Shown: one piece after another, positions 1 through 40,566 of the stretch
Position numbering within the stretch: the stretch's first letter is position 1
Layout: each line of letters starts with the position of its first letter
Virus record (IMG/VR): IMGVR_UViG_3300036832_001280
Location: 1 to 40,566 of that record
Direction: 5' to 3' (one strand)
Source: a virus
Length of the DNA stretch: 40,566 nt
Notes under the pieces: model-generated
Seen by the model: only the letters and a program-made list of their open reading frames with translations
Database searches by the model: none
What the model was told of the DNA's origin: nothing
Made by a program: the position numbers and the translations under genes

Positions 1-127
1 CGCAAGTCTGATCCAGGTGTGCAACAACAGCACATTCCGCCGCACAAGAAGCCGCGCGACTACGTGTTGGTCGTGGAGTGGGCCGAGTCGGTGCGTTATC
101 GCGATGTGACGACGTATCCCTCGAAGG
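1..127. repeat. Terminal direct repeat, left copy (contig circularity)
   Basis: These 127 bases are identical to 40440-40566. The repeat lies inside a coding sequence that continues in frame across the join. A length of exactly 127 equals a common assembler k-mer, so this most likely marks a circular or circularly permuted molecule rather than a physical terminal repeat. The non-redundant genome would be 40,439 bp. Confidence 0.95.
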
Positions 128-342
128 CGGCGCGGACGCAGGCGCGCGTTTTGATCGAGAAGAAGTTGGCGGAGCACAAATATTTTGGCGGTTGGAAGGA
201 TCGCAAGAAGGGGTATTTGTACGGTCCGGTGTTCACCGAGGTGATGTTGACGGACCAGCCCATCGAGGAGCGGCGCAAGCTGACGGAGCAGGAGGCGGCG
301 CTGAAGGGATTGGAGGCGTTGTTCGCCAAGGAGGAGAAATGA
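1..342 (+). CDS. Small unknown protein, 3' part of a gene that crosses the contig join
   Basis: The reading frame is open from base 1 and continues from the ATG at 40386 at the other end. The whole protein would be 131 aa. A GTG at 19 could serve as a start, but the upstream part carries an ATG in a 4-base overlap with the preceding SLOG gene, which decides for the long form. The protein is basic and hydrophilic. It has a lysine/arginine-rich head, a central part with several Trp and Tyr (DYVLVVEWAESVRYRD), and a charged end rich in Glu and Lys. No family recognised. It overlaps the next gene by 4 bases (ATGA at 339), so translation is probably coupled. It belongs to the early leader set of small genes. 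Confidence 0.75.
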   Translation, partial: RKSDPGVQQQHIPPHKKPRDYVLVVEWAESVRYRDVTTYPSKAARTQARVLIEKKLAEHKYFGGWKDRKKGYLYGPVFTEVMLTDQPIEERRKLTEQEAALKGLEALFAKEEK

Positions 343-548
343 GCAATCCGGTACGGTTCAAGACGTTGCTGCGCGGCCACGTTGTGGATGTGGAGATGAA
401 AATTCTGTCGATGGATCCGCCGAAAATTGCGGTGTTCTTTCACGGCAGGGGCTTTCGGGATCATCTGACCAAGGAGGAGATGGCGATGTTGTGCCGTAAG
501 GCGCAAGAACAGACGGCGCTGCAGCGGCAGCACAAGCTCAATGGGTGA
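339..548 (+). CDS. Small unknown phage protein, 69 aa
   Basis: Starts at ATG 339, preceded by a GGAG-type ribosome site at 331-336 and overlapping the previous stop by 4 bases. The sequence is a mixed alpha/beta small protein with a hydrophobic strand (KIAVFFHGRGF, middle) and an amphipathic, Gln-rich C-terminal helix. No motif recognised. It sits in a run of overlapping small early genes. It overlaps the next gene by 8 bases. Confidence 0.7.
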   Translation: MSNPVRFKTLLRGHVVDVEMKILSMDPPKIAVFFHGRGFRDHLTKEEMAMLCRKAQEQTALQRQHKLNG

Positions 549-828
549 AGTGCCACATGATCACGATGCGATGTTACAACCGCAGAATCCTGGGGCGTGG
601 ATCCCGAAATTATTGCGCCGCTGGACGCAGATCATCTGGTTCGCGCGAGCGGGTGCGGCGTTTTGCTGCGTGATGTTCGCGCTGTATATGGTGCGCGAGC
701 GATATTGGTGGGCTGCGGTGCAAGTCGTTAGCATGATCGTGAACGTGGCGAACATCTGGTTTTGCACGCGCCAGCGGCAACTCTTGCGGGCCTATCAATA
801 CTTGCTTACGAATGAGGCGCACAGGTAG
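541..828 (+). CDS. Small two-helix membrane protein, 95 aa
   Basis: A hydrophilic N-terminus (about 30 aa) is followed by two hydrophobic stretches, at about residues 32-51 (Ala/Cys/Phe-rich) and 56-74 (VVSMIVNVANIWF). They are separated by a short charged turn with RERYWW. The C-terminus is basic. This looks like an inner-membrane hairpin protein. Function is unknown. A holin or superinfection-exclusion role is possible, but nothing in the sequence decides it and the early position argues against a holin. Confidence 0.65.
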   Translation: MGEVPHDHDAMLQPQNPGAWIPKLLRRWTQIIWFARAGAAFCCVMFALYMVRERYWWAAVQVVSMIVNVANIWFCTRQRQLLRAYQYLLTNEAHR

Positions 829-864
829 AGGTGTTGGAGTAATAACGAAACGGAGGGCGGACAC

Positions 865-1233
865 ATGAATATTTCAGAAGTGATGTTGAAGGCAGCGGAT
901 GCGATCGAGCAGAATCCAGCGCGGTTTGATTTTGCAACAGTGCGGGTTGTGCGAAGCGATGCTGATCCGCGCTGTGTGCTGGGTGAGATGTGGTGGCAGG
1001 CGGGAATTGTTTATAACGGCCACGTGAATTTTGCCTTGCATCACGTTTTGCACATAAAGGAAGGCGAGTTCTTCGATGCGTTAGGTTTAGCGTACGGGGC
1101 ACCGCTCGATATGAACGATGTGACGAAGGTAGTCCCGGCGTTGCGCAAGCTGGCGAGGCGTTACGAGGGCATACCGGAGGATGTGCGCGCGATCTTCGAT
1201 GCGAGACCCCAAGAATGCGTGCAATTGGAGTGA
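865..1233 (+). CDS. Unknown early protein, 122 aa
   Basis: ATG at 865 follows a purine-rich GGAGGG site (852-857) at good spacing. The protein begins with an amphipathic helix and has a central segment with paired Trp and several His (EMWWQAG, then HHVLHIKEGEFF). It ends in an Arg/Glu-rich helix. No family recognised. The stop overlaps the next gene's possible starts. It is expressed with its small-gene neighbours. Confidence 0.7.
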   Translation: MNISEVMLKAADAIEQNPARFDFATVRVVRSDADPRCVLGEMWWQAGIVYNGHVNFALHHVLHIKEGEFFDALGLAYGAPLDMNDVTKVVPALRKLARRYEGIPEDVRAIFDARPQECVQLE

Positions 1234-1238
1234 TGGTG

Positions 1239-1454
1239 ATGGTGGAGCAGGACGGACAGGTGCGGATGGAGATCAGAACCGACTTGGAGCCGGGGAGAGT
1301 CGTATTGCTGTTCGATAAGCCGGTCAAAGCGGTGCAGTTGGCTCCGCACGATGCGGTCGGCATTGCGATGAGTCTGGTCTCGGCGGCGACGTTCGTGAAG
1401 ACCGGCGAGATAACGCTGGTGGAGATCGAGGATCACATTGAAACAACGCACTGA
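1239..1454 (+). CDS. Small unknown acidic protein, 71 aa
   Basis: Three in-frame ATGs exist (1215, 1233, 1239). The GGAG at 1227-1230 lies 8 bases before 1239 and only 2 before 1233, so 1239 is preferred. 1233 would give a TGATG coupling with the previous stop. The protein is predicted to be mostly beta (QVRMEIRTDLEPGRVVLLFD) with one Ala/Val-rich helix. No family recognised. Confidence 0.6.
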   Translation: MVEQDGQVRMEIRTDLEPGRVVLLFDKPVKAVQLAPHDAVGIAMSLVSAATFVKTGEITLVEIEDHIETTH

Positions 1455-1485
1455 GGCGAGGATTCGAGGGAAAGCAGAGGAGGCA

Positions 1486-1521
1486 ATGAGCGCAAATTGT
1501 CCAGCGGAGGGTTATGCATGA
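1486..1521 (+). CDS. Possible 11-residue leader peptide
   Basis: A very strong ribosome site (AGAGGAGG at 1476-1483) precedes ATG 1486. That frame closes after 11 codons (MSANCPAEGYA), with its stop overlapping the ATG of the next gene (ATGA at 1518-1521). It may be a coupling peptide, or the site may be a relic. Its own function is not supported. Confidence 0.3.
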   Translation: MSANCPAEGYA

Positions 1522-1760
1522 GCAGTAAGCGAACGTGGGCGGTCAAGGATTGGCCTGAAGAGGTGTACCCCAACTCGGAATCGAGGGCGCGCTATTTGAT
1601 CAAGAGATATCGGCGTCAGTTGATCGTGAATGGAGCGCTGATTCGTGTCGGCAAGCTGCTGGTGATCAGCGGCAGCTCGTACATGAAGTGGTTGCGATCG
1701 ATGGGGTCTGTGGATGACTTCAAGGTGCCGAAAAAGAACAACACGAACCCTGAAGGGTAA
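1518..1760 (+). CDS. Excisionase-like small basic protein, 80 aa
   Basis: GGAGG at 1506-1510 lies 7 bases before ATG 1518, which decides the start over the upstream TTG at 1497. The protein is basic. Layout: Trp-containing N-terminus (KRTWAVKDWPEE), a helix (SRARYLIKRYRRQL), then a beta pair (ALIRVGKLLVISGSSYMKWL). This order, a short helix then a wing with a VGK turn, resembles small DNA-binding excisionase or DUF1233-type phage proteins. That is inference from shape, not from a firm family match. It is the last gene before a terminator. Confidence 0.6.
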   Translation: MSSKRTWAVKDWPEEVYPNSESRARYLIKRYRRQLIVNGALIRVGKLLVISGSSYMKWLRSMGSVDDFKVPKKNNTNPEG

Positions 1761-1765
1761 AAGAG

Positions 1766-1790
1766 AAGGGGGCTTTCGCCCCCTTTTTTT
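1766..1790 (+). terminator. Rho-independent terminator between converging genes
   Basis: A GGGGG stem (1768-1772, with two flanking A) pairs with CCCCC (1779-1783, with two T) over a short loop, followed by seven or more T. It ends the rightward early unit. The leftward genes at 1789-2668 end at the same place, so it may act both ways. Confidence 0.85.
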
Positions 1791-1980
1791 ATCGCTGTGT
1801 GATGCCCGAATCCGGTTCCAAGGATCGGGTGATGAGATCCCACCATTCGGCCTCCTCGGCAGCCTCCTCCCCGGCGGCAGTGTTCCCGGCCTCGAAGGCG
1901 GCGATCGCGCGGCGCGCGGCGTCGTCGCGTTTCTGCGAAGCGTCGACGTGCTGCGCGTGCAGCTCGATGACGGTCTTCAT
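1789..1980 (-). CDS. Small Ala/Glu-rich helical protein, 63 aa
   Basis: Starts at ATG 1980, sharing one base with the stop of the upstream gene (TGATG). The frame stays open further upstream, but that part is antisense shadow with strong Arg/His bias. The protein looks almost fully helical, with alternating Ala, Glu and Asp and an acidic stretch (AAGEEAAEEAEWWDL) near residues 36-50. Unknown function. It is the last gene of a three-gene leftward unit and ends inside the terminator. Confidence 0.65.
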   Translation of the reverse strand: MKTVIELHAQHVDASQKRDDAARRAIAAFEAGNTAAGEEAAEEAEWWDLITRSLEPDSGITQR

Positions 1981-2300
1981 CACTTGACGCTCCAACCGAA
2001 GTAGCGCTTGCCTTTGAACTGGCGCATATGCTCGGGATACATCAGCACCGTGACCGCGCCGCGCTCGCCGATCTGGAAGAACCAGTACTCGTGCGAGAAC
2101 GCGTGCAGCAGGGTGCCGAACGTGCCCTGGTTCAATTCGGCACGCACGAAGGTCAACCCATGCTCCTCGGTGACGACGAACTCGGTCAACTCCATGCCGC
2201 TGGGGCGCACGTCGTTGTTGGCAGCGGTGCCGTGGATCAATCGCGCATCCATGTTGGCGCGAATGCCGTTGATTGCTCGCTGTTTGCGAGTGATGCTCAC
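1980..2300 (-). CDS. Unknown small protein, 106 aa
   Basis: Middle gene of the leftward unit, overlapping the gene upstream by 4 bases and the gene downstream by 1 base. Basic N-terminal helix, then a beta-rich body with an aromatic patch (HEYWFFQIGE) around residues 69-78 and a C-terminal basic tail ending in FGWSVK. No family recognised. Confidence 0.65.
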   Translation of the reverse strand: MSITRKQRAINGIRANMDARLIHGTAANNDVRPSGMELTEFVVTEEHGLTFVRAELNQGTFGTLLHAFSHEYWFFQIGERGAVTVLMYPEHMRQFKGKRYFGWSVK

Positions 2301-2668
2301 GAGCGCACCTGCATCGCGAAATCTTCGTCGGTGTAGTAAACATTCGAGGGCTGGGCGGGTTCTGACATCGCATTCATTAGTTTGGCGTCAGCCGCCTCGG
2401 CAGCGCGGTTGAAGTGACGAGCAGCGGCGAGGCGGACCCGGCGGATCGAGCGCTCGAACGATTCGGCGGGATCGTAGTCGATCGACATGGTGGTCTTGCC
2501 GTAGTAGCCGTCCATCACCATGTTGGTGAAGATCAGGAAGCGGCGGTCATCGATGTAGGTGCGGCCGCAAAAGCCGACATTGCCGATGTAGCCGACGGTG
2601 ATGGCGAGGGCCGGGAAGAGCTGGTTCAGGATCTGCTTCAGGTCGTAGGACTTATCGTTGCTGCTCAT
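2297..2668 (-). CDS. Unknown protein, 123 aa, first gene of leftward unit
   Basis: First gene after the operator region. The body has a hydrophobic strand set with Gly-rich turns (LAITVGYIGNVGFCG), an FTN motif and an Arg/Ala-rich helix at about residues 70-95. The C-terminus is acidic. No family recognised. Regulation is probably through the inverted repeat at 2749-2773. Confidence 0.65.
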   Translation of the reverse strand: MSSNDKSYDLKQILNQLFPALAITVGYIGNVGFCGRTYIDDRRFLIFTNMVMDGYYGKTTMSIDYDPAESFERSIRRVRLAAARHFNRAAEAADAKLMNAMSEPAQPSNVYYTDEDFAMQVRS

Positions 2669-2850
2669 TTTCTGACTCCGTGTCGGGCGGAATTGCCCGT
2701 GACTCGAATTCTACACACCTTATATATTGGCGGCACCTGACTTGACAATATACACCAATATTTACGGTGTATAGAATGCCTTGCAGGGCCTGCAAAACAG
2801 GCGCAAAATCCAAGAACGCCACAATACCGTGGCGACAAGGAGTCAAGTAA
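2669..2850. promoter_or_regulatory. Divergent intergenic region with operator and leader hairpins
   Basis: Separates the leftward (2668) and rightward (2851) units. It is AT-rich against a GC-rich background. A TTGACA box lies at 2742-2747, but no good -10 is found at 17 bases; TATAGAAT sits at 2770-2777, too far away, so promoter positions are uncertain. The rightward leader holds two perfect hairpins: TTGCAGG/CCTGCAA (2781-2795) and CGCCAC/GTGGCG (2817-2834). The second lies directly before the AAGGAG ribosome site and could affect translation. Confidence 0.6.
2749..2773. promoter_or_regulatory. Operator-like perfect inverted repeat
   Basis: TATACACC (2749-2756) and GGTGTATA (2766-2773) form a perfect 8-base inverted repeat around a 9-base AT-rich centre. 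This is the size and form of a dimeric repressor site. It overlaps the only promoter-like boxes in the gap. A half-site-like ACACC also occurs just upstream near 2715. Confidence 0.6.
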
Positions 2851-3333
2851 ATGGCAAAGGCAACGAAATTCACGGCGATCCACGACGGTCACGCTTTCAA
2901 GCGTTCCTCGCAGAATCGCATCTACACCCACACTGTGATTGTGGGCGTCAACATCTCGGTGGCGCGCGATGAGGCGAAGTTGAGCGCCAGCGCTTCCTAC
3001 GAGATGAACCTCAAGTGGCATCAGTCCTGGCTCGATGGCACCTGCGAGTACCTCGTGAAGGCGAGCTACGACACGCAGGAGCGTCATGACGCGGACGTCA
3101 AGCAGCACATCGAGACCGCGACGCGCGTCGTCAACGGTGGGCTCGAAGGCGCAATCGCAGAGTCCTTGGCGCGCTTCGATAACGAGATGTCGAACTCGCT
3201 GATCTCCACCGACGGCACGATGTTCTACTACAACGCGGGCTGGTGCGGTCGCGAGGACCTCGCGATCAAGCTGGCGTCGCAGAAGCTCAAGGCCGGTCGC
3301 AAGTCCTTCATCGTGTCGGTAGTGCAGTCATGA
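2851..3333 (+). CDS. Unknown early protein, 160 aa
   Basis: ATG 2851 has an AAGGAG ribosome site at 2838-2843. Mixed alpha/beta protein with a Thr/Val-rich strand (YTHTVIVGVNISVARDE) near residues 25-41, a long Asp/His/Ala helix, and a Gly/Cys loop (NAGWCGRED). It ends in VVQS. No family recognised. It is the first gene of a five-gene unit in which each gene overlaps the next by 4 bases. Confidence 0.7.
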   Translation: MAKATKFTAIHDGHAFKRSSQNRIYTHTVIVGVNISVARDEAKLSASASYEMNLKWHQSWLDGTCEYLVKASYDTQERHDADVKQHIETATRVVNGGLEGAIAESLARFDNEMSNSLISTDGTMFYYNAGWCGREDLAIKLASQKLKAGRKSFIVSVVQS

Positions 3334-3557
3334 GCCGCAAGCCCAAGCAAGCTGTGCTGACTCAGCTCCTCCTCGACGCCGCGACGCTGCTCGCCGCTCC
3401 CACCAACCGATTCGGCAAGCCTGAGTACTTTGGCAACGAGGAGTTGCGCGCCGCACGCGAGCGCATTCGCGAGCTGTCAGTCAAGCACTGCCTCACGCCC
3501 AGTTCGACGGTCGCAGAGCAGGCCTCGAAGGTCATTCGCTTCCTGGTGCAGTCATGA
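3330..3557 (+). CDS. Unknown small helical protein, 75 aa
   Basis: Starts in the ATGA overlap with the previous gene. The N-terminus is basic (MSRKPK); the rest alternates Leu/Ala helices with Arg/Glu. It ends in FLVQS, like its neighbours. No family recognised. No clear ribosome site precedes the start, so it probably depends on coupling. Confidence 0.65.
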   Translation: MSRKPKQAVLTQLLLDAATLLAAPTNRFGKPEYFGNEELRAARERIRELSVKHCLTPSSTVAEQASKVIRFLVQS

Positions 3558-3730
3558 GCCGCGCTAACTTGCTTCCGCATCAGTTGGGGTGGATGAATCA
3601 GCTGAATCCGAACGCGACCAAGCTCAACGTGTGCCGTTCATGCCAGCATGAGTGGCGTGCGGTCGCGCCGATGTCGCGTTGTCCGAAGTGCTTTTCGGTG
3701 CGCGTCTCGCATCCCTCGGTGCAGTCATGA
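3554..3730 (+). CDS. Zinc-ribbon small protein, 58 aa
   Basis: Two Cys pairs, CRSC at about residues 30-33 and CPKC at about 46-49, are separated by 12 residues. This is the classical pattern of a one-zinc ribbon. The N-terminus is polar and the C-terminus ends in PSVQS. It starts in an ATGA overlap and runs into the next gene the same way. Probably a small nucleic-acid or protein-binding module; the target is unknown. Confidence 0.7.
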   Translation: MSRANLLPHQLGWMNQLNPNATKLNVCRSCQHEWRAVAPMSRCPKCFSVRVSHPSVQS

Positions 3731-3855
3731 GCTTCGCGATCTGGCTCTCGCTGATCCTGGGGCTCATCATCATGCTCGTCGGCGGCCCAATCCTCGGCGC
3801 GATCGTCGGCCTCCTCGCCTGGGGCATCTGCCGCGCGATCGGAGGCAGATCATGA
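3727..3855 (+). CDS. Short hydrophobic membrane peptide, 42 aa
   Basis: Nearly all of the protein is hydrophobic: SFAIWLSLILGLIIMLVG, a Gly-Pro break, then ILGAIVGLLAWGI, with a short basic tail (CRAIGGRS). It could form one long or two short membrane helices. Function is unknown; it resembles small phage membrane peptides that affect the host envelope. ATGA overlaps on both sides. Confidence 0.65.
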   Translation: MSFAIWLSLILGLIIMLVGGPILGAIVGLLAWGICRAIGGRS

Positions 3856-4031
3856 GCCCGCGCAAGCCGAAGCGGGGGCGTCCGCCGCTGCACGGCAAGG
3901 CGGGGGTGCGCTTCCAGATCCACATCACGGTGGACGTCGAACGCTTCCTGCGCAAGTTGGGCGAGGGCTCGCTCTCGGCGGGAATCACGCGCGCGGCGGA
4001 GCTGCACAAGAAAAGCAATCCGCGCGCGTAA
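3852..4031 (+). CDS. Small basic protein with AT-hook-like head, 59 aa
   Basis: The N-terminus reads PRKPKRGRPPLHGK, with the GRP core of an AT-hook. It is followed by a strand (VRFQIHITVDVERFLRKLG) and a helix (AGITRAAELHKK) in the order of ribbon-helix-helix-like proteins. Likely a DNA-binding protein; the target is unknown. Last gene of its unit, 28 bases before a terminator. Confidence 0.65.
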   Translation: MSPRKPKRGRPPLHGKAGVRFQIHITVDVERFLRKLGEGSLSAGITRAAELHKKSNPRA

Positions 4032-4059
4032 CGCTGCTGAAAACTGCCGAGTCTTTCCA

Positions 4060-4087
4060 AAGCCGCACACTCGTGCGGCTTTTTTTT
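4060..4087 (+). terminator. Strong rho-independent terminator
   Basis: AGCCGCAC (4061-4068) pairs perfectly with GTGCGGCT (4073-4080) over a 4-base loop, followed by seven more T. It separates the small-gene unit from the Q gene and late genes. A Q-type antiterminator encoded just downstream would be expected to act on terminators after its own promoter, not on this one. Confidence 0.9.
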
Positions 4088-4121
4088 ACTTCTCGTTCAA
4101 CGTGATGCATTCTTCGCGGCC

Positions 4122-4307
4122 ATGGATCTAGAGCGGGCAAGTGAACCGGCGTCACGCGAGTCTCATAAACTCGAAAGGCTGTTCAACTCAGCAGCCCGCA
4201 ACCAATCCAGGTTTCAATATTGCGCGATTTGCACGCGCCAACTTCCTCCCAAATCGACTCACATCCTCTGCAATTGGTGTCGCATCGAATGCGGAGGATT
4301 TCCGTGA
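4122..4307 (+). CDS. Possible zinc-finger-like small protein, 61 aa
   Basis: Contains CAIC (about residues 34-37) and CNWC (about 50-53), two Cys pairs that could bind one zinc. The N-terminal half is polar and shows no motif. No ribosome site is seen before ATG 4122. Its stop overlaps the GTG start of the Q gene (GTGA at 4304-4307), which supports a coupled pair. Modest confidence because the N-terminal half is not convincing. Confidence 0.45.
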   Translation: MDLERASEPASRESHKLERLFNSAARNQSRFQYCAICTRQLPPKSTHILCNWCRIECGGFP

Positions 4308-4681
4308 TCTGTGAGACCCGGCGACGCTTAAAAGAGTGGGGCAAATGGGCGTGCGGCGGTGAGCCGCAGTTAAGTTCTATGTTCAAATGCATGTTTGGTC
4401 GCGGCGGCGAGGATTTGCGCGAGATGCCGTCTCACATCGCAGAGATAGACCACATCGTGTGCTGCGCGCCGCGCGATATTCGCGCTGTGCTGATTAAGTT
4501 TTATGGACAAGGCGGCACATTCCAAGACAAGTGCATTTCACTCGGGCTCGATCGCAAAAGTCTACGCCGACGTGTCGATCGTGCTGACTACTACGTCAAT
4601 TCAGCACTGGACACGGTTCCGAAAAAAGAGCAAATTTCCGCGCAGAATCGCCTTCGCGTCTCCGCAGCACTGATCGTGTGA
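4304..4681 (+). CDS. Q-type late antitermination protein
   Basis: The start chosen is GTG 4304: GGAGG at 4293-4297 lies 6 bases ahead and the codon overlaps the previous stop. An ATG at 4289 is an alternative. The 125-aa protein fits the phage antitermination Q family (PF06530-like). It has an N-terminal RRRLKEWGKWACGG helix, a central acidic segment leading to a helix (IRAVLIKFYGQGG), then an HTH-like stretch (SLGLDRKSLRRRVDRADYY) and a C-terminal helix. Q proteins load on RNA polymerase paused at the late promoter and let it read through terminators. Its place right before the packaging and capsid genes fits this role. The Q binding site was not identified. Confidence 0.75.
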   Translation: MICETRRRLKEWGKWACGGEPQLSSMFKCMFGRGGEDLREMPSHIAEIDHIVCCAPRDIRAVLIKFYGQGGTFQDKCISLGLDRKSLRRRVDRADYYVNSALDTVPKKEQISAQNRLRVSAALIV

Positions 4682-4687
4682 GCGGAA

Positions 4688-5026
4688 ATGATTTCTCGCC
4701 GCACATTCCTCGCAGCTCTGGGCTCCGCAATCCTCGTACCCACGGTACTCATCGAGGAGGAGCTGCTGCTGCCAGAGAAAACGTTTTTTCTGCCGCCGAA
4801 ACAGGGGTGGATCGTCGCGCCGGGGAGCGGCACGACGCTGCTCACGATTTCGTACTACTCGAATCAAGCGCTGAAGATTTTGGAAAACACAATCATCTTG
4901 AGTTCGCGCATGGAAGATCACATCGGCCCGAATCGCCGTTACGGAAAGGTTGCGATCAGCAATCGTTATGCATTGAGGTACTCCGATGACAAAGAACCCT
5001 GGTTATCACAAAGGCGCAGTCGATAA
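4688..5026 (+). CDS. Tat-leader protein with coat-N-terminus-like segment, 112 aa
   Basis: The N-terminus has the twin-arginine pattern SRRTFLA followed by a hydrophobic stretch (AALGSAILVPTVLI), then an acidic and FFLPPKQGW linker. Residues 51-77 resemble residues 5-31 of this phage's own coat protein: 13 of 27 positions are identical by eye, including LLT-SY, N-AL, LEN and R-E. The last 10 residues are probably weakly constrained, because they overlap the next gene by 41 bases. It could be a small virion or scaffold-related protein, or an exported protein. The Tat signal has no clear AxA cleavage site. Function unknown. Confidence 0.65.
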   Translation: MISRRTFLAALGSAILVPTVLIEEELLLPEKTFFLPPKQGWIVAPGSGTTLLTISYYSNQALKILENTIILSSRMEDHIGPNRRYGKVAISNRYALRYSDDKEPWLSQRRSR

Positions 5027-5213
5027 AGCAATCGCTTCCTCGAATCGCAGCGGTCGCAAGATCGGCGGACGCGAAGCACGGCTGATTCATCGCGTGTTAT
5101 CTGCACCGACCGTCGCCGATGCGATGCGCGTGGGCTCTCCAGGTGGCGCAGGCGCACAGTTCGAGGTCCCTGCTGTCACTGATCACTCCAACGTTCGAGA
5201 GGACAAGTCATGA
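4986..5213 (+). CDS. Small Gly/Ser/Arg-rich protein with DHSNVR end, 75 aa
   Basis: ATG 4986 follows GAGGT (4976-4980) at suitable spacing, although it lies 41 bases inside the previous gene. The N-terminal half is basic (KNPGYHKGAVDKAIASSNRS). The end reads GAGAQFEVPAVTDHSNVR plus a short tail. The same ending occurs in the next protein. Unknown family. Such small polar proteins before the terminase are common in podoviruses. Confidence 0.65.
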   Translation: MTKNPGYHKGAVDKAIASSNRSGRKIGGREARLIHRVLSAPTVADAMRVGSPGGAGAQFEVPAVTDHSNVREDKS

Positions 5214-5395
5214 GCAAAGCTGAACAGGAAAACAAGGCGAGCGAACACGGCTCGGACAACAAGAAAGGGCATCAGGCCGGATCCGGCCACGTGCATGACA
5301 TCGAGCATGTCGGCAGCTCCGGCTCGCACGGCGTGCGCTTCAAGATGCCGAAGGAGTGCTGCGATCACTCCAACGTGCGGAAGATGGGCGAATGA
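5210..5395 (+). CDS. Small polar protein with DHSNVR end, 61 aa
   Basis: Begins in an ATGA overlap. The first half is Lys/Glu/His/Gly-rich and looks disordered. The second half has VRFKMPKECCDHSNVRKMGE, repeating the F-x-x-P...DHSNVR pattern of the gene before. It has a Cys pair but no second pair for zinc. Unknown function. Confidence 0.65.
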   Translation: MSKAEQENKASEHGSDNKKGHQAGSGHVHDIEHVGSSGSHGVRFKMPKECCDHSNVRKMGE

Positions 5396-5673
5396 AACGC
5401 GGGCACGATTCGATCGGGCGCGGCAAGCCGAGTTCCACGGGGAACATCGTCCAGGGCGAGCGACCCCTCGGTCGCGACTACCGCGCGAACACCGCATCGG
5501 GTCGCACCAAGCATTCGGGACCGAGTGAACACTTGGGCACGCGGCTGGTCGGCGATCGCATGTTGAAAGCGGAGCGCGAACAGAAGGTCGATTCGGGCGG
5601 ACGTGGTGTGAAATTTCGCATCGAGGATGAGAACCGCGCGAAAGAGATCAATCACGATGCCGAACCCCGTTAA
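5392..5673 (+). CDS. Small basic Gly-rich protein, 93 aa
   Basis: ATG 5392 is in an ATGA overlap with the previous stop. Rich in Arg, Gly and Ser, probably disordered in the first two thirds (GHDSIGRGKPSS). The C-terminal part has GRGVKFRIEDENRAKE, which partly follows the F-x-x pattern of the two neighbours. Unknown function. It overlaps the next gene by 17 bases. Confidence 0.6.
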   Translation: MKRGHDSIGRGKPSSTGNIVQGERPLGRDYRANTASGRTKHSGPSEHLGTRLVGDRMLKAEREQKVDSGGRGVKFRIEDENRAKEINHDAEPR

Positions 5674-5806
5674 AGGCGAGACGCTCAAATCATTCATCGG
5701 GCGTTACATGGGCTCATCCGAATCCCGAAAGACATTTTCAGATCCAAAACAGCGGGCAGCAGTCGCGTACTCGAAGTTTCGCGAACGCAAGAAGGGGCGC
5801 AAATGA
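5657..5806 (+). CDS. Conserved small phage protein (FIGRYM-type), 49 aa
   Basis: Sequence features: ETLKSFIGRYMGSSESRK, then DPKQRAAVAYSKFRERK. This arrangement is familiar from small proteins found next to terminase or portal genes in many tailed phages. I know of no established function. Highly basic, two short helices. It overlaps the next gene by 4 bases. Confidence 0.75.
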   Translation: MPNPVKGETLKSFIGRYMGSSESRKTFSDPKQRAAVAYSKFRERKKGRK

Positions 5807-5967
5807 GCGACAGCGATTTCTGCGAATGCGAGGAGCCATTCTGGCTGCAATTCCCTGATGGGCGCATCGGCTGCAAGCGCTGCCGCAAACCTCAGGGGTA
5901 TGTGGAGGTGGAGCCCGCGAAAGAGAAGCCTCACAAGAATCATCGCCACCATAAGGAGGACGCATGA
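5803..5967 (+). CDS. Small Cys-pair protein with His-rich tail, 54 aa
   Basis: Cys pairs CEC (about residues 7-9) and CKRC (about 27-30), with an aromatic strand between them, suggest a small zinc ribbon. The tail is Lys/His-rich (KNHRHHKED). ATGA overlaps on both sides. Probably a small metal-binding accessory protein; the role is unknown. Confidence 0.65.
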   Translation: MSDSDFCECEEPFWLQFPDGRIGCKRCRKPQGYVEVEPAKEKPHKNHRHHKEDA

Positions 5968-6143
5968 TCACTACATTGATGGGCGCATTCATCGTTCTGT
6001 GTATCGCGGGATTGCTCCTGTGGGGCGTCTCGCAGGTCCCCGGCATTCCCCCCATCGTGAAAACGGTGGTGTATGTGATCGTGGGTGTCATTCTGCTCCT
6101 GTGGGCTTTGCAGTACGTGATGGGACATCCGGCGCTGCACTGA
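5964..6143 (+). CDS. Small two-helix membrane protein, 59 aa
   Basis: Two hydrophobic helices, at about residues 4-22 (AFIVLCIAGLLLWGV) and 32-51 (VVYVIVGVILLLWAL), flank a Pro-rich loop with PGIPPIVK. This layout is common in phage and bacterial small membrane proteins near packaging genes. It is one of the few holin candidates in this genome: size and topology fit a class II holin, but no lysin is adjacent. The stop shares a base with the next ATG. Confidence 0.7.
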   Translation: MITTLMGAFIVLCIAGLLLWGVSQVPGIPPIVKTVVYVIVGVILLLWALQYVMGHPALH

Positions 6144-6625
6144 TGGGAAAATCTGGGGTTCGTCTTGGGTGTCGCGCGGTCAATTTTGTCGCTCCCGAAG
6201 CACGGCTGCGACCGTTGCGCGATCAGCTCATCGTCAAACCGCTACCACTCGCACTGTCCGATCGGTTGCGTGCTGATTGGCATGGCGAGGTCGTACGCGG
6301 GCGCGTCATTGCAGCGGGACCCGGCTGCTATCCCAACATTCATTCCCGTGGCTTTAAGGATGGCAAGCCCTATCACACGATCCGCGAGTCGAAGGTCTTC
6401 CGCGCGACCGAGGTGAGGGTCGGCGACGTGGTCGAGCTGGGCGGCATGGAGTTGGGCGGATACCTCTGGCCGAAGGTGTGGTGCGACGGGGATTGGTGCG
6501 TGATCTGCCGGGAAGAGGACGTAGCGGTGTTACATGAAGACGAAAGAGAAACCGAAAGAGAAGTTGCCAGTCGAAGCGAGACCGAAACCCATTCTCGGAC
6601 TGCCGCCGCATCAGGCGCGTGCTGA
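6143..6625 (+). CDS. GroES-like co-chaperonin
   Basis: The core follows the Cpn10 fold. RPLRDQLIVKPL (about residues 23-34) matches the opening strand, GEVVRGRVIAAGPG (48-61) the mid strands, [11 protein letters not shown] (91-101) the next hairpin, and DWCVICREEDVAVL (117-130) the closing strand. Residues 62-90 are an insertion where GroES has a short turn. The C-terminal 30 residues are Glu/Arg/Ser-rich, and 92 bases of this end are shared with the small terminase gene. Cpn10 proteins cap GroEL; phage versions such as T4 gp31 help fold the coat protein. The mobile-loop IVL-type motif is not evident, so GroEL binding is not shown. TGATG overlap with the previous gene. Confidence 0.75.
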   Translation: MGKSGVRLGCRAVNFVAPEARLRPLRDQLIVKPLPLALSDRLRADWHGEVVRGRVIAAGPGCYPNIHSRGFKDGKPYHTIRESKVFRATEVRVGDVVELGGMELGGYLWPKVWCDGDWCVICREEDVAVLHEDERETEREVASRSETETHSRTAAASGAC

Positions 6626-6965
6626 GAAGACGGCACGCATCGCGCCGTATCAGTTCAAGCCGGGACATCAGGCGCACCGTCCGGTCAGCTCGCGCAATCG
6701 TCTGCAGGGCTCATTCCTGCATGCGCTCGCGGATGACTTCGACAAATTCGGCAAGAAGACCATCGAGGCAGCACGAATGCTCGACCCCGTTGGCTACATC
6801 AAATGCGTGGCCTCCCTGATGCCGAAGCAATTCGAGCAGACCACCATGCTTGAGGAATTGTCCGATGCCGAACTCACCGCCGGGATTAACTACCTCAGAA
6901 GCCGACTTGCTGTCGGCGTTGGAGAAGGAGTCGAGCCGCCGGTCGAGTCTGCAACGCTTAACTAG
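6534..6965 (+). CDS. Terminase small subunit (probable)
   Basis: A 143-aa protein with a Lys/Pro-rich head, then YQFKPGHQ and SSRNRLQGSFLHALADDF, a helical body, and YIKCVASLMPKQFE near residues 88-101. This head and body are typical of proteins placed directly before the large terminase in P22-like and related phages. The small subunit recognises pac DNA and regulates the large subunit. It overlaps the co-chaperonin gene by 92 bases and the large terminase by 101 bases, in different frames. Confidence 0.7.
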   Translation: MKTKEKPKEKLPVEARPKPILGLPPHQARAEKTARIAPYQFKPGHQAHRPVSSRNRLQGSFLHALADDFDKFGKKTIEAARMLDPVGYIKCVASLMPKQFEQTTMLEELSDAELTAGINYLRSRLAVGVGEGVEPPVESATLN

Positions 6966-8304
6966 TTACGCGCCATATCCGAAGCAGGCGGAATTTCACG
7001 CAGCGGGAAAGGATTTTCGCGAACGCTTGCTGATGGCGGGAAATCAATTGGGCAAAACGCTCGCGGCGGGCTTTGAGACCGCGATGCATCTCACGGGCGA
7101 TTACCCTGACTGGTGGGTGGGTCGCAGGTGGGATCGGGCAACTGTTGGCTGGGCCGCAGGAGTCACGGGTGAATCGACGCGAGACAATCCGCAGCGAATC
7201 CTCCTCGGACGCACGGGTTCCCTTGGCACTGGATCAATCCCTCGTGACCGGATTATTGACACCAGCGCAAGTCGCGGTTTGGCGGACGCTGTGGATACGA
7301 TCCTCGTTCGCCACTCAAGCGGAGCTACTTCGACGCTACAGCTCAAGTCTTACGAGAAAGGACGTGAAAAGTGGCAGGGCGAAACGCTCGACTTCGTATG
7401 GTTTGATGAAGAGCCGCCAGAAGATATCTACACGGAAGGTCTCACACGGACCAATGCGACGGGGGGGATGACCTTCATCACGTTCACGCCGCTGTTGGGC
7501 GTCACGGGCGTGGTGCGGCGATTCATCATCGATCATCAGCCGGGAACGCATTTCGTGCAGATGGGCATCGAGGATGCCGCGCACTACAGCGCGGAAGAGC
7601 GCGCCGCGATCATCGGCAGTTACAAGCCGTTCGAGCGTGACGCGCGTATTCGGGGAATTCCACAGCTCGGGAGCGGACGCGTGTTTCCAGTGAACGATGA
7701 CGATCTGCGGGTGCCTTCGTTCAAGATCCCAGAGCATTGGCCGCAGATCGGCGGGCTTGATTTCGGTTGGGATCACCCCTCGGCGGCGGTGCGGCTCGCA
7801 TGGGATCGAGACGGCGATGTGCTGTACGTCATCGCCGCGCACCGCGCGCGCGAGCAGACCCCGGCGAGTTTCTCCGGTGCCGTGCGACCGTGGGGCGCGT
7901 GGCTTCCGTTCGCGTGGCCGCACGATGGCTTGCAGCATGACAAGGGCTCGGGTGAGCAGCTCGCCGCGCAGTACCGGCAGCAGGGGCTGAATCTGTTGCG
8001 CGTGCGCGCGACTTTTGAGGATGGCACCTCGGGACTTGAGGCGGGCATTGCCGAGATGCTCGATCGCATGCAGTCGGGACGATTGAAAGTGTTCACGCAC
8101 CTCGCCGAATGGTTCGAGGAGTTCAACCTCTACCATCGCAAGGAAGGGCTCATCGTGAAATTGAACGATGACCTGATGTCGGCGACGCGCTACGCGATCA
8201 TGATGAAACGTTTCGCAGGCACCCAGACCAAGCGCATGCCGACGCCGCAGTTCGAGCAGCGCGGACTGCTGGTGCGCTCCGATGGACTTGGGTGGATGGG
8301 CTGA
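6865..8304 (+). CDS. Terminase large subunit
   Basis: ATG 6865 follows GAGGAA (6851-6856) and gives 479 aa; ATG 6850 is the longer alternative. ATPase motifs: Walker A AGNQLGKT at residues 58-65, Walker B FVWFDEE at 177-183 with catalytic Asp-Glu. The C-terminal nuclease domain shows GGLDFGWDHPSA, HDG, and LNDDLMSATRYA with acidic residues of the RNase H fold. The enzyme pumps DNA into the prohead and cuts it. The family and the P22-type neighbours imply headful packaging (inference). The stop overlaps the next start by 1 base. Confidence 0.93.
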   Translation: MPNSPPGLTTSEADLLSALEKESSRRSSLQRLTSYAPYPKQAEFHAAGKDFRERLLMAGNQLGKTLAAGFETAMHLTGDYPDWWVGRRWDRATVGWAAGVTGESTRDNPQRILLGRTGSLGTGSIPRDRIIDTSASRGLADAVDTILVRHSSGATSTLQLKSYEKGREKWQGETLDFVWFDEEPPEDIYTEGLTRTNATGGMTFITFTPLLGVTGVVRRFIIDHQPGTHFVQMGIEDAAHYSAEERAAIIGSYKPFERDARIRGIPQLGSGRVFPVNDDDLRVPSFKIPEHWPQIGGLDFGWDHPSAAVRLAWDRDGDVLYVIAAHRAREQTPASFSGAVRPWGAWLPFAWPHDGLQHDKGSGEQLAAQYRQQGLNLLRVRATFEDGTSGLEAGIAEMLDRMQSGRLKVFTHLAEWFEEFNLYHRKEGLIVKLNDDLMSATRYAIMMKRFAGTQTKRMPTPQFEQRGLLVRSDGLGWMG

Positions 8305-8486
8305 TGCCGCCGACGACACCGTTGCAGATTTGGACAGCGGACTCGACCAACATCCTCTGCAGCTCGATCAATTTCACAGCAGATGGAGCCACATTGAATA
8401 ACGGCGGAGGGACAGCAATCATCGAAGCACCTCTGCAGGAATTCAATAGCTTGAGCTACCTGCGCCAGACACAGAATCCGAATTGA
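8304..8486 (+). CDS. Small unknown protein between terminase and portal, 60 aa
   Basis: Starts in a TGATG overlap with the terminase. Polar, beta-prone sequence with Thr, Asn and Gly (TADGATLNNGGGTAIIEA), no membrane segment, no Cys pair. Sits where some podoviruses encode a small head accessory protein. Function unknown. Confidence 0.6.
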   Translation: MPPTTPLQIWTADSTNILCSSINFTADGATLNNGGGTAIIEAPLQEFNSLSYLRQTQNPN

Positions 8487-8487
8487 T

Positions 8488-10629
8488 ATGCCAGTGATCC
8501 CCTCGCGCGCCGATACCCCTGCGGTCTCGGACCCGGAGATTGTGGCCGAGTGTCAGGAACGGTTTCGCATCGCGCAGGAAGCGGAGAACGAGAACCGCGC
8601 GAATGGCGTCAAGGCGTTGGAGTTTCGCGACGGGCAGCAATGGCCGGAGGATCTGTACAACCAGCGGCGCATTGATAAGCGGCCCAGTCTCACCATCAAT
8701 CACACGAACACGTTCGTCAGGCGCGTCGTCAACAACATGCGCCAGGAACGTCCGCGCATCAAAGTGCATCCGGTCGGAGACGGGGCGCAGGTGTCAACCG
8801 CTAAGGTGATCGCGGGATTGATCCGCCACATCGAGAACATGTCGGAGGCGGGCGTCGCGTACGACACGGGCGGCGAGTCGGCGGTGACGATCGGCTGGGG
8901 CTACTGGCGGATCTTGTCGGAGTTCATCGATGAGGCGAGCTTCGATCAAGAGCTGAAGATCGTTCCAATCCGAAATCCCTTCACGGTGTACATGGATCCA
9001 TCGAGCGTCCTGCCCACGGGTGAGGATGCCGACTGGGTGATCATCACCGACAAGATGAAGCGCGAGGACTATAAGCGCGAGTACCCGAATGCCAACAACA
9101 CGGAGTGGCGGCAGGCGAGCAGCGGTGATGCGATGTCCGAGTGGGAGACCAAGGATGAGATCCGGCTCGCGGAGTACTACCGGATCCGCAAAGTCGAGGA
9201 CACGCTGTGGCGCATGTCGAACGGCATGGCGCTGTTCGAGGATCAGATCAAGCAGCTCGCGAAGGATCTCGCCGCTGCCCAGGTCACGAAAACCCGCTTC
9301 TCGCGCCCCTCGGTGCGCCGCACGGTCGAGTGGTACAAGCTGAACGGCACCGAGATTGTGGACCGGCGATCCTCGACCAACGATCCGCTGCCGGATAAGT
9401 GGATCCCGGTGATTCGCTGCGAAGGCAATGTGCTGGACTTGAATGGCCGGGTGCGCCGCAAGGGCATGGTGTGGGATCTGATGGATCCGGCGCGCATGTA
9501 CAACTACTGGCGCACCATGGAGACGGAGCTGCTGGCGTTGGCTCCGAAAGCTCCGTGGGTGGCTGCCGCCGGTCAGCTCGATGGGCACAACGAGTGGAAG
9601 GACGCGAACCAGAAGCCCTATTCGGCGCTGGTGTACGAACCCGCGTTTGTCGAGCAGCCCGATGGCAGCAAGCAGGTGCTGCCGCCACCGCAGCGCATGC
9701 AGCCGGTGCCGGTGCCTGCGGGCGCGGTGCAAGCGGCACAGGGCGCGCAGCAGGACTTGATGGCAGTGGCGGGCATGCCGCACGACCCGTCGGCGGACGT
9801 GCCGGGGGCGGCGATCAGTGGCAGAGCCTTGCAGCAGCGGCAGGCATTGTCCGACATTGGACACTTCCAGTACTACGACAATCAGACGCGCGCGATTGCG
9901 CAGACCGGGCGGATCCTGCTGCAACTGATCCCGTTCTACTACTCGACGCAGCGCATGCAGCGGATCATCGGCGAGGACGGTGTGCCGCAGATGGAGCCGA
10001 TCAACAGCCAGCAGCCGCATCCAGAAGATCCCTCGATCATGACGGTGAAGAATGATCTCACCACCGGGCGCTATGACGTCGTCATGGACACCGGTCCCGG
10101 CTATGAGACGAAACGCCTCGAAGGCGCGAGCGCAATGATTGATCTTCTGAAGACGCCGCTTGCGGAGCCGGTCATCAAGGTCGGCGCGGATGTGGTTGTG
10201 CGCAGCATGGACTTCGAGGGCGCGGATGATCTCGCCGATCGGTTGATGCCGAGTAATCCGCAGTCGATGCAGAAGATGGTCGCATCGTTGCCGCGCGAGG
10301 CGCAGGGCGTCGTCCAGGCGATGCAGCAGCAGATGCAGCAGGCGCAGCAGATGATTCAGCAACTGCAGATGCAGCTCAAGTTCAAGACCGACATCGAGCA
10401 GGGATGGATGCAGGTGGAGCGCGACAAGATGAAGCTGAAGGAGCATGAGACGATCGCCGACAACATGACGCGCACCCACGACACGATGATCAAGGGCAAG
10501 ACCGCGCGCGATGTCGCCAACATCCAAGTCGAGGGCAAGATCTTGGACACCCACGTTGCCCAGCTCCACGAGCGGGCCGCGACCAAGGAAGCACTGCGCG
10601 ACGCAGACAAGATCGCGCACGAGAAGTAG
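8488..10629 (+). CDS. Portal protein, P22 type
   Basis: At 713 aa it matches the large P22-type portals. The N-terminal part has the usual EFRDGQQWPEDL, then RPSLTINHTNTFVRRVVNN and ERPRIKVHP. A clip/stem region follows, then a long C-terminal barrel region rich in Gln and Met (about 610-640: QAMQQQMQQAQQMIQ). It ends in a charged coiled coil. Twelve copies form the DNA gate at one head vertex and dock the terminase. It follows the terminase directly. Confidence 0.9.
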   Translation: MPVIPSRADTPAVSDPEIVAECQERFRIAQEAENENRANGVKALEFRDGQQWPEDLYNQRRIDKRPSLTINHTNTFVRRVVNNMRQERPRIKVHPVGDGAQVSTAKVIAGLIRHIENMSEAGVAYDTGGESAVTIGWGYWRILSEFIDEASFDQELKIVPIRNPFTVYMDPSSVLPTGEDADWVIITDKMKREDYKREYPNANNTEWRQASSGDAMSEWETKDEIRLAEYYRIRKVEDTLWRMSNGMALFEDQIKQLAKDLAAAQVTKTRFSRPSVRRTVEWYKLNGTEIVDRRSSTNDPLPDKWIPVIRCEGNVLDLNGRVRRKGMVWDLMDPARMYNYWRTMETELLALAPKAPWVAAAGQLDGHNEWKDANQKPYSALVYEPAFVEQPDGSKQVLPPPQRMQPVPVPAGAVQAAQGAQQDLMAVAGMPHDPSADVPGAAISGRALQQRQALSDIGHFQYYDNQTRAIAQTGRILLQLIPFYYSTQRMQRIIGEDGVPQMEPINSQQPHPEDPSIMTVKNDLTTGRYDVVMDTGPGYETKRLEGASAMIDLLKTPLAEPVIKVGADVVVRSMDFEGADDLADRLMPSNPQSMQKMVASLPREAQGVVQAMQQQMQQAQQMIQQLQMQLKFKTDIEQGWMQVERDKMKLKEHETIADNMTRTHDTMIKGKTARDVANIQVEGKILDTHVAQLHERAATKEALRDADKIAHEK

Positions 10630-10632
10630 TGC

Positions 10633-11115
10633 GTGCTGAAGCCGCTGTTGGACATCTTGCCGACGACCGGCGAGGAGATGACGCGTCCCACGAAACTCTA
10701 TCGCGGCACCGAGACAGGCACCGCTGGTCTCAAGCGGGTGTCGCACGGCGGCGAGATGGGCAGCGGCATCTTCGCGACCCCGCATCGATGGCTGGCGGCA
10801 TCGTATGGCGGCGGGCCGAAGGCACGCGAGGGTAAAGGCCGCACCGTGCATGAGATCAATATTCCGCGCCTGCCGCATCACCAGTACGGCTACATCCATG
10901 GGGGATTGAAACGCGATGAGAAAGCGAAGCTGCACGATCACATGGGTCGGGTGCTGCATGAATATGAGCCGTTGAAGATGGGCGCGGAACACGAGAAAGA
11001 GCGCAATCAAATTGCGCATATCGCGAAGGCGCATGGCATTCGCGTGCTGATTGGAAAGAAAGATTCCATCGGCGAGAACCAAGTCTCCATTCTTGATCCA
11101 GAGTTGATCAAGTAA
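10633..11115 (+). CDS. Unknown protein with ADP-ribosyltransferase-like features, 160 aa
   Basis: GTG 10633 is used; ATG 10678 is another possible start. Near the N-terminus are LYRGTE (about residues 22-27) and GSGIFATPHRWLAASYGGG (about 43-61). A YRG followed by a G-[IF]-F-[AS]-T-x8-Y block is reminiscent of ADP-ribosyltransferase or RES-type NAD-using folds. No definite third catalytic Glu motif is assigned. It is inserted between portal and scaffold genes, where P22 has none. It could be a capsid-carried effector, or simply a head protein. Function is not established. Confidence 0.45.
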   Translation: MLKPLLDILPTTGEEMTRPTKLYRGTETGTAGLKRVSHGGEMGSGIFATPHRWLAASYGGGPKAREGKGRTVHEINIPRLPHHQYGYIHGGLKRDEKAKLHDHMGRVLHEYEPLKMGAEHEKERNQIAHIAKAHGIRVLIGKKDSIGENQVSILDPELIK

Positions 11116-12542
11116 TGGCGGCGAACATGCGACCACTGGCGAGCATCCTGCCCGCCGGGGGAAACCCGCGTTCGCTCGAAGCGTACGCGGAGTACAAGCG
11201 GCGCAAGTCAGAAGAGAAACAGCCGACGACCGTCGCGGCTGAACCGCCGCCGCCGCAAGCTGGGGTGCCGTTGCCGCCGGGACCGTCGAGTCACGTGCCG
11301 TTTGGCGAGGTGAGTACCAAGTCGCTCGAAGTGGCGATCCGCGATGCGATGAAGCATCACCTGTCGCTCTCGCTGAAGGATCGCATCGCGAACTCGAAGC
11401 GTGCGAAAGAAGCGCTCGGTGAGCATCTGACGCGCACCAAAAGCGGCAAGGTCAAGGACTTGATGCTGACGAATGGGAAATTGGAGAAGACGCAGAAAGG
11501 AAGCGAGGGTCGTGAACCGCTCAAGATCACAGATCCGAATACGGGCAAGGAGCGCGGCGTCGAGGCATGGGGAGTCGCGCTCTCTCCCGCCTATGGCGAG
11601 GGCAAATTCAATCTCTGCCCGAATCGATTCGCGTGCGAGGACATCTGCTTAGGCAAGACCTCGGGACAGAATTTCGCCGGGGGTGGCGGCAAGGATTTAG
11701 CTGCGGTGAAGGGTCCGCGTCTCGCGGGTCGGCGGCGCACGCTCGCGCTGTTTCGCAACCCGAAGGATTACGCGATCAAGTTGAACGATGAGATCGAGTC
11801 GCACAAGCGGCTCGCCGAGAGGCACGACAACCACTTGGGTGTGCGTCTCAATATCCTCTCGGACATTCCTGGGCGCGTGTACAAGCCGATCATCGAAAAT
11901 CACAAGGATGTGTCGTTCTACGACTATACGAAGCTCAAGCAAAAGCCGGTCGCGCCGAACCATTTCCTGACTCGCTCATCGACGGGTCTCTCGCAGACGG
12001 TGAACGGGGAATACATCCACAACCCGTACCAGAACTGGCGCGAGATGAGAAAGCATCTCGATGAAGGCGGCAACGTCGCCATGGCGTTCTCCGATAAGGA
12101 TCATCTGCCGACGCATATCTTCGACAAAGAAACCGGCAAGAACTATCCGATCCTGAATGGTGATGAACACGACTTCCGGCCCATCGACAAGAAGGGCCAC
12201 ATCGTGGCGCTCAAGAACAAGATGGTTCAGGACAAGGCGCGCGAGGCAACGAAGAAACATCGCGGGTTCTTTGTGGACTATGACCCGAAGGTGATGCGCG
12301 ACAAAAAGGGGAAATTGATCCGCCATCCGAGTCCCGGTGTGGATCCGAAGACCGGCAAAGCGATCCCCGGCGACAGCATTCCCACGGTGCATCACGTCGA
12401 GATCCCGGTTCAGCCGCACGTGAAAGATCTGTACGACAACGACGGCAACGTCGTGCCGCGCGAGTTGCCGCCTGGGATGACACGCGAGGAGCCCATGGGC
12501 GCGTATCCCGGCTATGAACGCGAGCTGCGACACAAGAGGTAG
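11115..12542 (+). CDS. Gp88-like protein of unknown function, 475 aa
   Basis: The N-terminal 120 residues are Pro/Lys-rich and helical. Residues 150-300 resemble the phage Gene-88 family: WGVALSPA, then Cys at 168, 174 and 178 (CPNRFACEDICLG), RRRTLALF, VRLNILSDIPGRVY (243-256), VSFYDYTK (266-273) and PNHFLTRSSTGLSQ. The three close cysteines may bind metal or a cluster; I see no proof. The C-terminus holds DKKGHIVALKNK and a long charged tail. The family has no known function. Overlaps the previous stop by 1 base. Odd position in the head module. Confidence 0.65.
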   Translation: MAANMRPLASILPAGGNPRSLEAYAEYKRRKSEEKQPTTVAAEPPPPQAGVPLPPGPSSHVPFGEVSTKSLEVAIRDAMKHHLSLSLKDRIANSKRAKEALGEHLTRTKSGKVKDLMLTNGKLEKTQKGSEGREPLKITDPNTGKERGVEAWGVALSPAYGEGKFNLCPNRFACEDICLGKTSGQNFAGGGGKDLAAVKGPRLAGRRRTLALFRNPKDYAIKLNDEIESHKRLAERHDNHLGVRLNILSDIPGRVYKPIIENHKDVSFYDYTKLKQKPVAPNHFLTRSSTGLSQTVNGEYIHNPYQNWREMRKHLDEGGNVAMAFSDKDHLPTHIFDKETGKNYPILNGDEHDFRPIDKKGHIVALKNKMVQDKAREATKKHRGFFVDYDPKVMRDKKGKLIRHPSPGVDPKTGKAIPGDSIPTVHHVEIPVQPHVKDLYDNDGNVVPRELPPGMTREEPMGAYPGYERELRHKR

Positions 12543-12544
12543 TC

Positions 12545-12775
12545 ATGGGTAAAGATCCGTTCGAGGACAAAGAAACGCTGTCGCTGCCCGCGTACTACTC
12601 GCAGTTCGAGAATGCGGATCATTTCCACGACACAGAAGAACACACGGTGCCCGACTGGTGGGACCTGACGTCCCAGCACATCGAGAAGCATCGGCCTCCC
12701 GGTACGCCGCTCAATCTGCAGACCCTCGCAGATGAGCCGCACCCGAAAGCAAAGACGATTGACGACGACGATTAA
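12545..12775 (+). CDS. Small acidic protein, 76 aa
   Basis: ATG 12545 lies 2 bases after the previous stop, with AAGAGG (12535-12540) as ribosome site. The protein is strongly acidic with many His, Glu and Asp (FENADHFHDTEEHT). It ends in a run of Asp (KTIDDDD). Likely largely disordered. Unknown function, encoded between the Gp88-like gene and the scaffold. Confidence 0.6.
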   Translation: MGKDPFEDKETLSLPAYYSQFENADHFHDTEEHTVPDWWDLTSQHIEKHRPPGTPLNLQTLADEPHPKAKTIDDDD

Positions 12776-12805
12776 ATCCAAGGCGCGTTACGCGCAGGTG
12801 AACGT

Positions 12806-13819
12806 ATGGGCAAAGTAGTGACCTCGGCGGGCTTGAATGATTTCGTATCAACGGGACAGCCCACCGAGAACATCAAGGCAGAAAAGAAACCCGCGCCGGT
12901 CGCAGCAGCGCCGCCACTTGAGGTCAAGGAGGAGAAACCCGCCGCTGATCTCAGCGAGAAAAAAGAGGAGGTCGCGCCGCCGGTCGATGACAAGTACGTC
13001 GATGACGATGCGACCATCCAGGCGGAGATCGAGAAGTCGGAACGCTTCAATCGGCTGATCAACAAGAAGCATCAAGAGGCGAAGTCCTTCAAAGCACTCG
13101 CCGAAAAACGGGCAGAAGAGATTGCAGAGGCTGAACGGTTCGCCGAACAGCAGTTCAATGAACGTCGATTGGTCGAGGAGCGTGAGCGTCGGTTGCAGGC
13201 CGAACTCACTGAGTTGAAACGTGGCGCGCCGGAAGCCCCGAAAGAACCGGAGTTGAAGAAACCAGATCCGCAGAAGTTTTACGACGACAAGGGTCAGTTC
13301 AAGGCGTTTGAGTACGCAGAAGAGTTGGCGGCTTATTCAGCAAATAAAGCCGTAGCAGATGACCGGGCGAAATTCGCAGAGGAACAACGACAAATTCAAG
13401 CGGCGGAAGCAGCGCGCATCGCCGAGGAGCGCGTCGCCGAGACTCGAAAGAAGCACCCTGATTTTCTCGCTGTGATGAACGAGGCGAATGTGGAGACGCA
13501 TCCACAGTTGCTGCAGTACCTCTCCGCGAGCGAACACATCGGTGAGGTGAGCTACTACCTCGCGAAGCACCCGGAGTACTTGCAACGCATTAACAAAATG
13601 AACCCGCTACGGGCCATTGCCGAAGTGGGGAAACTTGAACTCACTTTCGAGAAGCCGCCGGAACCGGAAGAGAAACCCGCGCCGCCACCCTCGAAAGCAG
13701 CACCAGCACCGATCACGCCGATCACCACCACCGCAGCAGCGGCAGTCATCACCGATCCCTCAAAGATGAACTTCCAGCAATTGCGGGCGTTTGAGCGGCA
13801 GCGTTCGCGCAGGCACTGA
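12806..13819 (+). CDS. Scaffold protein (probable)
   Basis: Placed immediately before the coat gene, 337 aa. It is dominated by charged coiled coil (about residues 70-150 and 180-215, rich in Glu, Arg, Ala and Gln) with Pro/Lys-rich linkers at both ends. The sequence is nearly free of Cys. A C-terminal helix (SKMNFQQLRAFERQRSRR) is basic, like the coat-binding end of P22 gp8. Scaffold directs prohead assembly and leaves before packaging. Assigned by position and composition, since sequence similarity between scaffolds is low. Confidence 0.75.
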   Translation: MGKVVTSAGLNDFVSTGQPTENIKAEKKPAPVAAAPPLEVKEEKPAADLSEKKEEVAPPVDDKYVDDDATIQAEIEKSERFNRLINKKHQEAKSFKALAEKRAEEIAEAERFAEQQFNERRLVEERERRLQAELTELKRGAPEAPKEPELKKPDPQKFYDDKGQFKAFEYAEELAAYSANKAVADDRAKFAEEQRQIQAAEAARIAEERVAETRKKHPDFLAVMNEANVETHPQLLQYLSASEHIGEVSYYLAKHPEYLQRINKMNPLRAIAEVGKLELTFEKPPEPEEKPAPPPSKAAPAPITPITTTAAAAVITDPSKMNFQQLRAFERQRSRRH

Positions 13820-13839
13820 CCAACCCTTAGGAGATTTCG

Positions 13840-15207
13840 ATGGCTAACAATTTGCTCACCATGAGCTACATCACGAACGAGGCTCTCGTCGTGCTGGAGA
13901 ACGAACTGGTGATCGCAAACCGCGTTGAGCGTCAATACTCGAACGAGTACGCGCAGACCGGTGCGAAAATCGGTAACACCTGCAACGTCCGCCGCCCGCC
14001 TCGCTACCTCGGCACTTACGGTCCACCGTTGAACGTCGAGGACAGCAACGAGACCTATACGCCCGTGGTGCTGAACTATCAGTTCCACGTGGACGTGCAG
14101 TTCACCACACAGGACCTCGCGCTCTCGATGGACATGTTCAAGAAGCGCATCCTGCGTCCGCAGATCGCGGCGATTGCAAATCGCATCGACTCGGACACGT
14201 ATCAGTACGCGTTCCTGAATACCGCGACCAACGTGGGCGTGCCGGGTGTGCAGCCCGCCTCCTACAAGCTGTTCTCCGACGGTCGCGCGTATCTTGCGGC
14301 AGAAGCCTGCCCCACGGAGGGCGAGAAGAATTGCGTGCTGGATCCGATCTCGATGTCCGCCGCTACTGATGCGGTCAAGGGGCTGTTCAACCCGCAGGCG
14401 AAGATCGGCGAGTACAACGAGAAGGGATTGGTTGCTCGCGAATTCGCGGGCCTCGACTGGTGGGAAGATCAGAACGTCGCGACCTACATCACAGGTCCAG
14501 TCGGCACCGGCACGGCGCAAGCAGTGGCGACCGTCCCCGCAGGGACCGCGCTTCTCACCTCAGGGTGGGCGGCATCCGGCACATTCCAGACCAAAGGATG
14601 GCAGGCCTCGACCGCTGTGTTGAAAGTGGGTGACACGATCCAGATCGCAGGTGTGTTCCCGGTCAATCCGCAGAACCGGTTGCAGTATGGCCGCACGCCG
14701 AAGCAGTTCGTCGTGTTGCCGCCGGGTGGCTTTCAGACTCCACCCAATGGTGCTGCGACGACCGGTATCTTCTTCGCACCGGCAGCGCTTGCGAACGGCA
14801 GCTTCAATCCGCTCACGGGGTTGTATACCTCGGATGCGGGTGGACTGCTCACGCTCGTCATCGGTGAGGCGATCATCTCGGGCGGGCAATTCCAGAACGT
14901 GAATGCAGCACCCGCTGCCTCCGCAGTCATCACCATCAATGGTGGCTCGGGTGCCGCGAATGCCAACATCGCGAGCCCGCAAGGATTGATCTTCCACAAG
15001 TATGCGTACGCTCTCGCGTTCGCCGACTTGCCTCTGCCGCAGGGTGTGGAGATGGCGGTGCGTGCTTACGACGACGAAGACGTGGGCATGTCAATTCGCT
15101 GTGTCACGCAGTACTCAATTAACAACGACAGCGAACCCACAAGGGCAGACGTCCTGTACGGACCCGCGTCGTTGTATCGCAGCCTCGGGCTGCGAGTGAA
15201 CGGATAA
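13840..15207 (+). CDS. Major capsid (coat) protein, P22 gp5 type
   Basis: 455 aa. AGGAG (13829-13833) precedes ATG 13840. The N-terminus has LLTMSYITNEALVVLEN, then GAKIGNTCNVRRPPRYL, followed by YQFHVDVQFTTQDLALSM and GLDWWEDQNVATY, features of the P22-coat family (PF11651). The middle, about residues 215-385, is Gly/Thr-rich and beta-prone, as for the inserted domain of P22 coat. The end has GVEMAVRAYDDEDVGMSIRCV. It builds the icosahedral HK97-fold shell. Terminator and downstream gene suggest strong separate expression. Confidence 0.92.
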   Translation: MANNLLTMSYITNEALVVLENELVIANRVERQYSNEYAQTGAKIGNTCNVRRPPRYLGTYGPPLNVEDSNETYTPVVLNYQFHVDVQFTTQDLALSMDMFKKRILRPQIAAIANRIDSDTYQYAFLNTATNVGVPGVQPASYKLFSDGRAYLAAEACPTEGEKNCVLDPISMSAATDAVKGLFNPQAKIGEYNEKGLVAREFAGLDWWEDQNVATYITGPVGTGTAQAVATVPAGTALLTSGWAASGTFQTKGWQASTAVLKVGDTIQIAGVFPVNPQNRLQYGRTPKQFVVLPPGGFQTPPNGAATTGIFFAPAALANGSFNPLTGLYTSDAGGLLTLVIGEAIISGGQFQNVNAAPAASAVITINGGSGAANANIASPQGLIFHKYAYALAFADLPLPQGVEMAVRAYDDEDVGMSIRCVTQYSINNDSEPTRADVLYGPASLYRSLGLRVNG

Positions 15208-15220
15208 AGGAGAACACAAC

Positions 15221-15697
15221 ATGCCTTCTATCAATCCAGGTCCGGCAGTTACCTCGACGCAATCGAGCGAAGCGGTGCTGACACCGGTCAATACTCTCGG
15301 CACTACGGCTCCACCGCAGGCGGCAAACCAGTTGCGACTCATGGGATCCGCACGCGGGGTGCCGGTGAGCAACCTCGGCGATGCAGCGCTCATTCAAATC
15401 ATCAACACCTCCTCATGGTTGCCCGTCAACATCGTCACGGCGAACGCACTCGTCAATGGTGTCTCGGGCACGATCGCAACCGCATCGATCGGTCTATTCA
15501 CAGCAGCGAATGCGGGCGGCACGGCGATCAAAGCAGCAGCAGCACTGGCGGGTAATACCAGTCAAGCGGCAGGCGTGGTCGCGGCAACAACTGTGGTAGC
15601 AGTGTCTCAGACCGTGCAGAACATCTACGTGAACGTGGCTGTGGTTGTCGCAGGCGGCACCGTGGACGTATTCCTGTACGGCTACGATCTGAGCTGA
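15221..15697 (+). CDS. Possible head decoration protein, 158 aa
   Basis: ATG 15221 follows AAGGAG (15207-15212). Ala/Val/Thr-rich, beta-prone, without charged runs (ALIQIINTSSWLPVNIVTANA). C-terminal half is two strands with GGTVDVFLYGYDLS. Position directly after the coat gene and before a terminator suggests it is made in large amounts with coat. Decoration or head-fibre protein is an inference. Confidence 0.55.
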   Translation: MPSINPGPAVTSTQSSEAVLTPVNTLGTTAPPQAANQLRLMGSARGVPVSNLGDAALIQIINTSSWLPVNIVTANALVNGVSGTIATASIGLFTAANAGGTAIKAAAALAGNTSQAAGVVAATTVVAVSQTVQNIYVNVAVVVAGGTVDVFLYGYDLS

Positions 15698-15729
15698 AAC
15701 AAACAACTTCGCGACTTGCGTTGTCCGTT

Positions 15730-15758
15730 AGGCCGGGACTTCAGACCGGCCTTTTTAT
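15730..15758 (+). terminator. Rho-independent terminator after capsid genes
   Basis: AGGCCGG (15730-15736) pairs with CCGGCCT (15746-15752) over a 9-base loop, followed by TTTTATTT. Lying inside the late operon, it would lower expression of neck and tail genes relative to coat, unless Q-modified polymerase reads through. Confidence 0.85.
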
Positions 15759-15773
15759 TTGGGAGACACTTTT

Positions 15774-16118
15774 ATGCCGGGACCAACGACTGTCCAACGG
15801 GGAAACATTCCCCTAGGAATGATCATCAACGTGCCACTGGTGACCGTTCCGAATCTTGCGGCGAATAGCACCGCATCTCAAGTGATCACGGTGCAGGGAC
15901 TCCTGCCGGGAGATGTGATCACGTGGAATCAGCAATCGGTAGTGGCGGGAATTTCAGTAGAGAATGCGTTCGTGAGTGCGATCAACACGCTCACCATGTT
16001 GTGGTCGAACACCACCGTTGCGGCGGTGAACGGCACAGCTCCGCAATCATTCCTCTTCATCGTGCAGCGACCCGAAATGTCTGGAGGCGTTAGCTCTCTT
16101 CCTAGCGCTGTCGTGTAA
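15774..16118 (+). CDS. Small virion-module protein, 114 aa
   Basis: ATG 15774 lies 7 bases after GGGAGA (15761-15766); an upstream TTG at 15759 is less likely. Beta-rich, Val/Thr/Asn-rich, no charge clusters (LVTVPNLAANSTASQVITV). A central helix-like part holds Trp (NTLTMLWSNT). Similar in style to its two neighbours. Possibly a decoration or head-tail accessory protein. No family recognised. Confidence 0.6.
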   Translation: MPGPTTVQRGNIPLGMIINVPLVTVPNLAANSTASQVITVQGLLPGDVITWNQQSVVAGISVENAFVSAINTLTMLWSNTTVAAVNGTAPQSFLFIVQRPEMSGGVSSLPSAVV

Positions 16119-16483
16119 TGGAAACGCGACGGTTTTATCCGCTCTACGCGCCGAGTGCGGGTAGTGCGCCAGGACAGCTCCTGCCATCGACCACCATTGC
16201 CGCCACGGTTGCCGCAGCGGCGAACACCATTCCTTTCGCCGGAGTCGTCTCTGGCAATTCGATGGTGCAGATTCAGATCTCGAATCAGACGACTGCGTGG
16301 GCGTTCGTCAATTTTGGTGTGGTCGGCTCCATCGTCGCAGCAACGCAGGCCGCAGGCTATCCAGTCGCGCCGGGGGTAAGCGTCATCGTGTCGGTGGCGG
16401 CTGAGGTGAATGGCGCGAGTGTGATCCTGGCGACCGGCGGCACCGCAGGGAATGTGACCTTCACACGAGGTGAGGGCATCTAA
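16118..16483 (+). CDS. Small virion-module protein, 121 aa
   Basis: ATG 16118 shares its first base with the previous stop. Starts METRRFYPLYAPSAG, then long Ala/Val/Thr-rich strands (VQIQISNQTTAWAFVNFG). The end is GGTAGNVTFTRGEGI. Beta-sandwich-like composition typical of phage surface proteins. No family recognised. It is followed after 3 bases by the gp4-like gene. Confidence 0.6.
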   Translation: METRRFYPLYAPSAGSAPGQLLPSTTIAATVAAAANTIPFAGVVSGNSMVQIQISNQTTAWAFVNFGVVGSIVAATQAAGYPVAPGVSVIVSVAAEVNGASVILATGGTAGNVTFTRGEGI

Positions 16484-16486
16484 ACC

Positions 16487-17461
16487 ATGGCGACCACAGC
16501 GCTCGATCTCATCACAGGCGCGCTGCTCAACATCAACTCCTACAGTCCTGGGGAGCCGCTCAACGCGAGTGATGGGCAGACCGGCCTCAATGTTCTCAAC
16601 GATCTTGTCGATTCGCTCTCGAACGAAGAATCGTTTGTCTACACGCAAGCGGAAACCGTTTTCCCGTGGATCAACAATCAGTTTCAGTACAGCGTTGGTA
16701 ATCCGATCGGCGGGACATTTCTTGGCACCGTGACCGGCGGATCGAACGTCATCACGGGCGTGACCAACATCCCGTCGAACTTGAAAGTGGGCGCGTACAT
16801 CACGGATCTCGCGGCGGTGATTCCGACCGGCAACAATTTGGTGCCGGTGCCGACCACCGTCACAGCGATCGGCGTCAACACCGTGACCCTGTCCGCTCCC
16901 GCGACCGCTACACCTGCGAACCCCGATCAGTTGACCTACACCGTTCCAGGCGACATCGTCATGCCGCGTCCATTGCATTTCCGCAATGGCTTCAGCCGCT
17001 CCACCACCTCCTCGAATGCCAGTCTCGATTATTACTTTGAGATGGTGAGCTTTGATCGTTACAAGGAGGAGCTGCTGAAGAACATCAATGGTCCGTGGCC
17101 GATCATCGCGAGTTACCAGCCGACCTTCCCGTACGGAACGCTGTACGTGTATCCGAATCCCAACTCAGGATACACCGCACATGTGTTCACCGATCTGATC
17201 ATCAAATCGTTTGCGTCGCTGAATTCTGCGTACTCCTTGCCGGAAGGGTATACGCGCGCGCTCAAGACTCTGCTGTCACTTGAGCTGGCACCGATCTACG
17301 GCAAGCAGCCTGCGCCGGTCCTCTTGACCAATGCGAAGGCGGCGCGCGAGCTGCTGAAGGTGACGAATGCAAATCCGGTCGTGACCTTGCGCTTCGATTC
17401 ATCCCTGGTGCGCGCGGATACACCGGATCGCTCTTGGATCATGCATGGCGGTTTCCGCTGA
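16487..17461 (+). CDS. Head completion / tail accessory protein, P22 gp4-like
   Basis: 324 aa. The N-terminal helical part has TALDLITGALLNINSYSPGE and DGQTGLNVLNDLVDSLSNE, the usual beginning of gp4-like adaptor proteins that plug under the portal. A Thr/Val/Pro-rich insertion follows (about residues 75-155). The C-terminal half has PWPIIASYQPTFPYG and YTRALKTLLSLELAPIYG, again family-like. gp4 is the first protein to bind the portal after packaging and helps hold the DNA in. The stop shares a base with the next ATG. Confidence 0.75.
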   Translation: MATTALDLITGALLNINSYSPGEPLNASDGQTGLNVLNDLVDSLSNEESFVYTQAETVFPWINNQFQYSVGNPIGGTFLGTVTGGSNVITGVTNIPSNLKVGAYITDLAAVIPTGNNLVPVPTTVTAIGVNTVTLSAPATATPANPDQLTYTVPGDIVMPRPLHFRNGFSRSTTSSNASLDYYFEMVSFDRYKEELLKNINGPWPIIASYQPTFPYGTLYVYPNPNSGYTAHVFTDLIIKSFASLNSAYSLPEGYTRALKTLLSLELAPIYGKQPAPVLLTNAKAARELLKVTNANPVVTLRFDSSLVRADTPDRSWIMHGGFR

Positions 17462-19197
17462 TGTTCAAGGGTGGAGATTTCGGTTTCGTCGGCGACTCCT
17501 ACCAAGCACCGATGACGCTGCAGGATGCACAGGACACGATCAACTTCTATCTGGAGAAAGAACCGGATGAGAAGAACCCGAAGATGGCGAATGCGCTCCT
17601 GGCGGCTCCTGGGCTGAACGCTGTCATCAACTCGATGGTCGCGGGTCCGGTGCGTGGGCTTTGGGTGCTGCCGGGTGGACAGACCGCGCTGTGCGTTGTC
17701 GCGAACATTGTCTATCTCATCAAGATCATTGCGCAGGCCACGCAGACGACGCCACCCGTGTTCAACGCGACGCAGGTGGGCACACTGCTCACCAACGTGG
17801 GCCCGGTGGTCATGCGCGACAATGGTGTTGCGAACCCCTTAGGCGGCGGCTATTGCGTGCTGGTCGATGGCACCTACGGTTACGCGTATGCGCTCTCTGG
17901 GACGCCACAGACGACCGTATTCACCGGGACCTTAACCCTCGGCTCTCCCGTGATCACCCTTCCCGGCACGCTGCCGCCGGGGCTCATCGCGAGTTCCACC
18001 GGCACGTTGGTCTCGGCCTCGGGATTCATCCCGGCAGGCACGCGCATCGGCTCGGTCGATGGCAATGGGCTCACCATTGCGATGACGGCGAATGCCACGG
18101 GCAATGCGGCCTCGGACACGATCACCTTGAGTGTCGCTGCCTTTGGCCGGATCACCGATCCTGGGTTCTTAGGCGCGGATAGGATCCTCTTCATTGAAGG
18201 GTGGCTGATGTTCAATCAGCCGGGAACGCGCACCTTCTACACGACCGGGCCGACGCCTTACTCGATGCTTTTCCCTGGTTTGTTCTTTGCGCTGAAGGAT
18301 TCCTCGACCGACAATTTGGTCACGCTGATGGAGAACAATCGCGAGGCGTGGCTGATCGGCGAGCGCACCACCGAAGTGTGGTTCAACGCGGGCGGCGCAA
18401 CGTTTGCCTTCCAGCGCTTGCCGGGAGTGGGTCCGCAGATCGGTTGCGCGGCGGTGCATTCGATTGCGCGCGCCGGGGCGCAGCTCGTGTGGCTCGGGCG
18501 CAATGAGCAGGGCCAGAACGTCGTGGTCTGCACCGATGGTTACTCCTGGGCGCGGATCTCGACGCATTCGATCGAGCATGCGATCAGCCAGTTCAACATC
18601 GTCTCCGATGCGATCGGCTACGCGTATCTGGAAGAGGGGCACCTGTTCTACGTGCTGATCTTCCCGACGGCAGACAGCGCGTTCGCCTACGACTTCATCT
18701 CGAACACCTGGGCGAAGCGCCTGTCGTGGGACTCCGCGAATGCGGTCTATCACCGGCACCGCTCGAACTGTTTCATGGACATGGGCGATGTGCGATTGGT
18801 CGGCGACTATCAGAACGGACAGCTCCTGCAGATGAGCCGCAAGTTCTACACCGACAACGGGCAACCGCTGCGCGCTTTGCGGCGCACGCCGCACGTGTGG
18901 TCCTCGCAGAACCGCGAGCGGCTGTTCTTCGCGCAACTGCAGATCGAGTTCACGCCGGGAGTGGGACTGCAGGTGGGGCAGGGGCAGAACCCGCAGGCGA
19001 TGCTGCGCTGGTCGGATGATGGTGCATTCAGTTGGTCGAACGAACACTGGACCACCATTGGCAAAGCGGGGGAGACCAAGAACCGCGCGATCTGGCGACA
19101 GCTCGGGCGCGCGCGGGATCGGGTGTGGGAAGTGGTGATCTCGGATCCCGTGCCGCGCGACATCATCGGCGCAACACTCTTTGCGGAGGCTACATGA
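17461..19197 (+). CDS. Packaged-DNA stabilisation protein, P22 gp10-like
   Basis: 578 aa; ATG 17461 overlaps the gp4-like stop by one base, preferred over the upstream ATG 17434. N-terminus: FVGDSYQAPMTLQDAQDTINFY, then NALLAAPGL, the opening found in gp10-type tail hub proteins. Gly-rich beta-propeller-like repeats follow (RILFIEGWLMFNQPGT, REAWLIGERTTEVWFN, AQLVWLGRNEQGQNVVV, SFAYDFISNTWAKRL-type blades). gp10 sits below gp4 and carries the fibres or spikes. Position and sequence agree. Confidence 0.8.
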   Translation: MFKGGDFGFVGDSYQAPMTLQDAQDTINFYLEKEPDEKNPKMANALLAAPGLNAVINSMVAGPVRGLWVLPGGQTALCVVANIVYLIKIIAQATQTTPPVFNATQVGTLLTNVGPVVMRDNGVANPLGGGYCVLVDGTYGYAYALSGTPQTTVFTGTLTLGSPVITLPGTLPPGLIASSTGTLVSASGFIPAGTRIGSVDGNGLTIAMTANATGNAASDTITLSVAAFGRITDPGFLGADRILFIEGWLMFNQPGTRTFYTTGPTPYSMLFPGLFFALKDSSTDNLVTLMENNREAWLIGERTTEVWFNAGGATFAFQRLPGVGPQIGCAAVHSIARAGAQLVWLGRNEQGQNVVVCTDGYSWARISTHSIEHAISQFNIVSDAIGYAYLEEGHLFYVLIFPTADSAFAYDFISNTWAKRLSWDSANAVYHRHRSNCFMDMGDVRLVGDYQNGQLLQMSRKFYTDNGQPLRALRRTPHVWSSQNRERLFFAQLQIEFTPGVGLQVGQGQNPQAMLRWSDDGAFSWSNEHWTTIGKAGETKNRAIWRQLGRARDRVWEVVISDPVPRDIIGATLFAEAT

Positions 19198-19538
19198 GTA
19201 CGGTGCAGTATCGGCAGCCGCCGACCTACACAGAACAGATCGCGACCGGACAGCGCAACAATCAGAATTGGTATCGCTACTTCACGCAGGCCGAACTTGG
19301 CACGCCACCGAGTGGCGAAGTCACGCTATCGCCCGTCAGCTCCCCGTTCGCCTACACCGCACCGTCGAAGGGATTCGTGATCGTCTCGGGCGGCACGGTC
19401 ACCTCGATCATGTTCTCGCGTACGCAGAACCAGTTCTATCTCACCGGGCAGACCTCGGGAATGTTTCCCGTCTCACAGAACGATGTGCTGAAGGTGACGT
19501 TCACGGCAGCGCCCACCATGGTGTTCGTGCCGACATGA
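19194..19538 (+). CDS. Small tail-module beta protein, 114 aa
   Basis: ATGA overlap with the gp10-like gene. N-terminus YRQPPTYTEQIATGQRNNQN, then a beta body with SPFAYTAPSKGFVIVSGG and FSRTQNQFYLTGQTSGMFPVS. This organisation is familiar from small proteins after the neck genes in podoviruses. P22 has its tail needle gp26 at this position, but this protein is too short and lacks coiled coil. Its role in the tail is unknown. Confidence 0.65.
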   Translation: MSTVQYRQPPTYTEQIATGQRNNQNWYRYFTQAELGTPPSGEVTLSPVSSPFAYTAPSKGFVIVSGGTVTSIMFSRTQNQFYLTGQTSGMFPVSQNDVLKVTFTAAPTMVFVPT

Positions 19539-20353
19539 ACCAGCAAGTGACCACAGCGGACGCGATGGAGCTGATTGGCCGCTACGGTCAGGGCTTGTCG
19601 CAGGTGGCGTGCAATTGCATTCACATGTTCGCGCCGGGGATCTACGTGCGCCAAGTGCAGATGCCTGCGGGATCCTTGATCGTCGGACATCTGCACAAGA
19701 CACCGCACCTGAATATTTTCTTGAAAGGGCGGCTGACCTTGATCAATGACGATGGCTCGCGGCTTGAACTGACAGCGCCGATGATTTGCGTGGCGAATCC
19801 AGGGCGCAAGATGGCTTACATCCACGAGGATTCGACGTGGCTGAATTTGCACGCGACTGACATCACCGACGTCGTGACGCTGGAGGCGTTGTATTTGGAG
19901 ATGGATCCATCGTTCATCGAGCTGCAGAAGAATTTCACCATCGATCGTCCGCTCGATCGACAGGACTTCGACAACTTCATCTGGGAGCGCGGCTTCAACG
20001 CAGAGCAGATTCGCGACGCGACAGAGGAGCAGATGATGTTCCCGTGGGGACCGTACAGATTCAAAGTGGATGCCTCCGCGATCGAGGGCAAAGGACTGAT
20101 CGCAACCTGCGACATCTGCGAGAACGACGTGATCGCGCCGGTTCGCCTCGATGGAAAGCGCACACCTGCGATTCACTGGGTGAATCATGCGCGCAATGCA
20201 AACGCCAAGATCGCTGGGTCGGCAGACAGTGACGAGTTGTATTTGGTCGCGCTGCGCGATATCGCAGGATCGTTGGGCGGCATGGATGGAGAGGAGATCA
20301 CCATCGACTATCGCGATGCCATCAAATTCTTCAACATAGGACGCGTGCAATGA
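19535..20353 (+). CDS. Cupin-like plus SET-domain fusion protein, 272 aa
   Basis: Starts at ATG 19535, overlapping the previous stop by 4 bases. Residues about 35-125 look like a cupin barrel: MPAGSLIVGHLHKTPHLNIF with His52, His54 and His58 as possible metal ligands, a GRLTLINDDG turn, and His106 later. Residues about 172-262 fit a SET domain: EGKGLIATCDICENDVI, NHARNANAKI (Asn217, His218) and GEEITIDY (Tyr259), the three key SET motifs for cofactor and lysine binding. SET enzymes methylate protein lysines using S-adenosylmethionine. The pre-SET cysteines of eukaryotic forms are absent. It sits between neck and ejection genes, and could modify virion or host proteins (inference). Confidence 0.7.
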   Translation: MNQQVTTADAMELIGRYGQGLSQVACNCIHMFAPGIYVRQVQMPAGSLIVGHLHKTPHLNIFLKGRLTLINDDGSRLELTAPMICVANPGRKMAYIHEDSTWLNLHATDITDVVTLEALYLEMDPSFIELQKNFTIDRPLDRQDFDNFIWERGFNAEQIRDATEEQMMFPWGPYRFKVDASAIEGKGLIATCDICENDVIAPVRLDGKRTPAIHWVNHARNANAKIAGSADSDELYLVALRDIAGSLGGMDGEEITIDYRDAIKFFNIGRVQ

Positions 20354-21105
20354 GTGGCGTATGGATGGGAGCTGCCGCTCTCGGGGGCAGTGCCATCAGC
20401 GGGATTTCCTCGCTGATCGGCGGCGGACAACAGGCGAGTGCTGCGCGCCATGCGGCGGATGTGCAGCAGCAGATGTTCAACACGCAGCGCGGGGATCTTG
20501 CGGGCTATCGGCAAATGGGTGGCGCGGCCTCCGCGCAGTTGAACTATCTGCTGGGCCTCGGCACTCCCGGCGGGACCGGCATGAAGACCAATCAGTTTGG
20601 GATCAAGACCTCGGATCCCAATGGTCTCAACGTCGCTGACTCAAGTCCCTACGGTGGATTCGGATCGCTCTTGACACCCTTCTCTGCCGACATGATGAAG
20701 CAGTTCTCTCCCGCGTATCAGTTTCAGATGCAGCAGGGACAGCAGGGGATCCTCGGCCAGGACAACACCAAGACCGGCGCGCTCTCAGGTTCAGCGTTGA
20801 AGGACTTGGTCGGCTTCAATCAGAACTATGCGAACACCGCATTCAACAACGCGTTCACGCAGTACAACGAGCAGCAGCAGAACGTGTTCAACCGGCTCTC
20901 GGGTGTCGTGAATACGGGCGAGTCGGCATCGAGCAATCAGGCGACGGGTGGCTCGACGTATGCGGGGAACATCGGACAGAGTTTGACCGATGTCGGCACA
21001 GCGTTGGGTGCGGGCACGGTCGGTTTCGGCAATGCGTTGTCGAGCGGGATGAATACCGCTGCGGCGATGCCGTGGCTCAACGCGTTCATGAAGAAGCAGG
21101 CCTGA
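20350..21105 (+). CDS. DNA ejection-type protein, P22 gp7-like position, 251 aa
   Basis: ATGA overlap with the SET gene. The N-terminus has a Gly/Ala/Ser-rich hydrophobic helix (AAALGGSAISGISSLIGGG) followed by a Gln-rich amphipathic helix (AADVQQQMFNTQRGDLAGYR). Such a start is typical of phage ejection proteins and of gp14-like internal proteins that insert into the envelope. The rest is Asn/Gly/Gln-rich (FNQNYANTAFNNAFTQYNEQ). First of three consecutive likely ejection proteins. Confidence 0.65.
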   Translation: MSGVWMGAAALGGSAISGISSLIGGGQQASAARHAADVQQQMFNTQRGDLAGYRQMGGAASAQLNYLLGLGTPGGTGMKTNQFGIKTSDPNGLNVADSSPYGGFGSLLTPFSADMMKQFSPAYQFQMQQGQQGILGQDNTKTGALSGSALKDLVGFNQNYANTAFNNAFTQYNEQQQNVFNRLSGVVNTGESASSNQATGGSTYAGNIGQSLTDVGTALGAGTVGFGNALSSGMNTAAAMPWLNAFMKKQA

Positions 21106-21106
21106 C

Positions 21107-22432
21107 ATGGCTATCACTCCCGTCGGCAACACTGGGAAGACGCAAGACCCCTTCGCGTCGATCAATAACATTCTCGGCATCGCGGGCAAGGCGCAGGAGC
21201 TGAAAGTACAAGGACTGCAGTTGCAGACGGCGCAGGACTTCCAGAATTTCAAAAACAATTTCAAGCCAGAGAAGTTCATCGGACCCGATGGGACGGTCGA
21301 TGATACTGCCGTGTACCAAAGCCCGGAGTTCACCTCCTTAGGACCGGGCAAGCAACTCGCGCAAGGCTGGGTTCAGGAGATGAAGACGGGGCAGCTCGCG
21401 AACAAGACGAGTCTGCAGAGCTTGGACTTCAATGATATCGCGGAGATGCGTCGCGGGCTCGGGGCTTATGCGGATGATGCCGACATCATCCATGACACCA
21501 AAGACGGGCGCGACAAAATCGCCGACTACTACAAGAATTTCGGCGCGGGGAATCCGAACCGGCAAAAGATCGCGAATAATTTTGGAAGCGTTGTGCTGCA
21601 CGCGCCGAAGGGCAAACTGGGTGATGCGCTCTACGCGCAGCAGCTCATGGCGGAAGACGCTGCCAAGCAGTGGGAGCAGCAGCATCCGCAGCAGGTGACG
21701 AACGCGAGGAACCAACTCCTCAATCGCGCACCGCGCACGGGTGAGATCAGCATGGCACCGGGATCCGGCGCACCTGGAACTTCTGCCGATATCAATCCGC
21801 CCAGCTCGGCGGTCGCAGGGGAGACGACGCGCACGACCGGCGGTGCCAGTCAGGATATTGAACTCTCGAACAAGGTGGCCGGGTGGCAGCGCGATGCGAG
21901 TGCCAACATCGACAACTACGATCGCATCGTGGCGCTGTCGAAAGATGTCCAGCAAGGCAAGCTCGAACACAAACTCGGTTCAATGATCGGTTCACTCGGT
22001 TCTACCTACAACGATGAGCGGGCGGAACTGGAGCAGCATCTCGGCATCATTGCGGGACGTCTCACGGAGCGCTCGGGATCCGACTCGCGTGCGGCGGAAG
22101 CATTGAAGCAATTGCCGACAGCCGATTCGCCGACGAAAGTCATTGCGAATTCGATGGACTTTTTGAAAGGCATGTCGCGTCAGGATCTCGCACTCGGTCG
22201 GATGAGGGAGGATAACTCTCATCGCACGAGGGGAGGGATGAACGGATGGCAGGGAGAGTTCGCGCATGCCACGGGTGCCGCGACACCGCTGATGCATGAG
22301 TTCCTCGCGCAGAAGAGCCGACAGGCACAGCACGAATTCCTGCAGCGGCATTGGGACAATCCCAAAGACGCGGGACTTTTTCTAGACCATCTGCGCGAGG
22401 TTCAAAAGAGGGACCCGCATGTCTTCCAATGA
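21107..22432 (+). CDS. Ejection/internal virion protein candidate, 441 aa
   Basis: Starts 1 base after the previous stop. Mostly helical, Gln/Lys/Asp-rich, with a Ser/Pro/Thr-rich linker around residues 205-245 and helical segments on both sides (DIELSNKVAGWQRDASANI). No enzyme motif was found, including no lysozyme-type Glu motif that I can identify. Position corresponds to P22 gp20. It overlaps the next gene by 14 bases. Confidence 0.6.
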   Translation: MAITPVGNTGKTQDPFASINNILGIAGKAQELKVQGLQLQTAQDFQNFKNNFKPEKFIGPDGTVDDTAVYQSPEFTSLGPGKQLAQGWVQEMKTGQLANKTSLQSLDFNDIAEMRRGLGAYADDADIIHDTKDGRDKIADYYKNFGAGNPNRQKIANNFGSVVLHAPKGKLGDALYAQQLMAEDAAKQWEQQHPQQVTNARNQLLNRAPRTGEISMAPGSGAPGTSADINPPSSAVAGETTRTTGGASQDIELSNKVAGWQRDASANIDNYDRIVALSKDVQQGKLEHKLGSMIGSLGSTYNDERAELEQHLGIIAGRLTERSGSDSRAAEALKQLPTADSPTKVIANSMDFLKGMSRQDLALGRMREDNSHRTRGGMNGWQGEFAHATGAATPLMHEFLAQKSRQAQHEFLQRHWDNPKDAGLFLDHLREVQKRDPHVFQ

Positions 22433-24428
22433 CGACGATGCACTGCTGCGCGCCGCCTTCCCGAATGCAGCGCCAGCGACCAAGGATGAGGCTCCGATCA
22501 CGGACACGAACGCTCTGCTCACCGGGGCGTTCCCGACTGAGTCGGGGACACAGGCACCACCATCGAATTCCTCATTCCAATTCAGCGGCACACCGATCGG
22601 CTTTGCTACAGGGATCGATGAGATGGCGGTGAATCCGCTCGTGAACATTCCCCACGGGCTGGCGCGTCTCGGCCAGGATGTCTATCGGCGTTGGAGCGGC
22701 AATGATCCCGATGCGCCGGATAACCCTCTGGTCGATTGGCTGCATGTGCCGTTGAGTAAGAATGCGCAAGCGGTCAGATCCTCGATCGGGGACACGTTGG
22801 GTTCCGCCGCGCGTGCGGTGGTGTCGCGGATCCCGAAGAGTGCCGGTGCCGGGACCGTGGTGCAGCCGGATGAGGACGATGAGGCAACGAGCTTTGCCTT
22901 GGATCCCTTGCACGGCACTCCCGCCGGGGCAACGGAATTCACGCGGCGTTATGGGTTCCCCGTGGGCCAGGACGTCGGAACTGTGTTGGGTGTTGTGCCT
23001 GGATTGAAGCAGGCGACAAATTTTCTGCGCGATGTCGGCGAATCTCTCGCGCCCGAAGAGGTAGTGGCACGATCGAGCGCAAAGCAATCGCAGGGCGCGG
23101 CAAGCATACCGCGCGATCTGTCGAAGGTGAGTCCGCCGCTGCGCGAAGCGATCTCGAAGGCGGGCACCACCACCAACAACACGCTGCATGAACCGGCCTT
23201 AGATGCGCAGGTGAGGGCGGATCAATTCCAGAATCCAGAGACCGGCAGGCACATCAGTTTGACTGAGGGCGAAGCGACCAATGATGTGAGCGGCATCAGC
23301 CGCGAGCGCAACACTCCTGAGATGGCGGAGTTCTACAAGAACCGCGCGGATGATCTGGAAGGTGCATACAACGAAATGGCGCGCGACGCGTCACCGTCGC
23401 AGATCCACACGACCCAGGCGCAGCGTGGACAGACCGCAGTGAATGCGATCGAGGCATACGACGCGCCCAAACGCGCGGAGATCAGCGCAAACTACAAAGC
23501 GCTGCAGGATGCACACAACGGGCAGACGATGCCCATCGATGGACCGAAGCTCGTCAGCAATATTGATCACGACATGGAGGAGGGGCTGTTTGATCAAAGC
23601 GTGATGCCTTCCTCGTGGACGAAAATTCGCGACAAGCTTGCGAACGGTGGCGAGATCTCCTTCCAACAGTTCGAGAATCTGCGCACCCGCTTGGCGGAAA
23701 CCATGCGGGATGGAACCGCCACGCAGAAAGCGGCGGCGGGCAAGGTCCGACAAAGACTCGAAGAGATCCCGCTCACAGGCGAAGCAAAAGATCTCAAGGT
23801 TCTTGCCGACAAGGCGCGCGCCTCGGCGAAGGCGCGCTTCGATGAGATCGACGCGGATCCTGCCTACAAAGCGGTGGTGCAAGGACCGGATGTTGAACCC
23901 GGCAAGCTCTCGCCACTCGCGGATGATTTCCTCGACAAATATCTGGTCAGGGGCAGGCAGGCGAACGTGGAAAATTTGATGACAAAAATTGGCGAGGATC
24001 CTGATTTCAAGGAAGCGCTGCACGCGCACGTGTTGGATAGACTGAAGAAGTCCGCGACGGGGAAGGGCGCGAACATGCAGCCGGGAGGATTCAATCAAGC
24101 GCTCACCGATCCGAAGATCCTGGGTGGCGGCAAGATAGAACAACTGGTGCGAGACCCAGAGCTGCGACGCAAGATCAGCGACTTCAATGACACGTTGAGC
24201 CGCGCGAAGCGATTGCCCGAAGGCAATATCGTGAGCAAATCGGGAACCGCGCAGGCACTCGCCGACATGGCGAAGACCGGCGGTGAACATTATTTGACCA
24301 TCAAGAGTTCCGGCGTTTATCCCGTGGCGAAGAAGGTGGCGGAACGAACTGGCATCCTGCCTGAGAAGGGCGCGAAGTTCGTGAAGCGAGTGACGCGACC
24401 TGGAGCAGGCATCGACTACAAGCCGTGA
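22419..24428 (+). CDS. Large ejection/internal virion protein candidate, 669 aa
   Basis: Longest of the three ejection candidates, position of P22 gp16. N-terminus is acidic and Ala-rich; residues about 50-130 contain a Gly/Phe-rich region (FSGTPIGFATGIDEMAVNP). From about 290 onward it is a long helical, Glu/Ala/Lys-rich protein (MAEFYKNRADDLEGAYNEMA, TRLAETMRDGTATQKAAAG). The C-terminus is basic. No catalytic motif seen. Probably carried in the head and ejected with the DNA; the assignment rests on position and build. Confidence 0.6.
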   Translation: MSSNDDDALLRAAFPNAAPATKDEAPITDTNALLTGAFPTESGTQAPPSNSSFQFSGTPIGFATGIDEMAVNPLVNIPHGLARLGQDVYRRWSGNDPDAPDNPLVDWLHVPLSKNAQAVRSSIGDTLGSAARAVVSRIPKSAGAGTVVQPDEDDEATSFALDPLHGTPAGATEFTRRYGFPVGQDVGTVLGVVPGLKQATNFLRDVGESLAPEEVVARSSAKQSQGAASIPRDLSKVSPPLREAISKAGTTTNNTLHEPALDAQVRADQFQNPETGRHISLTEGEATNDVSGISRERNTPEMAEFYKNRADDLEGAYNEMARDASPSQIHTTQAQRGQTAVNAIEAYDAPKRAEISANYKALQDAHNGQTMPIDGPKLVSNIDHDMEEGLFDQSVMPSSWTKIRDKLANGGEISFQQFENLRTRLAETMRDGTATQKAAAGKVRQRLEEIPLTGEAKDLKVLADKARASAKARFDEIDADPAYKAVVQGPDVEPGKLSPLADDFLDKYLVRGRQANVENLMTKIGEDPDFKEALHAHVLDRLKKSATGKGANMQPGGFNQALTDPKILGGGKIEQLVRDPELRRKISDFNDTLSRAKRLPEGNIVSKSGTAQALADMAKTGGEHYLTIKSSGVYPVAKKVAERTGILPEKGAKFVKRVTRPGAGIDYKP

Positions 24429-26383
24429 CTACGACAGTTCTAGCGCCCTACCTCACTCAGCAATTCTTTGGCAATAACGGCGCATTCCTCGCGAGCGGCC
24501 AATTGTTCACGTACGCGGGCGGCACGAATACGCCGCTCGCCACGTACATTGACAACAGCGGCGGGACGCCTAACACGAACCCGATCATCTTGAATGCGCG
24601 CGGCGAATGTTCGCTGTGGTTGCCGCCGAATGTCACGTACAAGTTCCAACTGCAGGATCCTGCCGGGAACATCATCTGGACGCGCGACAACGTCGTGCAG
24701 AACCAGTTGCTGTCGCTCTTTGGTGGCGTCGATACCGGCGGCCCGAATGCGTACGTACTGAACTACGTTGCGCCGTTCACAGGTCCCATCCCCAACGGCA
24801 CGGTCATCTACTGGGTCCCCTCGAACAGCAACACGGGCGCATCGACGTTGAACGTCAATGGCACGGGCGCGCTGTCGATCGTGAACATCGACGGCTCACC
24901 GCTCGGTTCCGGTCAGATCACTGCAGGTGCAACCACCGAGGTCATGTTCTACAACGGGGTGTGGCAGCTCCTCTCGGTGGGATCCTTCGTGGGCTCGACG
25001 GTGGGCACGTTTGGCACCGAGGTGCCGATCGCCTCGGCGGCAACGTGTGACTTGGGCAGCGTGCCTGCACACGTTGCGCTCATCACCGGCACGACCACTA
25101 TCACGAGTTTCGGTAATAGTGCGAGCCTCGCCGCACCGTTCTACTTCTGCCGCGTGCAATCCTCGCTGCAGCTCACGTACGACCCGGTGGCGATGATCCT
25201 TCCCGGCAATGCCAGCATTGTGACCCTGCCGGGGGACGCCTTCATCATGCAGTTCCTGGGCAGCGGCAGTTGGAAGCTCACCATCTACCAGACTGCGCTT
25301 GGCGGCGGCGGCAGCTCGGCGAACGCGAAGATCAAACCCGCCGACACGCAGATCGCCTCCAGCACGGCATTTACGCTCGATCCTGATCTCGTGAGCAACC
25401 CGCTCATCGTCGGGCGTTATCAGTGGACCGCGTATCTGATCTTCGACTCGGCAGTCGCTGGCGCAGGATTCAAGTGGCAGGACTTAGGATCAGCAGCCGA
25501 TTCGCGCGGCGTCGTGCCGACGACTGCATCGGGACAGGTGAACGGTGCGCCAGTCGGTCCTTTGAATCAATCGCCGTACGGTGCGCCGATTACTTTCGCG
25601 ACATTGGCGACCGGTGCCAACAGCAACATCATGCTCTACACCGGCAGCTTCCTGTGTGCGACCCCAGGTATCTTTGGAGTGTACTGGGCGCAGAACGCAT
25701 CGAACGTGTCGCCGACGATTTTGCGCGCGGGCAGCTATCTGATCGTAACGCTGCTTTCAACCGGCTCCGCGCAGAACAGCGTGCAGCACATCTACACCAC
25801 TGCTGGGACGTTTACCGAGACGATCCCGGCGGGTATGAACAAGCTCACCATCGAGGTGTGGGGAGCTTCTGGTGCAGGTGGTGATGGCGCTGGCTCGAAT
25901 GCGATCCCGGCGAGTACCGCTGGTGGCGGCGGCGGCGGGTCAGGTGGCTATTGCCGCAGACAGAACATCGTCGTCACAGGCTTTGCGGGCTCCACGATGA
26001 ACTTCACCGTGGGTGCGGCGGGAGTCGGTGTCATTGGTGCGAACGGCACGAACGGCACCGCATCGAGCGTCAGTAGCGGCACGTTCACGCTCGCGACCTT
26101 GACCGGCAACCCAGGCCAAGGTGGCACCCTGGCGCATGCGCCGCCTGCAGCGGGCAGCGGTGGTCCCGGTGGAACCGCAACCGGCGGCACTACCAACACC
26201 ACCGGCAACAGCGGTGGTGCAGGCAGCAGCGGCAACGTAGCCACGAACTTTGGGCCGGGTGGCAATGGCATCGCCGGAATATTCTCAGGCGGCACGCGGG
26301 GCGGCGGCGGCTTCCCTTATTCTGCCGGATTCGGCGGCGGGCCTGGGGGGGCGGGCGTGGTCGTCTTCAACTACACACCATGA
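24425..26383 (+). CDS. Tail fibre or receptor-binding protein with Gly-rich tip, 652 aa
   Basis: GTG 24425 overlaps the previous stop (GTGA). Residues about 1-95 form an N-terminal module shared with the next protein: FGNNGAFLASGQLFTYAGGT, LATYID, NTNPIILN, YKFQLQDPAGN and W-x-x-DN. It probably attaches to the tail. Middle part is beta-rich. From about residue 480 comes a domain starting TFTETIPAGMNKLTIEVWG, then runs of Gly (GGGGGGSGGY, TAGGG, GGPGG), ending GAGVVVFNYTP. Such Gly-rich tips resemble the polyglycine-II adhesin type seen in some phage fibres. Likely host recognition. Confidence 0.75.
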   Translation: MTTTVLAPYLTQQFFGNNGAFLASGQLFTYAGGTNTPLATYIDNSGGTPNTNPIILNARGECSLWLPPNVTYKFQLQDPAGNIIWTRDNVVQNQLLSLFGGVDTGGPNAYVLNYVAPFTGPIPNGTVIYWVPSNSNTGASTLNVNGTGALSIVNIDGSPLGSGQITAGATTEVMFYNGVWQLLSVGSFVGSTVGTFGTEVPIASAATCDLGSVPAHVALITGTTTITSFGNSASLAAPFYFCRVQSSLQLTYDPVAMILPGNASIVTLPGDAFIMQFLGSGSWKLTIYQTALGGGGSSANAKIKPADTQIASSTAFTLDPDLVSNPLIVGRYQWTAYLIFDSAVAGAGFKWQDLGSAADSRGVVPTTASGQVNGAPVGPLNQSPYGAPITFATLATGANSNIMLYTGSFLCATPGIFGVYWAQNASNVSPTILRAGSYLIVTLLSTGSAQNSVQHIYTTAGTFTETIPAGMNKLTIEVWGASGAGGDGAGSNAIPASTAGGGGGGSGGYCRRQNIVVTGFAGSTMNFTVGAAGVGVIGANGTNGTASSVSSGTFTLATLTGNPGQGGTLAHAPPAAGSGGPGGTATGGTTNTTGNSGGAGSSGNVATNFGPGGNGIAGIFSGGTRGGGGFPYSAGFGGGPGGAGVVVFNYTP

Positions 26384-27399
26384 GCGCCCAACTCGCACCA
26401 CAGCCGGTCTTCCAAGCGTTCGCACCCTCGGGCGCACCCTTGGTCGGTGGGCAGCTCTTCACGTTCATTGCAGGCACCAACACACCGCAAGCGACCTACG
26501 TTGACTCGACGCAGACGACGCAGAACACGAACCCTGTGATCTTGAATACGTTGGGAGAAGCCAACGTGTGGCTGAATCCGGGGCTTGCGTACAAGTTCGT
26601 GTTGCAGGATGCGGCGGGCAATCAACTGTGGAGCGTTGACAATATTTTAGGCGCGCTCTCGCAGTCGAATCTTATTGTGGGTCCGCCGTCCTCGGGCACC
26701 GCACTCACGGTGATATCGGCGAATGTGGCGACCAATCCTGCGATCAACGTTTTGGGGACAGTTCAGTTCACGAATTCTGGGAGACCGCTCCTCGCGTTGA
26801 ACAGCGCTGGTGCTGGGTACTCACTCCTTCAAAATGATTCGCCGCTCACATGGTCGATTGCATACACCTCAAGTAGCGCTCCGTTCAATAACGGTACGCC
26901 GATCATTCAATGGAACTCCAGCGGCAACGTAATCATCCCTGCGCCGACGACTGGCACCGGCTTGCGGGTGTTTGGTGAACCGGGCGGCGGCACGGCACTG
27001 GTCGTGTCGGGTGTCGGTTTCGGCACAAATGCGGTCGCCGCCATTACCAATCAAAATGTGCCGGGACAATCTTCAGGCCTCGCGATCTTTGCGGGAGTGA
27101 CTGCGGCGGATAATTCATTCAGAGTCGTCAACGCTGCGCTCACACAACAACTGCTCAATTTAAACGGAGTGGGACAGCTCACGGTGTTTGGTTCGATCAC
27201 TTCTGCCGCATCGTTCATCGTCGGCTCTCAAGTACAACCGATCTGGGCCGCGCCGCTCGCGGGGTGGGGCACCGTCAGTGGTGTATCGGGACCCGTTGCC
27301 AACTTCCCTGGAGCAGGGCCTGCGACGCTCGCGCAGTGTTCGAGTGCGATTGCGCAAATTTTGCAGACGCTGAAGAACGCTGGCGTCTATGCAACGTAA
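26380..27399 (+). CDS. Second tail fibre protein, paralogue of the first at its N-terminus, 339 aa
   Basis: ATGA overlap. The N-terminal about 90 residues repeat the module of the previous protein (GAPLVGGQLFTFIAGTNT, ATYVDSTQT, NTNPVILN, YKFVLQDAAGN). Residues about 100-115 have PSSGTALTVISA, and later PTTGTGLRVFGEP with GGTALVVSGVG, the same repeat motif as the third fibre protein. The C-terminus ends in a short helix (SSAIAQILQTLKNAGVYAT), common at the end of phage fibres. Probably a trimeric fibre. Confidence 0.7.
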   Translation: MSAQLAPQPVFQAFAPSGAPLVGGQLFTFIAGTNTPQATYVDSTQTTQNTNPVILNTLGEANVWLNPGLAYKFVLQDAAGNQLWSVDNILGALSQSNLIVGPPSSGTALTVISANVATNPAINVLGTVQFTNSGRPLLALNSAGAGYSLLQNDSPLTWSIAYTSSSAPFNNGTPIIQWNSSGNVIIPAPTTGTGLRVFGEPGGGTALVVSGVGFGTNAVAAITNQNVPGQSSGLAIFAGVTAADNSFRVVNAALTQQLLNLNGVGQLTVFGSITSAASFIVGSQVQPIWAAPLAGWGTVSGVSGPVANFPGAGPATLAQCSSAIAQILQTLKNAGVYAT

Positions 27400-27408
27400 G
27401 GAGTTTTG

Positions 27409-29004
27409 ATGGCGGATCTCATCAACGTTGGACAATTCCCGAATGATGTGACCGGTGATCCTGCGCGCCCGGCATTCCAGAAGATCAACGGACTTGCGGC
27501 GGGCACCATTCCCTTCACCAATCTTCTGGCCGGTCCTCCGACTAATGGCGCACCGGCACTCACCGTCATTCCACAATCCCCGGCGGTCAACGACGCGCTG
27601 CTCGTCGGGGGTGTGCCGGTGTCGGGCGCGATCTCGGTCAGCATCAGGAACACAAGTCCATTGTCGGGCGACACCTCTTTTTTCTCGGTGATCGCCAATG
27701 CCACGCAGGGCAATTTCTTCGCCACGAATGCCGCGCAGGCGACCCCGTTTCTCACGGGAGGTCCGATCGGCGCGCAGGTTGGCTTGCGCAACGTCGGGAG
27801 TTATCCGCTGGTCTTTGGTACCAACAATATTTATCGCGGGCAAATCGATCCGAATGGTGCTTGGGTGGTCGCGCCGCCCACGAGTGGTATAGCGCTCACC
27901 GTCAATGGCATCGCTACGGCTGGCCTATCGAACGGACTTGAGGTATTTGCCGGGACGAATGCATCCGACTTTGCGCTAGCGATTATCAACCAAGCAAACA
28001 CCGTGCAATTTTTGGTAGTGCGTGGCACTGGTGGAATCATCACCAATGGTCAGACAGATAAGGGCACGGGCACCCTGAATGCTGGTGGACTTTTTGTAAA
28101 TGGTGGCAGTGTGCTTGCTGCCAATGGCGCTGGCAATTTCACCATCGCTGCGCCATCCAGCGGCACAGCGCTGACCGTCAACGGTCCTTCGTCGGGTGGA
28201 GCAGTTTCATTAGTTGTTAATAATTCGGCAGGTGTCCCGTGTGCTACGTTCTCCGGTCTTAATGCAAGCATCCAGATAGCTACCACGGGAACTCCCCAGA
28301 ATTGGGCATGGCAAACGGTGGATGCCGGTGGCGTCTTTCGTCTCCTCAACAATACCGCGTCAACGGTAGCGTTCTCTGTCACCACGGCAGGTAACTTCGC
28401 GATCACAGCACCTAGCAGCGGCACTGCGCTGAGTGTCAACGGCAGTGGTGGCGCTACTGCACTGTTAGTGTCTGCCGCAGCGAACCAAAATATTGCGGCG
28501 TTTGATAGCACCAATGCGAGCGGTGGTTACATTGTTATTAATAACAGTGGTACCAACTACGCATTTTTTGGTTCTGCAGCTTCGCTATCAAGCGGCTCAG
28601 TAAATGACGCTACTTTACGTGCGCAAAGTCAATTGATCCTCGCGTCGGGTGGTCCAACTGCGCGCATGACGATTGGCACGACGGGCAGCGTCGCCATCAA
28701 TGCGCCGACCAGTGGCGTTGCGTTGACTGTCAATGCAGTGAGTGGTTCACGCGCTCTGCAACTCGTTGGTGCTGGTGCTGGCATCGCTGTGGCAGTTACG
28801 GGCGGCACTACGCTAGCGCTGTACTTAGATAACAACGTTCAAGGCGTAGGCACCCCGGCGTTCCGTATAGACGCTTCTGCGACCACGGGCGCAGCGACAC
28901 CCACAGGATTAGGAACCGTCAAGCCTGGTGCGGCGACTGCCGCATCATCGTGGTTGCCGATCTCGATCAACGGCACCACCATGTACATTCCGTTGTGGTT
29001 ATAA
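27409..29004 (+). CDS. Repeat-containing tail fibre-like protein, 531 aa
   Basis: TAAGGAG (27397-27403) precedes ATG 27409. The protein has at least five copies of a motif like APSSGTALTVNG (near nucleotides 27540, 27870, 28145, 28405 and 28700), spaced by roughly 260-330 bases. Each is followed by a Val/Ala-rich strand (LLVSAAANQNIAAFDSTN). The fold is expected to be beta-helical or beta-prism, as in trimeric fibre shafts. N-terminus resembles a Q-F-x-N-D-x-T attachment segment (NVGQFPNDVTGDPARPAFQK). The end reads SSWLPISINGTTMYIPLWL, typical of fibre C-termini. Confidence 0.7.
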   Translation: MADLINVGQFPNDVTGDPARPAFQKINGLAAGTIPFTNLLAGPPTNGAPALTVIPQSPAVNDALLVGGVPVSGAISVSIRNTSPLSGDTSFFSVIANATQGNFFATNAAQATPFLTGGPIGAQVGLRNVGSYPLVFGTNNIYRGQIDPNGAWVVAPPTSGIALTVNGIATAGLSNGLEVFAGTNASDFALAIINQANTVQFLVVRGTGGIITNGQTDKGTGTLNAGGLFVNGGSVLAANGAGNFTIAAPSSGTALTVNGPSSGGAVSLVVNNSAGVPCATFSGLNASIQIATTGTPQNWAWQTVDAGGVFRLLNNTASTVAFSVTTAGNFAITAPSSGTALSVNGSGGATALLVSAAANQNIAAFDSTNASGGYIVINNSGTNYAFFGSAASLSSGSVNDATLRAQSQLILASGGPTARMTIGTTGSVAINAPTSGVALTVNAVSGSRALQLVGAGAGIAVAVTGGTTLALYLDNNVQGVGTPAFRIDASATTGAATPTGLGTVKPGAATAASSWLPISINGTTMYIPLWL

Positions 29005-29017
29005 AAGGAAAAAAGTT

Positions 29018-29173
29018 GTGGACCTGGATGACCTGAAGAATCTACAAGCATTTTTGAATCGCGTGCAGTTGCAAGGCAGCGAAGTGCCCGTATGGAGCAA
29101 GTGCTGGAATGCGCTTGCCATCGAGATAGGGCGGCGCAGTGAGCCGCCGCCGCCGCCGCCACCACCCTCATGA
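29018..29173 (+). CDS. Small protein after the fibre genes, 51 aa, poly-Pro tail
   Basis: GTG 29018 has AAAAGGAA (29003-29010) ahead. Sequence begins MDLDDLKNLQAFLNRVQL and continues GSEVPVWSKCWNAL, a pattern seen in small proteins at the end of phage tail modules. It ends in eight Pro and a Ser. Function unknown. Its stop overlaps the next ATG by 4 bases. Confidence 0.65.
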   Translation: MDLDDLKNLQAFLNRVQLQGSEVPVWSKCWNALAIEIGRRSEPPPPPPPPS

Positions 29174-29340
29174 GAGGATGGCTGCTTATGCTGTTTCTGA
29201 CCGGCTGCTGCCACATCGAGGAGCAGGGGCAGCACCAACTGGGGCTCGGACGATCTAATGATCCCCGCTGCCCTGTTTCTTCTCGCCTTCATCCTGAATG
29301 CGCTGATAGATCTCCTCGCGATGAACCTGAACGTCATTAG
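29170..29340 (+). CDS. Small lipoprotein, possible outer-membrane spanin, 56 aa
   Basis: Starts in an ATGA overlap. N-terminus [20 protein letters not shown] is a short signal peptide with a lipobox LTGC, lipid site at Cys13. The rest is polar and Pro/Arg-rich. Small lipoproteins in this place in phage genomes are often Rz1-type spanins, the outer-membrane lysis component. No partner inner-membrane spanin is recognised. The last 86 bases are antisense to csrA, so the C-terminal part may be weakly constrained. Confidence 0.5.
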
Positions 29341-29449
29341 GAGCTTTGATCCCCACGCGCACCTGATTGCCTCTAACGGCCAGTATGGTCACCTGAATGT
29401 GTTCGCCAATCATCACCGACTCACCGACTCTCCGTGTCAAGATAAGCAT
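29255..29449 (-). CDS. csrA: CsrA-family RNA-binding regulator, 64 aa
   Basis: Near-complete match to CsrA/RsmA by eye: [18 protein letters not shown] start, RGNQVRVGI (residues 26-34), [16 protein letters not shown] (36-51). The RNA-contacting residues known for the family, Leu4, Arg6, Arg7, Val42, Arg44 and Ile47, are all present. The family binds GGA in hairpin loops of mRNA 5' leaders as a dimer and blocks or stabilises translation. It is last in a three-gene leftward cassette; its ATG overlaps the stop of the triple-HTH gene (TAATG), with a GGAGAAAAG ribosome site. The phage may redirect host carbon, motility or biofilm regulation (inference). Confidence 0.95.
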
Positions 29450-30306
29450 TACTTTTCTCCGAGTGACTGCAACGCGAGCATAGGATACAGGATCAACTTA
29501 TCATCGATCCTCATCTTCCCCGATTGAACGCGAAGATTTCCCTCATCGCGCGCCATGCGCAAAAACACGATCGCATCGTGTTTCCCGTTCTTGGTGAGCT
29601 GAACGTCATCAACTATTGCGGGCGCTGATGCCGCTGGTCTATTGTGTCCGGTCTGCCCCAGTCCTCGACCCGCCACCCAATTCGACAACATCCCCGTCGA
29701 GATGCCCAACTGCTCCGCGACACCCATTGTCGTTTCCCCCGCTTTGACTCTGGCAATCGCTTTTTGTTTGTACTCCGCTGTGTAGGTCTGCCGCTCTCCC
29801 TTCCCCGTCTTCCCCCTCTTCCCTTCCGCGTATTGCCGCCGCACCTCCCACCCACTCGGCGCTTTGTGTGAGCCGAATTTCTTGTGCCAATTGCGGATCG
29901 AGGATTCATTGACCTTCAGCTTCTTGGCGAGCATAGCAATCGGTGTTTTTCCGCTCTGGAACTCTTCCACCGCTTTGCGTTTGACGTTGTCTGAGAGATT
30001 GGACGGTGCGTAATAGGGACGCTTGAGAGTCTTCTTAGGTTTTGGTTTGGCAACCGCCGGGGCTTTCCCCGTGACGTTTTTGTCGGCGAGCCACCGTCGC
30101 AGCATCGAGTTATGGACGCCAAGTTTCCTCGCGCCTAAGTGCGTTCCCAGTCCGCTCTTGCGCCACTTCTCAATAAGCGCACGCTTCTCTGCGACGCTGT
30201 AGTTGTGGCGGCGGCGAGTCTTCCTCCCTATCTTCTGCTGCGAGATTTTCTGCCTGAACTCCTCACCGGTTATCGTCGGCGTCTCTTCTGTAGTTGCGGT
30301 TTCCAT
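29449..30306 (-). CDS. Protein with three tandem HTH domains, 285 aa
   Basis: Three similar helix-turn-helix units lie at about residues 36-75 ([12 protein letters not shown]...[11 protein letters not shown]), 104-145 ([13 protein letters not shown]...[14 protein letters not shown]) and 175-212 ([13 protein letters not shown]...[11 protein letters not shown]). Each resembles the HTH of IS3-type OrfA transposase proteins. Basic linkers ([21 protein letters not shown]) separate them. No DDE catalytic domain is present. The C-terminal 60 residues ([20 protein letters not shown]) form a separate domain without recognised family. Likely a DNA-binding regulator that contacts an extended site. Coupled to csrA by a 1-base overlap. 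Confidence 0.7.
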
Positions 30307-30540
30307 TTATCGTTTCCCTTTTCGTTTTGCAGATGTGGGTGGACCACCTTCTTCCGTGGGGCTGCGATCAATAACGTGTTCCATTCTCGTGTCATAGATG
30401 TGCAGCTTGCGTCGTCGCTCTAAGACTTGTGCGGGACGTCGTCGTGCCCACACTCCCATGCTCGCGCGGCACAGGGTACAGGTCGGCAGTTGCGATCGTG
30501 GTTTCAGTTCTTGCTCTTCGCAGATGATGCAAATTGGCAT
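30307..30540 (-). CDS. Small zinc-finger-like protein, 77 aa, first gene of the CsrA cassette
   Basis: CIIC (residues 4-7) and CTLC (residues about 21-24) make two Cys pairs, a likely zinc knuckle. The rest is Arg/Lys-rich. GGAGG lies 7 bases before the ATG. The stop abuts the ATG of the triple-HTH gene. Role unknown; probably nucleic-acid or protein binding. The cassette's promoter must lie in the adjacent attP-like region. Confidence 0.6.
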   Translation of the reverse strand: MPICIICEEQELKPRSQLPTCTLCRASMGVWARRRPAQVLERRRKLHIYDTRMEHVIDRSPTEEGGPPTSAKRKGKR

Positions 30541-30995
30541 TACCTAGCCTCCGTTTTTGACAGGTTCCGTTTTACGGTGTGGGATAAGGCGCGAGGCCTC
30601 CCCCTTAAGAAACCTAATCTTCTTTGCGAGGGAAATCCAACCCAGCTTTAGAGGCGTCCAAAAGCCGCGTGGGTCACGGTGTGGGTCACGGGGGGTTGGA
30701 AGGGGCAAAAACCCTATAAAACTAGGCGTTTGCGCTCAAAATGACAGTTCTGATGTACAAATAACAACCCGTTTTCAGGCGTTTTCCAGAACCGGCATTT
30801 CCTCACAGAAACCCTTGTTTTATGCCTTCAGGAGCCTTCCAGAGCTTTCCATGACCCACAGGGCATGTCATACTATTTGTGGGTCATTTGTGGGTCACGA
30901 GGGTGTCGGGTTCTGAAGATTCTCGATTTGTGGGTCACGAGTGAATGCCCGTCTTGGTTTGAGACGAGAAACAGATTACTTACTTAGAGGACAAC
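30541..30995. other. Gene-free region with probable attP
   Basis: 455 bases without a convincing gene, directly upstream of integrase and between divergent genes. It contains the GTGGGTCAC repeats and an AT-richer middle (about 30695-30850). This fits a phage attachment site with integrase arm sites on both flanks. The core crossover sequence cannot be named from the phage alone. It should also hold promoters for the CsrA cassette and integrase; a TTGACA box occurs at about 30556 without a clear -10. Confidence 0.55.
30669..30938. repeat. Six copies of GTGGGTCAC/T, probable integrase arm sites
   Basis: Forward copies at 30669-30677, 30681-30689, 30879-30887 (ends in T), 30890-30898 and 30930-30938. 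One inverted copy lies at 30851-30859 (ends in T). Two copies extend to ATTTGTGGGTCACGAG. Clusters on both sides of a 160-base centre match how arm-type sites flank an attP core. A further inverted copy lies far away at 39751-39759. Confidence 0.7.
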
Positions 30996-32225
30996 ATGAG
31001 CAAAGCAAAATTCAAAGGACTGCTGACCGACAAGCAGATTGAGAACCTCGCGCCGACTGCCAAGCAGTACCGGGTGAGTGACGGCAACAAGCTGTCACTC
31101 CTCGTGATGCCCACGGGCAGCAAGCTGTGGCGCTTCCGTTTCAAGTTCGAGGGCCGCGAGCAGAACATGTCGCTCGGGATCTATCCCGGCGTCTCGCTGC
31201 AGAAGGCGCGCGAGTTGTGCGAGGAGGAACGCGTCAAGCTGCGCAACACCAAGCAGAATCCGATGCAGGTCAAGAAAGCGGTCACTGCCGGGTACAAGAA
31301 CACCGTCGATTCCCTCGCCACCGAATGGCAGAACAAGCTGCGCCATTTGACGGCAAGCAGCATGCTCGCGATTCAGAATCGTTACGAGAAGTGGGTGAAG
31401 CCTGAGATCGGCACGCGCCCCATCGATGCGGTCACGCCGATGGACATCTACGCGTTGCTGCAGATCATCGAGAAGCAGGAGAAATACGAGGCGATGAATG
31501 CCGTGCGCAAGGAGCTGAAGCGCATGTTCAGCCTCGCGATGCTGACCGGTCGCGCGAAGTTCAACCCGGCATCGGACTTAGGCGAAGCGTTGGGTAAGCG
31601 TGCGACCACCCCGATCGCGGCGATCATCGAGCCCAAGGCATTCGGTGGGCTGCTCAATGCCATCGACCGGTACAGGGGATACGCGACGACGACGATCGCG
31701 CTGCGCATGATGCCGCACTTGATGACGCGTCCCAAGGAGATGCGCGCAGGCCAGTGGTCGGAGATCGACTGGGACAACGCCCAGTGGAACATCCCGGCCT
31801 CGCGCATGAAGAAGCGGCGCGATCATGCGGTGCCGCTCTCGCGTCAGGTCCTCTCGATGCTCAAGGAGCTGCACACGCTCACCGGCACGCAGACTCTCAT
31901 GTTCCCGCAGGATAAGGATCCGACGAAGCACCTCGCGGATCGCACGGTGAATCGTGCGCTGGCGTTCATGGGGTACCAGGGCAAGCATGCGGCACACGGC
32001 TTTCGTTCCAGCGCCAGCTCGATGCTCACCGTCATGGGATTCAACAGCGATGCGATCGAGCTGCAGCTCGCGCACAAGATCCCCGGCGTGAAGGGCATCT
32101 ACATGCGCGATCAGTTGATTGATCAGCGCCGCAAGATGATGCAGGCCTGGTCCGATGCCATCGATGAGATGAAGCGCGGCGGCAAGCCGACGCAGCAGAA
32201 GCCTAAACTGCGTCTCGTTGCTTGA
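30996..32225 (+). CDS. int: Tyrosine integrase with DUF4102-type arm domain, 409 aa
   Basis: AGAGGA (30986-30991) precedes ATG 30996. Residues about 8-90 are the N-terminal arm-binding DUF4102 domain (LTDKQIENLAPTAKQYRVSD, LWRFRFKFEGREQNMSLG). Core-binding domain about 100-200. Catalytic domain: Arg245 (TRPKEMR), Lys about 272-273, HGFR with His334 and Arg337, His360 (LAHKIPG) and the nucleophile Tyr369 (GIYMR). All residues needed are present, so the enzyme should be active. It integrates the phage at a bacterial attB. Its end overlaps the convergent AlpA-like gene by 23 bases. Confidence 0.93.
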   Translation: MSKAKFKGLLTDKQIENLAPTAKQYRVSDGNKLSLLVMPTGSKLWRFRFKFEGREQNMSLGIYPGVSLQKARELCEEERVKLRNTKQNPMQVKKAVTAGYKNTVDSLATEWQNKLRHLTASSMLAIQNRYEKWVKPEIGTRPIDAVTPMDIYALLQIIEKQEKYEAMNAVRKELKRMFSLAMLTGRAKFNPASDLGEALGKRATTPIAAIIEPKAFGGLLNAIDRYRGYATTTIALRMMPHLMTRPKEMRAGQWSEIDWDNAQWNIPASRMKKRRDHAVPLSRQVLSMLKELHTLTGTQTLMFPQDKDPTKHLADRTVNRALAFMGYQGKHAAHGFRSSASSMLTVMGFNSDAIELQLAHKIPGVKGIYMRDQLIDQRRKMMQAWSDAIDEMKRGGKPTQQKPKLRLVA

Positions 32226-32397
32226 TCAGCTTGTCCATATAGGAGGTGATCTCACTCTCAAGCCACACCGTCGTGTACTTACCGATCTTAGCGGGGCGAG
32301 CCAATTCGCCCCGCTTGATCAACCTCCACACCGTCGTCTCCGAGACTCCCAGCTTCTTCTTGACCTCGGGCAACCGCAAGAACCGATCGCCGCTCAT
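32203..32397 (-). CDS. AlpA-type small HTH protein, 64 aa
   Basis: MerR/AlpA-like winged HTH: RFLRLPEVKKKLGVSETTVW, RLIKRGEL, then PAKIGKYTTVWLESEI. Family members act as excisionases or activators of phage integrase genes. Overlap with int (23 bases, convergent) and with the next upstream gene (4 bases). A recombination directionality factor is the likely role, by position. Confidence 0.8.
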   Translation of the reverse strand: MSGDRFLRLPEVKKKLGVSETTVWRLIKRGELARPAKIGKYTTVWLESEITSYMDKLIKQRDAV

Positions 32398-32669
32398 ACC
32401 TCACCCTTGGCGGCAGCACGCCGCTCTTTGACCGGGTGCCGCGACCGGCGCGGACGCTGCTCCAACTCTGCCAGTCCCGCCTTGCGCTGCTCATCGAAGA
32501 AGCGCGCCATCACTTGCCGGTCGATCACAATGCGCCGTCCCAATTTGTAGCTCGGCACAGGACAGCGGTCAGCCTGGATGGCACTGCGCAACCCCGTGAC
32601 CGACATGTGCAAGAGCTGCGCGGCCTCGGCTAATTCCATCCACGGTTTCTCCATTGCGTCCACCTTCAA
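32394..32669 (-). CDS. Excisionase-family HTH protein, 91 aa
   Basis: Carries the excisionase/HTH_17 layout: WMELAEAAQLLHMSVTGLRS, IQADRCPVPSYKLGRRIVID, RQVMARFFDEQ. The C-terminal tail is Arg/Lys-rich. With the AlpA-like gene it makes a pair of small DNA-binding proteins next to integrase. Which is the true directionality factor cannot be told. It overlaps its upstream neighbour by 4 bases. Confidence 0.75.
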   Translation of the reverse strand: MKVDAMEKPWMELAEAAQLLHMSVTGLRSAIQADRCPVPSYKLGRRIVIDRQVMARFFDEQRKAGLAELEQRPRRSRHPVKERRAAAKGEV

Positions 32670-33553
32670 AATATTCTGACCTTGGGATCCTCATCGGGGC
32701 GGATCATCACGTTCTCACGTTTCGCTTCGTCCTTGCCGCGCCGCCGCCAGTTCCATCCCTTGATCACCATTCGCATGCGTACCGCAATCGGCAGCTTCGC
32801 CACGCGCTGCTCGGCATCGCGGATGAAGATGTGGCGCAGCAGATACTCAGGATCCGTGCGCGCCAGGTTCTCCCCCGTGAACAGGTTGCGCATGAACGCA
32901 TCCGCCTGCTCCGAATGTTTGCGCTGAAACATTTCATAGAGCGCGGTGCCGCAGCCCAAGCTCATCGGGCGCGCCTCGCGCGGATAGCCGATCAATGTCT
33001 CGACGCAGGAGAACATGCTCGGGTGTTCCTTGACGTACTCAATCACATCGGTGTTCGAGAGCCGCAGGCGGCTGCGGGTGAAGCCGCGCTCCATCCGCAC
33101 GCACCACTGCGCAGCGGTCGCCACTGCCGTCACATGCGACTGCGCCTCGTCGTGATAATGCAGCGCGAGCGCATCAGCGCTGGTTCGCACGGCTCCCGTG
33201 TCGATCGTGCGAAACGCCTCGGGGCTGATGCCATACACCACCAGCGATTGAATCGGCATCCCGGCCTCGATGATGGCGAGCAGCCGGTGCTGCCCATCGA
33301 GGACTGCTTCATCGTCCGCGATCACGATCGCCTGCCCGTTCACCTGCCAGTGTTCGTTGGTGATCTCCTGGGCGAGGAATGCCACGTGGCTGCGGCGCAC
33401 AGGGCGGTTCAGGCGATTGCACTTGAGCCACGCAGTCGCGTCCTGCGGGCGGATCGTGATCACCTCCGCAATGATGTTCTTGTCCGTTCCCCAGATCTTC
33501 GCCGCATGCGGGAACTGAATGATCTTGGGTCCTGCGTTCACTTTATTTTCCAT
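32666..33553 (-). CDS. DGQHR/ParB-like protein, 295 aa
   Basis: Residues about 40-110 carry a ParB/DGQHR-like signature: HVAFLAQEITNEHWQVNGQ, DEAVLDGQHRLLAIIEAG. Related domains bind or cleave nucleotides or DNA (ParB N-terminal CTPase/nuclease-like, DndB-like). The C-terminal 150 residues are helical and Arg-rich, with no recognised motif. Proteins of this type occur in phage early regions without proven function. It overlaps the winged-helix gene by 16 bases. Role in replication or regulation is a guess. Confidence 0.6.
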   Translation of the reverse strand: MENKVNAGPKIIQFPHAAKIWGTDKNIIAEVITIRPQDATAWLKCNRLNRPVRRSHVAFLAQEITNEHWQVNGQAIVIADDEAVLDGQHRLLAIIEAGMPIQSLVVYGISPEAFRTIDTGAVRTSADALALHYHDEAQSHVTAVATAAQWCVRMERGFTRSRLRLSNTDVIEYVKEHPSMFSCVETLIGYPREARPMSLGCGTALYEMFQRKHSEQADAFMRNLFTGENLARTDPEYLLRHIFIRDAEQRVAKLPIAVRMRMVIKGWNWRRRGKDEAKRENVMIRPDEDPKVRIF

Positions 33554-33849
33554 ACGGTTTGTTCCCTGCCAGATGGTCCCGGCCTCGTGATGCCGCTCGC
33601 GATGATGAGGTCGTCCTCCTCAAGGTCGGAGAGGCGTTTATGAATCTGCTCGGGTGTCATGCCTAAGCGCGCAGCGATCTCGCTGTGTGTGGCTGAACCA
33701 TGATCGCGAATGCATTTGAAGATGCGAACGCACAGTGAGCCTGCTGTTTTCTCCATCGACTGCGCGGCAGCGACCGATGTCGCATGCCCGCGTTTGCGCG
33801 TGTGCTTACGCGTCCATGCCACCCAATCGGTTTGGCGTTCGTCTCCCAT
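33538..33849 (-). CDS. Winged-helix DNA-binding protein, 103 aa
   Basis: Residues about 40-100 form a winged HTH: RIFKCIRDHGSATHSEIAAR, GMTPEQIHKRLSDLEEDDLI, followed by a wing with GPSGREQTVWKI. The N-terminus is basic. It could be a transcription regulator of the early arm. TGATG overlap with the upstream gene. Confidence 0.7.
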   Translation of the reverse strand: MGDERQTDWVAWTRKHTRKRGHATSVAAAQSMEKTAGSLCVRIFKCIRDHGSATHSEIAARLGMTPEQIHKRLSDLEEDDLIIASGITRPGPSGREQTVWKIK

Positions 33850-34100
33850 CAGAACGGGATCTTGTCGTCAAAGTCGGGCTGCTGCGGTTTAGGTTGCTGC
33901 TGTTCTCCCAAGGGCTGCTGTTTCGGCTTGAAGCGCAGCCGCATGTACTTCATCCCGTCGCGCGTCTCGTTGATCCACGCATCGAGCCAGTATTCGATGC
34001 TGTTCACCTCGGCATTGCCGCGATAGTCCGCGCGGTTCGCATGGCCCTCCTTGTCGTTCTTGTACAGCACTCCCGAATTGTTGTTGTCAAACTTCGCCAT
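33849..34100 (-). CDS. Small protein with SSB-like C-terminal tip, 83 aa
   Basis: Start taken at ATG 34100 (MAKFDNNNSG); an in-frame ATG at 34118 would add six residues. Neither has a clear ribosome site. The body has VLYKNDKEGHANRADYRGN and VNSIEYWLDAWINE, a known type of small phage protein. The C-terminus is Gln/Pro-rich and ends PDFDDKIPF, like the acidic tip of single-strand DNA-binding proteins (DFDDDIPF). That tip recruits replication and repair proteins. No full OB-fold is evident. Encoded with exonuclease and ERF, so a role in recombination is likely. Confidence 0.65.
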   Translation of the reverse strand: MAKFDNNNSGVLYKNDKEGHANRADYRGNAEVNSIEYWLDAWINETRDGMKYMRLRFKPKQQPLGEQQQPKPQQPDFDDKIPF

Positions 34101-35526
34101 GGGGCACCATGAACTCATACGAGGTGAGTCCGTTCCTGGTAATGCTGCCGCTCAAATAGGTCATGTCGAGGATCCCCGACGGCAGACCCACATCACTGTC
34201 AACGATCGGCATGGGTCCCTTGCCACTGAAGACGTTCGAGCCATTGCGAATCAGCGTGAAGACCGGCGTGCCGACGGCAAGCGGCACACGGAAGCTCTGG
34301 ATGCCGCGATCGCAGTTGCGCTGCTTCACCTGCGCGCCGACTGCGATCTCAACGATCCCAGGCGTCATCAGGAAGGCAACCACCTGGATCTCATCGATCT
34401 CTGTAGTTCCACCAGTGGTCTCCACCGTGAAATCCGCGCTCTGTTGCGGATGCACGCACGGCAGTTGCATCTGCCGATACGCGAAGTAGAGGACATCTTG
34501 CGTGATCTCGGGCTGATAGCCCGTGGCGAAGAGTGTCGCGAAGAATGCGGTCAAGTCATAGAACCCAGTGCCGAGGGAGGGATTGAATGCGGCATTCGTG
34601 CAAGGGCAACACTGGCACGCCTCGCTGTAATCGTTCCACGTCACGAGCTGCACGAAATCGCAGCCGGTGTTGCTCGATGCGGTGAAGGAGTTCAAGAACG
34701 CGGCATAATTCGCGGCTTCCCAGAACTTCTTGGATTTAGGGCGCGACTGCTGCGGATCGACGGGCGACATGAACTTCAAGCCCGCCGCATGCGCCTTGTC
34801 GGGGTTCAAGGCTGCCGATGGAGCCGGTGTCGCGGTGCCCCAGGCTCCGACACCCCAGGAGACCGGGTTCAATCCACCCGCATCGCTCGGTCCGCCGACG
34901 AGCGTGGGCATGAACGCGACGTTGATGCCTGCGGCATTCAACTGATGGAACAGATCCGTCCAGAAGCTCAGGGGACGCGCAGGTGCGTTATAGGCAGTGA
35001 TCACCATGCGCCCATCACGGAGCCGCATCACGGAGTCAGACTGCGCACAGAGGGTGAGAATGTTGATGAAGTCACTCGTGTGCGCCGACGCCAGAGCATT
35101 CATGTCGGGCATCGGAATGATCTTGAAGCGCGGGTCCACTTCGCCCGCCGCCTGCAGCATCCACGGCACGGTGCCGGTGAGCCCATCGGACACGGACAGG
35201 ATGTTGTGGCAGAAGCCGGTGATGCCGCGCGAGATTGCCATCTCGATCTCACGCTTGAGGTTTGGGATCGAGTACACCTGCTTGGTGGGGCTTCCCTGCA
35301 TCGGTGGCACGGCGAGCGGGCGCGAGCGCAAGAACCCGCCGTACGCAGCGTGCTTGCCGCCCTCGCCGGTCGTGGTGAGGAACTGCACGTTGTAGTAGTC
35401 ATTCGGCGGATCGCGATTGTCGATCGACAGCGGAAAGCTCGGGAAGTAGTGGGCAAAGACTCGATTGTCGTAGTCCCACAGCGGCTTGAAGATAAACGGC
35501 AAGGCGTCATGTGCGGTCGGGATCAT
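34087..35526 (-). CDS. Glycoside hydrolase family 71-like enzyme, 479 aa
   Basis: GH71 enzymes cleave alpha-1,3-glucan (mutan, fungal wall glucan). Family-like features in order: VFAHYFPSFPLS (about residues 23-34), EIEMAISRGITGFCHNI (93-109), FKIIPMPDMNA with Asp141 where the family has an acidic residue, MVITAYNAP (174-182), INVAFMPTLVGG (201-212), QLVTWNDYSEA (293-303), FYDLTAFFATLFATGYQPEI (322-341), DVLYFAYR. The C-terminal about 120 residues form a beta domain (GIVEIAVGAQVKQ, FTLIRNGSNVFSG), also like GH71 proteins. No signal peptide. It overlaps exo by 4 bases and the SSB-tip gene by 14, so it is an operon member. Substrate here is unproven. Confidence 0.7.
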   Translation of the reverse strand: MIPTAHDALPFIFKPLWDYDNRVFAHYFPSFPLSIDNRDPPNDYYNVQFLTTTGEGGKHAAYGGFLRSRPLAVPPMQGSPTKQVYSIPNLKREIEMAISRGITGFCHNILSVSDGLTGTVPWMLQAAGEVDPRFKIIPMPDMNALASAHTSDFINILTLCAQSDSVMRLRDGRMVITAYNAPARPLSFWTDLFHQLNAAGINVAFMPTLVGGPSDAGGLNPVSWGVGAWGTATPAPSAALNPDKAHAAGLKFMSPVDPQQSRPKSKKFWEAANYAAFLNSFTASSNTGCDFVQLVTWNDYSEACQCCPCTNAAFNPSLGTGFYDLTAFFATLFATGYQPEITQDVLYFAYRQMQLPCVHPQQSADFTVETTGGTTEIDEIQVVAFLMTPGIVEIAVGAQVKQRNCDRGIQSFRVPLAVGTPVFTLIRNGSNVFSGKGPMPIVDSDVGLPSGILDMTYLSGSITRNGLTSYEFMVPHGEV

Positions 35527-36167
35527 GAATACGCTCCATCCATAATTAGTTGGTAGTGGTCATCTACCTCTTTTAAGAATTTCAGCGCCTCGGCCTCATA
35601 CTCGGCGAGCTGCGCGTTGTAGCGCTCGATCCGCACCCGCAGCATCTGCCGGTGGGCGGGCAATCGATCATCGAAGGAGATCAGGTCGCAGTAGGCAGCG
35701 CCCGACACCCAGAGGTTATGGCGCACCTGGGCGAAGTAGTCGGCTTGCAACTGCGTGGGGTCAGCGAGGTAGGACAAGTGCGTGGACATCTTGGGACACT
35801 TCAACTCCACGATGCCTGAGAACTCATTGATGTCACCATCGAGTGAGCAGCCGACCATCAGCTCCTCAGCGGACAGGAAGCCGGTGCGCCGCACGAGTTC
35901 ACCGTGCAATGCCTCGTACATCGCAAACGCCACGGGCTCAAGTTGATTGCCGCGTTCCATCTCCGCGTTGTGGTAGAGATTGTCCTGCGCTTCCCCGGCG
36001 ATGCGCTCGGCGACCAACTGCAGCCGGTAGTCGCGGCGTTGCACGGACTCCGATCCCTTGCGCCCCTGCGTCAAGACCATCTGTGCGCGCGAGCCGGTGA
36101 GCCTTCCTGCTCGCGCGCGTCGCCATTCGGGCGAGCGCTGCTCGGCGTCGATGACAGTAAACTTCAT
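35523..36167 (-). CDS. YqaJ/lambda-type exonuclease
   Basis: 214 aa. N-terminus VIDAEQRSPEWRRARAGRLT is the standard opening (Q-R-S-P-E-W). Core: ERGNQLEPVAFAMYE with Glu77, CSLDGDI with Asp110, and VELKCPK with Glu121 and Lys123, the PD-(D/E)XK catalytic set. The family digests one strand of double-stranded DNA 5' to 3' and hands the overhang to an annealing protein, here ERF. Starts in a 4-base overlap with the next upstream gene. Confidence 0.9.
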   Translation of the reverse strand: MKFTVIDAEQRSPEWRRARAGRLTGSRAQMVLTQGRKGSESVQRRDYRLQLVAERIAGEAQDNLYHNAEMERGNQLEPVAFAMYEALHGELVRRTGFLSAEELMVGCSLDGDINEFSGIVELKCPKMSTHLSYLADPTQLQADYFAQVRHNLWVSGAAYCDLISFDDRLPAHRQMLRVRIERYNAQLAEYEAEALKFLKEVDDHYQLIMDGAYS

Positions 36168-36304
36168 CGCTGCGCACTCCTGATGTCCTCCAACATCTCA
36201 AGCGAGCGCTTCAGACACCCATTGATGTGGTCGAGTGTGGAATTGATTTCTTCCAAGATGTCGCAGATCTTTTCCAACAGCTCCTCGGTGGTCGGAATAT
36301 TCAT
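36164..36304 (-). CDS. Small coiled-coil protein, 46 aa
   Basis: Starts MNIPTTEELLEKICDILEEI and continues as one amphipathic helix with heptad Leu/Ile spacing to the end. It overlaps ERF and exo by 4 bases each. The open frame extends upstream to 36475, but only as an Arg-rich shadow of ERF. Possibly a bridge between ERF and exonuclease; this is speculation. Confidence 0.6.
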   Translation of the reverse strand: MNIPTTEELLEKICDILEEINSTLDHINGCLKRSLEMLEDIRSAQR

Positions 36305-37035
36305 TGGGTTGCCGCCTCTGTGAATTTCGGCACGCTGCCCGCGTAGGCTTTGGTGTCGGCCCAGCGCTGCTGGTAGTGCAGCACGATGATGGCGCGATTC
36401 GCATCGCTCAATCCCTTCCACGCCTCGGCGAGGGCGGCGGTGCCGCGCTCCGATGCGGCGTGCAATTCGGCCCACACCTCTTGCAGCAGCGGCACCTGGA
36501 CGTCGCTCGTGCGTCCATCATCATCGTCGGCCTCGGCGACCGACATGCCGGTGACTGCGATCAAGGTGTAGCGCTGCAGGTAGTTGGTGGCACTGGCAAT
36601 CGCCTGAATGGAATTCTTGCCGCCGGATTGATCGGGCGCACTCGACAGCTCCACCGACTCTGAGTGCCCGCCGACGTGGGTCAACGTGCATTTCACCGTG
36701 ATCTTGTTGGCGTTGTCCTGGCTCATGCTCCATGCGTGGCTGAAGCCATGCTTGGCGAGCGCGGTGGAGATTTTGCTCGTGACCTCATCGTGGGTCGCAT
36801 GCATGTAGCTCGTTTGGCCGAAGCTCACGGTTTTGTTTTTGTGCAGCACCGGGGCATCGCGTTTGAATGCCACCTTGGCGATGGCAAAAGCCCGCTGTGC
36901 CTCGGCGCGGTCCCACCGGTCCTTCAGGTCCAAGAGTTTCTCCAACCGCCCCAGATCGAACTCAGGAGCTGTGGAGGCCCGGTCAATGATTCGCATGATC
37001 ATGTCGCCATCAGGAATCGTGGTCACTTCGTTCAT
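36301..37035 (-). CDS. ERF-family single-strand annealing protein, 244 aa
   Basis: ATG 37035 has GAGGAAA ahead and an ATGA overlap with the upstream stop. ERF core (about residues 40-165): AFAIAKVAFKRDAPVLHKNK, YMHATHDEVTSKISTALAKH, KITVKCTLTHVGGHSES and KNSIQAIASATNYLQRYTL, followed by an acidic stretch (AEADDDDG). ERF anneals complementary strands; P22 Erf circularises headful-packaged, terminally redundant DNA, which fits the packaging type inferred here. Confidence 0.9.
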   Translation of the reverse strand: MNEVTTIPDGDMIMRIIDRASTAPEFDLGRLEKLLDLKDRWDRAEAQRAFAIAKVAFKRDAPVLHKNKTVSFGQTSYMHATHDEVTSKISTALAKHGFSHAWSMSQDNANKITVKCTLTHVGGHSESVELSSAPDQSGGKNSIQAIASATNYLQRYTLIAVTGMSVAEADDDDGRTSDVQVPLLQEVWAELHAASERGTAALAEAWKGLSDANRAIIVLHYQQRWADTKAYAGSVPKFTEAATQ

Positions 37036-37211
37036 GGTTTCCTCGCGCCGTCGAATGGGCTGGGGGATCGGTGTGCAATGCGGCGGTGCTTCAAGCGGTG
37101 TTGGCGGATGAGGCGCGCGAGGGTGTCGGTCGCGATCAGGACGATCGACGCGGCGATGAGCAGCAGCACAAAGCCGAGGCAGATCCAGATGAAGATCGCA
37201 AAGACGTGCAT
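37032..37211 (-). CDS. Small membrane protein, 59 aa
   Basis: ATG 37211 lies 8 bases after GAGG (37223-37220); ATG 37217 and GTG 37235 are alternatives. One long hydrophobic segment (VFAIFIWICLGFVLLLIAAS and onward to ATDTL) followed by a basic Arg/His-rich tail. First gene of the leftward recombination operon. Function unknown. Confidence 0.6.
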   Translation of the reverse strand: MHVFAIFIWICLGFVLLLIAASIVLIATDTLARLIRQHRLKHRRIAHRSPSPFDGARKP

Positions 37212-37406
37212 GTTCATCACCTCGTTCGTTATCACTCACAGGGTGTACGTGAGCGTTCACGTGGTGTTTGCGCGGCGTTCATAACACTGCGCAAATCCCT
37301 ATAAACATAGGCTAAAACCACCGAAAGCGACGGAAGACTATGCTTCAGAAAAAAATAGTCAATTGGAATTGCATATTTTTTTTCGGCGACTATTCTCCAC
37401 ACCTCT
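37212..37406. promoter_or_regulatory. Divergent control region between recombination and cro/replication arms
   Basis: Contains several inverted repeats. ACGTGA/TCACGT lies at 37247-37262. TTTGCGC (37267-37273) pairs with GCGCAAA (37289-37295). AATAGTC (37354-37360) pairs with GACTATT (37388-37394), and another GACTA sits at 37336. A possible rightward promoter is TTGCAT (37369-37374), 16 bases, TATTCT (37391-37396). It lies between the AATAGTC/GACTATT arms, so Cro could bind there and block it. Operators are inferred from symmetry only. Confidence 0.6.
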
Positions 37407-37628
37407 ATGAAGAAATCTGACGTGCGCAAGTACTTCAAGACGCTCTATGCGGTCGCGGAAGTACTCGGCATATCGCCCAGCGCCGTGAGTCAGTGGCCGG
37501 AAATCATCCCGCAGGGTGCAGCGTACAAACTTCAATTCATCACGGGCGGGCGACTGGTGGTGGATCAGACGCTGTACGCGCGCCGGTCACGCAAGGCGCA
37601 GCCCCACATGGAGGCGACAACACCATGA
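37407..37628 (+). CDS. cro: Cro-like repressor, P22 Cro type, 73 aa
   Basis: The sequence MKKSDVRKYFKTLYAVAEV then LGISPSAVSQW, EIIPQGAAYKLQFIT follows the P22 Cro form (V-x-x-Y/H-F, ...AV-x-x-LGIS-x-AVSQW...IP...A-x-L...T). HTH about residues 13-35. The tail is longer than P22 Cro. No ribosome site is found before ATG 37407 and the likely -10 ends only 10 bases upstream, so the mRNA may be leaderless. It should repress early promoters. ATGA overlap with the replication gene. Confidence 0.8.
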   Translation: MKKSDVRKYFKTLYAVAEVLGISPSAVSQWPEIIPQGAAYKLQFITGGRLVVDQTLYARRSRKAQPHMEATTP

Positions 37629-38524
37629 GCAAACGGGATAATTTTGTGAAGATGCGGATCGACACCGTGACCGGTCCCAAGGTGGTCACAATGGCGTCAC
37701 GCCTATGTCACGGTCAGATCACACCGTTTGACACCGCACGGACACTAGTCGTCGGTGGTTTGTGCCGCCTGTGGGCATTCGCGTTTGAACATGTGCGTGA
37801 CGACAACACGCTCGCGTGTACCCCGGACGACGTAAATCACATCGTCGGGGTCGATAAGTTCTGCGACATCGTCCCACCTGAATGGCTTCAAGTCATCAAC
37901 CCGGACCGCATACATTTGCCTAATTTCCTTGAAGATAATGGTCTCGATCCAAAGCTGCGTGCCGCAGCTCGTGAGCGCAAAGCTAAGTCACGTCTGCGTC
38001 ACAAGCAAGTCACAGCCGGTCACAACCAAGTCACAGCACGTCACAACCATGTCACGCCCCTCAGAGTTCAGAGTTCAGAGTCCAGAGTTCAGAGTAAAAC
38101 TAAAAACAAAGATGCACCGTTCGATGCAGCGAGCGTAGTAGGACTCGATTGCAAAGCGTGGTCAGACTGGATCGCGTATCGCATCGCCATCCACAAGCCG
38201 GTGCGCCCCGCGAGTCAAGCAATCGCCGCCAAGCGACTCGCCAACATGGGACCGGGACAACGCGATGCGGTCGAGTACTCAATCGCGAACGGATACCAGG
38301 GACTCTTCGCACCGCAGAAGACCAACGGCAAAGCGCCACCGATGAAACCGGATCACAGCGCCGAGTGGGCCGAGGCGCGCGCGCGCGCCAAGGCCGTCGG
38401 CTTTCGTGATCCCGGCGCACAGGAATCGGTGGGCGCGTACATGACCTCGATCAAGCTGTACGAACAACGCATGCCGTCGGCAGCAGCCGTGCTTCAACAC
38501 CTGCACTCGGCGAGAACCACTTGA
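37625..38524 (+). CDS. O-like replication initiator carrying the origin, 299 aa
   Basis: Start ATG 37625 overlaps the cro stop (ATGA); an upstream frame to 37493 is shadow. N-terminal part (about 1-125) is a DNA-binding type domain with TARTLVVGGLCRLWAFAFEH and LPNFLEDNGLDPKLRAAARE. Residues about 124-144 are a 7-residue tandem repeat of the form [RG]H[KN][QH]VT[AP], encoded by a 21-base repeat. The C-terminal part has SDWIAYRIAIHKPVRP and a helical end. Lambda O has the same plan: N-terminal DNA binding, origin inside the gene, C-terminal helicase partner contact. No helicase or loader gene follows, so host helicase use is implied. Confidence 0.75.
   Translation: MSKRDNFVKMRIDTVTGPKVVTMASRLCHGQITPFDTARTLVVGGLCRLWAFAFEHVRDDNTLACTPDDVNHIVGVDKFCDIVPPEWLQVINPDRIHLPNFLEDNGLDPKLRAAARERKAKSRLRHKQVTAGHNQVTARHNHVTPLRVQSSESRVQSKTKNKDAPFDAASVVGLDCKAWSDWIAYRIAIHKPVRPASQAIAAKRLANMGPGQRDAVEYSIANGYQGLFAPQKTNGKAPPMKPDHSAEWAEARARAKAVGFRDPGAQESVGAYMTSIKLYEQRMPSAAAVLQHLHSARTT
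37685..37722. repeat. Phased GTCAC cluster near the start of the replication gene
   Basis: GTCAC at 37685, 37696 and 37707, and ATCAC at 37718: four sites exactly 11 bases apart. This matches the array near 37987 in the same gene, so both could bind the same protein on one DNA face. Confidence 0.55.
37987..38111. other. Probable replication origin: phased iterons, 7-bp repeats and A-rich tract
   Basis: Seven GTCAC copies start at 37987, 37998, 38009, 38019, 38030, 38040 and 38051, that is every 10-11 bases or one helical turn. From 37998 they form three 21-base units. Next come five 7-base units CAGAGT[T/C/A] (38062-38096), then an A-rich stretch (38096-38111). Iterons next to an easily melted tract inside the initiator gene is the lambda/P22 origin design. 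Confidence 0.75.
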
Positions 38525-38711
38525 ATGTCCTCGAACAGCCGGGTTGGCAGAACCCGCCCTCCGGTAAAGCGGGCTAGGACAGCGCAACGGGCTGAGGTGA
38601 AAAACTGCCGATGAACCTGGATGAGACCTAAGGCCTATGGACCATTACACGTTTTTAGTGTCCGACCATTACACGTACGAACGGCAATGAGCTGCGCTGA
38701 TCTGGATTGAA
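38525..38711. other. Intergenic region with hairpins and GACCATTACACGT repeats
   Basis: No gene seen. Near 38540 the stem GGGTT/AACCC is followed by CCCGC/GCGGG, a double-hairpin that could be an RNA element or weak terminator without a T-run. GACCATTACACGT occurs twice, at about 38640-38652 and 38666-38678, flanking a T-run. Purpose unknown. Confidence 0.45.
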
Positions 38712-38825
38712 ATGGCCTACGCAAAATTCGCTACCCGATCCCCTCAATGGTGGAAACACCTCCGAGATTGGAAACGCGTCTTCTGGAAACGCGTGCGCCA
38801 AAATGCAAAAAAGGAGATGCGATGA
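38712..38825 (+). CDS. Tiny basic Trp-rich peptide, 37 aa
   Basis: Reads MAYAKFATRSPQWWKHLRDW followed by a Lys/Arg-rich end with repeated W-K-R. The stop overlaps the next ATG (ATGA at 38822), and the tail of this gene provides the AAGGAG ribosome site for it. It may be a coupling peptide or a real small protein. No family known. Confidence 0.5.
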   Translation: MAYAKFATRSPQWWKHLRDWKRVFWKRVRQNAKKEMR

Positions 38826-39070
38826 GCGCGATCGCCGCCTGTCGCAGCTTGGCGCTCAAGCTGCATCTGTACATCGACACCGTCGAGCCGCCCTTGGGTG
38901 CCCCCTTGAGCGTGTACAGCCGCGATTACAATCTCCTGCTGTGCAATCGCGTCCTGGCCTCCCGCTATGGCTTCACCTTCGTCCACGGCAAGCCGTACTT
39001 CCATACGCATGCGCTGCTGCGCACCCCACCATGCACCGCCGCCACCGACACGACAGCAACCACTGGGTGA
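38822..39070 (+). CDS. Unknown small protein, 82 aa
   Basis: AAGGAG (38811-38816) precedes ATG 38822. The N-terminus has IAACRSLALKLHLYID, then SVYSRDYNLLLCNRVLASRYGF and a His-rich end. The last 13 residues are Thr/Ala/Pro-rich and overlap the next gene by 40 bases. No family recognised. Confidence 0.55.
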   Translation: MSAIAACRSLALKLHLYIDTVEPPLGAPLSVYSRDYNLLLCNRVLASRYGFTFVHGKPYFHTHALLRTPPCTAATDTTATTG

Positions 39071-39339
39071 TCACTCGCGAGCTTGAGCAGCTCGGCTTCA
39101 GCGTCGCTGATACCTCCCAGGTCGGCCATGACTTCCCAGACCTTGTGATCGGTCGTAACGGGCTCACCGCCCTGGTTGAAGCGAAGCATGCCTCGACGCC
39201 CACGACCGGCCAGGAACGATTTGCGGCGCTGTGGCGCGGCTCCCCGATCATTACCGCGTATCACACCCTCGATGTGATGACAGGCTTCCAAGCTCTCACC
39301 GAATACATGATCAACTATGGCAAAGCGAATCCCCGCTGA
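39031..39339 (+). CDS. PD-(D/E)XK nuclease, VRR-NUC / resolvase-like, 102 aa
   Basis: The motif set of small endonucleases is clear: GHDFPDLVIGRNG with Asp37, ALVEAKHAS with Glu50 and Lys52, and QERFAALWRGSPIITAYHT. Length fits VRR-NUC or Holliday-junction resolvase-like phage nucleases, which resolve branched DNA before packaging. The ATG at 39031 is chosen because the upstream frame is shadow. It overlaps genes on both sides (40 and 23 bases). Confidence 0.75.
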   Translation: MHRRHRHDSNHWVITRELEQLGFSVADTSQVGHDFPDLVIGRNGLTALVEAKHASTPTTGQERFAALWRGSPIITAYHTLDVMTGFQALTEYMINYGKANPR

Positions 39340-39538
39340 CCTCAACCCCGCTGACCGCATCCGCTATCAGCTCCTGCTGTGCGGACTCTCACAACGTGCC
39401 GGTGCGCGTGCGCTCGGCATCGACCCCCGCACCATGCGCTACTACTGCAGCGGCACACGCATGGTCCCCCGCCACATCGACCTCGCCATGCAGATGGTCG
39501 TCATCCTGCGACGCGAGGGCAAGATGGACAAAGTGTGA
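39317..39538 (+). CDS. Small HTH regulator, 73 aa
   Basis: Contains LSQRAGARALGIDPRTMRYY as HTH at about residues 25-44, with a following helix (PRHIDLAMQMVVILRRE). Such XRE-like small proteins occur in phage early regions. It could regulate the following region with its repeats. Starts 23 bases inside the nuclease gene. Confidence 0.7.
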   Translation: MAKRIPADLNPADRIRYQLLLCGLSQRAGARALGIDPRTMRYYCSGTRMVPRHIDLAMQMVVILRREGKMDKV

Positions 39539-39546
39539 GGAACACA

Positions 39547-39690
39547 ATGCACTGGGGCAGGCATCCCACAGCGGCGGCGGGCCGCGCGAGCCCCTGCGCA
39601 GCCAGTGCCGCCGCTGTGGGCCAGCACCCCGCCTGCGCCTCGTCAGCGCCCCGCAGACGCCCTGGTAGCGCTAACGCGCGTTCTGGATGA
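39547..39690 (+). CDS. Doubtful Ala/Pro/Arg-rich ORF, 47 aa
   Basis: GAGGAA (39537-39542) lies at good spacing before ATG 39547. The product is low-complexity (Ala, Ser, Pro, Arg). Another frame here encodes QCRRCG, a Cys-pair piece typical of small phage proteins, so a frame error or frameshift is possible. Weak support. Confidence 0.3.
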   Translation: MHWGRHPTAAAGRASPCAASAAAVGQHPACASSAPRRRPGSANARSG

Positions 39691-40008
39691 GAACCGGCAA
39701 CCGATCAGCGAATGCCGGTAATCCTAGGGCCGCGCGCGGCGCGTGGGCCTCGTGACCCACTCTGTGACCCAGAGTCCTTCCTGGTTGCCGGGGATCGATT
39801 CCAAAAGGGGGACCCAAAAAGGGGACCCTACCTTAATTCCGACCCCCCGGTCCCCGGCCCGGTCACGGGGGTCCCTCTCCGCAAATTTCCGGTGTGGTCA
39901 ATTGGCGATTGTGGTCGATTGTGGTTGTGTCAGGAAGTGTGAAAGGGTTGAACGATTTACACCGAGGAGTAGAGTTGAAGAAATCTTCAAGCGGTAAAGG
40001 GAACGATC
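39691..40008. promoter_or_regulatory. Gene-free region rich in short repeats
   Basis: No convincing gene in 318 bases. Seen here: an inverted GTGGGTCACG copy at 39751-39760 next to TGTGACCC; AAAGGGGGACCC and AAAAGGGGACCC (about 39797-39825), followed by several GGTCCC/GGGGTCCC pieces (39845-39875); and a tandem CGATTGTGGT (about 39904-39925). It likely holds the promoter and operators for the early rightward genes that start with the SLOG gene. The ribosome site AAAGGGA serves ATG 40009. Confidence 0.5.
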
Positions 40009-40389
40009 ATGAAGATCCTCGTTTGCGGCGGTCGCAATTTCCTAAATGAGCCTTTTATTTTTGACACCCTCGATGATGTTGCTAAACGTGGAATGGAGAT
40101 GCTCAATCCCGTGCGACTCGTGATTCACGGTGACGCGCGTGGAGCTGATCAGTTGGCACACGGTTGGGCAACCGTACGGGGCATTCAGCCCGTACTCGTC
40201 CCGGCGCTGTGGCACGTCCACGGCAGGGCCGCAGGGGCGATCCGCAACCAGAACATGTTGCTATTGCATCCCGATCTGGTCGTGGTCTTCCCCGGTGGTC
40301 CCGGCACGGCGCACATGGCGAAGATCGCAGACAAAGTGGGGATCCAAGTTCTGCGTTTCAGCTTCGACAACCGGGCAATAAGTGCATGA
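40009..40389 (+). CDS. SLOG-superfamily protein, DUF2493 / YspA-like, 126 aa
   Basis: MKILVCGGRNF (1-11), LVIHGDARGADQLAHGWA, WHVHGRAAGAIRNQNML and PDLVVVFPGGPGTAHM form the Rossmann-like SLOG ligand site: GG-R at the N-terminus, HGDARGAD, and the PGG-x-GT loop. Members are thought to bind nucleotide-derived ligands; phage copies have no proven role. Length is typical. The stop overlaps the next ATG by 4 bases. First gene of the early unit that runs through the contig join. Confidence 0.85.
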   Translation: MKILVCGGRNFLNEPFIFDTLDDVAKRGMEMLNPVRLVIHGDARGADQLAHGWATVRGIQPVLVPALWHVHGRAAGAIRNQNMLLLHPDLVVVFPGGPGTAHMAKIADKVGIQVLRFSFDNRAISA

Positions 40390-40566
40390 CAGATCTGCAT
40401 TCCAAGCGTAAATTCGCCGGTCCTCCAGCAGCGGAGCGGCGCAAGTCTGATCCAGGTGTGCAACAACAGCACATTCCGCCGCACAAGAAGCCGCGCGACT
40501 ACGTGTTGGTCGTGGAGTGGGCCGAGTCGGTGCGTTATCGCGATGTGACGACGTATCCCTCGAAGG
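40386..40566 (+). CDS. 5' part of the gene that continues at base 1
   Basis: ATG 40386 overlaps the SLOG stop (ATGA). Frame is open to the contig end and matches the frame at base 1. The 18 residues before the repeat (MTDLHSKRKFAGPPAAER) complete the N-terminus. No family recognised. Confidence 0.8.
   Translation, partial: MTDLHSKRKFAGPPAAERRKSDPGVQQQHIPPHKKPRDYVLVVEWAESVRYRDVTTYPSK
40440..40566. repeat. Terminal direct repeat, right copy
   Basis: Exact copy of 1-127. See the left copy for interpretation; it should be trimmed when the circle is closed. Confidence 0.95.

Follow-up and report, generated by a model that had tools for sequence, protein, structure and literature searches.

A predicted GH71 glycoside hydrolase in the recombination operon of a P22-like phage, with relatives in other viral contigs

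Background

Why would a phage carry, among its recombination genes, an enzyme of the GH71 family, which is known from fungi and bacteria and cuts alpha-linked sugar polymers? The question arises from a 40,566-bp stretch of viral DNA (here called the window), which is an entire IMG/VR record (IMGVR_UViG_3300036832_001280) and a single metagenomic contig. A sequence-only reading had proposed that a minus-strand gene of this phage encodes a full-length GH71 protein. We analyzed the family, fold, genomic setting and relatives of this gene, and weighed several explanations of its presence.

The GH71 reading frame and its product

The gene and its parts, all on the minus strand, are as follows.

34087..35526, minus strand: GH71 glycoside hydrolase gene, 479 aa, without N-terminal export region (Pfam PF03659, 101 bits; GH71 crystal structures matched by fold; N-terminal comparison with 72 bacterial homologues)
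35534..35541, minus strand: Shine-Dalgarno-like GGATGGAG, in the end of the exonuclease gene, 7 nt 5' of the GH71 ATG (read from the sequence)
34519..35463, minus strand: (beta/alpha)8-barrel catalytic domain, residues about 22-336 (AlphaFold2 model and DSSP; Foldseek to 8yfh/9fnf)
35284..35445, minus strand: beta1-alpha1 loop of about 54 residues (28-81: ...NDYYN...GEGGKHAAYGGFLRSRPL...) (DSSP of the model; alignment consensus; PMC12394665)
34630..34632, minus strand: codon of D299, predicted general base, equivalent to AnGH71C D265 and Agn1p D237 (alignment; invariant in 60 sequences; role from PMC12394665)
34621..34623, minus strand: codon of E302, predicted general acid, equivalent to AnGH71C E268 and Agn1p E240 (alignment; invariant in 60 sequences; PMC12394665)
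34138..34392, minus strand: C-terminal beta-sandwich, residues 379-463 (DSSP of the model; PMC12394665)

The ORF starts with ATG, ends with TGA and has no internal stops, and its GC3 and codon use are like those of the rest of the phage. A longer antisense ORF of 501 aa (34051-35556, plus strand) was rejected as an alternative gene: GC peaked at codon position 1, as would fit an ORF that merely shadows the GH71 frame.

PF03659 (GH71) was the one family recognized by Pfam in the 479-aa protein, with a near-full-length match (E = 8e-29; profile positions 13-374 of 375) whose 101 bits lie well above the curated cut-off of 34 bits, and the proposed family membership thus passed the profile check. 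A sequence search of the PDB gave GH71 structures (8yfh, 9m6l and 9fnf) as the matches of weight; no PHROGs family matched the protein. The AlphaFold2 model, built from 60 homologues with a mean pLDDT of 94, showed a barrel followed by a beta-sandwich, and in a Foldseek search of solved structures its six best matches were all GH71 chains, GH99 coming next. The C-terminal beta domain noticed earlier corresponds to the strands of the sandwich, a trait of GH71 that is missing from GH99 (PMC12394665).

The TWNDYSEA motif pointed out in the sequence-only reading is indeed present at residues 296-303, and the sequence alignment places in it the catalytic Asp-x-x-Glu that follows beta8 (D299/E302). 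In AnGH71C the equivalent D265 and E268 are essential by mutation (PMC12394665), and structure 9m6l carries Agn1p with the residue aligned to D299, D237, mutated to N. Six residues (D141, R262, E270, W297, D299 and E302) were invariant in 60/60 aligned sequences. The Asp141 segment singled out before is therefore real, but D141 does not belong to the catalytic dyad, formed by D299 and E302. On sequence and model, the 479-aa product is judged to be a full-length GH71 protein with both catalytic acids, and is predicted to be catalytically intact.

One feature departs from the fungal enzyme. DSSP of the model places the end of beta1 at residue 27 and the start of alpha1 at residue 82, so the short beta1-alpha1 connection of the AnGH71C type is absent; AnGH71C has no loop comparable to that of about 50 residues found between beta1 and alpha1 in GH99 (PMC12394665). 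The loop of the window protein is conserved in the bacterial and phage GH71 members, and hence splits subfamilies rather than excluding the protein from GH71. A GH99 identity was rejected, the first acid being D299 and not Glu, and the beta-sandwich being present. The activity of bacterial GH71s is yet to be investigated, this branch being biochemically uncharacterized (PMC12394665). For this reason, and because the loop is missing in the fungal enzyme, the name "alpha-1,3-glucanase" is used here only provisionally, as a hypothesis drawn from homology.

Phage and operon context

The neighbouring genes, and the integrase gene, are listed below.

36301..37260, minus strand: ERF single-strand annealing protein, ORF as listed, true start probably further downstream (PF04404, E = 7e-12; phrog_155, E = 1e-26)
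35523..36167, minus strand: YqaJ/RecE-like recombination exonuclease, upstream neighbour, 4-bp overlap with GH71 at 35523-35526 (PF09588, E = 8e-25; phrog_149, E = 4e-35)
33849..34100, minus strand: single-strand DNA-binding protein (SSB) ending DFDDKIPF, downstream neighbour, 14-bp overlap with GH71 at 34087-34100 (phrog_18154, E = 2e-10; homologue in ctXG6705)
33538..33849, minus strand: winged-HTH protein, same operon as GH71 (PF13412)
32666..33553, minus strand: ParB-like/unknown protein, same operon as GH71 (phrog_5931, E = 1e-53)
30996..32225, plus strand: tyrosine integrase (PF00589/PF13356)

The order of the early operon is ERF, exonuclease, GH71, SSB, HTH, ParB-like and excisionase-like genes. 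Pfam and PHROGs matches to the ERF-YqaJ-SSB neighbourhood bear out the phage recombination operon and the early position described previously. The 4-bp overlap with the exonuclease gene is likewise real; the 14-bp overlap with the SSB gene is an addition. The terminase, portal, scaffold and coat proteins are of the P22-like type. Judged from its gene content, the phage is temperate, since it has integrase and excisionase-like genes, and is related to Xanthomonas phage PBR31.

The sequence-only reading had suggested looking for GH71 at the same place in related phages, and there it did not appear: PBR31 and two environmental podoviruses, ct7QV12 and ctXG6705, have the SSB gene after the exonuclease gene, with no GH71 between them. 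GH71 is thus an insertion relative to its kin, and shows the absence from related phages that marks a phage cargo gene (moron). It is very improbable that it is an artefact, i.e., a host gene misassembled onto the phage contig or a degenerate remnant. The window is one metagenomic contig and the exact exonuclease-GH71-SSB place is known from one copy only, but the gene overlaps its neighbours on both sides, has phage-like codon use, keeps an open frame with all active-site residues, and recurs in eight other viral contigs, most of which have phage hallmark genes (see below).

A cargo gene might also serve lysogenic conversion, with GH71 expressed from the prophage so that the host can feed on alpha-glucan, or remodel it, in a fungal wall or biofilm. 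The integrase and excisionase-like genes of the phage fit this idea, as do the cellular GH71 relatives, which include soil bacteria with secreted enzymes; we nevertheless consider it improbable. GH71 is locked within the early operon, and operons of this kind are normally silent in lysogens of lambdoid phages. A promoter pattern scan performed no better than chance and gave no site above chance directly upstream of the gene, and lends no support to the lysogenic expression that had been envisaged. Moreover, a living lysogen would be unable to use the enzyme outside the cell because the protein has no export signal (see below).

Other parts of the window contain a tRNA-Met gene (anticodon CAT; 4133-4200, plus strand), a protein of 285 aa in which Pfam and PHROGs recognized several helix-turn-helix repeats of the transposase type and no catalytic domain (29449-30306, minus strand), and a 64-aa CsrA-like regulator (29255-29449, minus strand; phrog_9500, E = 2.5e-29). 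In bacteria, carbon storage and biofilm polysaccharide are under the control of CsrA, so a link between the phage regulator and the GH71 theme is possible. A lysis cassette was not found among the ORFs scanned in the window.

GH71 genes in other viral contigs

A tblastn search of 50,697 deposited phage records found no GH71 like the window copy or the two tail-associated copies described below. Single-sequence scans of viral and genome contigs gave no GH71 match either, and profile scans were needed; in 2.9 million viral contigs (IMG/VR) these converged on eight further GH71 contigs (L075, L003, L004, L005, L081, L090, L080 and L006). A literature search on GH71 in phages or as viral auxiliary genes found no relevant report. 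Given these results with deposited records and literature, and the lack of a PHROGs family, GH71 appears to be previously unreported in phages. A BFVD fold search with the GH71 model gave remote matches only and no phage GH71. The best of them, with TM 0.47 on the query and 10% identity, was to A0A218NJS6 from Picornavirales N_OV_137, a putative structural protein; this is possibly a GH99/GH71-like barrel in an RNA virus, or else a spurious match.

The copy nearest to that of the window, with 59% identity, belongs to L075, an HK97-type siphovirus. This phage has a terminase, portal, protease and tape measure of its own and no other gene in common with the window at the threshold used. The dN of 0.40 and dS of 1.51 between the window and L075 copies are consistent with purifying selection; most other GH71 pairs were saturated at synonymous sites. 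In L075 the GH71 gene is followed by an exonuclease-family gene (phrog_298, 7-bp overlap) and then by a second one (phrog_10477), and in L004 and L005 a weak VRR-NUC match adjoins GH71. L005 and the window have portals with 59% identity, but their GH71 proteins share only 44% and the L005 gene has a different genomic location, which suggests that the two phages acquired GH71 separately. The L005 gene also adjoins a GT2 glycosyltransferase gene, and that of L003 a methyltransferase gene. This methyltransferase ORF (L003:6305-7951) carries Hint and LAGLIDADG domains, an apparent intein.

Three kinds of genomic setting were seen for phage GH71 genes: an early operon, the lysis or late region, and fusion to a tail protein. 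In L090 the gene is downstream of a lysozyme gene and a spanin-like ORF. L080 encodes a 1267-aa tail protein (L080:8468-12271) with the order DUF2460-GH71-CHB_HEX/Fn3-legume lectin, which by its domains would be a modular phage depolymerase and adhesin; a second DUF2460-like gene lies just upstream of this fusion. In L006 the GH71 ORF lies between a tail-fibre gene and a tape-measure gene and is probably fused into a tail protein. The earlier statement that GH71 is not a lysis or virion gene hence stands for the position of the window gene but does not extend to these relatives. Both tail-associated copies lend some credit to a virion role, in which GH71 would be packaged or tail-bound for use at entry. 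For the window copy we regard such a role as most unlikely: it is neither part of nor fused to a tail protein, has no tail domain, begins only a few residues ahead of the catalytic domain and has recombination genes as neighbours.

N-terminal regions and cellular relatives

The N-termini of free-standing phage and bacterial GH71s differed completely. Seven free-standing phage proteins had N-terminal extensions of -6 to 0 residues relative to the window copy and lacked a strongly hydrophobic segment (12-residue mean at most 1.57), whereas 72/72 bacterial ORFs had at least 16 extra N-terminal residues with a hydrophobic stretch (mean at least 1.73, nearly all above 1.8); the test was a crude hydrophobicity scan and not SignalP, and some bacterial starts are uncertain, the longest ORF having been taken. 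The bacterial extensions are consistent with secretion or lipoprotein signals, and the lack of a signal peptide in the window protein, claimed before, agrees with this test.

In a tree of 60 proteins the window copy and seven other phage copies formed one clade (support 100/99), next to two GH71s of a soil Gammaproteobacterium MAG and one of Methylocapsa. The L006 copy was placed inside Actinomycetota and represents a second acquisition. The closest cellular relatives of the window protein (45-46% identity) are encoded in Centralia_MAG_79 by two genes 12 kb apart (L007 and L008), both with signal-like N-termini. Between them lies a locus for exopolysaccharide synthesis and export (Wzz, Poly_export, glycosyltransferase and flippase). 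This exopolysaccharide is a candidate natural substrate of the bacterial-branch GH71s. No further relative was found in 369 genomes from the class of the Centralia MAG. The genome scan relied on short patterns, and a closer bacterial or prophage copy may have escaped it. The sole match of a plasmid search was an 11.8-Mb Nonomuraea record listed as plasmid.

An early intracellular function would account for both the early expression and the missing export signal. Inside the host, cytoplasmic GH71 would attack a glycan or glycolipid intermediate, e.g., to prevent the assembly of capsule or exopolysaccharide (as superinfection control or receptor removal) or to disarm a defence. The early position beside nucleases in the window, L075, L004 and L005, the absence of an export signal in 7/7 free-standing copies, and the glycosyltransferase and methyltransferase neighbours in L005 and L003 speak for it. 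Cellular GH71s are extracellular, however, the tail-fused L080 copy of the same clade points to surface glycans, and we know of no cytoplasmic alpha-1,3-glucan in bacteria; we find this function unlikely. We are similarly doubtful that phages maintain a private signal-less GH71 lineage, early and intracellular, with its own specificity (the bacterial-type loop), directed at a glycan-based barrier or at the host's synthesis of surface glycans, and swapped between unrelated phages with recombination nucleases.

Proposed role

Our best reading, to which we give slightly better than an even chance, is that a bacterial-type GH71 was recruited by temperate and other tailed phages as a polysaccharide depolymerase, made early in the cytoplasm and released at lysis. 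Family, fold, catalytic residues, operon position, the missing export region and recurrence in unrelated phages are the observations that support it. The window gene would be cargo that entered an early (PL-type) recombination operon precisely at the junction of the exonuclease and SSB genes, and would be translated by coupling and from its own Shine-Dalgarno site. From the operon position, synthesis in the cytoplasm would begin with the onset of the lytic programme. Lacking an export signal, the enzyme would build up inside the cell until lysis releases it, as the lysis- and tail-associated relatives also suggest. Its targets would then be alpha-linked bonds, probably alpha-1,3-glucosidic ones, in the capsule or exopolysaccharide around neighbouring host cells, which it would cut by the inverting mechanism expected from its family (D299 as base, E302 as acid), and progeny virions may thereby spread more easily. 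Storage glycogen (alpha-1,4/1,6) is an unlikely target. Since relatives lie in a lysis region (L090) or in tail proteins (L080, probably L006), a common role on extracellular glycan, at lysis or entry, seems likeliest. As a counterpoint, early-operon placement is unusual for an enzyme released at lysis, and late placement would yield more product. Overall the findings suggest phage recruitment of GH71 to clear the slime around bacterial cells.

In its three settings, this small recurrent phage lineage offers a natural experiment in the recruitment of a polysaccharide-cutting enzyme by phages. It would open a way into the uncharacterized bacterial half of GH71, and could reveal soil bacteria with alpha-1,3-glucan-like coats and supply small soluble enzymes against alpha-1,3-glucan-like biofilms.

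Comparison with known systems

The fungal GH71 alpha-1,3-glucanases (AnGH71C, 9fnf; S. pombe Agn1p, 8yfh) have the same barrel with C-terminal beta-sandwich and the D-x-x-E at the end of beta8, with TM-scores of 0.77-0.80 on the target against the window model. Their identity with the phage protein is about 16-21%, and the latter has no signal peptide and carries the loop that AnGH71C lacks. Bacterial-branch GH71s (Gammaproteobacterium Centralia_MAG_79, Methylocapsa, Myxococcus and Nonomuraea) are closer, mostly 31-46% identical over the whole domain with the same loop and invariant residues, but have the hydrophobic N-terminal extension that free-standing phage copies lack. The GH99 endo-alpha-mannosidases/mannanases share the barrel and the position of the acid pair; their first acid is Glu instead of Asp and they have no C-terminal beta-sandwich (PMC12394665). 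Phage polysaccharide depolymerases (tailspikes and soluble forms) are likewise phage-encoded glycanases, and the L080 and L006 relatives lie in tail modules; the window copy, unlike them, is free-standing in an early recombination operon. Finally, the P22-like temperate podovirus PBR31, the best relative by portal, has the same genome layout (portal 44%, coat 53% and exonuclease 40% identity) and differs in having its exonuclease and SSB genes without GH71 between them.
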